A stretch of DNA of 64,000 nt from positions 57,288 to 121,287 of the forward strand of contig JAIBEI010000033.1 of the NCBI GenBank assembly GCA_019459055.1. Reading direction: 5' to 3'. Position 1 is the first letter of the stretch. Each line of letters begins with the position of its first letter. The notes under the pieces were generated by a model. That model saw nothing but the letters and a program-made list of their open reading frames with translations. It did not search any database and was not told the DNA's origin. This DNA is from Thiobacillus sp. Its GTDB lineage: Bacteria > Pseudomonadota > Gammaproteobacteria > Burkholderiales > Thiobacillaceae. A program made the position numbers and the translations under genes. This document shows positions 1 to 64,000 of this stretch, one piece after another.

Positions 1-1
1 C

Positions 2-301
2 CAGAAAGTCTTCGTGCGCGCGGTCAAGCGCGAGATGGTCAAATACGCCGACCCCAACCGCCAGGGCTATCCGCGCAACCTGCTGGAACAGATGGAGTCC
101 TTCACCCGCACCATCGGCGACCTACACAACTCCTATTTCGACGCAGGCATGCGCAGGGTCAGCGACTGTCTGTACAACCGCTGGAAAATGCTCTACGAAG
201 AAACCAAAAAACTGGCTGCAACCGGAGGCGACACCCAACCCGCCTGGGTTGACGTCATCAGGACGGAACAGACCGACATGCCCGCCTTTTTCGACGCATA
301 A
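2..301 (+). CDS. C-terminal part of an unidentified protein, truncated by the window start
   Basis: Open frame from base 2 to TAA at 299-301, followed by a strong intrinsic terminator; family not recognised. Confidence 0.6.
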   Translation, partial: QKVFVRAVKREMVKYADPNRQGYPRNLLEQMESFTRTIGDLHNSYFDAGMRRVSDCLYNRWKMLYEETKKLAATGGDTQPAWVDVIRTEQTDMPAFFDA

Positions 302-318
302 AGCCTTGTTTCGCTTGC

Positions 319-345
319 AAAAAGCCCGGTTTTTCCGGGCTTTTT
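319..345 (+). terminator. Intrinsic terminator between the upstream gene and sat
   Basis: AAAAAGCCCGG-TTTTT-CCGGGCTTTTT hairpin. Confidence 0.85.
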
Positions 346-467
346 CGTCACCGCCACCCCATATCAAACCCGCTTATCCTCAAATAAAAATAAAGGATTA
401 TTCAGGCGTCAACCCCAGTGCTATGCTGCCCCGACTCTAATACCCCCACACAGTCTAAGGAGACAGC

Positions 468-1676
468 ATGTCCAAACTGGTACGCCCACACGGTGGCGGT
501 GAACTCAAACCCCTGCTGCTGACGGGCGCCGCACTCGCCGCCGAAAAAACCCGTGCTGCTTCGCTGCCCAAGGTCACGATGAGCTCGCGTGAAACCGGTG
601 ACCTCATCATGCTGGGCATCGGCGGTTTCACCCCGCTGGAAGGCTACATGACCCATGCCGACTGGGAAGGCGTGTGTGACGGCTACAAAATGGCCAGCGG
701 CCTGTTCTGGCCGATCCCGGTCACCCTGTCGACCGATGACGAGGCCATCAAGGCCGGTGACGACGTCGCACTGATCGATGCCGAGACCGGCGACATCATG
801 GGCACCATGAAGGTGACCGAAAAATACACCATCGACAAGGCCCACGAGTGCATGCAGGTCTACAAGACCACCGACATGGAACACCCCGGCGTCAAGATGG
901 TCATGGCCCAGGGCAAATACAACCTGGCCGGCCCGGTCAAGGTGCTATCCACCGGCAGCTTCAAGGAAGAATACGGCGATCAGTTCATGACCCCGGCCGA
1001 AACCCGTGCCGCGTTCGAAAAAATGGGCTGGTCCAAGATTGCCGCCTTCCAGACGCGCAACCCGATGCACCGTTCGCACGAGTACCTGGCCAAGATCGCC
1101 ATCGAGACCATGGATGGCGTGCTGGTTCACTCCCTGCTGGGCGCGCTGAAGCCGGGCGACATCCCCGCCGAAGTGCGTTCCGAAGCCATCAGCGTGCTGG
1201 TCGAAAACTACTTCGCCCCCAACACCGTGATCCAGGCCGGCTACCCGCTGGACATGCGCTATGCCGGTCCGCGCGAAGCGCTGCTGCACGCGCTGTTCCG
1301 CCAGAACTACGGCTGCTCGCACCTGATCGTCGGCCGCGACCACGCCGGCGTGGGCGACTACTACGGCCCGTTCGACGCACAGAAGATCTTCGACGAAATC
1401 CCCAAGGGCTCGCTCGAAACCGTCAACATGAACATCGACTGGACCTTCTGGTGCAACAAGTGCGGCGGCATGGCCTCGCAGCGCACCTGCCCGCACACCA
1501 AGGACGACCGCATCCTGCTGTCCGGCACCAAGGTGCGTTCGATGCTATCCGAAGGCCAGGATCTGCCGGTCGAATTCAGCCGTCCCGAGGTCGCCAAGGT
1601 GCTGCAGAAGTACTACGCCGGTCTTTCCGCGGAACAGAACGTCAAGATCGAGTTGAAAGGCCACTCGGCTGCTTGA
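468..1676 (+). CDS. sat: Sulfate adenylyltransferase (dissimilatory ATP sulfurylase)
   Basis: 402 aa; [13 protein letters not shown] and [17 protein letters not shown] motifs; next to aprBA. Confidence 0.97.
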
Positions 1677-1859
1677 TTTTTCCATCCGGCAGCAATGCCG
1701 GATGGGATATGCCCTGCTCGCAGCAGCTGTCAACAGGGAAAAGATTTTAGGACACGAGCCTACCGGAAGCGGATTCGCGACACGCCCCGGCCAAGGACGG
1801 GTTCAGTTCTAATCGGACCGCGACGTACGCGGATTGTTAGCTAACTTTAGGAGACTGTA

Positions 1860-2333
1860 ATGCCAACCTATGTTCGTACCGACAAGTGCGACGGCTGCAA
1901 GGGTCAGGACAAGACCGCTTGTATGTACATCTGCCCGCACGATCTGATGAAGCTGGACAAGGACGGTTCTGAAACCGGCCATGCCATGCGTGCATTCAAC
2001 CAGGAGCCCGAGCAGTGCTGGGAGTGTTATTCCTGCGTGAAGATTTGCCCGCAGCAAGCCATCGAAGTCCGCCATTATGCCGACGTCGTGCCGCTGGGTG
2101 GCATGGTTCAGCCGCTGCGTGGTTCCGACTCCATCATGTGGACGATCAAGTTCCGTAACGGCGTGTTGAAGCGTTTCAAGTTCCCGATCCGCACCACGCC
2201 CGAAGGTTCCATTGACTGCTACGGCGGCAAGCCCATGCCCAAAATGGCTGACATCACATCCACGGGTTCGTTCACCCGGGACATGATGGGTGGTTACCGT
2301 CCCGGCAACCCTGCCGAACTGATCCGTAAGTAA
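1860..2333 (+). CDS. aprB: Adenylylsulfate reductase beta subunit (ferredoxin-like)
   Basis: 157 aa; CDGCKGQDKTACMYICPHDLM and CWECYSCVKICPQQAIEVRHYAD cluster motifs. Confidence 0.97.
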   Translation: MPTYVRTDKCDGCKGQDKTACMYICPHDLMKLDKDGSETGHAMRAFNQEPEQCWECYSCVKICPQQAIEVRHYADVVPLGGMVQPLRGSDSIMWTIKFRNGVLKRFKFPIRTTPEGSIDCYGGKPMPKMADITSTGSFTRDMMGGYRPGNPAELIRK

Positions 2334-2351
2334 TTAAGAGAGGTAAACGAA

Positions 2352-4373
2352 ATGGCTGGAGAATTTGGTAATCCCGAAGTAGTCCAGGAGGAAGTAGACA
2401 TTCTCCTGATCGGCGGTGGCATGGCATGCTGCGGCGCCGGTTACGAAGTCATGCGCTGGGCAGATGCTGCCAAGGCAGAGATGGGCATCGATCTGAAGAT
2501 CAAGCTGGTCGACAAGGCCGCGATGGACCGTTCCGGTGCCGTGGCACAGGGCCTGTCCGCGATCAACACGTACATCGGCTCGGAGCAGGATCCCGCCGAC
2601 TACGCCCGCATGGTCTCCAACGACCTGATGGGCATCACCCGCGACGACCTGGCCTACGACCTGGGCCGCAACGTGGACGATTCCGTGCACCTGTTCGAAG
2701 AATGGGGCCTGCCGATCTGGAAAACCGACGAAAACGGCGAGCGTCATGACGGCGCCCAGGGCCTGCCCACGCTGAAAGACGGCGGCAAGCCCGTGCGTTC
2801 CGGCAAATGGCAGATCATGATCAACGGCGAATCCTACAAATGGATCGTTGCTGAAGCCACCAAAAAAGCACTCGGCATGGATCGCATCGAAGAGCGTATC
2901 TTCATCGTCAAGCTGGTCAACGACAAGAACGACCCGAGCCGCATCGCCGGTGCCGTCGGTTTCTCGACCCGCGACCACAAAGTTGTCGTGTACAAGGCCA
3001 AGTCCATTCTGCTGGCCGCTGGTGGTTGCGTGAACATCTTCCGTCCGCGCTCCGTCGGTGAAGGTACCGGCCGCGCCTGGTACCCGGTGTGGAACGCAGG
3101 CTCGACCTACGCGATGGCTGCCGAAGCCGGCGCCGAGTTGACCATGATGGAAAACCGCTTCGTTCCCGCCCGCTTCAAGGACGGCTACGGCCCGGTCGGC
3201 GCCTGGTTCCTGCTGTTCAAAGCGCAAGCTGTGAACGCCTACGGCGAAGTCTACATGGTGAAGAACAAGGAACTGCTGAACGACTACCCCCCCTACGGGC
3301 AGGCAGCCGTTCCCGCATCGTGCCTGCGTAACCACCTGATGCTGAAGGAAATGAAAGAAGGCCGCGGTCCCATTTACATGGACACCGTGACTGCTTTGGC
3401 AAAACTGCGTGAAACGCTGACCCCGCGCGAAGTGAAGCACCTGGAAGCAGAAGCCTGGGAAGACTTCCTCGACATGTGCGTCGGCCAGTGCGGTATCTGG
3501 GTGGGCGAGAACATCGAGCCGGAGAAGAAGAACTCCGAACTCATGCCGACCGAGCCCTACCTGCTTGGTTCGCACTCCGGTTGCTGCGGCATATGGGTGT
3601 CGGGTCCCGAAGATCTGGGCGCACCGACCGACGAAGGCCACGCCGACGCGGACAAGATCCCGGCTCACCTGCCCAAGGGCTGGAACTGGGGCTACCGCTC
3701 GATGACCACGGTCAAGGGTCTGTTCACCGCCGGCGACGGCGTGGGCGCATCCGGCCACAAGTTCTCCTCCGGCTCGCACGCCGAAGGCCGCATGTGTGCC
3801 AAGTCCATGGTCAAGTACTGCATCGACAACAAGGATTGGAAACCTGAACTCGACACCTCCGTCGAGCAGCTGGTGGAAGACATCTACAAGCCGGTGCGCA
3901 CGTACCTCGAGCACAAGGACTACACCACGGCGATCGACGTCAACCCCAACTACATCACGCCCAAGATGCTGCAGTTCCGTCTGCAGAAGATCATGGACGA
4001 GTACGTTGCAGGTGTCGCGACCTACTACACGACCAACGCCAACATGCTGGGCGTGGCGGAAGAAAAGCTGAACATGCTGAAGGAAGACGCTGAGAAGATG
4101 CGTGCAAAAGACCTGCACGAACTGCTCCGCGCGTGGGAAAACTATCACCGCATCCTCACGGCCGAAGCCCACATGAAGCACATCCAGTTCCGTCAGGAAA
4201 GCCGTTACCCCGGCTTCTACTACCGCATGGACAAGAACTTTGTCGATGAGGAAAATTGGCATTGTTTCGTGAACTCGATCTACGACAAGAACTCCAAACA
4301 GTGGAACTGCTTCAAGCGCGCCCACGTGGATCTGGTCGACAAGTCCAAGCTGTTCAAGCCCGCTGCTCACTAA
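2352..4373 (+). CDS. aprA: Adenylylsulfate reductase alpha subunit
   Basis: 673 aa flavoprotein; GGGMACCGAGYEV, GSEQDPADYARMVSNDLMG, HSGCCGIWVSGPED; directly after aprB. Confidence 0.97.
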   Translation: MAGEFGNPEVVQEEVDILLIGGGMACCGAGYEVMRWADAAKAEMGIDLKIKLVDKAAMDRSGAVAQGLSAINTYIGSEQDPADYARMVSNDLMGITRDDLAYDLGRNVDDSVHLFEEWGLPIWKTDENGERHDGAQGLPTLKDGGKPVRSGKWQIMINGESYKWIVAEATKKALGMDRIEERIFIVKLVNDKNDPSRIAGAVGFSTRDHKVVVYKAKSILLAAGGCVNIFRPRSVGEGTGRAWYPVWNAGSTYAMAAEAGAELTMMENRFVPARFKDGYGPVGAWFLLFKAQAVNAYGEVYMVKNKELLNDYPPYGQAAVPASCLRNHLMLKEMKEGRGPIYMDTVTALAKLRETLTPREVKHLEAEAWEDFLDMCVGQCGIWVGENIEPEKKNSELMPTEPYLLGSHSGCCGIWVSGPEDLGAPTDEGHADADKIPAHLPKGWNWGYRSMTTVKGLFTAGDGVGASGHKFSSGSHAEGRMCAKSMVKYCIDNKDWKPELDTSVEQLVEDIYKPVRTYLEHKDYTTAIDVNPNYITPKMLQFRLQKIMDEYVAGVATYYTTNANMLGVAEEKLNMLKEDAEKMRAKDLHELLRAWENYHRILTAEAHMKHIQFRQESRYPGFYYRMDKNFVDEENWHCFVNSIYDKNSKQWNCFKRAHVDLVDKSKLFKPAAH

Positions 4374-4403
4374 TTCGCAAGAATTAGCCAGGTAGTAAGC
4401 TCC

Positions 4404-4467
4404 GGGCGCCGCTGTTTCAATAACGGCGCCCTTTAAAACCGGGCGCCATCAGGCGCCCGGTTTTTTT
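4404..4467 (+). terminator. Tandem hairpins ending in a T-run after aprA
   Basis: GGGCGCCG...CGGCGCCC at 4404-4431, then CCGGGCGCC-ATCA-GGCGCCCGG-TTTTTTT. Confidence 0.85.
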
Positions 4468-4641
4468 CCACCCTCAATAACAGTGAGGCAGGCAAGGTTT
4501 AGCATCCAGCCGAAAGCGCGTACCCTAAAGGACTCCGATCCGCTATCCGCTAAAGCGCATGCAGAGTCGTATGCCCTACGCACTCCCGTCTGTGTGTTGA
4601 TTATTTTTGAAGTGAGGGGCCAAGCCCCACGAGGTTGAACC

Positions 4642-5553
4642 ATGAACGAAGCCGAATTTAAAGACATGATCGACGACTCCCCGTTTGCGGGAAGTCCGGT
4701 CAAACCCATCATGCTGACGGAAGACGCAACGCTGCAGTTCCGCTGCCATCGCGACGTCAAGTGCTGGAACGCCTGCTGCAGCAACATCGACATTCCGCTC
4801 ACCCCCTACGACATCCTGCGCCTGAAAAAACGGCTGGACATGTCGTCCGGCGAATTTCTCAACCAGTATTCGGTGCCGTTCGAGATGGACAAGGACGGCA
4901 TGCCCGGGGTGAAACTGAAGCCAGTCGAAGGCGGCACCGCCTGTCAATTCATGACCCCCGAAGGCTGCGGCGTCTACGAAGATCGGCCGACCTCCTGCCG
5001 TTACTACCCGGTGGCGCTGTTGACCATGCGCCGCTCCGACGAATACGTCGACCGCAGCGCCTATGCCATGGTGAAAGAGCCGCACTGCCTCGGCCATTTC
5101 GAGGACAAGACGCAAACCATCGAGCAATACCGCACCGAACAGGGCGTCGTCGAATACGACGAGAAGGCCCGTGCCTGGCGGCAGCTGGTGGTCAAGCGCA
5201 AGTCAGCCGGCCCTTCCATCGGCAAGCCCTCGCCGATTTCCAACCAGCTGTTCTTCATGGCGAGCTACGACGTCGACCGTTTCCGTGCGTTCGTCATGAG
5301 CCCGAGCTTCAACGACACCTACAACATTCCAGTCGAGATCATGGCGACATTGATCGCCGACGACGAAGCCCTGCTCGACTTTGGCATGAACTTCCTGCGC
5401 CATGCGCTATTCGGCGAAGATTTTGTCGAGCAGCACCCCGGGGCGTATGAAAAACGTCTGGCACGCAAGCGCGCCCTGGCCGAGCAGGAAAAGGAAGCCG
5501 GGTTCCAGAAGAAGATGGAACTGGAAGACGACAAATATTCAGGCGAACACTGA
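4642..5553 (+). CDS. YkgJ-family cysteine cluster protein
   Basis: 303 aa; [31 protein letters not shown] and [26 protein letters not shown] cysteine pattern. Confidence 0.85.
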
Positions 5554-5559
5554 ACACCG

Positions 5560-6030
5560 ATGCGTTTGCTTGCTCTAGCCCTACTCGCGCTGCCTGCCCT
5601 GCTGTCCACGGGGGCGTCGGCACAGGCCACGCTCAACAAGTGCATCGACGCGCAGGGCAAGATCACCTATTCCAACCTGCCCTGCCGCGATGCCCGGGAG
5701 GCCCGCAAGGTGGCAATCGATCCCACACCGCTGCCCGATCCCGCACCGCCAGCGCCCCTCCGGGTCGAGCCTGCCAAACCCGCCGCGCCCAAAGCGGCAA
5801 GCAGCGCCAAAGAAACCGCCACCCTGCGCCTCGAGACCCAGCGCACCACCGGCAAGCCTGCTGCACGTCTCTCGGCGCGCCAGTGCGACACGCTGACCGA
5901 CAAGCTGGGACGCGTGTTCGACAAGATGGATCAGGCGCGCCGCAAGGGCTACACGCAGGAACAGATGAATACGTGGAACCAGGAAGTCAAAGACCTCGAA
6001 CGCCAGAAACGGCAATCCGGCTGCTTTTGA
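5560..6030 (+). CDS. DUF4124-like secreted protein
   Basis: Signal peptide then [18 protein letters not shown]; 156 aa. Confidence 0.7.
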
Positions 6031-6044
6031 AAGTCACTTCGGCC

Positions 6045-6857
6045 ATGAACGCCCGCACTCTCGACCCTGCGCACCACCTGATCGAAAAAGAACCGTACTA
6101 CGAAGCTGTCGGCGACGAAATCCAGCTGTTCGAGGCGGCCTGGCGGCAGCAGATTCCGGTGCTGCTGAAAGGCCCCACCGGCTGCGGCAAGACACGCTTC
6201 ATGGAGCACATGGCGTGGCGCCTCAAGCGACCTTTGATCACCGTATCGTGCCACGACGACCTCACCGCTTCCGACCTGGTCGGCCGCTATCTGGTGAAGG
6301 GCGGCGAAACCGTGTGGGTCGACGGCCCGCTCACCCGCGCGGTGCGCGCAGGCGGCATCTGCTACCTGGATGAAGTCGTCGAAGCGCGCAAGGACACCAT
6401 GGTGGTGATCCATCCGCTGGCCGACGACCGCCGCACCCTGCCGATGGAGAAGCTCGGCCTCGAAGTCGAGGCCCCCCCCGAATTCTGCCTCGCGATTTCC
6501 TACAACCCCGGCTACCAGAGCGTGCTCAAGGACTTGAAGCAGTCGACCCGGCAGCGCTTTGTCGCGCTGGAATTCGACTACCCGTCGGCCGAACTCGAAC
6601 GCCGCATCGTCGCCACCGAATCCGGCGTGTCCGACCCCATCGCCGACAGCCTGGTGCGCTTCGCCCAGATGACGCGCAACCTCAAGGGCAGCGGACTGGA
6701 GGAAGGCGCCTCGACGCGGCTGCTGGTGCATGCCGGCAAGCTGATCGCCGACGGCGTCAGCCCGGTGACGGCGTGCAAATCGGCAGTCGCGCAGGCGATC
6801 ACCGACGACGCCGACATGCTGAAGGCCATACAGGAACTCTCCTCATCGATTTTCTGA
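6045..6857 (+). CDS. cbbQ: CbbQ/NirQ/NorQ-family AAA+ ATPase
   Basis: Walker A GPTGCGKT, Walker [15 protein letters not shown] at 6045 (270 aa); followed by cbbO. Confidence 0.88.
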
Positions 6858-6867
6858 TGGGCACCTG

Positions 6868-8988
6868 ATGGCGCAGCCACCGCTCACCGCCTCCGAGATC
6901 GAGGCCAGCCTCCACGTCTGGCTGGAAACCGAATTCACCTATTTCAAGGTCGAGCAACTCGCCACCGAGCTTGAACCGCTGACGCGCGACGAGCAGGACT
7001 TCATCCTCGGCTGGATTCGCCGCATTGCCTCGACCCACATCACGCTCGCATGGCAGTTCGGCCGCCGCGCGCCCGCGCTGCTGCCGCGCATGGAGCGGCG
7101 CCTGCTCGAAGCCTGGGCGGTGCATACCTGCGACGTATTCGACCGCACTGGCCTGCAGAACGCGCTCAGGGTGATGGAACAGGTCGACACCTTCGACGAA
7201 GTGCAGCATCGGCACGACGCCGCCGGTGCGCTGTTCGACGACATCGCGCCGGTGCTGGGTAATTTCGTCTGCGGCCTCTCCGGCCGCCGGTTGCGCATCG
7301 AGGAAGGCGACGCCGCCTGGACCGACGGCGAGCGTATCGTGCTGCCGCCGCTGATCGCCGCACTGCCGAATCTGGATGACAACTTTCAGCTCGCCAAGAT
7401 CACCGTCGCGCTGTTGTGGGCGCAAACCCGCTTCGGCAGCCTGCGCGTCGACCACGCTGCGATTGCCGCCGGCTATGCCGACCCCGAACGCGCCCTCATC
7501 CGACTTTACGCACTGGAAACGCTGCGCCTCACTGCGCGCACCGCGCGCGAACTGCCCGGCCTGCACCGCCAGATGCAGCGACTGCGCGCGCTGCTCGATC
7601 CCCCCCTGCCGCCCGCCTGGCAGCGTTTCGAAGCGGCGCTGGCCGCCGAGCAGGCGACGATCGACGACAGTCTGGCCCTGCTCGACGCCGCCTACGACGA
7701 GGCCGAGTGCCCGCAGTGGAGCGACCAGGGTTGCCTGCGCCCGGATGCGATTGCCGCCGCCCGTGCCGCCCGGCTGGACAAGGAAAAGGCACGGCTGCGC
7801 ATCAAGCTGGCCGAACTGCTGGAAGAGCACACGGCCGCGCAGCCCGATCCGCTGTCCGCCACTGAAACGCGGCCCGAGCTGGACGTGACGCCGCGCGATG
7901 AAAACGGCCAGCTCGACTTCGACATTACCCTCGACGACGCCCCGATCGCGCCGCCCGAGGGCGTCAAGCAGCTGCTCACCTCGGTCTATCTCGACTTCGG
8001 CGAAATCCCCCCGGAATACCTCGTACCGGCGGGCGACGGCGAATACGATCCCAACCGCGTGTTCGACCAGCCCGAAGACCCGGACGCCGTATGGCAGGGC
8101 ACCTATCACGAGAAAGGCGCCGTGCTGTATCCCGAGTGGGATCACGGCCGTCAGCATTACCGCAAGAACTGGTGCGTGATGCGTGAAAAAACCGTCACCC
8201 CGGTCCACGACACGTTCCATCGCGATACGCTCAATAAATATGCCGGAGTGGTGAAGCACCTGCGCAGGAAGTTCGAGGCGCTGCGCGACGAAAACCGCCT
8301 CGACAAGCGGCAGACCCAGGGCGACGAGGTCGACCTCGATGCGCTGATCGAAGCACTTGCCGACGCGAAAGATGGCCGTGAGATGAGCGATCGCCTGTTC
8401 GTGCGCCTGCACCGCGCCGAGCGCAACATCGCCGTGGTGTTTCTGGTCGACATGAGCGGCTCCACCAAGGGCTGGATCAACGAGGCCGAGCGCGAGGCGC
8501 TGATCCTGCTGTGCGAGGCACTGGAACTCTTGGGCGACCGTTACGCGATCTACGGCTTCTCAGGCACCACGCGCAAACGCTGCGAGCTGTTCCGCATCAA
8601 GACCTTCGACGAGCCCTACGGCGACGAAGTGAAGGCACGCATCGCCGGCATCCGCCCGCAGGAATACACCCGCATGGGTTTTGCGCTGCGTCACATGACG
8701 AAGCTCCTGAACCAGGTCGAAGCCAAAACCCGCGTGCTGATCACGCTGTCGGACGGCCGCCCGGATGATTATTTCGACGTCTACCGCGGCCAGTACGGCA
8801 TCGAGGACACGCGCATGGCGCTGCTGGAAGCGGCCCGAACCGGCATTCACCCCTTCTGCATCACGCTCGACCGCGAAGCGCGCGACTACCTGCCGCACAT
8901 GTACGGCGCGGCGCGTTACATCATTCTGGATGACGTGCGACAATTGCCGGTGAAAGTCACCGACATTTACCGACGCATCACGACATGA
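6868..8988 (+). CDS. cbbO: CbbO/NorD-type von Willebrand factor A domain protein
   Basis: 706 aa; MIDAS motif VFLVDMSGSTKGW; downstream of cbbQ. Confidence 0.85.
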   Translation: MAQPPLTASEIEASLHVWLETEFTYFKVEQLATELEPLTRDEQDFILGWIRRIASTHITLAWQFGRRAPALLPRMERRLLEAWAVHTCDVFDRTGLQNALRVMEQVDTFDEVQHRHDAAGALFDDIAPVLGNFVCGLSGRRLRIEEGDAAWTDGERIVLPPLIAALPNLDDNFQLAKITVALLWAQTRFGSLRVDHAAIAAGYADPERALIRLYALETLRLTARTARELPGLHRQMQRLRALLDPPLPPAWQRFEAALAAEQATIDDSLALLDAAYDEAECPQWSDQGCLRPDAIAAARAARLDKEKARLRIKLAELLEEHTAAQPDPLSATETRPELDVTPRDENGQLDFDITLDDAPIAPPEGVKQLLTSVYLDFGEIPPEYLVPAGDGEYDPNRVFDQPEDPDAVWQGTYHEKGAVLYPEWDHGRQHYRKNWCVMREKTVTPVHDTFHRDTLNKYAGVVKHLRRKFEALRDENRLDKRQTQGDEVDLDALIEALADAKDGREMSDRLFVRLHRAERNIAVVFLVDMSGSTKGWINEAEREALILLCEALELLGDRYAIYGFSGTTRKRCELFRIKTFDEPYGDEVKARIAGIRPQEYTRMGFALRHMTKLLNQVEAKTRVLITLSDGRPDDYFDVYRGQYGIEDTRMALLEAARTGIHPFCITLDREARDYLPHMYGAARYIILDDVRQLPVKVTDIYRRITT

Positions 8989-9260
8989 TCCCGGACGAAC
9001 TCAAAACAGGATTTTTCTACAGCAACGGCGCCTACGGCCGCACCTGGGGCGTGCGCCAGCTGACCGAAATCGCCGTCGACGCCGAAACCGGCGAGGTGGT
9101 TTATCACTTCAAGGGAATCGCCGGCACCTGCCGCCGCAAGAAAGGCCATTGCAGCCCCGCGGAGTTTGCCCGCTGGGCAAAATATCAGGTGGCGCTGCTG
9201 GAAAACGACTGGAAACGGGTCGGCGGCGACACAGCGCCGGCCAAGTCTCAGGCAGCTTAA
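8985..9260 (+). CDS. Small conserved-looking protein of unknown function, coupled to cbbO
   Basis: 91 aa; ATGA overlap with the cbbO stop; GC-rich coding character; no family recognised. Confidence 0.7.
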
Positions 9261-10333
9261 GCTGCGGGGGGAGCGGTGACGGGCAAAACCGCCGCAGCTT
9301 CGTCTTCCTCCAGCACCACGGCTGCCTGCGTGCCCAGGTAGTCCATCACCGCATAGGTGAGCGCCGTGCAACCGGTGCCGTCGAGCGCAGAAATCGCGAA
9401 CACCGGCCCGGTCCATTCATAGTCCGCCACGAATTGGGCCACCACAGCCTCGCGTTCGGCCTCGTCCACCATGTCGATCTTGTTCAGCACCAGCCAGCGC
9501 GTCTTGTCATACAGCTTCTGGTCGTACTTGCGCAGTTCCTCGACGATGGCGCGCGCCTCGTGCACCGGGTCGCCGGCTTCCCAACGCGGTGAAATGTCGA
9601 CCAGATGCAGCAGCACCCGCGTACGCTGCAGATGGCGCAGGAACTGGTGGCCCAGCCCCGCGCCTTCCGCCGCGCCCTCGATCAGACCCGGAATGTCGGC
9701 GATGACAAAACTGCGTTCGCTGTCGACCCGCACCACGCCCAGATTGGGCGCCAGCGTGGTGAACGGATAGTCGGCCACCTTGGGGCGCGCCGCCGACACC
9801 GCACGAATGAAGGTCGATTTGCCCGCGTTGGGCATACCCAGCAAGCCGACGTCCGCCAGCACCTTCAGTTCCATCTCCAGTTCCCATTCCTCGCCCGGTT
9901 CGCCCAGCGTGTGCTGGCGCGGTGCGCGGTTGGTGCTCGACTTGAAATGCAGGTTGCCCAGCCCGCCCTTGCCGCCTTTGGCCAGGCAAACCGTCCGCCC
10001 ATCCGCCGCCAGGTCGGCCACCACCTCGCCGCTGTTGATGTCGGTGAACACGGTGCCCACCGGCACGCGGACAATGAGGTCCTCGCCGCCTTTGCCGTAG
10101 CACTGCGCGCCGCGCCCGTTTTCGCCTTTTTGCGCCTTGAAGACGTGCTTGAAGCGAAACTCGACCAGGGTATTGATGTTGCGGTCGGCCACCGCGATCA
10201 CGCTGCCGCCACGACCGCCATCGCCCCCATCGGGGCCGCCGAACGGGATGTTTTTCTCGCGGCGGAACGAAGCGCTGCCGTCACCGCCCTTGCCGGCGAT
10301 GACCTGTATTTTGGCTTCGTCGATGAATTTCAT
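9257..10333 (-). CDS. obgE: GTPase ObgE/CgtA
   Basis: [27 protein letters not shown] Obg fold; [36 protein letters not shown]. Confidence 0.97.
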
Positions 10334-10352
10334 ATTGAATATCCTGGAAACA

Positions 10353-10383
10353 AAAAAGCCCCATCCGGCGGACAGGGCTTTTT
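10353..10383 (-). terminator. Intrinsic terminator between rpmA and obgE
   Basis: AAAAAGCCC...GGGCTTTTT perfect stem. Confidence 0.8.
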
Positions 10384-10443
10384 GGCGAACGAATCGGAAT
10401 CAGTTCAAATCAACTCAGACCGTCGAGCCAATCATCGAGCCAA

Positions 10444-10707
10444 TCACACTGCGACCGGCTCGATGCGAACCGTGCGACGACGGGCAGCGCCCTTGATCTC
10501 GAACTTGACCGTGCCGTGCGCCTTGGCGAACAGGGTGTGGTCCTTGCCGATGCCGACGTTGTCGCCGGGGTGGAACTGGGTGCCGCGCTGACGCACGATG
10601 ATGTTGCCTGCCAGGACCAGTTCGCCGCCGTAGCGCTTCACGCCGAGACGTTTCGACTCCGAATCGCGGCCGTTACGGGTACTGCCGCCTGCTTTCTTGT
10701 GTGCCAT
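10444..10707 (-). CDS. rpmA: 50S ribosomal protein L27
   Basis: [29 protein letters not shown]. Confidence 0.98.
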
Positions 10708-10719
10708 GGTATGAGCTCC

Positions 10720-11031
10720 TTATGCCGTAATGCCGCCGATTTGCACTTCGGTGAAGTGCTGACGATGGCCCTGGCTCTTGCGATAATGCTTACGGCGGCG
10801 CATCTTGAAGATCTTGATCTTGTCGCCGCGGGCCTGGTTCAGCACAGTGGCCGTAACCGTGGCGCCGCGCAGCATGGGCGCGCCCATCTTGATGTCGGCA
10901 CCATCGCCTACCATCAATACCTGATCAAAGGTGATCTCGCTGCCGATCTCGCCGTCCAGCTTTTCAATTTTAAGTTTGTCACCGGCGCTCACGCGATATT
11001 GCTTGCCGCCGGTTTTGATGACTGCGTACAT
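10720..11031 (-). CDS. rplU: 50S ribosomal protein L21
   Basis: [25 protein letters not shown]; upstream of rpmA. Confidence 0.98.
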
Positions 11032-11219
11032 GGGGGGTCTCCAACCAATACGAACCCAGGAAAGCGCAGAAGTTTATCGGTGATGCCGAAACAAGTCAAA
11101 CCATTTGGCAGGCTATTTGAATACACCGCTTGCGCACATGCCTCGCATGCATGCATTGCGATGAAAAAGTCCGGCGGGGCTGCTACCATTGCGGGCTTAT
11201 CCAATAACAAGCCTGAATC

Positions 11220-12188
11220 GTGTCCCTGGAGAGCCTGCAATCCTTTCTGGCAGACGACATGCGCGCCGTCGATCATGTCATCCGCCAAAGCCTGTATTCC
11301 GACGTGGTGCTGATCCGTCAGGTCTCCGAATACATCATCAACAGCGGCGGCAAGCGCCTGCGCCCTGCGCTGGTGCTGTTGTCGGCCGGCTGCTTCAACT
11401 ATTCGGGACGCGCGAATCATGAACTTGCGGCGGTGGTTGAATTCATCCACACCGCCACCCTGCTGCACGACGACGTGGTCGACGAATCGGAACTGCGGCG
11501 CGGCCGCGAAACCGCCAATGCCCTGTTCGGCAACGCCGCCAGCGTGCTGGTCGGCGACTTCCTCTATTCGCGCGCCTTCCAGATGATGGTGGCGATCGAC
11601 AACATAGAAGTCATGCGCATCCTGTCCGACGCCACCAACACCATCGCCGAAGGCGAAGTGCTGCAGTTGCTCAACTGCCACGACCCCGACATCGATGAAG
11701 AGAACTACCTGCGCGTCATCCGCTACAAGACCGCCAAGCTGTTCGAAGCCGCGGGCCGGCTCGGCGCCGTCATCGGCGGCGGCACCGAAGAGGAGAAAGA
11801 CGCGCTGGCACGCTACGGCATGCACCTCGGCACCGCGTTCCAGTTGATCGACGACGTGCTCGACTACTCCGGCGACTTCCTCAAGACCGGCAAGAACATC
11901 GGCGACGATCTCGCCGAGGGCAAGCCCACCCTGCCGCTCTTGTACGCGATGAAGCACGGCACCCCGGATCAGGCCACCAGCATCCGACAGGCCATCGAAC
12001 ACGGCGGCCTCTCCGAATTCCAGAGCGTGCTTGCCGCCATCAAGGACACCAATGCCCTGCAATACACGCGCGAAGCCGCACAGCGTGAAACCCGCATGGC
12101 CAATTCAGCAATTTCTTGCCTAGCGGATTCAAATTCCAAGGCAGCTTTGTTACAATTAGCGGCTTTCGCGGTTGACCGAAGTTTTTGA
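11220..12188 (+). CDS. ispB: Polyprenyl (octaprenyl) diphosphate synthase
   Basis: GGKRLRP, LLHDDVVDES, FQLIDDVLDYSGD motifs; GTG start; divergent to rplU. Confidence 0.95.
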   Translation: MSLESLQSFLADDMRAVDHVIRQSLYSDVVLIRQVSEYIINSGGKRLRPALVLLSAGCFNYSGRANHELAAVVEFIHTATLLHDDVVDESELRRGRETANALFGNAASVLVGDFLYSRAFQMMVAIDNIEVMRILSDATNTIAEGEVLQLLNCHDPDIDEENYLRVIRYKTAKLFEAAGRLGAVIGGGTEEEKDALARYGMHLGTAFQLIDDVLDYSGDFLKTGKNIGDDLAEGKPTLPLLYAMKHGTPDQATSIRQAIEHGGLSEFQSVLAAIKDTNALQYTREAAQRETRMANSAISCLADSNSKAALLQLAAFAVDRSF

Positions 12189-12256
12189 CCGCGCAGTTTT
12201 TTGAATTTCCCGGTAGTTCTTCAAAATGGGTTCAGCACTGAACCCGCCATCTGCCT

Positions 12257-12334
<78 letters not shown>

Positions 12335-12445
12335 TTTTCTGTCATATCCGTTCGAAGCGCCGCAGTCCAACGTCTCCCGGGGATTGGACAGCCACCCGAT
12401 GACGATGCTCCGTCATTCCCAAAATTCCATTACCCGAATCCGATC

Positions 12446-12631
12446 ATGCTGCGTGCTCAAGCCCTGATTGTTTCCCTCCTGCTCTCGGCCCTGTCGGGGT
12501 GTGCTGTGGTGACGGTTGCCGGTGCTGCGGTCACCGTGGTTGCAACAGGGGTCAAAGTAGCCGCTAAAACAGTCGGAGCCGTTGCCGATGCGGTGATTCC
12601 GGATGAGGACGACGAGAAGAAGACTGAGTGA
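12446..12631 (+). CDS. Small putative lipoprotein
   Basis: 61 aa; signal peptide with lipobox-like LSGC, then V/A-rich segment and acidic tail. Confidence 0.55.
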
Positions 12632-12650
12632 TGCCATCACGCTGCAATGG

Positions 12651-12846
12651 CTAGCCGAAGCATTCCAACCCTTGCCAATCCAGCGTACCGGGCGCGCATG
12701 CGAACGCCTGATAAAGATATTTCCGAGTACCGCTGAACACCTTGCCGATCTCCTCCGGCTTGCCGAGGTCGGCCACGACATCGTCGAGTCGTGATATTTC
12801 AGGCGCAGCAGCGGCCTCAGCTTCGCCCGGTCGAGTTCTTGTTTAC
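12651..12846 (-). pseudogene. Decayed C-terminal coding fragment, possibly type I restriction HsdR
   Basis: Two reading frames give QELDRAKLRPLLRLKYHDS then DDVVADLGKPEEIGKVFSGTRKYLYQAF...*, as if one frameshifted ORF; HsdR likeness is from memory. Confidence 0.45.
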
Positions 12847-12905
12847 AGACCGCATGATTTCAGCATGATCTTGCACTACCCGCCGGATCAAATCTGAATT
12901 CCACA

Positions 12906-13298
12906 TCACGCCCAGTACTTCGCCTTGTCCGGCAGCACCCACCGCACGCCGCCGCGCGGGTCTTCCTTGTCGCCCCGGTAGCGGGGGATCAGGTGAATAT
13001 GCAGGTGCGGCACGCTCTGGCCGCCGGCCTGGCCGTGGTTGATGCCGATGTTGTAGCCGTCCGGCTGGTGGTACTTGTCGAGGAGGTCCCTGGCGTGCGC
13101 CAGCGCCTTCAACAGCGCGGCCTGCTCGGCTTCGGTGGCGTCGAACAGGGTGGCGAAGTGGCGGCGCGGGATGATGACGCTGTGGCCGAGCGAGACGGGA
13201 AAGCCGTCGCGGTAGACGACGGTCAGATCGTCCTCGGCCATGATGCGGTTGGCGTCGAGGTGGCAAAAGGGACAGGGTTTGCTGGTGGGTGCGGTCAT
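12906..13298 (-). CDS. HIT family protein
   Basis: CPFCHLD...HSVIIPRRHFATLFD...NIGINHGQAGGQSVPHLHIHLIPRYRGD; likely ATG at 13298. Confidence 0.9.
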   Translation of the reverse strand: MTAPTSKPCPFCHLDANRIMAEDDLTVVYRDGFPVSLGHSVIIPRRHFATLFDATEAEQAALLKALAHARDLLDKYHQPDGYNIGINHGQAGGQSVPHLHIHLIPRYRGDKEDPRGGVRWVLPDKAKYWA

Positions 13299-13919
13299 GC
13301 CTTGGACGTGCTCGTGTTGTTTACGGAAAATCGGTGATGGTCCAGCGATCCCGGCGCGCATGCTGCATTGAAAAGCGGGTTGCGGGCGAAGCGGGTGCAC
13401 ATGCGCGATCCATCCGGTGGCGATGCATTGCTGCGGTGAGATCGGGTGTCATGCTGGGCGCTTTCCTTGCTGTCGCACCGAGTTTAACTCATGCGGCGGC
13501 GGGCTTTCAGGCGGCACCGGTTTCTGCCGGGCGGGATTTCAGGTTTCGGAAGCATGCCAACACCCATCGCAAAAAGAAGTCGGGGCGCCCCATCCGAAGC
13601 TGACAAAGCCTGCAAAGTCGCAGCATGCGAAGCCGCATGACCTTCGGGCCAGCCAAGGCGGCGCTTCGGAAGGATCGGTAAGCCGTTGATTCAAAAGTGT
13701 TATGGATTTCTTCGCGGCACCCGCCCTGACGAGGAATGAATCGTCGTGCATCCAACCGGGGCGGGATTCAGGTAAGGTGTCACTGCCCGGTATCGACAAA
13801 ATTTGGTACATGCCCTGAAGGCACGGAAATTGGGGCATTGCCAGCAAGTGGTTTCTTCAACAATAATCCGAACCGGGTTTCCCTCCATTCACCCCCTCAT
13901 TCACCAAGGAGCTTTAAAC

Positions 13920-14204
13920 ATGAACAGAAAAGAACTCGTCGACGCACTGGCCGCCAAGACCGAATCCACCAAGGCGGATGCCGAACGTGCAGTCGGCGCG
14001 CTGATCGACATCATCTCGGGCACCCTGAAAAAGGGCGACTCGCTGACGCTGGTCGGCTTTGGCACATTCGAGGTGCGCAAGCGTGCCGCACGCATGGGCC
14101 GCAACCCCAAGACCGGCGAAGAGCTGAAGATCAAGGCCGCCAAGGTTCCCGCATTCAAGCCGGGCGCAACGCTCAAGGCTGTTGTGAACGGCGTCAAGAA
14201 GTAA
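13920..14204 (+). CDS. hup: DNA-binding protein HU
   Basis: MNRKELVDALAAKTESTKADAERAVGALIDIISGTLKKGDSLTLVGFGTFEVRKRAARMGRNPKTGEE. Confidence 0.95.
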   Translation: MNRKELVDALAAKTESTKADAERAVGALIDIISGTLKKGDSLTLVGFGTFEVRKRAARMGRNPKTGEELKIKAAKVPAFKPGATLKAVVNGVKK

Positions 14205-14214
14205 TTTGTATTGA

Positions 14215-14238
14215 GCTTTCCCGTCGCGACGGGAAAGC
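14215..14238. repeat. 24-bp perfect palindrome just after hup
   Basis: GCTTTCCCGTCGCGACGGGAAAGC; hairpin or possible terminator, no T-run. Confidence 0.7.
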
Positions 14239-14555
14239 CTGGCAGGGCACTGCCGTCCGTCGACGGTGCCCTGCACAACCCCGCTTCAATCAAGTACATC
14301 CTGCCCAAGGGTCCGAAGCCCGCGATTTCCGTTATCGCGCAGCGCTCGCGAAACGCCTCCCCTGCCAGTCTGGCAACCTACACTCCCGCTCGATTCGAAA
14401 CACCCCATTCGGGACACGCCCGTTCGCTAGCGACGTGCTGGTTTATACCGGCCTATCATTAGAAAAAGCGGTGGATACGGAAACCCGTCACGCGGGGCGT
14501 CAATAAGTTTTTAGTATTGAATGGACGGCAAACTGCAGGACAGGGAAAGACAACG

Positions 14556-15650
14556 ATGACCCCACAGCAGAAGAAATGGTTGATCCGGACGGCAGCTGTG
14601 CTGGTCGCCGGTGCACTGGTGTTGTTCGCATGGCAACGCTATGGCCTCAAGGAAAGCGAACCCGGCCTGGTCAGCGGCAATGGCCGCATCGAAGCCGTCG
14701 AAATCGACGTCGCCAGCCGGACAGCCGGCCGGGTGAAAGACATCCGCGTGCGCGAAGGCGAATTCGTCACCGCCGAACAGGTGGTGGCGCTGATGGATAC
14801 CGACGTCCTCGACGCCGAGCGCCGGCAGGCCGAGGCGCAACTGCAGCAGGCGATCAGCGCGGTGGCCACGGCAAACAGCCAGATTGCGCAGCGCCACAGC
14901 GACCGCGCCGCGGCCCAGGCGGTGGTGGCGCAGCGCGAGGTGGAACTCAAGGCTGCCAGATCGCATCTGGCGCGTTCGATGGCGCTCGCCGACAAGAGCT
15001 TCCTCTCTCCCCAGGCGGTGGAGGACGAACGGGCACGGGTGGAAAGCGCGCAAGCGGCCGTTGCCGCTGCGCGTGCGCAGGTCGCCGCCATGGAGTCGGC
15101 GATTGCCAGCGCCCGCTCCCAGGTCGCAGGCACCCAGTCTTCTGCGGTGGCCGCACAGGCCAGCATCGAGCGCATCCAGGCCGACCTCGACGATACGGCG
15201 CTGAAGTCGCCGCGCGATGGCCGCGTGCAATACATCGTGGCGCGGCCCGGAGAAGTGGTCGGCGCCGGTGGACGCGTCCTGAACCTGGTCGACCTCTCCG
15301 ACGTCTACATGACCTTCTTCCTGCCAACCGCCGCGGCCGGAAAAATCGCGCTCGGCACCGAAGTACGCCTGGTGCTCGATGCAGCACCCGAGTACGTCAT
15401 CCCCGCGCAGGTGTCGTTCATCGCGGATGTCGCCCAGTTCACGCCCAAGGCGGTGGAAACGGCCAGCGAGCGCGAGAAGCTCATGTTTCGCGTCCGTGCA
15501 CAGATCCCACCCGATCTTCTCCGCAAACACATGAAGCAGGTGAAAGCCGGTTTGCCGGGCACCGCCTACGTACGGCTCGACGCGGACGCCGAGTGGCCGG
15601 CGCACTTGCAGGTGAAGCTGCCCGATGCGCCCGCTCGATCCAGCCGCTGA
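14556..15650 (+). CDS. HlyD-family periplasmic adaptor (YbhG/YhiI-like)
   Basis: N-terminal [32 protein letters not shown] biotinyl-lipoyl-like motif, coiled coil, [45 protein letters not shown]. Confidence 0.9.
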
Positions 15651-18402
15651 AGCGTCGCCATCTCGACCGCTGGCTGTCCGGCTGCGCGAAGTCGACCTGC
15701 ACTATGGCAAGGTGCACGCCTTGCACTCGATCACGCTCGATCTGCCGGGCGGCTGCATCATCGGCGTCATCGGCCCGGACGGCGTCGGCAAGTCGAGCCT
15801 CTTCTCCCTCATCGCCGGCGCCCGTGTGATCCAGTCGGGGCGGATCGAAGTGCTGGGGGGCGATATGGTGGATGTGCGGCAACGCCAGGCGCGCTTGCCG
15901 CGCATCGCCTACATGCCGCAAGGACTGGGCAAGAATCTTTACCCGACCCTCTCGGTGTTCGAGAACGTCGACTTCTTCGCCCGACTGTTCGGGCAGGACC
16001 GCGCCGAGCGCGAGCGGCGCATCGGCGAGCTGCTCGCCGCCACCGGGCTCGCGCCCTTCCGGAACCGCCCGGCCGGCAAGCTCTCCGGCGGCATGAAACA
16101 GAAACTGGGGCTGTGCTGCGCGCTGATCCACGACCCGGATCTGCTGATCCTCGACGAACCCACCACCGGCGTCGATCCGCTGTCGCGCCGCCAGTTCTGG
16201 GAACTGATCGAGCGCCTGCGTGCCGCGCGGCCAGGCATGACCGTACTGGTCGCCACCGCCTACATGGAAGAAGCCGCGCGCTTCGATTGGCTGGTGGCCA
16301 TGAACGACGGCCAGGTGCTCGCCACCGGCACGCCGCCCGAACTGCTTGCGCGTGCCGGCACCCGCACCCTCGACGACGCCTTCATCGCGCTGCTGCCCGC
16401 GGCACGGCGCGAGGGCTACCAGCCCGTGGTCATCACCCCGCGCGAGCTCGAGCTGGAAGCGGAAACAGCGATCGAGGCGCGCGACCTCACCATGCGCTTT
16501 GGCGACTTCACTGCGGTCGACCAGGTGAGCTTCCGGATCAAGCGAGGGGAAATCTTCGGCTTCCTCGGCTCCAACGGCTGCGGCAAGACCACCACCATGA
16601 AGATGCTCACCGGGCTCCTGCCCGCGAGCGGCGGCGAGGCGTGGCTGTTCGGCCAGAAGGTCGACCCGCACGACCTCGCCACCCGCCGCCGCGTCGGCTA
16701 CATGACCCAGTCCTTCTCGCTCTACAGCGAGCTGACGGTAGGGCAAAACCTGATCATCCACGCACGGCTGTTCGGCCTTGCACGGGACGAGATCGCGGCG
16801 CGGGTGCAAGAGATGGCGGAGCGCTTCGACCTCACCGCGATCATGGACGCGCTCCCCGCCGCATTGCCGCTCGGCGCGCGCCAGCGCCTGTCGCTCGCGG
16901 TCGCGTTGATCCACGGTCCGGAGATGCTGATCCTCGACGAGCCGACCTCGGGCGTGGACCCGGTCGCGCGCGACGCCTTCTGGAACGTGCTGATCGAGCT
17001 GGCGCGGAAGGACGACGTCACCATTTTCATCTCCACCCACTTCATGAACGAGGCCGAGCGCTGCGACCGCATCGCGCTGATGCATGCCGGCCGGGTGCTG
17101 GTGAGCGATACGCCGGCCGCGATCGTGGCGGCACGCGGCGCAGACGACCTGGAACACGCGTTCATAAGCCACCTCGAGGAGGCGATGGGGGTGCAGCCGG
17201 AAACCGCTCGGCAAATCGGCGAGAAGCGTTCCCTGGGACAATCCGCTGCCGCCGCGGACGCCTCCGCCCGACCGCGCTTGCGCCGGCTGCGCCGCCTCTT
17301 CAGCTACACCCGGCGCGAGTCGCTGGAACTGAGCCGCGATCCGATCCGGCTCGCGCTGGCCGCGCTGGGCAGCATCTTTCTGATGCTGGTGCTGGGCTAC
17401 GGCATCAACATGGACGTCGAGGACCTCACGTTTGCCGTGCTCGATCGCGACGACAGCACGGCAAGCCGCGACTACGTTCTCAACCTTGCCGGCTCCCGCT
17501 ACTTCATCGAGCGGCCGCCCGTCCGCGACCATGCCGAGATGGACCGGCGCCTGCGCGCCGGAGAAATCAACCTGGCGCTCGAGATCCCGCATGGCTTCGG
17601 CCGGGATCTCGAACGCGGGAGCCAAGTGCAGATCGGCGTCTGGATCGACGGCGCCATGCCGGGCCGGGCCGAGACCGTGCGCACCTATCTACAGGGCATG
17701 CACCAGCACTGGCTCACCACTAAGGCGCGCGAGGCCCAAGGCCCGTCGGCACCAGGCTTTGCCACGATCGAAACCCGCTTTCGCTACAACCCTGACATCG
17801 CGAGCCTGCCTGCCATGGTGCCGACGGTGATCCCGCTGTTGCTGTTTTTGATCCCGGCAATCCTCAGCACGCTATCGGTGGTGCGCGAAAAGGAGCTGGG
17901 CTCCATCGTCAATCTCTACGTCACCCCGATCACCCGCCTGGAGTTCCTGCTCGGCAAGCAGATTCCCTATGTCGTGCTGTCGATGATCAGCTTCCTGTTG
18001 TTGACCGGGCTCGCGGTATTCATGTTCGGCGTGCCATTGAAAGGCAGCTTTCCCGCGCTGACCTTCGCCGCCCTGCTCTACGTGATGGCCACCACGGCCT
18101 TCGGGATGCTGGTATCCGCCTTCGTGCGCAGCCAGATCGCCGGCATCTTCGCCGCCGGCGTACTGGGCATCCTGCCCGTCGTGCAGTTCTCAGGCCTGAT
18201 CGAACCCGTCTCCTCCCTGGCCGGATTCGGCCGGGTGATCGGGGAGATCCACCCGGCCTCGCATTTCCTGACCATCACCCGCGGCATTTTCTCCAAAGGC
18301 CTGACGTTCACGGATCTCAAGGCTTCCTATATATCCCTGGCGATGGCCTTCCCCGTGCTCATCGGCCTCGGCACGCTCTTGCTGAAGAAACAGGAGCGCT
18401 AA
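15625..18402 (+). CDS. Fused double-ATPase/permease ABC transporter, RbbA-like
   Basis: 925 aa; two ABC NBDs ([27 protein letters not shown]) then ABC-2 membrane domain; overlaps the HlyD gene. Confidence 0.9.
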
Positions 18403-18404
18403 CC

Positions 18405-19568
18405 ATGCGCGCGGCACGCAACATCCTCCACCTCGGGTTCAAGGAACTGCATAGCCTCCTGCGCGACCCCATCCTGATGCTGCTGATCGCCTTCGCGCTC
18501 ACGGTCAACATTTACACCGCCGCGACCGCGATGCCGGAGACCCTCCACAAGGCGCCCATCGCCATCGTCGACGAGGACCAGTCCGGGCTGTCGGGCCGCA
18601 TCCGGGACGCCTTCTACCCGCCCTACTTCCTGCCGCCGACATTGATCACCCCGGCCGAAATGGACGCGCGGATGGATGCCGGCCTTGACACCTTTGCGCT
18701 CCACATTCCCTCCGGTTTCGAGCGCGACGTCCTCGCTGGACGCAGTCCCGGGATACAGCTCAACGTCGATGCGACGCGGATGAGCCAGGCCTTCATCGGC
18801 AGCAGTTACATCCAGACCATTGTTTCGGAAGAAGTGAACGAGTTCATGCGGGGTCACCGCGCCAGCGCGCAGCCGCCGGTCGAGCTGGTGTTCCGGGCAC
18901 AGTTCAACCCGGAACTCAACAAGATCTGGTTCGGCAGCGTCATGGAGGTGATCACCGCAATCACCATGCTCTCCATCGTGCTCACCGGCGCGGCCCTGAT
19001 CCGCGAACGTGAGCACGGCACGGTGGAGCATGTGCTGGTGATGCCCGTCACGCCTTTCGAGATCATGGCGAGCAAGGTCGGGGCCATGGCCTTCGTCGTA
19101 TTGGTCGGGTCGGCGTTGTCCTTGAGTCTCGTGGTGCGCGGCCTGCTGGCGGTCCCCATCCAGGGCTCGCTCGCACTGTTCTTCGCGGGCGTCTGCCTGC
19201 ACCTGTTTGCCACCGGCTCCATTGGGATTTTCCTCGCCACCGTCGCCCGTTCCATGCCGCAGTTCGGCCTGCTGTTGTTCATGGTCCTGCTGCCGATGCA
19301 GATCCTCTCGGGCGCGGGTGGTCTCATCCGCGCCCAGACGCTCTCCGCCGGCGGATTGAAGCAGCGGGAAGGCATGACCAGCATCATCGACATCGTCATG
19401 CAGGCCGCGCCCACCACGCACTTCGTCGAGTTCGCCCAGGCAATCCTATTCCGCGGGGCGGGGCTGGAGGTCGTCTGGCACCAACTCGCCAGCCTGGCCG
19501 GAATCGGCGTGGTCTTCTTCGCCCTCTCCCTGGCCCGCTTTCGCAAGACCCTGGCAACGATGGCGTGA
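18405..19568 (+). CDS. ABC-2 type transporter permease (YhhJ-like)
   Basis: 387 aa ABC-2 permease with REREHGTVEHVLVMPVTPFEIM; 2 bp after the RbbA-like gene. Confidence 0.9.
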   Translation: MRAARNILHLGFKELHSLLRDPILMLLIAFALTVNIYTAATAMPETLHKAPIAIVDEDQSGLSGRIRDAFYPPYFLPPTLITPAEMDARMDAGLDTFALHIPSGFERDVLAGRSPGIQLNVDATRMSQAFIGSSYIQTIVSEEVNEFMRGHRASAQPPVELVFRAQFNPELNKIWFGSVMEVITAITMLSIVLTGAALIREREHGTVEHVLVMPVTPFEIMASKVGAMAFVVLVGSALSLSLVVRGLLAVPIQGSLALFFAGVCLHLFATGSIGIFLATVARSMPQFGLLLFMVLLPMQILSGAGGLIRAQTLSAGGLKQREGMTSIIDIVMQAAPTTHFVEFAQAILFRGAGLEVVWHQLASLAGIGVVFFALSLARFRKTLATMA

Positions 19569-19744
19569 ATCGGAACGCCGAACGCCACCGTGAGGGGGTT
19601 CGGATGGCCGGGACCGAATGCTCGAAGACGTGATCCGCGCGCCGCTGGCACATCACAGCGGCAGCCGGCCGAATGGGCACAAAAACCGTAAGGATTTCAA
19701 AGCACTCGATGCGGCTAGAATGGCGCCTTTGCGCAGGAGTCCCC

Positions 19745-19996
19745 ATGTCCGAACCCGTTGTGTATGACCGCAACCCCGCCGAACTCGAACTCGAAGCCGG
19801 TGAATATTTTTGGTGTACCTGTGGTCGCTCGATGACGCAGCCGTTCTGCGACGGCTCGCACGAAGGGACCGACATGGAGCCGCTGTCGTTCGTCATCGCG
19901 GAAAAGACCACGGTATGGCTGTGCAACTGCAAGCACACCCAGGACAAGCCATTCTGCGACGGCTCGCATAACGATCTGCCCGAAGATATTTTCTGA
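19745..19996 (+). CDS. Two-domain CDGSH iron-sulfur protein
   Basis: Two CxC...FCDGSH units: CTCGRSMTQPFCDGSHEG and CNCKHTQDKPFCDGSHND. Confidence 0.9.
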   Translation: MSEPVVYDRNPAELELEAGEYFWCTCGRSMTQPFCDGSHEGTDMEPLSFVIAEKTTVWLCNCKHTQDKPFCDGSHNDLPEDIF

Positions 19997-20003
19997 GATC
20001 GCG

Positions 20004-20606
20004 ATGATCGCCACGCCGGATGCGGTGCTCGATTTCTGGTTCGGCGCGCCGGGTTCGGCGGCAGATGTCGCCGCGCGTATGCGCCCGCTCTGGTTCGCCA
20101 AGTCCGCTGCCAACGATCGGATCGTGGCAGAGCGCTTTGCCGAAACGCTCATCGCGGCAGGCAAGGGCGAACTCGATGACTGGGCTATCACTCCGCGCGG
20201 GCGGCTTGCGCTGATCGTGGTGCTGGACCAGTTTCCGCATCACATCCATCGCGACCACGGCCAGTCGTTCGCCTACGATGCACTGTCGCTGACGCTCGCC
20301 CTGGAGATGATCCGGCGCGGCGAGGATGCGCAGCTCACGCCGATCGAGCGGGTGTTCGTCTACCTGCCGCTGGAACACGCCGAATCGATCGAAATGCAGA
20401 ACCGGTCCGTCGCGCTGTACGACAAGCTGGCGCACGAAGCCACTGCCGACGAGCGTCAGCTGTTCGACGGTTTCCTCGATTACGCCCGCAAGCATCGCGA
20501 TGTCGTGGCCCGCTTCGGCCGTTTCCCCCACCGCAATGAATTGCTGGGACGTATCAGCACACCCGAGGAAATCGAATTCCTCAAGCAGCCCGGCTCGCGC
20601 TTCTAG
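20004..20606 (+). CDS. DUF924 family protein
   Basis: VLDFWFG...[15 protein letters not shown]...[13 protein letters not shown]. Confidence 0.88.
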
Positions 20607-20677
20607 CCGGTATTCATGCCCCCCGGGTAAAATGCCGGCTTCTTGTGCCCCTTGGGTATTCGCCCGGCTTTTTTTCC

Positions 20678-22735
20678 ATGTCCCGCCAGATCCTCGTCAC
20701 CTCCGCCCTGCCCTACGCCAACGGCAGCATCCATCTCGGCCACCTGGTCGAATACATCCAGACCGACGTCTGGGTGCGCTTCCAGAAAATGCGCGGCCAC
20801 GACTGCCGCTACATGTGCGCCGACGACACCCACGGCACCGCGATCATGCTGCGCGCGGAAAAGGAAGGCATCACACCGGAGACGCTGATTGGCCGGGTCT
20901 GGGATGAACACACGCGCGATTTCGCCGGCTTTCATATCGGCTTCGACCATTACTACTCGACGCATTCCATTGAAAACCGCGAACTGGCGTCAAAAATCTA
21001 CCTGCGCCTACAGGAAGCCGGCCTGATCGAAAGAAAGACCATCGCCCAGCTGTACGACCCGGTGAAGAACCTATTCCTGCCGGACCGCTTCATCAAGGGC
21101 GAATGCCCCAAGTGCGGCGCTTTGGATCAGTACGGCGACAACTGCGAGGTATGCGGCGCGACCTACAGCCCGACCGAGCTGAAGAACCCGGTGTCGGCGG
21201 TTTCAGGGGCGACGCCGGTGCACAAGGATTCCGAGCATTACTTTTTCAAGCTCGGCGACTGCGAGGCCTTCCTGCGCGAGTGGACGACCTCGGGCGCGCT
21301 GCAAAGCGAAGCGGCCAACAAGATGCAGGAATGGTTCGCCTCGGGCCTCAACAACTGGGACATCAGCCGCGACGCGCCCTACTTCGGCTTTGAGATTCCC
21401 GGCGCGCCGGGCAAGTATTTCTACGTGTGGCTGGATGCGCCGGTGGGCTACATGGCGAGCTTCGCCCGCTACGCCCGGGACAACGGTCTCGATTTTGACG
21501 CCTGGTGGGGCGCCGACTCCAGGACCGAGCTCGTGCATTTCATCGGCAAGGACATCCTGTATTTCCACGCCCTGTTCTGGCCGGCGATGCTCAAGTTTTC
21601 CGGCCACCGCCTGCCGACCGCGGTGTACGCGCACGGCTTTTTGACGGTGAATGGGCAGAAGATGTCGAAGTCGCGCGGCACCTTCATCACCGCCGAAAGC
21701 TATCTCGCGCAGAAGCTCAATCCCGAGTGGCTGCGGTACTACTACGCCGCCAAGCTCAACGGCTCGATGGAGGACATCGATCTGAACCTCGACGACTTCG
21801 TCGCGCGGGTGAATTCGGACCTGGTCGGCAAATTCATTAATATCGCCAGCCGCACCGCCGGTTTCATCCACAAGAATTTTGACGGCAAACTCGCCGACGG
21901 CGTGGCGAACCTCGAACTGATCAGCGATTTCCAGTCCGCAGCAAACACGATCGCCGCGCACTACGAGGCGCGCGATTATGCCAAAGCGTTACGAGAGATC
22001 ATGGCGCTGGCCGACCGCGCCAACCAGTACGTGGCGGACGAAAAGCCCTGGGAACTGGCGAAGAAGCCCGAGGCGGTGTATCGACTGCACGAGGTCTGCA
22101 CGGTCGCGCTCAACTGCTTCCGCCTGCTGACCCTGTACCTGAAGCCGGTGCTGCCGAAGCTCGCCGGCGAGGTCGAGGCCTTCCTCGACATTCCGCCGCT
22201 GGCCTGGGAGGATGCGCAGAGCCTGTTCATCCGCCACCGCATCAACGAATACAGCCACCTGATGACCCGTATCGACCCGAAAGCAATCGAAGCCATGGTA
22301 GACGCCAACAAGCAAAATCTTGAACCCACTCCCCCCCCCGCGCCGGTGCGCCACGCCGAAGCGCAGGTGCATGCCGCGCAGCCGGCGGCCGCCACGCCGG
22401 TGTCCGAAACCATCAGCATCGACGACTTCGCCAAGATCGACCTGCGCATCGCGCGCATCGCCAACGCGGAACACGTCGAGGGCGCCGACAAGCTGCTGCG
22501 GCTGACGCTCGACGTCGGAGAACTCGGCACGCGCCAGGTGTTCGCCGGCATCAAGTCGGCCTATGCGCCGGAAGCGCTGGTGGGCCGGCTCACTGTGATG
22601 GTCGCCAATCTCGCCCCGCGCAAGATGAAGTTCGGCATGAGCGAAGGCATGGTGCTGGCAGCTTCGGGCGATGCGCCCGGCCTGTTCATCCTGTCGCCGG
22701 ACAGCGGCGCGCAGCCGGGCATGAAGGTGAAGTAA
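20678..22735 (+). CDS. metG: Methionyl-tRNA synthetase
   Basis: [36 protein letters not shown]-terminal tRNA-binding domain; ATG 20678. Confidence 0.97.
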
Positions 22736-22742
22736 GACTGAA

Positions 22743-23018
22743 ATGAAGACGCAGCGCCTGCTCATCAAGGGCCGCGTGCAGGGCGTATGGTTTCGCGAAT
22801 CGATGCGGCGCGAGGCCGAGCGGCTGGGCGTCACGGGCTGGGTGCGCAACACGCCCAATGGCGCGGTGGAAGCCGTGGTACAGGGTCCGGCTGAAGCCGT
22901 CGATGCGCTCATTGAATGGGCACGCAGCGGCCCGCCCATGGCGCGGGTGGACGGTATCGAGATCGAGGCCATCGAGACGCACGACCCGCTAAGCGAATTC
23001 GAAAAGCGGATCGATTAG
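22743..23018 (+). CDS. acyP: Acylphosphatase
   Basis: [40 protein letters not shown]. Confidence 0.93.
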
Positions 23019-23061
23019 GGACGGCGCAGGTCGCTGCCCGGGCTGCCCCAAACAAGCAGGC

Positions 23062-23091
23062 AAAAAAAAAGCCCGGCTCTTGGAGCCGGGC
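23062..23091 (-). terminator. Terminator of dnaE, minus-strand T-run
   Basis: GCCCGGCTC-TTG-GAGCCGGGC flanked by A9 on the plus strand. Confidence 0.8.
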
Positions 23092-23245
23092 AGAATATCC
23101 ACCAAAGGAGGAGGATTGGAGGAGACAACACGAGAAGTCTTTGCAGACCATCGCGTTATTAGAATCATCTAATATAACGAAATGCCTGTCAACTACTTTC
23201 TTGCCCCAAGGCACGAATTGGTGCTTATTTACCATCCCCCGACAT

Positions 23246-26200
23246 TCAGTACATCACGTTCACCGCCTCCGGCTTGAGCCAGCCCCCCAGCGACTCGAGC
23301 AGCCTGTCGTCCAGACGCACCCGCCAGTCCTCGCCCAGGCGCACCCGGCAGCGCGCGTTCTGGTTGTGGTAATCCACCCATACCGGACAGCCGCCCTCCT
23401 GCACCTTATAGGGCGCGAGCAGCTCAGCCAGCTTGCGGCCGCTGTTGGACTGGGCATGGCACTCGCCGTTGCACGCCAGCCGCAGCCCCTGGGCAAAGCG
23501 GGTGCGCGCGCCTGCCAGGTCATAGATCTTTTCCGCGTTGACCCGCACGCCGCCCGAATAGTCATCGCGGTTCACCTTGCCCTCGATGACCAGCAGGGTG
23601 TCGTCCTTCAGCAGATGACGGCTCTGCTCATAGAGTTCGTTGAAGATCACCACCTCGACCTGCGCGGTGGCGTCGTCCAGCAGCAGGATCAGCATCTTGC
23701 CGCGCCGCGTCATCTGGGTGCGCAGCGAGACGACGATGCCGGCCAGCATCACCGGGTCGCGCGAGGGTTCCAGGCTGTCGAGCTGCCTTTTGGCGAAACC
23801 GGACACCTCGGCCAGGTAGGAGGTGAACGGATGGCCGCTGAAGAAATAACCGAGCGCGGATTTTTCCTGCAGCAGCTTTTCCTGTTCGGACCACTCGGGC
23901 ACGTCGATCAGGTCTTCGCCGCCGTCGAGCATTTCGCCGAACAGGCCGACCTGGCCGCCGCTCCTCGCTGCGCGGTCGGCGGTTTCCAGCGCCGCGCCGA
24001 CCGAGGCCAGCAGGCTGGCGCGATGGTCGTTGATGGTGTCGAACGCGCCCGCCTTCACCAGCGCCTCGAGCACGCGGCGATTGAGATAGCGCTTGTCGAC
24101 CCGCCGCGCCAGATCGAACAGGCCCTTGTAATCGCCGTTGGCCGCGCGCTCATCGACGATGGCGCCAATGGCCGCCTCGCCGCTGCCCTTCAACGCGCCC
24201 AGGCCGTAGCGGATCTCGGTCTTGCTGACAGGCTCGAAGCGGTAGCCGGATGAATTGATGTCGGGCGGCAACATCGTCAAGCCATTGGCGCGGCAGTCCT
24301 CGTAGAACACCCGCACCTTGTCGGTGTCGGACATTTCCGACGACATCGTCGCCGCCATGAACTCGGCCGGATAGTAGGCCTTGAGCCAGGCGGTGTGATA
24401 CGCGATCAGCGCGTAAGCCGCCGAGTGTGACTTGTTGAAGCCGTATTCGGCGAATTTCTCCATCAGGTCGAACAGGCGCTCGGCGATCTTGGTGTCGACC
24501 CCGCGCTTGGCCGCGCCTTCGAGGAAAATCGTCCGCTGCACCGCCATTTCCTCGGGCTTCTTTTTGCCCATGGCGCGCCGCAGCATGTCGGCGCTACCCA
24601 GACTGTAGCCCGCCAGGATCTGCGCCACCAGCATCACCTGTTCCTGGTAGACGATGATGCCGTAGGTCGACTTCAGCACCGGCTCGAGGTCGACATGGAA
24701 ATACTCGGGCTTCTGCTTGCCCTGCTTGCGCGCGATGAAATCGTCCACCATGCCCGAGCCGAGCGGCCCTGGCCGGTTGAGCGCCATCAGCGCAATGATG
24801 TCCTCGAAGCAGTCGCCCTTCAGCTTTTTTTCCAGGTCCTTGGCCGAGCGCGATTCGGACTGGAACACCGCCGTGGTGTTGCCTTCGGCAAACAGCCGAT
24901 ACACCGCCGGATCGTCGAGCGGCAGGTCTTCCAGCCGGAACTCCTTGCGCTCGTCAAGACGCTGCACGAAGCGCACCGCCTCGGCCAGGATGGTGAGCGT
25001 GCGCAGACCGAGGAAGTCGAACTTGACCAGGCCGATCGCCTCGACGTCGTCCTTGTCAAATTGCGACACCATCGATTCCGAGCCTTCGGCGCGGTACAGC
25101 GGACAGAAGTCGGTGAGCCGGCCCGGCGCGATCAGCACCCCGCCCGCATGCATGCCGACGTTGCGGGTGATGCCCTCGAGCTTCTCGGCCAGCGGCAGCA
25201 ACTCGGCCAGTTCTTCCTCGCTGCTTGCGCGCTCGTCGATCTGCGGCTCCTTCTCGCGCGCTTCGGCCAGGCTGATCCCCAGCTCGTTGGGCACCAGCTT
25301 GACAAACTTGTCGACGAACAGGTACGGCAGGTCGAGCACGCGGCCGACGTCGCGCAGCACTGCCTTCGCCGCCATGGTGCCGAAGGTCGCGATCTGCGAC
25401 ACCGCCGCGTGGCCGTACTTGTCCTTCACGTACTGGATCACGCGCTCGCGCCCATCCTGGCAGAAATCGATGTCGAAGTCGGGCATCGACACCCGCTCGG
25501 GGTTCAAGAAGCGCTCGAACAGCAGGTCGTAGGCAAGCGGATCGAGGTCGGTGATGGAAAGGCTGTACGCGACCAGCGAGCCGGCGCCGGAGCCGCGCCC
25601 CGGCCCCACCGGAACGCCATTGTTCTTGGCCCAGTTGATGAAGTCGGACACGATGAGGAAGTAGCCGGGGAAACCCATCTGGATGATGGTGCCGAGCTCG
25701 AACTCCAGCCGTTCGGTGTATTCGGGCAGTTTGGCGGCGCGGAGTTCCGGGTCGGGATAGAGGTGGGCCATGCGTTCATGCAGGCCTTCGAAGGATCGCT
25801 GCCGCATGTAGTCGTCGAGACTCATGCCGTCCGGGGTCGGAAAGTCGGGCAGGCGGCTCTTGCCGAGCTCCAGCGTGAGGTTGCAGCGCTTGGCGATTTC
25901 GACGCTGTTGGCGAGCGCCTCGGGCAGATCGGCGAACAGTTCCGCCATTTCGTCCGGCGTCTTGAAATACTGCTCGGCGGTGAAGGGCCGCGGCCGCCGC
26001 GGGTCGCCCAGCATCATGCCCTCGGCGATGCAGACGCGCGCCTCGTGCGCCTTGAAGTCGTCAGGCAGCATGTACTGGATCGGATGGGTGGCCACCGACG
26101 GCAGCTTCAGCGCCGCGCCGATGTCGAGCAGACCGTCGATCAGGCGTTCGGCATGCAGCTGGCCGAAGCGCTGCAGTTCCAGATAGTAGCGCCCGGGAAA

Positions 26201-26683
26201 CAGCGCGGCCCACGCTTCGGCCGCCGCGCGTGCGGCGTCCGGCTTGTCGTCGAGAAGTGCCTGCGCGACGTTGGCGCTGTCGCCGCCCGACAGCGCCAGC
26301 AGGCCGTCGGTGCCGTCACGCAGCCAGGCAGGATCGACCTCGGCGCGGCCGCGATGAAGATTTTCAAGATAGGCGCGGGTGAGCAAATCGCACAGGCGGC
26401 GATAGCCTTCGCGATGCTGCACCAGCAGCAGCAGGCGCGAGGGGCGGTTCCTGTCCGCAGCGTTGGTCACCCACACGTCACAGCCGAAGATCGGCTTGAT
26501 GCCGGCGCCGCGCGCGGCGCGATAGAACTTCACCCAGCCGAAGGTGTTCGACAGGTCGGAGAGCCCGAGCGCGGGCATGCCCGATTCGCGCGCGCGCTTG
26601 ACCGCCTCGTCTACCCGCACCAGGCCATCGGCGACGGAATACTCGGTGTGCAGGCGGAGGTGGATGAAATGCGGGTCGGTCAT
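23246..26683 (-). CDS. dnaE: DNA polymerase III alpha subunit
   Basis: 1145 aa; HLRLHTEYSVADGLVRVDEAV PHP; VGPGRGSGAGSLVAYSL; MPDFDIDFCQDGRERVI. Confidence 0.98.
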   Translation of the reverse strand: MTDPHFIHLRLHTEYSVADGLVRVDEAVKRARESGMPALGLSDLSNTFGWVKFYRAARGAGIKPIFGCDVWVTNAADRNRPSRLLLLVQHREGYRRLCDLLTRAYLENLHRGRAEVDPAWLRDGTDGLLALSGGDSANVAQALLDDKPDAARAAAEAWAALFPGRYYLELQRFGQLHAERLIDGLLDIGAALKLPSVATHPIQYMLPDDFKAHEARVCIAEGMMLGDPRRPRPFTAEQYFKTPDEMAELFADLPEALANSVEIAKRCNLTLELGKSRLPDFPTPDGMSLDDYMRQRSFEGLHERMAHLYPDPELRAAKLPEYTERLEFELGTIIQMGFPGYFLIVSDFINWAKNNGVPVGPGRGSGAGSLVAYSLSITDLDPLAYDLLFERFLNPERVSMPDFDIDFCQDGRERVIQYVKDKYGHAAVSQIATFGTMAAKAVLRDVGRVLDLPYLFVDKFVKLVPNELGISLAEAREKEPQIDERASSEEELAELLPLAEKLEGITRNVGMHAGGVLIAPGRLTDFCPLYRAEGSESMVSQFDKDDVEAIGLVKFDFLGLRTLTILAEAVRFVQRLDERKEFRLEDLPLDDPAVYRLFAEGNTTAVFQSESRSAKDLEKKLKGDCFEDIIALMALNRPGPLGSGMVDDFIARKQGKQKPEYFHVDLEPVLKSTYGIIVYQEQVMLVAQILAGYSLGSADMLRRAMGKKKPEEMAVQRTIFLEGAAKRGVDTKIAERLFDLMEKFAEYGFNKSHSAAYALIAYHTAWLKAYYPAEFMAATMSSEMSDTDKVRVFYEDCRANGLTMLPPDINSSGYRFEPVSKTEIRYGLGALKGSGEAAIGAIVDERAANGDYKGLFDLARRVDKRYLNRRVLEALVKAGAFDTINDHRASLLASVGAALETADRAARSGGQVGLFGEMLDGGEDLIDVPEWSEQEKLLQEKSALGYFFSGHPFTSYLAEVSGFAKRQLDSLEPSRDPVMLAGIVVSLRTQMTRRGKMLILLLDDATAQVEVVIFNELYEQSRHLLKDDTLLVIEGKVNRDDYSGGVRVNAEKIYDLAGARTRFAQGLRLACNGECHAQSNSGRKLAELLAPYKVQEGGCPVWVDYHNQNARCRVRLGEDWRVRLDDRLLESLGGWLKPEAVNVMY

Positions 26684-26738
26684 GGGGCGAAAGCGGAAAG
26701 CAGCTCGCTATTTTAACGCCGCCGCGCGCGACCCAAAA

Positions 26739-26766
26739 ACAAAAGGCAGCCGCAGCTGCCTTTTGT
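26739..26766 (-). terminator. Terminator after efp
   Basis: ACAAAAGGCAGC-CGCA-GCTGCCTTTTGT. Confidence 0.75.
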
Positions 26767-26849
26767 TTGGTCAAGCGCCGGTATTACCGGTATTTACCCG
26801 CAAGGGGCAGGCCGTGGTTGTAAAGCCGACAAGTCGGCAACAACCACGC

Positions 26850-27410
26850 TCAATTGGCGCGGCGCTTGAATTCGTTGGTGCGGGTGTCGATTTCGATCAT
26901 GTCGCCGATGTCGACGAAGGCGGCGACCGGCAGCTCGAACCCGGTGGGCTTGATGCGCGCCGGCTTCATCACCTTGCCGGAGGTGTCGCCGCGCACGGCG
27001 GGCTCGGTGTATTCGACTTCGCGGACGACGGTGGTGGGCATCTCGACCGAGATCGCCTTGCCATCGTAGAACACCACTTCGACCGGCATGCCGTCATCGA
27101 GGTAGTTCAGCGCGTCGCCGAGGTTGTCGGCTTCAATTTCATACTGGTTGTAGTCGCTGTCCATGAACACGTACAGCGGATCGGCGAAGTAGGAATAGGT
27201 GCATTCCTTGCGCTCCAGCGACACGGTTTCGAATTTGTCGTCGGCGCGGTAGACGCTCTCGGTGCCCGAACCGGTGAGCAGGTTCTTGAGTTTCATTTTG
27301 ACGACGGAGGAATTGCGGCCCGATTTCGAAAATTCGGCCTTTTGCACCACCATCGGGTCTTTTCCGACCATCACGACGTTGCCGGCGCGGAGTTCCTGTG
27401 CGATTTTCAT
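26850..27410 (-). CDS. efp: Elongation factor P
   Basis: [45 protein letters not shown]; 186 aa. Confidence 0.97.
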
Positions 27411-27436
27411 GGATGTATCCTGCTGCGAGAGCGCTG

Positions 27437-28600
27437 TTAAGAGTTTGAGAAAACCCCGCATTTTATCTTATTTTCCGCAAAATCCACCAGCTTGTCGGTG
27501 AGCCGCCCGGCCAGCCTGAGGCGGTCGCACCAGGCCACCGCATGCACCTCGATGACGGCCTGGTGCGACCGCCACGCCGTCCAGCAGGCGGCCAGGTCAT
27601 CCGCGTCCGGCATCCCGTTCCAGTGCCGCCACATTGCGCTCAGCGCGCGCGCCGCGGCGCCATCCAGCCCCTCCGTGTAGTGCGCCAGCAGCGCGTTCGT
27701 CTTGTCCCAGTGCGCCGCGTCGGCCTGCGGATAGGCCTGCCACACCAGCGGACGCGCCGCCCACTGCGCGCGCACGCAGGAATCCTCGCCGCGCACGAAA
27801 TTCAGATCGCATGCCCATAGCAGATGGTCGTACCGATCCTGGTCCAGAAACGGCAGGATGCGCAGTCGCAGGGCGCCGCGCCGATGCGCCGCGCCCGCTT
27901 GTAAAGTTGGCACCGAAAGCCACGCCGCCAGTTGCGGAATGATCCGGCCTTCGGGCACCAGGCAGGTGATGGGGCACGGGTCGGCCGCCCAGGCATCGAG
28001 CAAGGCCGGCAGCGCCGGATTCTCGTAGGCGAACAGCGACACCCGCAATTCGTCCGGCGGCGGCGCCTGCAGCCCCAGTTGGCGCCAGAATGCGACGGTT
28101 CCGCGCTGCACGAACGCGGCGCGACGCGCCTCCAGGTCTGCCTCGGCCAGCAGGCCGCCGGTGTCCGGCGTGTAGCCGGGAAAGAAGAAATAACGCGTCA
28201 GCGGCAGCCGCGGATGCGGCGACGGCAGGCCATGGTGTTCGGCCACCCAGGGCTCGGCGCTGAGGTATTCGAGATTGATCCACACCGGCGGCGGCGACTG
28301 CTCGCTCATCGCCGCCAGATAGGCTTCAGGCAGGGCGCAGCCGAAGGCATCGATCACCACCTGCGCTGGCGCGACCACGGCAAACGGCGTGCGCCACGCG
28401 CAGACCGTCACCCCTTCGCAGGACTGCTCGACCGCATTCGCATCGATCGCCGGCCAGATGCGCTGAAACGCATGCAGATCGTCCACCCACAGCCGCACCG
28501 CCAGGCCATGCTCGCCGACCAGCCCACGCGCCAGCCGCCAGGCAATGCCGATGTCGCCATAGTTGTCGACGACCTTGCAGAAGATGTCCCAGGTGCGCAT
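27437..28600 (-). CDS. earP: EF-P arginine rhamnosyltransferase EarP
   Basis: [32 protein letters not shown]; directly upstream of efp, which has Arg at position 32. Confidence 0.95.
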
Positions 28601-28961
28601 GCCGCGCATCCTACCGCATCGATCCGGGTGACTGGGCGTGCCGGCACGCCAGGAAGCGTCTCCGCTTTCTCTCAGTTCCGGAACCCTTGGTTGGCAGGAA
28701 ACCACAGTCCGGCCGAGGCCCTTGTTTTTTCACGCATTCCGCTTGAAAAAATAGATTCCAGGTAGTAAAAAGCAGTACGTTTGGTTTCAAGAACCGTAAA
28801 GGCTCGGCATTACCGCAGGAACATCACCGGGTAGCGCGCTTGAATTCAGACCGACGGCCAATCATTCCCGCCGTCACGTCATCCGCCAGCGTTTACGCCC
28901 TACGGGGTGCAATTGTGCTTATCGCGGTTATGTTGGGTATCACGCCAAGGAGGAAGTTTGA

Positions 28962-29168
28962 ATGACAACAGGTACGGTCAAGTGGTTCAGCGACGCCAAG
29001 GGTTTTGGCTTCATCACCCCCGATGACGGCGGCGAGGATGTGTTCGCACATTTTTCAGCCATCCAGTCCAATGGCTTCAAGACCCTGAAAGAAGGTCAGA
29101 AAGTCTCTTTTGAAGTCACCCAGGGCCCCAAGGGCAAGCAGGCTTCCAACATCCAGTCCCAGGATTGA
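28962..29168 (+). CDS. Cold-shock protein (CspA family)
   Basis: [31 protein letters not shown]. Confidence 0.97.
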
Positions 29169-29185
29169 GTGCTTGGGCCAGGCAA

Positions 29186-29215
29186 CAAAAAACCCCGCAT
29201 TGGCGGGGTTTTTTG
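29186..29215. terminator. Bidirectional terminator between csp and icd
   Basis: CAAAAAACCCCGC-ATTG-GCGGGGTTTTTTG. Confidence 0.9.
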
Positions 29216-29232
29216 TTGGTGGATGAACCGCC

Positions 29233-30474
<1,242 letters not shown>

Positions 30475-30530
30475 GGAGGCGGCTCGTGTAACGTTAAAAT
30501 GGGTGTCTTTCCGGAAGTTCGTCTTTCAGC

Positions 30531-31073
30531 GTGGCGCGATTGATCCTGTTCAACAAACCCTACGGCGTGCTGAGCCAGTTCACCCCCGAGGGGCGCTGGC
30601 AGGGCCTGCGCGACCACCTCGGCGTGCCCGGCGTATATGCAGCCGGACGGCTCGACGCCGACAGCGAGGGACTGCTGATTTTAACCGATGACGGAAGCCT
30701 CCAGAGCCGCATCTCCGACCCCAAGCACAAACTGCCAAAAACCTACTGGGCGCAGGTCGAGGGCGCGCCCGATGAGGCCGCGCTCGAAATGCTGCGCCGC
30801 GGCGTCGACCTCGGCGACTTCGTCACCCGCCCTGCCAAGGCCCGCCTGATCGACGAACCCGCCGGCCTGTGGCCGCGCAATCCGCCGATCCGCTTCCGGC
30901 AAGCCATCCCGACCAGCTGGATCGAACTGACGATTGCCGAAGGCAAAAACCGCCAGGTGCGCCGGATGACGGCCAAGATCGGCTTCCCCACCCTGCGGCT
31001 GATCCGCGCCGCCGTCGGCGAATGGACCCTGGGCGCGCTGCAGCCCGGAGAATGGAAGGAACTGCATGTCTGA
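30531..31073 (+). CDS. rluE: 23S rRNA pseudouridine synthase (RluE/RsuA family)
   Basis: [43 protein letters not shown] start. Confidence 0.88.
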
Positions 31074-31515
31074 CATCTGGACCCCGCACGTGGTGGTTGC
31101 CGCCATCGTCGAACGCGACGGAAAATTCCTGCTGGTGGAGGAGCACACCGCCGAAGGCCTGCGCCTCAATCAGCCGGCCGGCCACTGGGAGCGCGACGAA
31201 ACCCTGCTCGACGCAGTGCGCCGCGAAGCGCTGGAGGAAACCGCGCACCACGTCGAACCGCGGGCGCTCCTGGGCTGCTACAGCACGTACTACCCGCGGC
31301 GCGACATCACCTATCTGCGCTTTGCCTATGTCTGCGACGTCAGCGGCGTCGACGCCGGGCGCGCGCTGGACACCGGCATCGTGCGCGCCGTATGGCTGAC
31401 GGCAGCGGAACTCGCATCCCATCCCACGCCCCACCGCAGCCCGCTGGTGATGCGCTGCGTCGAGGATTACCTGGCCCGGCGACGCTTTCCGCTCGACTTC
31501 GTGAGCCACCAATGA
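31066..31515 (+). CDS. NUDIX hydrolase (NudJ-like)
   Basis: [30 protein letters not shown] Nudix box; overlaps rluE by 8 bp. Confidence 0.9.
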
Positions 31516-31529
31516 ACATTCATTGCGTC

Positions 31530-31596
31530 ATTGCGAGGCGACGCCGAAGCAATCCAGCAGCGCGCAGCCTGGATTGCTTCGGCGTCGCCTCGCAAT
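31530..31596. repeat. 28-bp perfect inverted repeat with 11-nt spacer
   Basis: ATTGCGAGGCGACGCCGAAGCAATCCAG / CTGGATTGCTTCGGCGTCGCCTCGCAAT just upstream of mnmA. Confidence 0.95.
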
Positions 31597-31610
31597 TACG
31601 GAGAGTGCAT

Positions 31611-32684
31611 ATGACTAAGGTCGTCGTGGGCATGTCGGGTGGGGTCGATTCCGCCGTCGCCGCCTATCTTTTGAAGCAGCAGGGCTACGACGTGCTCGGC
31701 GTCTTCATGAAGAACTGGGACGACGACGACGACACCGAACAGTGCACCGCGCGGCAGGATTTTCTTGACGTGCTGGCGGTGGCCGACGTGCTCGGCATCG
31801 AGGTCGAGGCGGTCAATTTCGCCGCCGAGTACAAGGAGCGCGTGTTCAGCTACTTCCTCGCCGAATACCGGGCCGGCCGCACCCCCAACCCCGACGTGCT
31901 GTGCAACGCCGAAATCAAGTTCAAGGCCTTCCTCGAGGACGCCGTCGCGCGCGGCGCGGAGTATATCGCCACCGGACATTACGTCGGCAAGGGCGCGGAC
32001 GCCGCCGGCCGCGCCACGCTGTTGCGCGCGGCGGACGCCAACAAGGACCAGAGCTACTTCCTCTATCGCCTGAGCCAGGCGCAGATCCGCCCTGCCCTGT
32101 TTCCGCTCGCCCATCTGCCGAAGCCGGAGGTGCGCGCGCTGGCGCAAAAGATCGGCCTGCCCAACGCGGCCAAAAAGGACAGCACCGGCATCTGCTTCAT
32201 CGGCGAGCGCAACTTCCGCGAATTCCTCGAACGCTACCTGCCGCGCAACCCCGGCGTGATGAGAACACCCGAAGGCCGCGTGCTCGGCCAGCATCAGGGC
32301 CTGATGTATTACACGCTGGGGCAGCGCCAGGGTCTCGGCATCGGCGGAACCAAGGGTGGCGGTGACGAGCCGTGGTTCGTCGCCGCCAAGGACACGGCGA
32401 GCAATACGCTGATCGTGGTGCAGGGGCACGAGCATCCGCTGCTCAAGCGTTCGACGTTGGCCGCCGGCCAGCTCAACTGGATCAGCGGCACAGCGCCCGA
32501 CCCCGGCAAGCCCTACACCGCGAAGACCCGCTACCGCCAGACCGACGCGCCCTGCCGCATCACCCGGCTCGACGGCGAGACACTGGATTTGGCGTTCGAC
32601 GCCCCGCAATGGGCGGTCACGCCCGGCCAGTCGGTGGTGTTATACGAAGGCGAAGTGTGTCTGGGCGGCGGCATCATCGTCTGA
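31611..32684 (+). CDS. mnmA: tRNA-specific 2-thiouridylase
   Basis: [50 protein letters not shown]. Confidence 0.97.
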
Positions 32685-32722
32685 GCCGCTACAATTCCTG
32701 CTTTCCTGCTCCACATCCCATC

Positions 32723-34447
32723 ATGTCGCACGACACCGCCCCTGCCGCCAACTTCATCCGCAACCTCATCGACGAGCAGAATGCCGCCGGCAAATGGGGC
32801 GGCCGCGTGGAAACGCGCTTCCCGCCCGAACCCAACGGCTATCTGCACCTGGGCCACGCCAAGTCGATCTTCCTGAACTTTGGTCTCGCGCGCGACTACG
32901 GCGGCGTGTGCCACCTGCGCTTCGACGACACCAACCCGGAAAAGGAAAGCCAGGAATACGTCGACGCCATCCTCGAATCAGTGAAATGGCTGGGCTTCGA
33001 CTGGGGCTCGCACCTCTACTTCGCGTCGAACTACTTCGACACCATGTACGCCTGCGCCGAGCATCTGATCCAGGCAGGCCACGCCTACGTCGATTCCTTG
33101 TCCGCCGACGAGATGCGAACCTATCGCGGCAGCCTAACCGAGCCGGGCAAGGACAGCCCCTACCGCAGCCGCAGCGTGGAGGAAAACCTCGACCTCTTCC
33201 GCAAGATGCGCGCCGGCGAATTCCCCGACGGCGCGCACGTGCTGCGCGCCAAGATCGACATGGCCTCGCCCAACATCAACCTGCGCGACCCGGCGATCTA
33301 CCGCATCAAGCGCGCCCACCACCACAACACCGGCGACACCTGGTGCATCTACCCGATGTACACCTACGCGCATCCGATCGAGGACGCGATCGAGCACATC
33401 ACGCACTCGATCTGCACCCTGGAATTCGAGGACCAGCGGCCGTTCTACGACTGGCTGCTCGACAAGCTGGCCGACGGCGGTTTCTTCACCCGTCCGCTGC
33501 CGCAGCAGATCGAGTTCGCCCGGCTCAACCTCACCTACGTCGTGCTGTCGAAGCGCAAGCTGATCCAGCTGGTCGACGAAAAACACGTCTCCGGCTGGGA
33601 CGATCCGCGCCTGCCCACCCTGGTCGGCGCGCGCCGCCGCGGCTACATGGCGGAAGGCTTCAAGCGCTTCACCGACCGCATCGGCGTGTCCAAGTCCGAC
33701 GGCTGGATCGACTACAGCGTGTTCGAGGAATGCCAGCGCGACGTGCTGAACGACAGCGCGCATCGCCGCATCGCCGTGCTCGACCCGGTGAAACTCATCA
33801 TCGACAACTACCCGGAGGCGCAGTCGGAAGACTGCTTCGCCCCCAACCACCCGCAACAGCCCGATCTGGGCAAGCGCGCGGTGCCGTTTTCACGCGAGCT
33901 GTGGATCGAGCGCGAGGACTTCATGGAAATTCCCTCCAAGGGCTATTTCCGCCTGTTCCCGCCGCGCATCGACGCGGCGGGAATCATGCAGCCCGGCAAC
34001 ACGGTGCGGCTGCGCTACGGTTACGTCGTCCAATGCACCGGCTGCGACAAGGATGCCAACGGCGCCATCACCGCCGTGCACTGCGACTACCTGCCCGATA
34101 CCAAATCCGGCACCCCCGGCGCCGACTCGGTCAAGGTCAAGGGCAACATCCATTGGGTGAGCGCGACACATGCGTATGAAGCCGAAGTGCGGCTGTACGA
34201 CCGCCTGTTCACGACCGCGCAGCCGGGCGGAGAAAGCGGGGATTTCCTGAACGATCTGAATGCAGACTCGGTGCGCGTCATCCATGCGCAGCTGGAACTG
34301 GCGCTAAAAGATGCCACAGCCGAAGACCGCTTCCAGTTCGAACGCCACGGCTATTTCGTCGCTGACCGCGTGGACTCGAAGCCGAGTGCGCCGGTGTTCA
34401 ACCGGACGGTGACGCTGAAGGATTCGTGGGCGAAGGCGGAGAAGTAA
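32723..34447 (+). CDS. glnS: Glutaminyl-tRNA synthetase
   Basis: TRFPPEPNGYLHLGHAKSIFLNFGLA; VVLSKRKL; 574 aa. Confidence 0.97.
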   Translation: MSHDTAPAANFIRNLIDEQNAAGKWGGRVETRFPPEPNGYLHLGHAKSIFLNFGLARDYGGVCHLRFDDTNPEKESQEYVDAILESVKWLGFDWGSHLYFASNYFDTMYACAEHLIQAGHAYVDSLSADEMRTYRGSLTEPGKDSPYRSRSVEENLDLFRKMRAGEFPDGAHVLRAKIDMASPNINLRDPAIYRIKRAHHHNTGDTWCIYPMYTYAHPIEDAIEHITHSICTLEFEDQRPFYDWLLDKLADGGFFTRPLPQQIEFARLNLTYVVLSKRKLIQLVDEKHVSGWDDPRLPTLVGARRRGYMAEGFKRFTDRIGVSKSDGWIDYSVFEECQRDVLNDSAHRRIAVLDPVKLIIDNYPEAQSEDCFAPNHPQQPDLGKRAVPFSRELWIEREDFMEIPSKGYFRLFPPRIDAAGIMQPGNTVRLRYGYVVQCTGCDKDANGAITAVHCDYLPDTKSGTPGADSVKVKGNIHWVSATHAYEAEVRLYDRLFTTAQPGGESGDFLNDLNADSVRVIHAQLELALKDATAEDRFQFERHGYFVADRVDSKPSAPVFNRTVTLKDSWAKAEK

Positions 34448-34452
34448 GCGGA

Positions 34453-35001
34453 TTAGTCCTTGAGGCGCGACGCATATTTTGCCTGCGCCTTCGCCACCTT
34501 CGGCGCCACCACGAACTGGCAGTAAGGCTGATGAGGGTTCTGCCCAAAATAGCCCTGGTGGTAATCCTCGGCGGGATAGAACGTCGTCGCCGCGGCCACT
34601 TCGGTGACGATGGGCGCGTCGAACTGCTGGGCTGCGGTGAGCCGGGCGATCACCGCTTCCGCTTCGGTTTTCTGCGCCGGCGTGTGCCAGAAAATCGCCG
34701 AGCGGTACTGGGTGCCGACGTCGTTGCCCTGGCGGTTGAGCTGGGTCGGGTCGTGCAGGGTGAAGAAGATTTCGAGCAGCTCGCGATACGAAATCACGTC
34801 CGGGTCGAAGCGCACCTGCACCACTTCGGCGTGGCCGGTGTCGCCGTTGCAGATGTCCGCGTAGGTGGGGTTCGCCGTGTGTCCGCCCATGTAGCCCGAC
34901 AGCGCGGATTCGACGCCGCGCAGCCGGTTGAACACCGTTTCGATGCACCAGAAACAGCCGCCTGCCAAGGTCGCTACTGCATGGGACATAGGCCCCTCCA
35001 T
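34453..35001 (-). CDS. msrA: Peptide methionine sulfoxide reductase A
   Basis: ATLAGGCFWCIETVFNRLRGVESALSGYMGG. Confidence 0.97.
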   Translation of the reverse strand: MEGPMSHAVATLAGGCFWCIETVFNRLRGVESALSGYMGGHTANPTYADICNGDTGHAEVVQVRFDPDVISYRELLEIFFTLHDPTQLNRQGNDVGTQYRSAIFWHTPAQKTEAEAVIARLTAAQQFDAPIVTEVAAATTFYPAEDYHQGYFGQNPHQPYCQFVVAPKVAKAQAKYASRLKD

Positions 35002-35153
35002 TAGGGAAGTACGCTCATTGATGGCGCCCCCCCGTCGGCATCAATGCGCCAAGCGGGAAACGTCAACCCCGGCGCGGGAAGCGCGTCCGACAGGAAGCTT
35101 ACAACAGCCGGAATTGATCCGGTCAGGTTTGCCCCAGCATTTCCTGGGGCTCC

Positions 35154-35186
35154 AAAAAACAAACCCCGCAACGGCGGGGTTTGTTT
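35154..35186 (-). terminator. Terminator at the end of the fcc operon
   Basis: AACAAACCCCGC...CGGGGTTTGTTT with minus-strand T-run. Confidence 0.8.
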
Positions 35187-35203
35187 GGCGCGTAAAGCAG
35201 AAA

Positions 35204-36499
35204 TCAGGTCGACATTTCGGTCAGGATGTTCTTCAACCAGCTTTCGGCATAGATCGCTTCGACCTCGGAGAGATCGGGAGAGACGCCAACCGAGCCCGGT
35301 ACCGCCTCGATGACATTCTTCTCCTTGTTCACCCGATAGACGCCGGTGACGCTAACGGCTTCCTTGGCTGACAGGTAGCTGTAACAGGTGTTGATACCGG
35401 ACATTTCGGTGATCTCTTTGCCGTTCATCAGTGCCACGATACTGCTGGCGCAGACCTTGCCTTCCGAGTTGGCCGAGTACCCAGACTTGGGCATGGCGCC
35501 GGCGATCGAGGAATCGCCGATGACATGGATGTCCTTGTGCAGGGTGGATTCGAACGTCATCGGATTGACCGGGCACCACTTCTTGTCGTCACCCACCAGA
35601 CCGGCGACGTGCGCAATATGACCGGCCTTCTGGGGCGGGATGAGGTTGATGACGGCGCCCCGGACTTCTTCGACGCCCTCGATCAGCACGGCCATATTCC
35701 GGGTATCCACTTCAGTGACCTTCTTGGCCGGACGGTAGTCGATGAGGCCATCGTAGTGCTTCTGCCAGCCCTTCATGAACAGGCCCTTCTTGGAAACGAT
35801 GTCCGGGTTGGCGTCCAGAATGATGACCTTGGAGCCTGGTTTGTGCTGCTTGAGGTACATGGCAATCATGCTGGCCCGCTCGTAGGGGCCGGGCGGACAG
35901 CGGAAGGGCGCCAGGGGAATGGAGATCACCACGTTGTCGCCCGGCTTCAAGGCTTCCAGTTGCTTGCGCAGCAGGATGGTCTGCGGTCCTGCCTTCCAGG
36001 CATGGGGCATGATTTCGGGCGTGGAGGCCATATCGTAGCCCTTGATCTCGTCGGTACGGAACTCAATGCCGGGAGAAACCACGAGGCGGTCGTACTTGAA
36101 GACGCCCTTGCTGGTCGTCACGCTGTGGCCCGCGGCGTCGATGCCGGTGACCTCGGCCTGGACCACCTTGATGCCGTGGTTGGCGGCCAGCTTGTCATAC
36201 TTGATGGTCAGCGGCGACAGGTCCTTCATCAGTCCGCCAAGATAGAGATTGGAGAACGGGCAGGACACGAAATGGTCGTTGCGTTCGATCAGCGTCACCT
36301 CGATGGACGGATCCATCATGCGAATGTACTTGGCGGCGATCGTGCCGCCGTAGCCGCCGCCGATCACCACCACCTTGCGTGTAGATGCGCTGGCAGGTCC
36401 ACGCTGTTGTGTGGCGCAACCGGCCAGCCCGGCGGTTGCGACGCCGGCACCGGCGCCGAGCAGCTTCAGGAAATTTCTGCGTTCCAGAGTCATGTTCAT
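35204..36499 (-). CDS. fccB: Flavocytochrome c sulfide dehydrogenase, flavin-binding subunit
   Basis: RRNFLKLLGAGAGVATAGLAGC Tat-like signal; KVVVIGGGYGGTIAAKYIRMMDPSIEVTLIERN; next to dihaem cytochrome. Confidence 0.9.
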   Translation of the reverse strand: MNMTLERRNFLKLLGAGAGVATAGLAGCATQQRGPASASTRKVVVIGGGYGGTIAAKYIRMMDPSIEVTLIERNDHFVSCPFSNLYLGGLMKDLSPLTIKYDKLAANHGIKVVQAEVTGIDAAGHSVTTSKGVFKYDRLVVSPGIEFRTDEIKGYDMASTPEIMPHAWKAGPQTILLRKQLEALKPGDNVVISIPLAPFRCPPGPYERASMIAMYLKQHKPGSKVIILDANPDIVSKKGLFMKGWQKHYDGLIDYRPAKKVTEVDTRNMAVLIEGVEEVRGAVINLIPPQKAGHIAHVAGLVGDDKKWCPVNPMTFESTLHKDIHVIGDSSIAGAMPKSGYSANSEGKVCASSIVALMNGKEITEMSGINTCYSYLSAKEAVSVTGVYRVNKEKNVIEAVPGSVGVSPDLSEVEAIYAESWLKNILTEMST

Positions 36500-36509
36500 T
36501 CCTCCCTTG

Positions 36510-37088
36510 TTATTTAACGCTAGCGTAGAAGTGCAAGAGAGCGTCCAGGTCTTCCTTGGACATCGGATCGACCTTCTCTTTCATCTTTTCCGGCATCTTG
36601 CGATGACCCGTCAGATAATCTGCCATCTGCATCTGCAGATACGTCAGCCACTGGCTGGCCATGACGGGGGTGTCGTCCTTGCCTTCCTTGCCGTCATCGA
36701 TATGGCAACGGCTGCAGTTGGCTTCCTGCAGGCTGGCGCCCCTGGCGACCTTCGCCGGGTCAAGGGACTGGTTCGTGGCATGGAACTTCTGCTTGGAGAA
36801 AAACTCGCCCATGGCGGCGATCTCGGCATCACTGTAACCCTTCGCCAGACGGCCCATGACCGATGCCGGGCGTGCGCCGCTCTTGAATTTCGTCATGGCG
36901 TCGACGATGGCTTCCTTCGACTGACCGGCCAGGCTTGGCATGCTCGGGCCGGCGCTGCCGCCGTTGGTACCATGACAGCCGGCACAGCCATTGGACAGCA
37001 TCGCCGCAGTTGGCGGTGCCGCCTGCGCCATTGCAGATATAGCCAGGACGCCGGTGGTCAGCGCCCATCCTCTCCACTTCATCGTCAT
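36510..37088 (-). CDS. fccA: Dihaem cytochrome c, FccA-like
   Basis: Signal peptide; two CxxCH motifs (CAGCH, CSRCH); adjacent to fccB. Confidence 0.85.
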
Positions 37089-37164
37089 TTTTTGTCTCCT
37101 CAGGTTTGATGAAAGTACTGCTCGCCCACGCACAGCGTAGTCAAAAACCAAAACCACTTTGCCC

Positions 37165-38064
37165 CTATTGCTTTTGTACGTCAATGTAGCTCTTCACGCC
37201 CGGATTGGGTTTGTCCAGCCCGAACTGGTAGCCCAGCGAAACAAAATGGAAGCGGGCGTCGGTGTAGTCCTCGTGAATCGCGAAGCCGAAGTTATATACC
37301 TTGTCGGCAGCAATGGCATGGTCGCCCTTGCCGCCGCCGGCCAAAGTGCGCTCGAGGGTCACCACCCACTTGTTGCCCTCCTTCTTGCCCTCCGCCTTGA
37401 CGAGCGCCTTGCCGCCTTCCATGTAACGGGATTCGGCGACATAACCGTCAACCGGCGTCTTTTCGCCACTGCGGTACTGCATCAGGTCCATGAACTTGCC
37501 GGAGGCAAGATTGCCGTTTTTGATGTACTTGGTCTTCTTTTCGTCCTTGGCGTTTTTCATGGTGCGCAGATCGCTGTGGCAGGTTGCCCAGCAGCCATTT
37601 ATTTCGGTGCCTTCGACCGTGCCGCCGCCGTCGAACATCATGGTCAGCTTGACTTCATTCTTCTTGTCGAGCTTCTTCGTGCCAATCTTGGGGGGCACCC
37701 ACTCGAAGCGGAAATAGATCTTGTCCCCATCATGCGCGGCCTGGAACGTCACCGGGATGGATCCTACCTTGCCGGCCGGAGGCGTCGGTTCAAGCACGGT
37801 CTTGGAACTGCCGACCGGCTTGCCGGCAACGATGTTGTCGCCGATTTCGTTGGCATCGCCTTCGTGGCACTTCGCACACGTGCGTTTCTTGTTCACGATG
37901 TCCGGTACCGCCGAGTGGTCAGGCTTGTTCATCACCCATTCAAGCGAGGCCTGGCCCGGATAGAACAAAGTCATCTTGCGCTGGGGAACCTTGCTCCAGT
38001 CCGGCGCTGCGGACACACCACCGGCGACCAGTGCGCCGGTTAAAAACAATGCGATCTTTTTCAT
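37165..38064 (-). CDS. Ethylbenzene-dehydrogenase-related haem-binding protein
   Basis: Signal peptide; [14 protein letters not shown] and [14 protein letters not shown]; 299 aa. Confidence 0.75.
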
Positions 38065-38134
38065 CTCTACGCTCCTTCAAATAATCCGAAAATGTATCGG
38101 CGGGCGGCTGCCGCACGTATTGACAGCATAGTCT

Positions 38135-38770
38135 TTACTGCGCCGCCGGGGCTGCTTGTTCCTGCTCCAGCAGCTGATGCACCGCCTTGTGGGCGATCCC
38201 CTTGTGGCAGTCGATGCACGTCATGCCGTCCTCGATGGCGCCTTCGTGCTTGACCACGGAGCGGTCCTTCTGCTTTTCCGGATCCATGGTATTGAAGTCG
38301 TGACAGTTGCGACATTCCTTCGAGTCGCGCTTCGCCATCTGCGCCCAGACGCGCTTCGCCATCACCAGGCGATGCGCCTCGAACTTCTCCGGCGTGTCGA
38401 CCGTACCCTTGATGTGCCCGATGATGTCGCGCGCCGCGATGATCTTTTGCATCGACTTGAACAGGTAGTCAGTAGGGGTCTTGCTGCTGGCGACATGGCA
38501 ATCCGCGCATTGCACTGTCGTCCCGCTGCGGTTCTTGTAATGGACAGTTTTCTTCAGTTCTTCGAAAGGAATAGTCATTTCATGGCAGGACATGCAGAAA
38601 TCCGAACGATTCGTATATTCCATGCCCATGTTGAGGGCGCCCCAGATGATCACGCCGCCCAGAATTCCGGCCACGACAGCGCCGGCCACGGTCATGCGCA
38701 AGCTCAGGCATTTCCTGAAACCCTTGCCTTCGGTTTTTTGAGCTTCTTTTTGAGCTTCGTCTGCCATCAT
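38135..38770 (-). CDS. NapC/NirT-family tetrahaem cytochrome c
   Basis: N-terminal TM; CMSCH, CADCH, CRNCH, CIDCH; 211 aa. Confidence 0.92.
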   Translation of the reverse strand: MMADEAQKEAQKTEGKGFRKCLSLRMTVAGAVVAGILGGVIIWGALNMGMEYTNRSDFCMSCHEMTIPFEELKKTVHYKNRSGTTVQCADCHVASSKTPTDYLFKSMQKIIAARDIIGHIKGTVDTPEKFEAHRLVMAKRVWAQMAKRDSKECRNCHDFNTMDPEKQKDRSVVKHEGAIEDGMTCIDCHKGIAHKAVHQLLEQEQAAPAAQ

Positions 38771-39007
38771 TCAATCCAAATGGTTCGTTGGCCGCAAGCG
38801 GCAAAACGTTTGATTCATTTCAAGTCAATGGATGCTTGCGAAACGCGCGCAGCATCCACCCATGCCGCCGACGTCTCACCGCATCCCAATGCGGCTTCCG
38901 TCTCAAAATTCCAGTATCAGCAAGAGGATAAAAGCATCCGCAAGACGATAAATGGTAATTCTAGGCCACATGAAATTGAAATAGTACTTTTGGAAGGGGT
39001 CTAAATT

Positions 39008-39070
39008 GCCGCGCAGCTGGTTGAACACCGTTTCAAGGCACCAAAAGCCGCTGCCGCCGGACAGGGTCGC
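39008..39070 (-). pseudogene. msrA 5' remnant
   Basis: Minus strand reads ATLSGGSGFWCLETVFNQLRG, close to the intact MsrA ATLAGGCFWCIETVFNRLRG at 34453-35001; no downstream MsrA sequence. Confidence 0.85.
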
Positions 39071-39197
39071 GCCGGTGGGCCATGCTCTGTGCGTAACGAA
39101 TGCCGGGGGCCATCGCGAGGCTCATAGAGCCGTGGCGATCCGAGGTCGTCGTTCCGGCTGATATTCCGGGTTGCTTCGGCTTCGTCGCAATGACGGT

Positions 39198-39806
39198 TCA
39201 GACGACGGGAACCGTTTCCTTGAACGACGCGCGCGTCGCCAGCTTGTCGGCGAGCCTGGCCAGATTGGGATGCGCGGTGCGCCAGTCGATTCCAGGGGCG
39301 CGCAGTTCCAGATAGCCGAGCGTGCAGCCACAGGCGACATCGGCGAGCGTCATGCTGTTGCCGAGGTACCACGGCTTTTCGCCCAGCGCTTCCGACAAGG
39401 CTACCAGCCCGCGGAACAGGGCTTTTTCCTGCAGCACCAGCCAGTCGCTGCTCTGCTGTTCGGGCGGACGTTTCCTTTCCAGGTAAACCGCCACCGTGGC
39501 ATCGGTGATGCCGTCGGCCAAGGCTTCGATGCCGCGCACGATCATGCGGCTTTTCGGTTCCGACGGGATCAGATGGGCCACAGGGCTGACGTGGTCGAGA
39601 TATTCGACGATGACGCGCGAATCGAACACGCTACTGCCGTCTTCCAGCACCAGCACCGGCACCTTGCCGAGCGGATTGAGGCCGGCAACGGGGCTGTCTG
39701 GCAACCAGGGATTTTCGACCTGGAGCTGGAACGGAATTTTCTTTTCCAGCAGCACCACGCGGGCTTTGCGGCCATAGGGGCTGGTGAGCGAGGTGACGAG
39801 TTTCAT
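39198..39806 (-). CDS. Glutathione S-transferase family protein
   Basis: MKLVTSLTSPYGRKARVVLLEKKIPFQLQVENPW...GKVPVLVLEDGSSVFDSRVIVEYLD. Confidence 0.92.
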   Translation of the reverse strand: MKLVTSLTSPYGRKARVVLLEKKIPFQLQVENPWLPDSPVAGLNPLGKVPVLVLEDGSSVFDSRVIVEYLDHVSPVAHLIPSEPKSRMIVRGIEALADGITDATVAVYLERKRPPEQQSSDWLVLQEKALFRGLVALSEALGEKPWYLGNSMTLADVACGCTLGYLELRAPGIDWRTAHPNLARLADKLATRASFKETVPVV

Positions 39807-39839
39807 GCGGAGTTCGATCCTGAGGTGCTTGATTAATTA

Positions 39840-40493
39840 TTAGACATGCTCGCGGGCGGCGCCATTATCGCCTGTTGCCAGCGCGGCTCCAACCCGTTCG
39901 CGCAGGGCCGGCAACACCTCCTGCTCGAACCAGGGATGGCGCTTGAACCATAGACGATTGCGCGGGCTGGGGTGCGGTAGCGGGAAATAGTCCGGGGCGA
40001 ATTCACGCCAGGCGGCCACCGTGTCGGCCACCGTGTCGGCCAGCGTGCGGCCACGGCGGCGGCCCAGGTAATGCGCCTGCGCATAGGCGCCGACCAGCAG
40101 GGTGAGCCGGATGTCGGGCATCGCCGCGCGCAGTTGCGGATGCCACAGCGGCGCGCATTCCGGACGCGGCGGCAGGTCGCTGCCCTTCACCGTTCCGGGA
40201 TAGCACAGGCCGGTGGGGACGATGGCGATGCGCGAGACGTCGTAGAACTGCTCGCGCGTCATGCCCAGCCAGTCACGCAGCCGGTCACCCGAGGGGTCGT
40301 TCCATGGAATGCCGGTTTCATGCACGCGCCGCCCCGGCGCCTGGCCTACGATCAGAAGGCGCGCAGTGGGCGAAACGCGCAGGACGGGACGCGGTGAATG
40401 CGGCAGGCTGGCGGCGCAGACGGTGCACGCCTGCACCCGTTCAACCAGCTCGGCAAAATCCTTGGGCTGACCGACTTCACCCGACTTCTTCAT
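39840..40493 (-). CDS. Uracil-DNA glycosylase family protein
   Basis: LLIVGQAPGRRVHETGIPWNDPSGDRLRDWLG; FPLPHPSPRNRLWFKRHPWFE. Confidence 0.88.
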   Translation of the reverse strand: MKKSGEVGQPKDFAELVERVQACTVCAASLPHSPRPVLRVSPTARLLIVGQAPGRRVHETGIPWNDPSGDRLRDWLGMTREQFYDVSRIAIVPTGLCYPGTVKGSDLPPRPECAPLWHPQLRAAMPDIRLTLLVGAYAQAHYLGRRRGRTLADTVADTVAAWREFAPDYFPLPHPSPRNRLWFKRHPWFEQEVLPALRERVGAALATGDNGAAREHV

Positions 40494-40511
40494 CGCCGTC
40501 AGGCGTACCGC

Positions 40512-41936
40512 TCAACCCGCGTGGTCGACGATGAACTGCTTGACCGCATTGACGTCGGCGTCCATGACATGCTTCTTCTGTGGCTGCGCTTCGAGGTCCG
40601 CAAGCTCGGCCGGACGCACCGGATCGATGCCGAGCGCTTCGCGGATCGCGTCCTCGAACTTGGCGGGCTGCGCGGTCTCCATGCAGACCAGCGGCACGCC
40701 GGGTTCGCGGTGCTCCAGCCCCACTTTCAGGCCGTCGGCGGTGTGCGGGTCAATCATGGTGCCGTACAGCTGGTACACAGTGCGGATGGTATCGATGCGG
40801 TTGGCGTGGTTGCTCGAACCCGAGACCATGCCGAATTCGGCGACACGCTTGAACAGACCATCCGCATTCAGATCGAAGCTGCCGCCGGACTCGACCGCGC
40901 TCCACAGGCTGCGGATTTTTGCAGCGTCGCGTCCAGTCAGGTCAAAGATGAAGCGCTCGAAGTTGGAGGCCTTGGATATGTCCATCGACGGGCTGGAAGT
41001 GTGTTTCGTCTCCGGCCGCGGGCGGTAGACGCCGGTCCTGAAGAACTCGTCGAGGACATCGTTTTCGTTGGTGGCGACGATCAGCTTCCTGATCGGCAGG
41101 CCCATCTGGCGCGCGATGTGGCCGGCGCAGACGTTGCCGAAGTTGCCCGACGGCACCGAGAACGACACCTGCTGATCGTTGCTCCGGGTCGCCGCGAAAT
41201 AGGCCTTGAAGTAATACACGCTCTGCGCCGCGACGCGTGCCCAGTTGATCGAGTTGACCGCGCCGATGTGATGCTTTGTCTTGAATTCGAGGTCGTTCGA
41301 CACCGCCTTGACGATGTCCTGGCACTGGTCGAACACGCCGCGAATGACGAGATTGTAAATATTGGCGTCGGTGAGCGCATACATCTGCGCCTGCTGGAAG
41401 CGCGTCATGCCGTGCTCGGGCGACAGCATGAAGACGCGGATGCCGCGCTTGCCGCGCATCGCGTATTCGGCGGCGGAGCCGGTGTCGCCCGAGGTGGCGC
41501 CAAGGATGTTCAATTCGCCGCCGGTCTTCGCCAGCACGTACTCGAACAGGTTGCCCAGGATCTGCATCGCCACGTCCTTAAACGCCAGCGTCGGGCCGTT
41601 CGACAGCGCCAGCACGTGCAGGCCGGGTTCCAGGGTTTTCAGCGGGGTGATGTCTTCGGCGTTCTCGCCCGGATTGGTGTAGCGATAGACGTCGGCGGTG
41701 TAGGTCTTGTCGATCAGGCGGCGCAGGTCGTCGTGCGGGATGTCGTCGATCAGGCGCGACAGCACGGCGAAGGCGAGTTCGCGGTAGCTCATGCCGCGCA
41801 TCGCTTCGAGTTCGGCGGCAGTCAAGCGCGGATAGGTCTCCGGCACATAGAGGCCGCCGTCGCTGGCCAGCCCGCCAAGCAGGATTTCGGAGAAGCGGAG
41901 TTGCGGCGCGAGGCCGCGGGTGCTGAGGTAATTCAT
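40512..41936 (-). CDS. thrC: Threonine synthase
   Basis: MNYLSTRG...LALSNGPTLAFKDVAMQILGNLFEY; GATSGDTGSAAEYAM. Confidence 0.97.
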   Translation of the reverse strand: MNYLSTRGLAPQLRFSEILLGGLASDGGLYVPETYPRLTAAELEAMRGMSYRELAFAVLSRLIDDIPHDDLRRLIDKTYTADVYRYTNPGENAEDITPLKTLEPGLHVLALSNGPTLAFKDVAMQILGNLFEYVLAKTGGELNILGATSGDTGSAAEYAMRGKRGIRVFMLSPEHGMTRFQQAQMYALTDANIYNLVIRGVFDQCQDIVKAVSNDLEFKTKHHIGAVNSINWARVAAQSVYYFKAYFAATRSNDQQVSFSVPSGNFGNVCAGHIARQMGLPIRKLIVATNENDVLDEFFRTGVYRPRPETKHTSSPSMDISKASNFERFIFDLTGRDAAKIRSLWSAVESGGSFDLNADGLFKRVAEFGMVSGSSNHANRIDTIRTVYQLYGTMIDPHTADGLKVGLEHREPGVPLVCMETAQPAKFEDAIREALGIDPVRPAELADLEAQPQKKHVMDADVNAVKQFIVDHAG

Positions 41937-41949
41937 TGCCTGACCTTTT

Positions 41950-43263
41950 TTACTTGGACGCCAACTCTTCGAGCCGGATGCGCATCACCTGCCCCGCCAC
42001 GGTATCCAGCGCCTCGATCCTGGCGATCGCCGCGTTGATGTTCTTCTCCACCGTGATATGGGTCAGCAGGATGATGGTGACCTGCTCTTCGCCTTCGGCA
42101 GGCTCCTTCTGCACCATGGCGTCGATCGAGATGTTGCCGTCGGCCAGGATGCGGGTGATGTCGGCCAGCACGCCGGGGCGGTCGAAGGCGCACAGGCGCA
42201 GGTAGTACGCGGTGCGCACCTCGTCCATCGGCAGAATCGGCGTGGCGGCCAGCTGGTCCGGCTGGAACGCCAGATGCGGCACGCGATGGTGCGGGTCTGC
42301 GGTGTGCAGGCGGGTGACGTCGACCAGGTCGGCGACCACCGCGGAGGCGGTCGGCTCGGCGCCGGCGCCGGCACCGTAATACAGCGTCGGGCCGACGGCG
42401 TCGCCCAGGACCAGCACCGCATTCATCGCGCCGTCAACGTTGGCGATCAGGCGGCGCTCGGGAATCAGCGTCGGGTGCACGCGCAGTTCGATGCCGTTTT
42501 CGGCGCGGCGCGCGATGCCCAAGAGCTTGATGCGGTAACCCAGTTCCTCGGCGTACTGTACGTCCTCGCGCGTCAGTTTCGAGATGCCCTCGGTGTAGGC
42601 GCGGTCGAACTGCATCGGGATGCCGAAGGCGATCGCCGACAGGATGGTGAGCTTGTGCGCGGCGTCGATGCCCTCAATGTCGAAGGTCGGGTCGGCCTCG
42701 GCATAGCCCAGGCGCTGCGCCTCCTTCAGCACATCGTCGAAGGCCGCGCCCTTGTCGCGCATTTCGGTGAGGATGAAGTTGCTTGTGCCGTTGATGATGC
42801 CGGCCAGCCACTCGATGCGGTTGGCGGTAAGGCCTTCGCGCAGCGCCTTGATGATGGGAATCCCGCCCGCCACCGCCGCCTCGAACGCGACCATCACGCC
42901 CTTGGCCTGCGCCGCCGCGAAAATTTCGTTGCCGTATTTGGCGACCAGATGCTTGTTGGCGGTAACCACGTGCTTGCCGCGGGCGATCGCCTGCATCACC
43001 AGTTCGCGCGCCGGCTCCAGGCCGCCGATCAGTTCGACCACGATATCGATCTCGGGGTCGTCGACGACGTCGAACGGATTGGTCGTCAGCGGCAGGTCGC
43101 CGGCCAGCGCACGGGCCTTTTCGAGATTGCGCACCGCCGCGCGCACCACGCGGATTTCGCGCCCGGCGCGGCGGGTGATCTCTTCGGCATTGCGGCGCAG
43201 CACGGTGAGCGTGCCGCCCCCGACAGTTCCCAGGCCCAGCAGGCCGACGTTGATGGGTTTCAT
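41950..43263 (-). CDS. hom: Homoserine dehydrogenase
   Basis: INVGLLGLGTVGGGTLTVL; C-terminal ACT domain; upstream of thrC. Confidence 0.97.
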   Translation of the reverse strand: MKPINVGLLGLGTVGGGTLTVLRRNAEEITRRAGREIRVVRAAVRNLEKARALAGDLPLTTNPFDVVDDPEIDIVVELIGGLEPARELVMQAIARGKHVVTANKHLVAKYGNEIFAAAQAKGVMVAFEAAVAGGIPIIKALREGLTANRIEWLAGIINGTSNFILTEMRDKGAAFDDVLKEAQRLGYAEADPTFDIEGIDAAHKLTILSAIAFGIPMQFDRAYTEGISKLTREDVQYAEELGYRIKLLGIARRAENGIELRVHPTLIPERRLIANVDGAMNAVLVLGDAVGPTLYYGAGAGAEPTASAVVADLVDVTRLHTADPHHRVPHLAFQPDQLAATPILPMDEVRTAYYLRLCAFDRPGVLADITRILADGNISIDAMVQKEPAEGEEQVTIILLTHITVEKNINAAIARIEALDTVAGQVMRIRLEELASK

Positions 43264-43289
43264 TTAAATAATCTCAGTCAAAAACTTTG

Positions 43290-43399
43290 ATCCGCGAAGG
43301 ACGCGAAGAGACGCGAAGTACATTCAAAACAAAAAAGGCATACCTTGGAAATCTGTCTTTTAGGGTTTTTCTTCGTGCTTCTTCGCGTCCTTCGCGGAT
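43290..43399. repeat. Inverted pair of ATCCGCGAAGGACGCGAAG elements between alaA and hom
   Basis: Arms 43290-43318 and 43371-43399, 26/29 complementary including a 20-bp perfect outer segment. Confidence 0.9.
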
Positions 43400-43411
43400 A
43401 AAAATAAAAAA

Positions 43412-44656
43412 TCAGCGATGCGCGCGCCGGCGGTCGAGGAACCGGCTCATGCGCGAAATCGCCTCGGTCAGTTCTTCCTCGTGTGGCAGGAACACCACCC
43501 GGATGTGATCGGGGTGCGGCCAGTTGAAGCCGCTGCCCTGCACCACCAGCACGCGCTCCTCTTCGAGCAGGTTGAGGATGAATTTCTGGTCGTCGTGGAT
43601 GTGATACAGCTTGGGGTCGAGCTTCGGGAACAGGTACATCGCCGCCTTCGGCTTCACGCACGTCACCCCTGGAATCAAGGTCAGCAACTCGTGCGCGAGG
43701 TCGCGCTGGCGCGTCAGCCGGCCACTCGGCGCGACCAGGTCGTTGATGCTCTGGTAGCCCCCCAGCGCGGTCTGGATCGCATACTGCCCCGGCACGTTGG
43801 AACACAGGCGCATCGACGCCAGCATGTTGAGCCCCTCCAGATAATCCTTGGCGTGGCGCTTGTCGCCCGACACGATCAGCCAGCCCGAACGGTAGCCGCA
43901 GGCACGGTAGTTTTTCGACAGGCCGTTGAGGGTGACAACCAGCACATCCTCGGCCAGCGAGGCGATCGAGGTGTGCACCACGCCGTCGAACAGCACCTTG
44001 TCGTAGATTTCGTCGGCGTACACGATCAGCTGGTGCTGGCGCGCGATCTCCAGGACTTCCAGCAGCAACTCGTTCGGGTACAGCGCGCCGGTCGGATTGT
44101 TCGGGTTGATGATGACGATGGCGCGCGTGTTCGGCGTGATCTTGGCACGGATGTCGTCCAGGTCGGGCAGCCAGCCGGCGCCCTCGTCGCACAGGTAATG
44201 GCGCGGTTTGCCGCCACCCAAGCTCACCGCCGCGGTCCACAGCGGATAGTCGGGTGCCGGTACCAGCACTTCGTCGCCGTTGTTCAGCAGCGCCTGCATC
44301 GCCATCACGATCAGTTCGGAGGCGCCGTTGCCGATGAAGATATCGTCGATCTGCACCCCGGGAATGCCCTTGCGCTGGGTCTCGTGCATGATCGCCTTGC
44401 GCGCCGAGAACAGCCCCTTCGAATCGCTGTACCCCGAAGCGTTCGGCAGGTTGAGGATCACGTCCTGCACGATTTCCTCCGGTGCCTCGAAGCCGAATGG
44501 CGCCGGGTTGCCGATGTTCAGCTTGATGATGCGATGGCCCTCTTCCTCCATCTGCCGCGCGCGCGCCATCACCGGCCCGCGGATGTCGTAGCAGACGTTG
44601 TCGAGCTTGGACGATTTACGGATGGTGCGTAAGCATGGCTTGTTGTCAGCCGTCAC
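43412..44656 (-). CDS. alaA: Alanine-type aminotransferase (AlaA-like, PLP class I/II)
   Basis: KSSKLDNVCYDIRGPV...LNIGNPAPFGFEAPEEI...SKNYRACGYRSGW; probable GTG start at 44656. Confidence 0.9.
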   Translation of the reverse strand: MTADNKPCLRTIRKSSKLDNVCYDIRGPVMARARQMEEEGHRIIKLNIGNPAPFGFEAPEEIVQDVILNLPNASGYSDSKGLFSARKAIMHETQRKGIPGVQIDDIFIGNGASELIVMAMQALLNNGDEVLVPAPDYPLWTAAVSLGGGKPRHYLCDEGAGWLPDLDDIRAKITPNTRAIVIINPNNPTGALYPNELLLEVLEIARQHQLIVYADEIYDKVLFDGVVHTSIASLAEDVLVVTLNGLSKNYRACGYRSGWLIVSGDKRHAKDYLEGLNMLASMRLCSNVPGQYAIQTALGGYQSINDLVAPSGRLTRQRDLAHELLTLIPGVTCVKPKAAMYLFPKLDPKLYHIHDDQKFILNLLEEERVLVVQGSGFNWPHPDHIRVVFLPHEEELTEAISRMSRFLDRRRAHR

Positions 44657-44801
44657 GGTGGGTTTCCTGGTCAACCTGCGCAAAATCAAGGCAAAACAAC
44701 GCCTTGGGAAACGCGCGATTTTACCGGAGCCGCCCTGCCCCGGCAAACGCCGTTGCAGTGGGCGACACCCGAAATTTCACTGGATCTGCTATGGTTTCAT
44801 C

Positions 44802-45206
44802 ATGAAACTGCACCTCAACTCCGACGTCAGCCAGTTGCTGTTCACCGGCTATGGCGACAATCACGTCCTCGTCAACGGTCAGCGTTTTGATAGCAGCCTG
44901 CTGCTGACCGCACGCGGCGTCGAGATCGCGCCGTGGGCCGGACAGGGTTTTGAGGCGCTGACTGCCGACCATTTTGAATGGGTAGCCTGTCACGAGCTGG
45001 ATATCCTGCTGCTGGGCACCGGCCCCCGGCAACGCTTTCCCCACCCTTCGCTCACGCGCACGCTGATGGATGCGCGCATCGGGCTGGAGGTGATGGACAT
45101 CGGCGCGCTGTGCCGAACCTACAATATTCTTGCGGCGGAGGGCCGGAGCGTGGGGGCGGCGGTGTTGATCGAGCCCAACACCCAGGGCGCAAGCCCCCAA
45201 GCCTGA
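44802..45206 (+). CDS. Mth938/DUF498 family protein
   Basis: 134 aa; ILLLGTGPRQRFPHPSL...GLEVMDIGALCRTYNILAAEGRSVGAAVL. Confidence 0.85.
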   Translation: MKLHLNSDVSQLLFTGYGDNHVLVNGQRFDSSLLLTARGVEIAPWAGQGFEALTADHFEWVACHELDILLLGTGPRQRFPHPSLTRTLMDARIGLEVMDIGALCRTYNILAAEGRSVGAAVLIEPNTQGASPQA

Positions 45207-45261
45207 TTCGGTGGCTTGCGCCCTGCACGGCTTCCTGTTCGATACGCCCGCGATTACGGCT

Positions 45262-45696
45262 TCATGGCTGCGCAACGTGGAAGAATTGGTCAAGCAATAA
45301 CTGCAGCGGCCAAACGGCTGCCGCAAGAAGCAGAAAACAGCCCAGAAATCGCAGGACGGACTTTCCCGCCTCCCGCCAGCCGCGCGATTTGACCAAAAAA
45401 ATAGGAATGCTTATTTCTGGAACAATCAAGGACATGGATGCGTAAATGTCCCGGCGCGATTTCTCAAACAGCCTGTCTTCCGCGTCGAAAAACACCCAGA
45501 GCGCGATAGGTAAGCGCAATAGCATGCGCTCAGTCGATGCGTACCAAATCGCCTCTGTCATGTCCTGGGATGCGTATCGGGTAATCAAAACGGATATGGC
45601 CAACAGTATCCAGAAACCAAGAGCGGCATAGACCGGCTTTCCTTTCGGTTCCCACGTTAAAACGCCCATCATCCCCCCGAATGAATCAACCCACAC
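45262..45696 (-). CDS. Hypothetical membrane protein
   Basis: 144 aa with several hydrophobic segments; no family recognised. Confidence 0.55.
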   Translation of the reverse strand: MWVDSFGGMMGVLTWEPKGKPVYAALGFWILLAISVLITRYASQDMTEAIWYASTERMLLRLPIALWVFFDAEDRLFEKSRRDIYASMSLIVPEISIPIFLVKSRGWREAGKSVLRFLGCFLLLAAAVWPLQLLLDQFFHVAQP

Positions 45697-45768
45697 TGGA
45701 CGTGCCTGCCATCGGCAAGTAGCTGGATGCTTGAAACCTTGGTTGGCCCAGTGCGCGCGGCACTTTTC

Positions 45769-46422
45769 TCACGCATCCGGCATCACCTGCTCGAAACTGG
45801 TGATCGCCTTAAATTCCCCGCAATCCTTGTGCGGCTGCCGCGAATCGGGATTGCACACCGCCAGCAGGTGCTCGACGCCGTAAGCCTGGGCACTCTTCAA
45901 CACCGGCAGGCTGTCGTCGACAAACAGGGTGCGGCGCGGGTCGTACGGCTCGATCGCCTGCAGGCCCTGCCAGAAATCCGGGTGCTCCTTGGGCAGGCCG
46001 ACCCGGTGCGACGAGATCAGCGCGTCGAAATAGGCGTCGATGCGGGTTTCGCGCATTTTGAGGTCGAGGCTCCTGGGATGCGCGTTGGTCACCATGACCA
46101 CGCGGCGCCCCGACGCGCGCACTGCCTGCAGGAAGGCCGGCACGTCGGGGCGCACCGCGATCAGGTGGGCGACTTCTTCCTTCAACTGCAGGATGTCGAG
46201 CGCGAGCTCGCTGCTCCAGAAATCCAGGCAGTACCAGTTGAGCGTACCGCTGTGACGCGCGTAATGCGCGGTGAGATGCGCACGCGCCACTTCCGGCGCG
46301 AGGCCGTGGTACTCGGCATAGCGGCGCGGCATGTGCTCAAGCCAGAAATGGTTGTCGAAATACAGGTCGAGCAGGGTGCCGTCCATGTCGAGGAAGACGG
46401 TGTCGATCCGCGGCCAGTCGAT
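45769..46422 (-). CDS. HAD-superfamily hydrolase, YrfG-like GMP/IMP nucleotidase
   Basis: DTVFLDMDGTLLDLYFDNHFWLEHMPRRYAE; TLFVDDSLPVLKSAQAYG. Confidence 0.88.
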   Translation of the reverse strand: MDWPRIDTVFLDMDGTLLDLYFDNHFWLEHMPRRYAEYHGLAPEVARAHLTAHYARHSGTLNWYCLDFWSSELALDILQLKEEVAHLIAVRPDVPAFLQAVRASGRRVVMVTNAHPRSLDLKMRETRIDAYFDALISSHRVGLPKEHPDFWQGLQAIEPYDPRRTLFVDDSLPVLKSAQAYGVEHLLAVCNPDSRQPHKDCGEFKAITSFEQVMPDA

Positions 46423-46468
46423 CATTGCAGCGCCCCCGCCTGGCGCTCCCGCGACGCGTGACGGCACG

Positions 46469-47413
46469 TCAAAACAGCTCGTCTTTGGAGATTCCGCGCC
46501 GCCGCAGCGTCTGCCGCAGCACGCGCAGGGCTTCCATCTGGATCTGCCGCACGCGTTCGCGGGTGACCTGCAGTTCCATCGCCAGCTCTTCCAGGGTGCA
46601 GGTTTCGCAGCCGTTCAGGCCGAAGCGCCGCTCGATCACCCATCGCTGCTTGTCATTGAGCTGTCCCAGCCATTCGCGGACGTGGTGCCCGATTTCCTCA
46701 AGCAGCAGCATTTCATCCGGCAGATGGGCGTTTTCGTCGGCGATGGCCTCGCCCAGCGACAGCATGGGATCGACGTCGAGCGGCGCATCGAGCGAGGCCA
46801 CCCGCTCGTTCAGCTGCATGATGCGGCGCACATCCTCGACCGCATGACCGGTCAGGGCTGCGATGTCTTCCGATGTGGCGTCGCTGACGCCGTGCGTTTC
46901 CAGATGGCGCCTGGCGCGCAGGTAGATGTTGAGTTCCTTGATGATGTGCACCGGCAGGCGGATGGTGCGCGACTGGTTCATGATCGCGCGCTCGATGTTC
47001 TGGCGGATCCACCAGGTCGCGTAGGTCGAAAAACGAAAGCCGCGCTCGGGGTCGAATTTTTCCAGCGCGTGGATGAGGCCGAGGTTGCCCTCCTCCACCA
47101 AGTCGAGCAGGGTCAGCCCGCGGTTGGCGTAGTGCTTGGCAATGTTGACCACCAGCCGCAGGTTGCGCTCGATCATGGTCTGGCGCGCCTCGAAGTCGCC
47201 CTCGACCACGCGCCGCGCCAGCACGACTTCCTCTTCCGCCGTCAGCAGCGGGGCCTGGCCGATTTCGTTGAGATACAGCTGGGTGACGTCGACCTGCGGC
47301 TCGTCGAGGATGGCCGATGCCAGCTCCTCGCTGGTGTCCGCATGCGCCTGCGACTCCGCTTCGGATTCTTCTGGCGTCAGGTCATCCGATTCATCGCTGG
47401 GATCGTGGCTCAT
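46469..47413 (-). CDS. rpoS: RNA polymerase sigma factor RpoS
   Basis: [58 protein letters not shown]; downstream of nlpD. Confidence 0.95.
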
Positions 47414-48453
47414 GAGCGCTCCGGCAGATAGATCAGGGGGTCGAGCGGCTTGCCATAGCGGCGGATTTCAAAATGCAGCTTCACCCGGTCGGCGTCGCTG
47501 TCGCCCATCAGGGCAATCTTCTGCCCGGCGGCCACCGTGTCGCCCTCCTTCACCAGAATCGTTTCGTTGTGCGCGTAGGCCGAAAGAAACTCGCCCGCAT
47601 GCTTGACGATCAGCAACCGCCCGTAGCCGCGCAGGCCGCTGCCGCTGTACACCACCTTGCCGGGCGCCACCGCGATCACCGGCGCATTGCGCTTGCCTAC
47701 GATGTCGATGCCCTTGCCGCCCGCTGCGCCAAAGTGCCCGGCCAGCGTGCCCTCGGCCGGCCACAGCCAGCTGTCGACCAGCCCGCTTGCAGCGGGCGCC
47801 GGAGGCGGTGGCATCGCTGCGACAGGCGCCGGCCTGACCACGGCGGGCGCCACTGCCGTCACCGGGGCGCCCGATATTTGCGCCCAGCCGGCCTCGGAAT
47901 ACGGCCGCAGCACTGCTTGCGGTTCGCGCAGCACCGGCGGCCCCGTCGTCGGCGTCGCCTCGTCCAAGGGACGCGCGCTCGGCACGGGTTCGTCGTCGAG
48001 CGGCCGGATTTCGACCGCCCCCGGCGGCGGCGCCAGCCGCAGTACCTGGCCGACCAGAATACGGTCGGCCGACTCAAGCCGGTTCCAGAGGGCGATCTCG
48101 CGGTGATCGAGGCCGTTGGCGAAGGCGATGGCATACAGCGTTTCGCCGCGCTGCACGGTATGCAGGCCATTGGCGGACGGCGCAATCTGCGGCGTGGCGG
48201 AGCGCGGCGCCTCGGACCCGGCCGTGCGCCCGGACCGATCGCTTACCGGCGCGGGCCCGGGCGAGGTGCAGGCAGCAAGCCCCAGCAGCAGCAGGCCCAG
48301 CCAGGCGACGGGTGCGCGCCCTGCGGCGGCCATTCCGATCGCGCGACCCCGGGCAGCCGTCCGCATCACGCCACCCCGGGCAGCAGGGGGACGAACTTCA
48401 CCCCTTCCAGCAGGCGCTCGGTATACGCATCGCCCTGGCGTTCCATCACGCAC
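47410..48453 (-). CDS. nlpD: NlpD-like LysM/M23 peptidase-domain lipoprotein
   Basis: Lys[29 protein letters not shown]-terminal M23 [40 protein letters not shown]; start uncertain. Confidence 0.9.
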
Positions 48454-49046
48454 AGCGTCTGCGTGGCATGGCCGAGCGGCATCACCAGGCGCCCGCCATC
48501 GGCCAGCTGCGCCAGCAGTTCCTGCGGCACCTCGGCAAACGCCGCGGCGATCACGATGGCATCGAACGGTGCGAAATCCTTCGCCCCGTGCATGCCGTCG
48601 CCGTGCTTGGGCTTGACGTTGTTGACCCGGAGTTCGCGCAGCCGCACGCGCGTCCTGCCGACCAGCGCGGCGATACGCTCCAGCGACACCACCTCGCGTG
48701 CCAGCTTGCCCAGCACCGCGGCCTGATAGCCGCAGCCCAGACCGATTTCCAGCACGCGCCCGAGCGCACGGCCCTGGCTGTTCTCGCCGTGACGCGCCAG
48801 TTCGGCCATGCGCGCCACGATGTAGGGGTTGGAAATGGTCTGCCCGAAGCCGATCGGCAACGCGGTGTCTTCGTAGGCGCGCGATTCCAGCGCCTGGTCG
48901 ACAAACAGGTGGCGCGGCACGCTGCCCATCGCCGCCAGCACCATTTCGTCCTTGATACCCTGCTCGCGCAGGCGCTCGACCATGCGGCCGCGCGTGCGCG
49001 CCGAGGTCATGCCGATGCCGGCGCGGGGGGTCAGCGTTTCAGCCAT
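48366..49046 (-). CDS. pcm: Protein-L-isoaspartate O-methyltransferase
   Basis: [43 protein letters not shown]. Confidence 0.95.
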
Positions 49047-49774
49047 GCGTTCACGCTGTCCATCTGGCTGAAACGGGTCAAATCCATTTGCAGTGGGGTG
49101 ATCGAAACGAAGCCGTTGGCGACGGCATGAAAATCGGTGCCTTCGCCGGCGTCCTGCGCCAGCCCGGCCGCGCCCACCCAATACACGGTCTGGCCGCGCG
49201 GATTGGTGGTTTTGACCACCGATTCGGCCTTGTGGCGCTTGCCCAGCCGGGTCACGGTGAGGCCTTTCAAATCGTCCCAGGCGCGATCCGGCACGTTGAC
49301 GTTGAGCAGCATCGGCTCAGTCGGCGGCTGCGCCTGGATGCGTTGCACCAGTTCGACCACCACCCGCGCGGCGGCGTCGAAGTGCAGCGCATTGTGGTTG
49401 GCGAGCGACACCGCAACCGACGGAATCCCCAGCAGATAGCCTTCGGTGGCGGCGGCGACGGTGCCGGAATAGATGGTGTCGTCACCCATGTTGGCGCCGT
49501 GATTGATGCCGGAAATCACCATGTCGGGCATGTGATCGAGCATGCCGGTGACGGCCAGATGCACGCAATCGGTGGGGGTGCCGTTGACGTAATAAAAGCC
49601 GCTCGGCGCCTGGCGCAGCATCAGCGGGCGGTCGAGGGTGAGCGAATTGGAGGCGCCGCTGCGGTCGCGTTCGGGCGCCACCACGGTAATGTCGGCCAGC
49701 GGCGCAAGCGCCTGCGCCAGCGCGGCAAGGCCTGGGGCAAAATAACCATCGTCGTTGGACAGCAGGATGCGCAT
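49031..49774 (-). CDS. surE: 5'-nucleotidase SurE
   Basis: [45 protein letters not shown]. Confidence 0.97.
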
Positions 49775-49899
49775 CAGCGGCCGCCTCCGGACAGGACAGG
49801 CAAACGGCACAAAGAATTCATGGCGGGCATGCGGACGTCGGACATGCGCCCGATTCTACCATCCCGGTTTGATCGGTTCAGCCTGTAAACCGCGTATCC

Positions 49900-49929
49900 A
49901 TCCGCGAAGGGCGCGAAGATACGCGAAGG
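49900..49929. repeat. Single copy of the ATCCGCGAAGGRCGCGAAG element
   Basis: ATCCGCGAAGGGCGCGAAGATACGCGAAGG, same family as 43290-43399. Confidence 0.85.
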
Positions 49930-49991
49930 GACCGAACGGGATGGACGGGGCGGCATTTCCGGTCGGGTGCGTCGTTCGCGGATTCCTGGTC

Positions 49992-52900
49992 TCAGTCGTA
50001 TTCGCGGGTGTAGAACACGTCGAAACTGCTCTGCTGGCCGGCCTGCGCTTCGAACCGCACATGCGGCGACAGCTGGTACAGCACTTTCACCACCTGAGTG
50101 AGTCCATCCAGGCTCTGCTCGTAGCTCAACATCGTGCGCGAGGACAGCCGCTTGCCGACGCTGACCACGGCGCTGGAGAGGTCCTCGCCCTCGCCCGCAC
50201 GCACGCCGAAGCTTTCGATACGCAAGGCCTCGGCCAGCTGCGCCTGCATGTTCACCGATTCCGCCCGGCCCAGCAGCGCGCCGGCGGCGATCTGAAGCAC
50301 CGCAAATTCCTCCTGCCCCCCCGTCCCCAGGCCATGCCCCAGCACCAGCCAGGCGAGCTTTTCGGTGTCGGGCAGCGCCGGATCGGAATACAGCGTCACC
50401 AGCGGGCGCTTCACCGTGCCGCGAACCTGCACGCCGGCCTTGACCGTCGCCGTCTTGCGCACCGCCAGGACATCGATCCCCGGATTGTCGATCGGGCCAA
50501 TGAAGCTGAGCACGCCGCGCTCGATGTCGAGCGATTGCCCATAGGCGGCATAGCGCCCCTCGACCACCTGGATGCGGCCTTCGCCGCGCAGCACCTCGTT
50601 CGCTGTGAACACGCGCAGCTGGCCGCCCAGCCGCGCGTCGAGCCCGCCGCCCTTGAACAGGAAATCGTCGCCCAGATTGAGCTTGAGGTCGAGCTGCAGC
50701 GGGATGCGCCGCGCCGCTGATTTTTCGCGCGGCGGCTGGCCGACGACGACCACATCGGACGACAACGCGGGACGGCTGGCTTGCTGGGTTTCGAGGCGGG
50801 CACGGTCCGCACGCAACTCGCCTTCCAGGCGCAGCTTCTGCTGGCTGAAGGTGAGCTGGCTGACGCCCGAAATGATCACGCGCCGGTCGCTGCGGTTGGT
50901 GACGGCAAACTTGTCGAAGGTCAGCGTAAGGCCGGCCTGCGGGTCTCTGAATTGCGCCGCGCCGCTCACCGTGATGCGCCCGCTCTGTCCGTACAGCACG
51001 CCTTCCTGCACCCGCACGTGGTCGTCGGCGAGGATGAGTTTGAGCGTGCCGTCGGTGATCGCCACGCCTTCGTCGGGCATGGAAAAACGGATCTTTTCCG
51101 CCGTAATCCGGCCGTCGATGCGCGGCGCAGCCAGGCTGCCGCTTCCCGTGAGCTGGGCGTCAAGGCGGGCATCGGCGCGGATGCCGACTGGAATGAAAAG
51201 CCTGACCAGACGCAGATCGGGCACGTCGAGCTGCGCCGTCCACGCCAGCGGCGCCGTGCGCGGCAGGGTAAAGAAGGCGCCCTCGCGCAGCAGCGTCGCC
51301 TGCCCGTCGGCGCGCAACTGGCCGGCTTCGCGGCTGGCCGCCTCGACGTGGGCGGTGACGCGGCTGGCTACGGCGTCGAGGTTGAGCACGAGCGCCGTCA
51401 GCCCCAGGCTCTGCGCTGGCTCCTTCATCCGCACATCACCCGACTGACGGCGCAGCCGCAGCTGGCCGTCGAGGCTGTTGCCGGCGCGCAGATTCCAGTC
51501 GCCATCGACCCTGAGATCGGTAGTGAAAGGCGGCGCGGTTTCCAGCAGCGCCAGCAGCGGCGCCAGCGGCAGGTTGGCGAGCGCGCCGCGGCTGGCCAGC
51601 TGGGTGCCCTGGCGGCTGAATTGCTCGACGCTCAAGCGGCCGCCCGCCAGTGTCAGCGCAAGATCACTCACCTGCTGCCGTTCGCGCGACAGCAGCAGGG
51701 TGGCGGGGGCTGTCAGCTGCATCGGCCAGGGTCCCTGCGCCGCGGCCTGATTCAGTTTTCCGCGCCATATTTGTTGCTCGTCCAGCCCGCCCGCCAGGCT
51801 CGCCGTTGCCTGCCAATCGGGCATGCGGGCGTCGAGCGTCAGGGTGTGGGCATTGCGGCGTCCCTGTAGGTTCGCGCCAATTGTGCTCAGGCGCTGCCCG
51901 ACCAGTTGCACGCCGCGCGCGTCCAGCCGGCCGTTGAAGGCGCCGCTGGTTGCTGCCTGCAAGTCGAGCTGCAGATCCAGCGTATCGGCGGCAATGTCAC
52001 CCGGCAGGCGCAGGCCGCTGGCAGCCACCACCGCCTCGATCTGCAGCGCAGCGGGGTCGCCGCTGACGCTGCCCCGGCTGCTCAGTCGCCCGCCCAGGCC
52101 GAGGTTGAGGCGCGCCAGTGCAGGGGCGTCGATATCCCAGGTAAGGCGGTCGCCGGCACGGCCAAAAGCGCCCTTCAGCCTGGCCAGGTTGCCGGCCAGA
52201 TCGAGGTCGATGTCGGCGTCGGCCAGGTGCCGGTTTTCGTAGCGCAGCCGGCCTTGTCCTTTTACCGGACGGCCTTCGAGTTCGCCCGGCGGCAGGGTGA
52301 ACTGGCTTTGCAGGCGCAGCTCGGGAAGCAGCGCGCCGCTCGCCTTGCCGCGCGCATTCAGCCGTCCGCGCGGAAATTTGCCGAAGCGCGCCGGATTGAT
52401 CTGCGTGGCGTCGAATTCGGCGGAGAACGCACGGCCGGCATCGAGCCGCAGTTCGCCCTGCGCGGTCAGGCGTCCGGCCTGGCCGCTGAAGTTCGCCGAC
52501 TCCAGCCGCAGGATCGCGTCGGCATGGCTGAGGGTGAAGCGGCCCTGGCCCCAGGTTTCGGTCACCTCGCCGCCGAGCGTCTGGCGCGTCGCATCGCCCG
52601 CCAGCTGCAACACGGCGCGGATGCGGGTGGCATTGAGGTCGCGGTGCAGCCCGGCGAGGTTCAGGCGCGGGCTTTCCAGGTTCACCGTAAAGCGACCGTC
52701 GCGCCACTGGCCGTCGCCGGTGAATTGCCCGGCCGCGCCGAGGTCGATGACCAGATCGCTGACGTCGGCGCGGGTGCTGTCGCCGAACACCGCGCCGGTC
52801 AGGTTGGCCAGCGGCAGGCGATTCTGGTCGAGGCGCCCAGGCAGCTGGTTGGAAAGGCTGAAGGTGCCGAGCAGACGCTCGCCCGGCTGGCCCTCGAATA

Positions 52901-53714
52901 TGCCGGAAAACGCCAGATCAGCGCTGGGCCCGTCGGCCACGAACTGGCTTGGATCGATCCCCTCCCCGGCCACCAACAGCCGGGGCAAACGCACTTTCGC
53001 AAACGGCGCCGCCTCGCCGCTGGCCATGACATTCATGCCTTCAGCCAGGGCATCCAGCTTGAAACCAATCGCCGCCAGTTCGCCCGTCAGTCCGAGCCTG
53101 GCCTGCACCGGCACAGGCGTGTTCCGCATCGCGTTGAACTGGCCTTGCAATTTGAACGGTGCATCCTTCTGGATACCGAACTGCCCATTCACGTCCGCCC
53201 AGGGCGTCCCGGCTGCGGCTATAAAGTCAAAGCGGTCGCCCCTGCCATCCACCTTGCCATGCAGCGCGTTAAAGCGCAGCGACTGCCCCATGTCGACCAC
53301 GTCGAGTTGCGCCACATCCCACGCGGCCACCCGGAGGTCCAGCAGCCAGCGCAAGGTGCCAGGATAGGCCGGGGGGGTGGGATCTTTTTTAAGAATGTCC
53401 AGCCGCACGTGTTGCGCCGCCAGTAAATCGATCTCGATCAGTCGATGCCACAGCGATCGGGGCTGCCAGTCCAGTTTCACCCGCTGCGCGGTGATGCGCT
53501 GCGTGTCCGTCGTGAGGATCAGTTTCTGGATATGGACCGACGTGCCCAAATGACCTTCCACGCCTTCGAGCACCAGGCGACCATCGCTCAACGGCGTGGC
53601 CTGTTTTGCCAGCCACAAAAATCCCGTGGCCGTGGTGGTCAGCCACAACACCACCAAAACCAGTACGGCCAAAGCGGCCAGTAGCGACCCCAGCCCCCAG
53701 GCAACGCGCCTCAA
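49992..53714 (-). CDS. tamB: Translocation/assembly module protein TamB
   Basis: 1240 aa with N-terminal TM; C-terminal GPIDNPGIDVLAVRKTATVKAGVQVRGTVKRPLVTLYSDPALPDTEKLAWLVLG (DUF490). Confidence 0.93.
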   Translation of the reverse strand: MRRVAWGLGSLLAALAVLVLVVLWLTTTATGFLWLAKQATPLSDGRLVLEGVEGHLGTSVHIQKLILTTDTQRITAQRVKLDWQPRSLWHRLIEIDLLAAQHVRLDILKKDPTPPAYPGTLRWLLDLRVAAWDVAQLDVVDMGQSLRFNALHGKVDGRGDRFDFIAAAGTPWADVNGQFGIQKDAPFKLQGQFNAMRNTPVPVQARLGLTGELAAIGFKLDALAEGMNVMASGEAAPFAKVRLPRLLVAGEGIDPSQFVADGPSADLAFSGIFEGQPGERLLGTFSLSNQLPGRLDQNRLPLANLTGAVFGDSTRADVSDLVIDLGAAGQFTGDGQWRDGRFTVNLESPRLNLAGLHRDLNATRIRAVLQLAGDATRQTLGGEVTETWGQGRFTLSHADAILRLESANFSGQAGRLTAQGELRLDAGRAFSAEFDATQINPARFGKFPRGRLNARGKASGALLPELRLQSQFTLPPGELEGRPVKGQGRLRYENRHLADADIDLDLAGNLARLKGAFGRAGDRLTWDIDAPALARLNLGLGGRLSSRGSVSGDPAALQIEAVVAASGLRLPGDIAADTLDLQLDLQAATSGAFNGRLDARGVQLVGQRLSTIGANLQGRRNAHTLTLDARMPDWQATASLAGGLDEQQIWRGKLNQAAAQGPWPMQLTAPATLLLSRERQQVSDLALTLAGGRLSVEQFSRQGTQLASRGALANLPLAPLLALLETAPPFTTDLRVDGDWNLRAGNSLDGQLRLRRQSGDVRMKEPAQSLGLTALVLNLDAVASRVTAHVEAASREAGQLRADGQATLLREGAFFTLPRTAPLAWTAQLDVPDLRLVRLFIPVGIRADARLDAQLTGSGSLAAPRIDGRITAEKIRFSMPDEGVAITDGTLKLILADDHVRVQEGVLYGQSGRITVSGAAQFRDPQAGLTLTFDKFAVTNRSDRRVIISGVSQLTFSQQKLRLEGELRADRARLETQQASRPALSSDVVVVGQPPREKSAARRIPLQLDLKLNLGDDFLFKGGGLDARLGGQLRVFTANEVLRGEGRIQVVEGRYAAYGQSLDIERGVLSFIGPIDNPGIDVLAVRKTATVKAGVQVRGTVKRPLVTLYSDPALPDTEKLAWLVLGHGLGTGGQEEFAVLQIAAGALLGRAESVNMQAQLAEALRIESFGVRAGEGEDLSSAVVSVGKRLSSRTMLSYEQSLDGLTQVVKVLYQLSPHVRFEAQAGQQSSFDVFYTREYD

Positions 53715-55450
53715 AACGACACCCCGAGCGAGAAATGCAGGCGGAATTCGTCGGTGGCCTCGCCGTACGCCAGGTCGAGGTTGATCGGCCCCACCGGCGA
53801 ACGGTAGCGCGCGCCGACGCCGTAGCCGAACGCGGGCGACAGGGCGCCGGGGCTGTCGGCCGCATCGCCCGCGTCGACGAACACCGCCATGCCCCAGTTG
53901 CCTTCGAAGAAATGGTTGTACTCGACACTGCCGGTGGCCAGATAACGCACCGATTCCACCCCCCCCTCAAGCGTGCGCCCCAGGCTCTGGTAGGCATAGC
54001 CGCGCACCGAGTTGTCGCCGCCGGCACGGAACAGGAAATCGGTGGGAATACCCTCGCGTGTCTGCGCCAGCACGCTGCCGAATTCGCCGCGCAGGATCAG
54101 CCGCCCGTTGTCGCCGGCGCGAAAATACTGGGTGTGGCGGCCGTACAGGCGGATGAAGCTGGTGTCGGACAACAGCGCCTCGGCCGCGCCGCCGCCCTGC
54201 AGCGTGAGCACATAGCCGCGCCGCGGATAGAAGGCGCGCCCGATCGTGCGCTGGGTCCACGCATAGTTGGCGCTCAGCGCCTGATTGTTCGCACTCACCA
54301 CATCGCCGACTTCCTGCTCTTCGGTCTGGTACTGCAACGACAGCGTCGTCTCAATCTGTCCACGCGTGCGGGTACGCTTGGCTGCCAGCACGGTGGCACG
54401 CGTTTCCTGCCCCTCGATATCCTCCTCCTTGATCTGCAAGCCGAGGCTGTTTTCGTAGCCCTTGGCATCGTGCGGCCAGGCCAGTTCCGCCCCGCCGATC
54501 TGCCGCGCTTCTTCCACACGCGCATCGAGTTTCAGGCGCAGGCCCCGATCCAGAATGTCCCGGTGCACCCACGACGCCGACACCCGCGTCCCGGTGTCGG
54601 TACTGATGCCGACCCCCACGCTGAACAGTTTTTCCGGCCGCTCCACCACCGCCACCTGGATCGGCACCGCCGCCGCCAGCGCCGGATCGGGCTCGATGCG
54701 CACGGTGGCCTGCGCAAAATAGCCGCTCGACTCCAGCGCCGCCTGATAGTCCAGCAGGTCCTGCTGGCGGTACGGCTGGCCGGGCTTCAGCGGGCTCAGA
54801 TTGCGGATGATCGATTCGGCGTAGCGCTGGTTGCCGCTGATCGCCGGCTGGCCGTAAAAAAACGCCGGCCCGCTGTCCACCGTCAGCTTCAAATCCGCCG
54901 CCTGGGCGGCGGGGTCGATGCGCGCCTCGCTCGCCGCCAACTGCGCCGCCGGATAACGCACCGTCAGCAGCGGCCCCAGCAGGGCCACCTTGGCCGCATC
55001 CCAGTCGGCCTGGCGAAACGGCATCTGCGGCTGCAGCGTGAAATTGCGCTCGGCGCGTGCGCGCAACCGCGCCTCCACCCCATCCGCGTCGGCCAGCGCC
55101 CCGGCAAAGTCGATCTTCAGGGTGCGCACCCCGGTGCGCGGCCCCGGTGTCACCGCAAAGCGCATCACCCAGTCGTTTTCCACCCGTGTCATGGTGCTGT
55201 CGATCTGCGGCGAGAAATACCCCTCGGTCGCCAGCAGTTCACGCGCGGTTTCCTCGCTCACGCTGCGCAGCCGCGCCAGCTCCGCTTCATCCAGCGTCTC
55301 GCCCAGCCGCGCCGCCCGCGCCGCTTCCATGTACTGGACCAGCAGCGGCTTGAGTTCGTCCGGCGCCGCCACTTCCACGGTCAGGGCATGCGCCGGCGTC
55401 GCGCACAGCGCGGCAAGAAACGCCAGGGTTCTGAAAATGGGAGGAAGCAA
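53711..55450 (-). CDS. tamA: TamA (Omp85-family outer-membrane protein)
   Basis: Signal peptide, POTRA-like region, C-terminal barrel FLFRAGGDNSVRGYAYQSLG...GVGARYRSPVGPINLDLAYG; overlaps tamB. Confidence 0.93.
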   Translation of the reverse strand: MLPPIFRTLAFLAALCATPAHALTVEVAAPDELKPLLVQYMEAARAARLGETLDEAELARLRSVSEETARELLATEGYFSPQIDSTMTRVENDWVMRFAVTPGPRTGVRTLKIDFAGALADADGVEARLRARAERNFTLQPQMPFRQADWDAAKVALLGPLLTVRYPAAQLAASEARIDPAAQAADLKLTVDSGPAFFYGQPAISGNQRYAESIIRNLSPLKPGQPYRQQDLLDYQAALESSGYFAQATVRIEPDPALAAAVPIQVAVVERPEKLFSVGVGISTDTGTRVSASWVHRDILDRGLRLKLDARVEEARQIGGAELAWPHDAKGYENSLGLQIKEEDIEGQETRATVLAAKRTRTRGQIETTLSLQYQTEEQEVGDVVSANNQALSANYAWTQRTIGRAFYPRRGYVLTLQGGGAAEALLSDTSFIRLYGRHTQYFRAGDNGRLILRGEFGSVLAQTREGIPTDFLFRAGGDNSVRGYAYQSLGRTLEGGVESVRYLATGSVEYNHFFEGNWGMAVFVDAGDAADSPGALSPAFGYGVGARYRSPVGPINLDLAYGEATDEFRLHFSLGVSF

Positions 55451-55721
55451 GACAGTTCACGAAAAGAAGTCGTCGCTTCATTCTAGGGGGTGCACAGATA
55501 TCGGCAAAACACCGGAACAGGCCGGGTAGCGGGCAGGTTCGCCAAGGGCGGACGCCCCCACCCCCTTTGCGCCCGGATTCTTCCCGCCCCAGGCTGGCGC
55601 ACGGCAGTCCCTGAAACCGTTCCGCACCGCCGCATTGCCGTGCGGCTTGTGCCGGTCCCACCGGCGTGTCCTGCCGCACCAATCGTGTCATGATCGACCC
55701 ATGCCGGGAACTCACATGCCA

Positions 55722-56141
55722 ATGGAATCCAAGCCCGCCTTCTCCGCAGGCGTCGTTGTCGTACGCCGGGAAGACAGCGGCTGGCGCCTGCTGGTGCTGC
55801 GTTCCTACCGCAACTGGGACTTCCCCAAGGGCACCGTGGAGCTGAATGAGACGCCCCTCGATGCAGCCATCCGCGAAACTGCCGAGGAGTCCTCGATCAC
55901 CGATCTCGCCTTTCGCTGGGGCGAGGTGTTCTGCGAAACCGCACCCTATCGCCAAGGCAAGATCGCGCGCTACTACCTGGCCGAAACCACCCGCAACGCC
56001 ATTACCCTGCCGATCTCGCCGGAACTGGGGGTTCCCGAGCATCACGAGTGGCGCTGGGTGAGCTTCGATCAAGCGGAGAAGCTGCTGCCGCCGCGCCTGC
56101 ATCCCGTTCTGGCCTGGGCGAGAAAACAGCTTCAGGGATGA
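55722..56141 (+). CDS. NUDIX hydrolase (Ap4A hydrolase-like)
   Basis: FPKGTVELNETPLDAAIRETAEESSITDL. Confidence 0.9.
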   Translation: MESKPAFSAGVVVVRREDSGWRLLVLRSYRNWDFPKGTVELNETPLDAAIRETAEESSITDLAFRWGEVFCETAPYRQGKIARYYLAETTRNAITLPISPELGVPEHHEWRWVSFDQAEKLLPPRLHPVLAWARKQLQG

Positions 56142-56236
56142 ATGCGGCTTTCCTTGTCAGCAGGCCTCCCGTTCAGCCTGGCGCGTACGCGTGTAAACGG
56201 GTTCTGCCTGACGATCTTCATTGGCAGCTCCGATCA

Positions 56237-56710
56237 TCACCTCACCAGATTGGACAAAGGTTCGTTGGCAGCGCTTCGATCCAACAAATCCATTTGTTTG
56301 ATCAGAATGTCCAAATCCTCATCCAGCTTGATCAGCGCATCCTTGGGCAGTTTTTCCAGTGCGTCGACTACGAGGCCGGTAAGCGGCCGCGGTGCACGTG
56401 CAACGATGTCTCTGCCTTGATCCGTCAAGCGTAGGCGCACCACACGCCGGTCCTCCTCGCCGCGCAGGCGCTCCACCAATCCTGCCCTGGCAAGTTTGTC
56501 GAGCAGATTGCTGGCTGTCGAGACGTGCACGGATAGCGCTTGACCCAATTGCGACACCGTGATGTCCGGTGTGTCTGCGATGGTTGCAAGCATCCAAACC
56601 TGCGCCCCCCCAATTCCACAAGCGGCTTCCAGTGCTCGTGAATGTTGTCGCACGGCACCAATGATGAGGCGGAATTTTTGTAGGGTTTCGAGAACACTTG
56701 GCGAAGTCAT
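56237..56710 (-). CDS. MarR-family transcriptional regulator
   Basis: LGQALSVHVSTASNLLDKLARAGLVERLRGEEDRRVVRLRLTDQGRDIV; divergent from the sucrose genes. Confidence 0.9.
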   Translation of the reverse strand: MTSPSVLETLQKFRLIIGAVRQHSRALEAACGIGGAQVWMLATIADTPDITVSQLGQALSVHVSTASNLLDKLARAGLVERLRGEEDRRVVRLRLTDQGRDIVARAPRPLTGLVVDALEKLPKDALIKLDEDLDILIKQMDLLDRSAANEPLSNLVR

Positions 56711-56992
56711 GAATGGTTCTTTGCGTGAGGGGACGGTGGAAGTCGCTCGAGAAATTGCGGCAATCGTAACGGGTGGCAGCTGAGTCGGCTTAATGTTATT
56801 AAGCAATACTATTTTATGAAATAATATATAGGGGGGAAATGCTTCCGCAAGCAAGCAAGCGCTTTATCTACCCAGGAGAAAATCATGACTTTCAACAGAT
56901 TTATTGGATTCCTGATTTGCTGACCTCGCCAAGAAATTGGAGCGAGCGCGCCATGGAGCATGCTGCAGTGGCATCCTGGGTACCCGTCAGAC

Positions 56993-58000
56993 ATGGCTGA
57001 AACGACGACGCCTCTCCTCTCTCATTCACTTTCGGTGCCCCATCCCTCCACCGTCCTTTTGTTTGGGGAAGTGTTGATGGACTGCTTCCCGGATCGGGAG
57101 GTTCTGGGCGGCGCCCCCCTCAACGTCGCACATCATTTGCATGGACTGGGCGGGGGCGTTGGGGTGATTCCGGTACTGGTCACCCGCATCGGCAAGGACG
57201 AGCACGGCCACCACCTGCTGGAAGCGATGCACGCTGCAGGCTTGCCTATCGACGGCGTGCAGTTGGATTGCCTGCATCCCACCGGTGCGGTACGGATCGA
57301 GCTGGAAGCGGGCGGCCAGGGTCATCGCTTCGAAATTGCGCCCGATCAAGCCTGGGATTTCATACACGCCGATATGGCCCGGCAGGTTGGCCTGTCAAGC
57401 CGTCCGCAGTGGCTCTATTTCGGCACATTGGCGCAACGCGCCGCACCGCGCCAAATTGCGCGACCGGCCGTGCACCCAGCCTTGCGATCACTCATGCAGA
57501 CCACCCACGCAAAGGGATTTCTCGACCTCAACCTGCGTGATCCCTGGGTGCGCAAGGACGTGCTCCGCTGGTCGCTGGGAAAGGCGGAAATCGTCAAGAT
57601 GAACGAGGAGGAGTTGCTCCGCGTCGCGCACATGATGGGGCTGGGCGGCGCTTCGCAAGTGGTGCTCGGCAAGCGCCTGCTGCATGCCTTCGGCATCGGG
57701 CAGCTGCTGGTCACCGAAGGCGGGAACGGGGCCTGGCTGTTGCAAAGCGATGGCACCTATCACCACACAACGGCGACGACGCAGCTCGTCGACGTGGTCG
57801 ACAGCGTGGGCGCCGGCGATGGCTTCGCCGCGGTTTTTCTGCTCGGATTGACCCAGGGCTGGCCCGTCGAACGGACGCTTGAACGCGCACATGGCTTCGC
57901 CGGAGAAATCTGCCGCCTGCGCGGGGCGATTCCGGACAGTGACGATTTTTACCAGCCTTTCATCACGGCGTGGCAGCTTGCAGGTGGGGTAGCTGCATGA
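56993..58000 (+). CDS. PfkB-family sugar kinase, probable fructokinase
   Basis: GEVLMDCFPDREVLGGAPLNVAHHLHGLG; VDSVGAGDGFAAVFLLGL; next to SPS. Confidence 0.88.
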   Translation: MAETTTPLLSHSLSVPHPSTVLLFGEVLMDCFPDREVLGGAPLNVAHHLHGLGGGVGVIPVLVTRIGKDEHGHHLLEAMHAAGLPIDGVQLDCLHPTGAVRIELEAGGQGHRFEIAPDQAWDFIHADMARQVGLSSRPQWLYFGTLAQRAAPRQIARPAVHPALRSLMQTTHAKGFLDLNLRDPWVRKDVLRWSLGKAEIVKMNEEELLRVAHMMGLGGASQVVLGKRLLHAFGIGQLLVTEGGNGAWLLQSDGTYHHTTATTQLVDVVDSVGAGDGFAAVFLLGLTQGWPVERTLERAHGFAGEICRLRGAIPDSDDFYQPFITAWQLAGGVAA

Positions 58001-60141
58001 AACCGCTTTATATCGTGTTGGTGAGTGTGCATGGCCTGATTCGCGGCCGCGACCTGGAGCTTGGTCGCGATGCCGATACCGGCGGCCAGACCCTGTATGT
58101 AGTGGAACTGGCACGCGCGCTGGCGGAGTTGCCCGAGGTGGCACGCGTGGATTTGATGACTCGGCGCGTGATGGATCCGCAGCTTGATTCCGCTTACGCC
58201 GAGCCCATCGAGGCACTGGGCCCGAAGGCGCGCATCGTCCGCATCGATGCGGGACCCGAGGGCTACCTCCGCAAGGAGGAGTTGTGGGACCACCTGGATT
58301 CCTTCGCCGACAACGCGCTGGCTTTTCTGCGCGCCAAAGGCCTCAGTCCGGACCTCGTCCACAGTCACTATGCCGATGCCGGCTATGTCGGCACCCGCCT
58401 GGCCAATCTGCTGGGGGTGCCGCAGGTGCATACCGGCCATTCGCTGGGTCGAGTCAAGCGTCGCCGCCTGATCGCCTCGGGCCTGAAACGTGACGTGATC
58501 GAGGCCCGCTATCACATGGCGCGACGGGTGGAGGCAGAGGAACTGACCCTGGGTTCGGCCTCGCTGGTGATCGCCTCCACTGCCAACGAGATCGAGGAAC
58601 AGTACGGCCTGTACGACCACTATCAGCCGGAGCAGATGCAGGTGATACCGCCGGGCACCGACCTCAAGCGTTTCATGCCTTCGGATGGCAGCGAACAGCA
58701 CGCGCCCATCGCCGCCGAGGTGGCGCGTTTTCTCAACGATCCGGCCAAACCGATGATCCTGGCGGTGTCGCGCCCGGATGAGCGCAAGAACATCGCCACC
58801 CTGGTGCGTGCCTACGGTGAATCGGTGGAACTGCAGGAACGCGCCAACCTGGTGGTGGTCGCAGGAAACCGCGACGACATCCGCGACCTCGACAGCGGGG
58901 CTCAGAGCGTTCTCGGCGATCTGCTGCTGGATATCGACCGCTACGACCTGTACGGCAAGGTGGCCTATCCCAAGCATCACCGGCGCGACGAAGTGCCGGT
59001 GCTGTACCGGCTGGCCGGGGCATCGGGCGGCGTGTTCGTCAATCCGGCCTTGACCGAACCTTTCGGTCTGACCCTGATCGAGGCAGCGGCGAGCGGCCTG
59101 CCGATTGTCGCCACCTCGGACGGCGGGCCGCAGGACATCATCGGCAACTGCCACAACGGCTATCTGATCGACCCGCTCAACGAGGAAGAGATGGCCGCTT
59201 CCCTGCTGGCCGTGCTGAAAGACAAGGCCAACTGGGCGCATCTGGCGCAGGCGGGCTTGCGCGGCGTGCAGCAACATTACGCCTGGCCGGCGCATGCCAA
59301 AAACTACCTCGAAGCAGTGAAGCCGCTGCTGGAAGGCCGGCATCCTGCACGCCAGCCGACTTCGCGCCGGCCCAAGCTTTACCACGACCGGGCGCTGTTC
59401 ACCGACCTCGATCAAAACCTGCTGGGGGATTTGGAATCGCTGACCGAATTCGTCAAAGTGGTGCGGGAACACCGCAAGTGCGCCAGTTTCGGGGTCGCCA
59501 CCGGGCGTTCGCTGGAGTCCGCAGTCAAGGTCATGCGCCGCTACGCCATCCCAATGCCGGATGTGCTCATCACTAGCCTCGGCGCCGAGATCCACTTCGC
59601 GCCGGAATACGCGATGGACCTGGCCTGGACCCGCCACATTGACCACCTCTGGACGCCGTCATCGGTGCGCGCCATTCTCGACGAGCTGCCGGGTCTGAAG
59701 CGGCAGCCAAAATCCGAGCAGAGCCGCTTCAAGATCAGCTACTACATCGACCCCCAGATCGCGCCGTCGCTGGAGGAAATCAACCGCCTACTGCATCAGG
59801 GCGACCAGACCGTCAACGTCACGCTGTCCTTCGGCCAGTTTCTCGATGTGCTGCCGATCCGCGCCTCCAAGGGGTTTGCGGTGCGCTGGTTCGCCGATCA
59901 GTGGGGGGTGCCACTGGAGCAGGTTCTGGTTGCGGGCGGCTCCGGCTCCGATGAGGATATGATGCGCGGCAATACCCTGGCGGTGGTGGTGGCGAATCGA
60001 CACAACGAGGAGCTGCGCGCCCTGGCCGAGGTGGAGCGGATCTATTTTGCCCAGGCCGGTTATGCGCGAGGCATTCTGGAAGCCATCGAACACTACGATT
60101 TCTATGGCACCTGCCGGGTGCCGCCCAGAGAGTCATCCTGA
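57997..60141 (+). CDS. sps: Sucrose-phosphate synthase (GT4) with C-terminal SPP-like HAD domain
   Basis: 714 aa; SVHGLIRGRDLELGRDADTGGQTLYVVELARAL; VFVNPALTEPFGLTLIEAAASGLPIVATSDGGPQDI; ATGA overlap with the kinase. Confidence 0.92.
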   Translation: MKPLYIVLVSVHGLIRGRDLELGRDADTGGQTLYVVELARALAELPEVARVDLMTRRVMDPQLDSAYAEPIEALGPKARIVRIDAGPEGYLRKEELWDHLDSFADNALAFLRAKGLSPDLVHSHYADAGYVGTRLANLLGVPQVHTGHSLGRVKRRRLIASGLKRDVIEARYHMARRVEAEELTLGSASLVIASTANEIEEQYGLYDHYQPEQMQVIPPGTDLKRFMPSDGSEQHAPIAAEVARFLNDPAKPMILAVSRPDERKNIATLVRAYGESVELQERANLVVVAGNRDDIRDLDSGAQSVLGDLLLDIDRYDLYGKVAYPKHHRRDEVPVLYRLAGASGGVFVNPALTEPFGLTLIEAAASGLPIVATSDGGPQDIIGNCHNGYLIDPLNEEEMAASLLAVLKDKANWAHLAQAGLRGVQQHYAWPAHAKNYLEAVKPLLEGRHPARQPTSRRPKLYHDRALFTDLDQNLLGDLESLTEFVKVVREHRKCASFGVATGRSLESAVKVMRRYAIPMPDVLITSLGAEIHFAPEYAMDLAWTRHIDHLWTPSSVRAILDELPGLKRQPKSEQSRFKISYYIDPQIAPSLEEINRLLHQGDQTVNVTLSFGQFLDVLPIRASKGFAVRWFADQWGVPLEQVLVAGGSGSDEDMMRGNTLAVVVANRHNEELRALAEVERIYFAQAGYARGILEAIEHYDFYGTCRVPPRESS

Positions 60142-61020
60142 ATGGACGCGCCTATCCTGCTTGCCACCGACCTGGATCGCACCCTGCTGCCCAATGGCGG
60201 GCAGCCGGAATCGCCAGCGGCGCGGCAGCGCTTTCACCGTCTCGCCGCGCGGCCGGAGGTCCGGCTCGCCTACGTGACCGGCCGCCATCGGGAATTGGTG
60301 GAAACCGCCATCGCAGAGTACGAACTGCCTTGGCCCGATTTTGTCATCGCTGACGTGGGCACCAGCCTGTATGAAATAGACGCCCATGACTGGCGGCAGG
60401 TGCAGGACTGGCAGCAGACCATCGCACTCGACTGGGGCGGGCGCAGCTATGCCGAACTGGCTGCGATGATCGGTGAGATTCCGGGCCTGCGCTTGCAGGA
60501 GGCCGCCAAGCAGGGGGCCTGCAAACTGAGTTATTACGCGCCTCCGCTGATCGACCCGGCTGAACTATTGAACGGTATCCGGCTACGTCTCGAAGCCAGC
60601 GGCGCCCGCATCAATCTGGTGTGGAGCATCGACGAAACCACTGCCACCGGCCTTTTGGACGTGTTGCCTGCATCCGCCAGCAAGCTGCACGCTCTGGAAT
60701 TTCTGCGCGCGCGCCTGGGCATTTCGCTGAACCGCACCGTGTTCGCCGGCGACAGCGGCAACGACATGGAGGTTCTGGTCAGCAGCATTCCCTCGGTGCT
60801 GGTCGCCAATGCCCAGGAATCGGTGCGAGCCGAAGCCGTGGCGCACGCGGATCTCGCAAAACTGTATCTCGCACGCGGCGGACTGCTCGGCATGAACGGA
60901 AATTACAGCGCCGGCATTCTCGAAGGCGTGGTTCATTTCATTCCCGCCACCCGCAGTTGGCTGCTGTCGCCAGATGAATCGACGCACGCTTCGGCCACGT
61001 GCTCATCCGGTCGAGCCTGA
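60142..61020 (+). CDS. spp: Sucrose-phosphate phosphatase (HAD)
   Basis: LLATDLDRTLLPNGG; VFAGDSGNDMEVL; immediately after sps. Confidence 0.9.
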   Translation: MDAPILLATDLDRTLLPNGGQPESPAARQRFHRLAARPEVRLAYVTGRHRELVETAIAEYELPWPDFVIADVGTSLYEIDAHDWRQVQDWQQTIALDWGGRSYAELAAMIGEIPGLRLQEAAKQGACKLSYYAPPLIDPAELLNGIRLRLEASGARINLVWSIDETTATGLLDVLPASASKLHALEFLRARLGISLNRTVFAGDSGNDMEVLVSSIPSVLVANAQESVRAEAVAHADLAKLYLARGGLLGMNGNYSAGILEGVVHFIPATRSWLLSPDESTHASATCSSGRA

Positions 61021-61036
61021 AAGGCGAAAGACAGCC

Positions 61037-62989
61037 ATGTACGAACAGGCTTCCCACGCCCTGCTGAACGAAATCCTGATCAAGCTCAAGCCCGAGATCG
61101 GGAACCATCGGCTACGTCATTTCTATACCCGGCTCGGGGCGAATTTCTACGCGATTCATTCGCTGTTCAATCTGCTCTATGGCGCGCGTCCCGACTTCAA
61201 GGAGCAGATGGTGAGCCTGGTCGAAACCCTCGCCTTCCGCTACATCGAACGCGCGCCGGCTTTGCGGAAATCCGATCTGGCACGGGAGCGCGACTACAAC
61301 TGGTTCCTCAGCCAGAAGTGGGTCGGCATGGCGCTGTACTGCGACCGTTTCGCGGACGATCTGAAAGGCTTGCACGACAATCTGCCCTACCTGCAGGAAC
61401 TGGGCATCAACCTGCTGCACGTCATGCCCATGCTCGACTGCCCGCCCGCCCATCGCGATGGCGGTTACGCAGTGCGCGACTTTTACCGGATCGACCCCCG
61501 TTTCGGCAGCACCGCGGATGTCGAGGCGCTGGCCACCACGCTCAAGCGGCGCGACATGCTGCTGGTCCTCGATGTGGTGGTCAATCACACCTCCAATGAA
61601 CACGAATGGGCTCGGCTCGCGCGCCAGGGCGACCAGCAATACCAGGATTACTACTACGTATTCGACGACCGCGAGATTCCCGACATTTACGAAGAGACCA
61701 TGCCGGAAATCTTTCCGGTCACCGCGCCAGGCAACTTCACCTGGGACGAGGAAATGGGCAAGTGGGTGATGACCGTTTTCAACACCTACCAGTGGGACCT
61801 GAACTACCGCAACCCGGCGGTGCTGATCGAAATGATCGACATCATCCTGTTCTGGGCGAATCGGGGCGCCGACATCCTGCGCCTGGATGCGGTGGCTTTT
61901 CTGTGGAAAAAGATGGGCAGCGTCTGCCAGAACGAGCGCGAGGCGCATCTGCTGCTGCAACTGATGAAGGATTGCTGCCAGGTCACTGCACCGGGCGTGC
62001 TGTTCATCGCAGAAGCCATCGTGGCCCCCAGTGAAATCTCGAAATATTTCGGCGAGGACGCGATCAATGCCAAGGAGTGCGAGATCGCCTACAACGCCAC
62101 GCTGATGGCGCTGCTGTGGGATGCTGTGGCGACGAAGAACGCGGTTTTGCTCAACCAGGGCATCAAGAATCTTCCGGCCAAGCTGGAACGGGCGACCTGG
62201 CTCAACTACGTGCGCTGCCACGACGACATCGGCCTGGGGTTCGACGACAGCGATATTCGCCTGGCGGGCTACGAGCCGGCGCCGCACCGGCGCTTCATCG
62301 TCGATTACTACACCGGCCGGTTTCCGGGTTCGCCCGCGCGCGGCCTGCCATTCGGCGAGAATCCGAAAACGGGCGACGCGCGCATCTCCGGCTCGCTCGC
62401 CTCGCTGGTCGGGCTGGAATCCGCACTCGAGAGCGGGGATGAGGCCGCCATTGACGCCGCGATCAAGACCATTGTGGTACTGCACAGCGTGATCCTGTCG
62501 TTCGGTGGCATCCCGCTGCTGTACTACGGCGATGCAATCGGCACGCTCAACAGTCTGGAATATCTTGCCGATCCGAGCGTGGCAGCCGACAACCGCTGGA
62601 TGCATCGTTCGTATTTCGACTGGAACAAGGCCAAAAAACGGCATGAGTCCGGAACGATCGAGCAGCGCATCTTCAGCACCCTGAAAAAAATGATCGCGTT
62701 GCGCAAGGAAACGACTGCGTTCGCGGATTTTGACAACCGGCAGTTGCTGGCAGTGGACAACCCAAACTTGCTGGTTTTTTCCCGCAGCGACCCGCAACAG
62801 AGCCGCAACCGGGTGTTGGTGGTCGTCAACTTCAATACCGGGCGGCAGATGCTGCCCCTCGAGGCTTTGCGAACCTACGGTTTTTTCCAACCGGACGTGA
62901 TGAAAGACCTCTGCACCAGCACGCGCGCCGAGGTGGAAAACGATGCGCTCACCCTACCTGCGCTGTCGTGTCAATGGCTGAGTGATTGA
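61037..62989 (+). CDS. ams: Amylosucrase-like GH13 enzyme
   Basis: 650 aa; LVLDVVVNHTSNEH, ADILRLDAVAFLWKKMG, YVRCHDDIGLGFDD; start ATG 61037. Confidence 0.88.
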   Translation: MYEQASHALLNEILIKLKPEIGNHRLRHFYTRLGANFYAIHSLFNLLYGARPDFKEQMVSLVETLAFRYIERAPALRKSDLARERDYNWFLSQKWVGMALYCDRFADDLKGLHDNLPYLQELGINLLHVMPMLDCPPAHRDGGYAVRDFYRIDPRFGSTADVEALATTLKRRDMLLVLDVVVNHTSNEHEWARLARQGDQQYQDYYYVFDDREIPDIYEETMPEIFPVTAPGNFTWDEEMGKWVMTVFNTYQWDLNYRNPAVLIEMIDIILFWANRGADILRLDAVAFLWKKMGSVCQNEREAHLLLQLMKDCCQVTAPGVLFIAEAIVAPSEISKYFGEDAINAKECEIAYNATLMALLWDAVATKNAVLLNQGIKNLPAKLERATWLNYVRCHDDIGLGFDDSDIRLAGYEPAPHRRFIVDYYTGRFPGSPARGLPFGENPKTGDARISGSLASLVGLESALESGDEAAIDAAIKTIVVLHSVILSFGGIPLLYYGDAIGTLNSLEYLADPSVAADNRWMHRSYFDWNKAKKRHESGTIEQRIFSTLKKMIALRKETTAFADFDNRQLLAVDNPNLLVFSRSDPQQSRNRVLVVVNFNTGRQMLPLEALRTYGFFQPDVMKDLCTSTRAEVENDALTLPALSCQWLSD

Positions 62990-63288
62990 GCCGCAGGGCG
63001 AGTCTGACCCTTCCCAATGGCTTGGCAGCGCTGGTGGCGGAAATGGACGACAAGATCGACCGTTTGCTTGCGCGGAATGCCATCGAAACGAAACTGAGAT
63101 GAACACCCGCGACAACCAAGTCCTGACAAAGCATTCCTTACTGGACAAAGTGAACACCGAGAGTGTTTCCTCTATCAGGATGAATTCGAAACGTTTTTTT
63201 TCGGCAAAAGCTAAAGACTGGGCTTCCACAGAACGATGAATAGCACCCCAGTCCCATCCTATCGAAATCAGGTAAAAGGCTACGTGGG

Positions 63289-63316
63289 AAAAAAAGAGGG
63301 CGGAATCCCGCCCTCT
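63289..63316 (-). terminator. Terminator of clpB
   Basis: AGAGGGCGG-AATC-CCGCCCTCT with minus-strand T-run. Confidence 0.85.
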
Positions 63317-63338
63317 CGCTCTTACCTTCCCAGTCCGA

Positions 63339-63978
<640 letters not shown>

Positions 63979-63980
<2 letters not shown>

Positions 63981-64000
63981 GGGGGGGGGGGGCGGGGGGG
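63979..64000. other. Poly-G tract at window end, probable sequencing/assembly artefact
   Basis: GGGGGGGGGGGGGGCGGGGGGG interrupts ClpB just upstream of [11 protein letters not shown]. Confidence 0.8.

Follow-up and report, generated by a model that had tools for sequence, protein, structure and literature searches.

A nirTB-like gene pair joined to fccAB in Thiobacillus sp. and a proposed route for sulfide electrons to quinone

In the window, a stretch of 64,000 nucleotides on contig 33 of a Thiobacillus sp. genome (2.93 Mb, 51 contigs), we identified a block of four minus-strand genes (38770-35204) which, going by sequence, is most aptly read as fccAB preceded by a nirTB-like pair. The block is conserved among betaproteobacteria, has paralogues in a nir cluster of the same genome, entered three Thiobacillus genomes horizontally and co-occurs with dsrA. 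We lean towards the view that it encodes a membrane-linked flavocytochrome c sulfide dehydrogenase (FCSD), in which the nirTB relay of nitrite-reductase operons would have been adapted as a sulfide:quinone route and run backwards. The component families are all known, and the combination and the proposed direction are new as far as we searched: in open-access full text, the part of the literature covered, we found no description of FccAB together with NapC/NirT/NirB or ethylbenzene dehydrogenase.

Gene content of the block

The ORFs and profile matches bear out the order given in an earlier note on this DNA, namely napC/nirT-type, PF09459, fccA and fccB, with 70, 76 and 10 bp between successive genes (Table 1). 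The four genes would form a single transcription unit. The terminator that the earlier note had placed after fccB is real by the fold test; it consists of a stem AAACCCCGC/GCGGGGTTT followed by a T run (-23.3 kcal/mol, z -4.3) and no shuffled sequence folded as well. A scan for promoter and terminator consensus sequences gave nothing beyond shuffle expectation, and the fccB terminator was absent from its output.

Table 1. Features of the block and its borders in the window
Feature	Position	Strand	Description
NirT-like	38135..38770	-	211 aa; four CxxCH; PF03264 209 bits
NirB-like (PF09459)	37165..38064	-	299 aa; PF09459 104 bits
FccA	36510..37088	-	192 aa; two CxxCH; dihaem; Sec signal peptide
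FccB	35204..36499	-	431 aa; PF21706 149 bits; PF09242 60 bits; Tat signal + lipobox
Intrinsic terminator after fccB	35151..35188	-	fold z -4.33; 0/200 shuffles equally stable
Presumed promoter/leader of operon	38771..38865	-	partly conserved with Sulfuritalea blocks
msrA 5′ remnant (insertion scar)	39008..39055	-	52-bp direct repeat

The first gene had been read as NapC/NirT-type with four CxxCH motifs, and this holds. In a profile search its product scored far above the PF03264 cut-off of 24.1 bits, and it has one N-terminal membrane helix as read from sequence, which together with the motifs places it in the NapC/NirT superfamily. The four CxxCH, a CxxCHxM and Lys109 are invariant across all homologues aligned. 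Against NCBIfam TIGR02161 (napC_nirT) it reached 207.7 bits, under the curated cut-off of 310.6, and on these scores it classes as a diverged branch and no equivalog of NapC or NirT. We propose this NirT-like protein as the quinone-reactive subunit.

The second gene was described in the earlier note as EBDH-related and haem-binding. The fold part of this description stood. An AlphaFold model of moderate confidence (pLDDT 79.7, pTM 0.83) found 2ivf_C, the gamma subunit of EBDH (PF09459), as the top fold in a Foldseek search of the PDB (E 6e-10), followed by NXR-C; a PDB sequence search yielded no relative. The identity as EBDH did not stand, and a NirB-type protein is the better description. 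A CxxCH (residues 63-67) and a CX3CH (158-163) are invariant in 82/82 homologues, so the product looks like a dihaem c-type cytochrome and not a haem-b EBDH gamma subunit, the model combining an EBDH-gamma/DOMON fold with c-type haem motifs. It is about 15% identical to EBDH gamma (PDB 2IVF chain C). Ethylbenzene dehydrogenase itself was considered and rejected: there are no Mo/Fe-S subunit genes in the block or among its immediate annotated neighbours, and the protein has c-haem motifs instead.

The nearest paralogue of this NirB-like protein in the same genome lies on contig 51, in a cluster nirS - napC/nirT - PF09459 - nirF. The block napC and PF09459 genes are 49-53% identical to these nir copies, and the loci whose PF09459 gene falls outside the fcc-linked clade mostly show the same nirS/nirF surroundings. 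In Stutzerimonas, nirTB lies directly downstream of nirS and encodes a tetrahaem NirT and a dihaem NirB, described as a relay from quinol to NirS (PMC13086519; PMC8954225). The two families and their order, NapC/NirT and then a PF09459 cytochrome, are the same in the cd1 nitrite-reductase operon (nirSTB) and in the block, and the pair appears to come from such operons. However, the block pair precedes fccAB whereas nirTB follows nirS, the block sequences form a separate clade, and the proposed direction is opposite. The NirB-like protein thus has the PF09459 fold, two c-haem motifs (from sequence) and an adjacent nirT-type gene, but is linked to fccAB instead of nirS; it may work like NirB, though the nir protein itself is a different one. 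In P. stutzeri RCH2, the second gene after nirS is annotated as 'ethylbenzene dehydrogenase' and its transposon fitness resembles that of nirS and nirF (PMC5554334). We infer that this gene is nirB, from its position and description and not from a protein alignment.

Two further contexts of PF09459 genes were seen. Some nir operons (L145, L154-L158) have the PF09459 gene right after nirS and no NirT gene in the stretch examined. In phototrophic Rhodocyclaceae, perhaps Rhodocyclus (L207, 7267-5941; L208, 5010-6359; L209; L210), the napC-PF09459 pair occurs in a third context; these genes were rejected as block members because the pair is an orphan, adjoined by neither fcc nor nir genes. Rhodocyclus is described as having NirB while nirS is missing (PMC8954225).

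The remaining two genes are what they had been taken for, an FccB-like gene and a dihaem FccA-like gene. FccB carries both FCSD domains (PF21706 and PF09242) and aligns end to end with 5n1t_A (E 6e-124) and 1fcd_A (E 1e-113). Its Cys80, Cys201 and Cys372 are conserved in all block members covering these positions; in the alignment with 1FCD, Cys80 corresponds to the FAD-linking Cys42, and Cys201/Cys372 to the redox disulfide Cys161/Cys337. FccA residues 26-190 match 3vrd_A (E 1e-42) and 1fcd_C (E 5e-40), and both its CxxCH are invariant among block members. With the FccB domains, the FAD-binding cysteine, the redox pair and a c-type haem subunit, FccAB of the block is by homology a real FCSD, sharing all these features with canonical FccAB (PDB 1FCD, 3VRD). 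It differs from the latter in its genetic tie to a NirT/NirB-like relay and in a predicted lipobox (GLAGC, Cys28) following the Tat signal, by which FccB is probably a membrane-anchored lipoprotein. A lipobox was found in 39/67 block FccBs against 7/30 stand-alone ones (p 0.002, for sequences that are not independent and with a pattern that missed two further possible lipoboxes in the stand-alone set). The lipobox was rejected as a diagnostic feature of the block, as it is enriched and yet about 40% of block FccBs lack it and some stand-alone FccBs have it; the enrichment serves as supporting evidence only.

The host genome has a second, stand-alone FccAB on contig 26 (L090, 6632-5262); it is 40% identical, its signal peptide is of the ordinary kind and its FccA match is shorter. 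FccB homologues are known in various roles, and with the contig 26 enzyme as a possible ordinary sulfide dehydrogenase, the block FccAB could oxidise other reduced sulfur (thiosulfate, polysulfide or persulfide) and pass the electrons through the relay. We regard this as improbable, as every FCSD active-site cysteine is retained and the top PDB matches are sulfide dehydrogenases.

Conservation, phylogeny and horizontal transfer

The search of the genome collection with the NirB-like protein recovered 80 loci. The 71 from betaproteobacteria all conform to the block; 65 have the full set of four genes, ordered as in the window and on a single strand, and the remaining six are cut by contig ends. 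The gaps between the genes range from a few to about 200 bp. Conservation beyond this strain, on which the earlier note had staked its reading, is therefore found in 65/71 betaproteobacterial loci, and the same content and order in so many related loci excludes a chance arrangement. The other nine loci, mostly from Gammaproteobacteria, carry napC and one or two PF09459 genes, with nirS in 8/9 within the stretch examined. Many Rhodocyclaceae-like blocks adjoin recurring housekeeping genes (coaBC-, dut- and radC-like, read by eye), which points to a long residence of the block in these genomes. That the four genes are mere neighbours without functional coupling seems the least probable of the readings considered; in the window, the 70 and 76 bp that separate napC, ebdh and fccA would leave room for internal promoters, but the order is kept across many genera and the genes moved as one block together with the terminator.

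Across the order (399 genomes), PF21706 was found in 195 genomes and close NirB-like relatives in 27. A napC gene adjoins one of the 39 other FccAB loci examined and is absent from the other 38, one locus that turned out to be a block having been left out of this stand-alone set. The exception (L212, 4621-7130), from another family of the order, reads napC - dihaem fccA - fccB without a NirB-like gene and is possibly an independent NapC-FccAB coupling.

In the NirB-like tree, 101 fcc-linked rows and two truncated rows form one clade (SH-aLRT 99) with the nir-linked rows outside. A 100/100 branch separates block from nir-linked sequences in the NapC tree, and in the FccB tree the block members cluster (100), a single stand-alone FccB forming the basal branch of this cluster. 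The window sequence groups with Sulfuritalea and Burkholderiaceae MAGs in a clade of ten rows (99) and not in a lineage specific to Thiobacillus. Among 117 genomes searched from the GTDB family, the block occurs in three, all of the same genus and 96-97% identical; other genomes of the family have the nir-linked copy alone.

The block is a horizontal insertion common to the three Thiobacillus carriers, since seven further members of the genus show the empty site, with a GST gene and msrA as direct neighbours (within about 170 bp), whereas the carriers have the block between these two genes. A 52-bp direct repeat (39008-39055 against 34915-34966, 86.5%, E 7e-12) flanks it; one copy is the msrA 5′ remnant upstream of napC and the other belongs to the intact msrA (35001-34453) downstream of the block. 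The same remnant arrangement is seen in the two other carriers. It seems to us an even matter whether a nirTB-type relay was recruited once to FccAB in dsr-bearing sulfur-oxidising betaproteobacteria and turned round towards quinone, the cassette later spreading horizontally.

Regarding the upstream region, stretches of 38-61 bp immediately 5′ of napC match those of L007-L010, L043 and L045 at 80-89%. The parts of the presumed leader conserved with the Sulfuritalea blocks include TTGACTYGAAAT... and GCCG-N4-CGGC. In the comparison of Thiobacillus with Sulfuritalea blocks, the presumed leader resembles the napC upstream region of L004, L007, L031, L034, L043 and L045, and its features are an inverted repeat resembling TTGACTCGAAATCAA and the stem GCCG-N4-CGGC. 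This inverted repeat and stem could be a regulator site, not of FNR type in most loci. An FNR-type box 5′ of napC (TTGAAATGAATCAA in the window) was dropped as a conserved signal, being present in 4/69 loci.

The occurrence of the block tracks dsrA. For a Rhodocyclaceae-like family, 220 genomes were counted, 33 of them encoding the block-type protein; dsrA was found in 32/33 genomes with the block against 17/187 others (Fisher p 6e-25, with genomes that are not independent samples). Counted by genus, it was found in 14/15 with and 5/50 without the block (p 3e-9). In these counts three fragmented genes were scored as present, and oxidative and reductive types were pooled. Genomes having the nir-linked copy alone contain dsrA at about the background rate. 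The host genome itself has two dsrA matches over the family cut-off (L190 and L191, contigs 28 and 51).

Proposed electron route and related systems

In the route that we favour, sulfide would be oxidised by FccB at the Cys201/Cys372 disulfide and the flavin, and the two haems of FccA would collect the electrons, both steps being proposed by homology to FCSD. The NirB-type dihaem cytochrome, our proposed link from FccA to the NirT-like protein, would carry them to this tetrahaem membrane protein, which would reduce ubiquinone. The relay step is suggested by NirT and NirB being a known pair and by the strict linkage of their block counterparts to fccAB. We infer the direction of the electrons, the reactivity with quinone and a physical complex of the proteins. 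Sulfide/S0 lies at about -270 mV and ubiquinone at about +100 mV, and the transfer from sulfide to ubiquinone is downhill; these potentials and the precedent of HURM are the ground for the quinone-reducing direction. In HURM, the hydroxylamine:ubiquinone module (HAO - c554 - cM552), a NapC-family cytochrome hands electrons of a dehydrogenase to quinone, and it may also run in reverse (PMC3701875). The likeness is by analogy, as each system lines up a dehydrogenase in the periplasm, an intermediate c-type cytochrome and a membrane cytochrome of the NapC family, but the dehydrogenase and substrate of the block are unrelated and its intermediate is NirB-like instead of c554. The earlier note had suggested a membrane-linked route from FccAB to quinone; this fits the conservation, the trees, the dsrA pattern and the nirTB paralogy, but the NirB identity and the origin in cd1 nir operons had been missed.

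The known nirTB relay works in the quinol-oxidising direction, which counts against the direction proposed here. The main rival takes this up: the NirB/NirT-like pair would act as a hub for electrons instead of reducing quinone, with FccAB feeding the NirB-like protein, which passes electrons to periplasmic acceptors (nitrite reductase, or cbb3 oxidase via small cytochromes c), and the NirT-like protein feeding in quinol electrons. The movement of electrons from quinol to NirS by the nir-context pair (PMC8954225), the NirB-like genes without NapC in some nir operons and the presence of nirS in the host genome speak for it. We nevertheless consider it unlikely, since all untruncated block loci have retained a NirT-like gene of their own and the second, nir-linked copy is missing from many block genomes. 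The NapC/NirT family being usually quinol-oxidising, the whole chain might also run from quinol through the NirT-like and NirB-like proteins to FccAB and reduce sulfur or polysulfide to sulfide. This is very improbable given the potentials above, as it would be strongly uphill from ubiquinol, and the block tracks dsrA (both types pooled) in sulfur-oxidiser lineages.

With sulfide electrons going to quinone, the net reaction of the block would be that of sulfide:quinone oxidoreductase (SQR). However, SQR is one flavoprotein that reduces quinone directly, whereas the block would need four haem/flavin proteins. FCSD is usually credited with a lower energy yield than SQR, as its electrons come in at the level of cytochrome c. 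The canonical enzyme has soluble cytochrome c as its acceptor, and the energy difference is commonly drawn between Sqr and Fcc (PMC4288042). The gain from the proposed route would be an entry of sulfide electrons before the bc1 complex, or their push back to NADH, instead of an entry at cytochrome c. If this is true, FCSD gains the energy yield of SQR via quinone, and a dedicated quinone relay would overturn the view of FCSD as a low-yield enzyme in Sulfuritalea-like and other Rhodocyclaceae and in some Thiobacillus. It would also bear on the reduction of NAD for CO2 fixation in these sulfur oxidisers. The NirTB pair would be given a role beyond nitrite reduction, which is relevant to the function of NirB in Rhodocyclus (PMC8954225), and the block would exemplify the re-use of a respiratory relay between the nitrogen cycle and the sulfur cycle.
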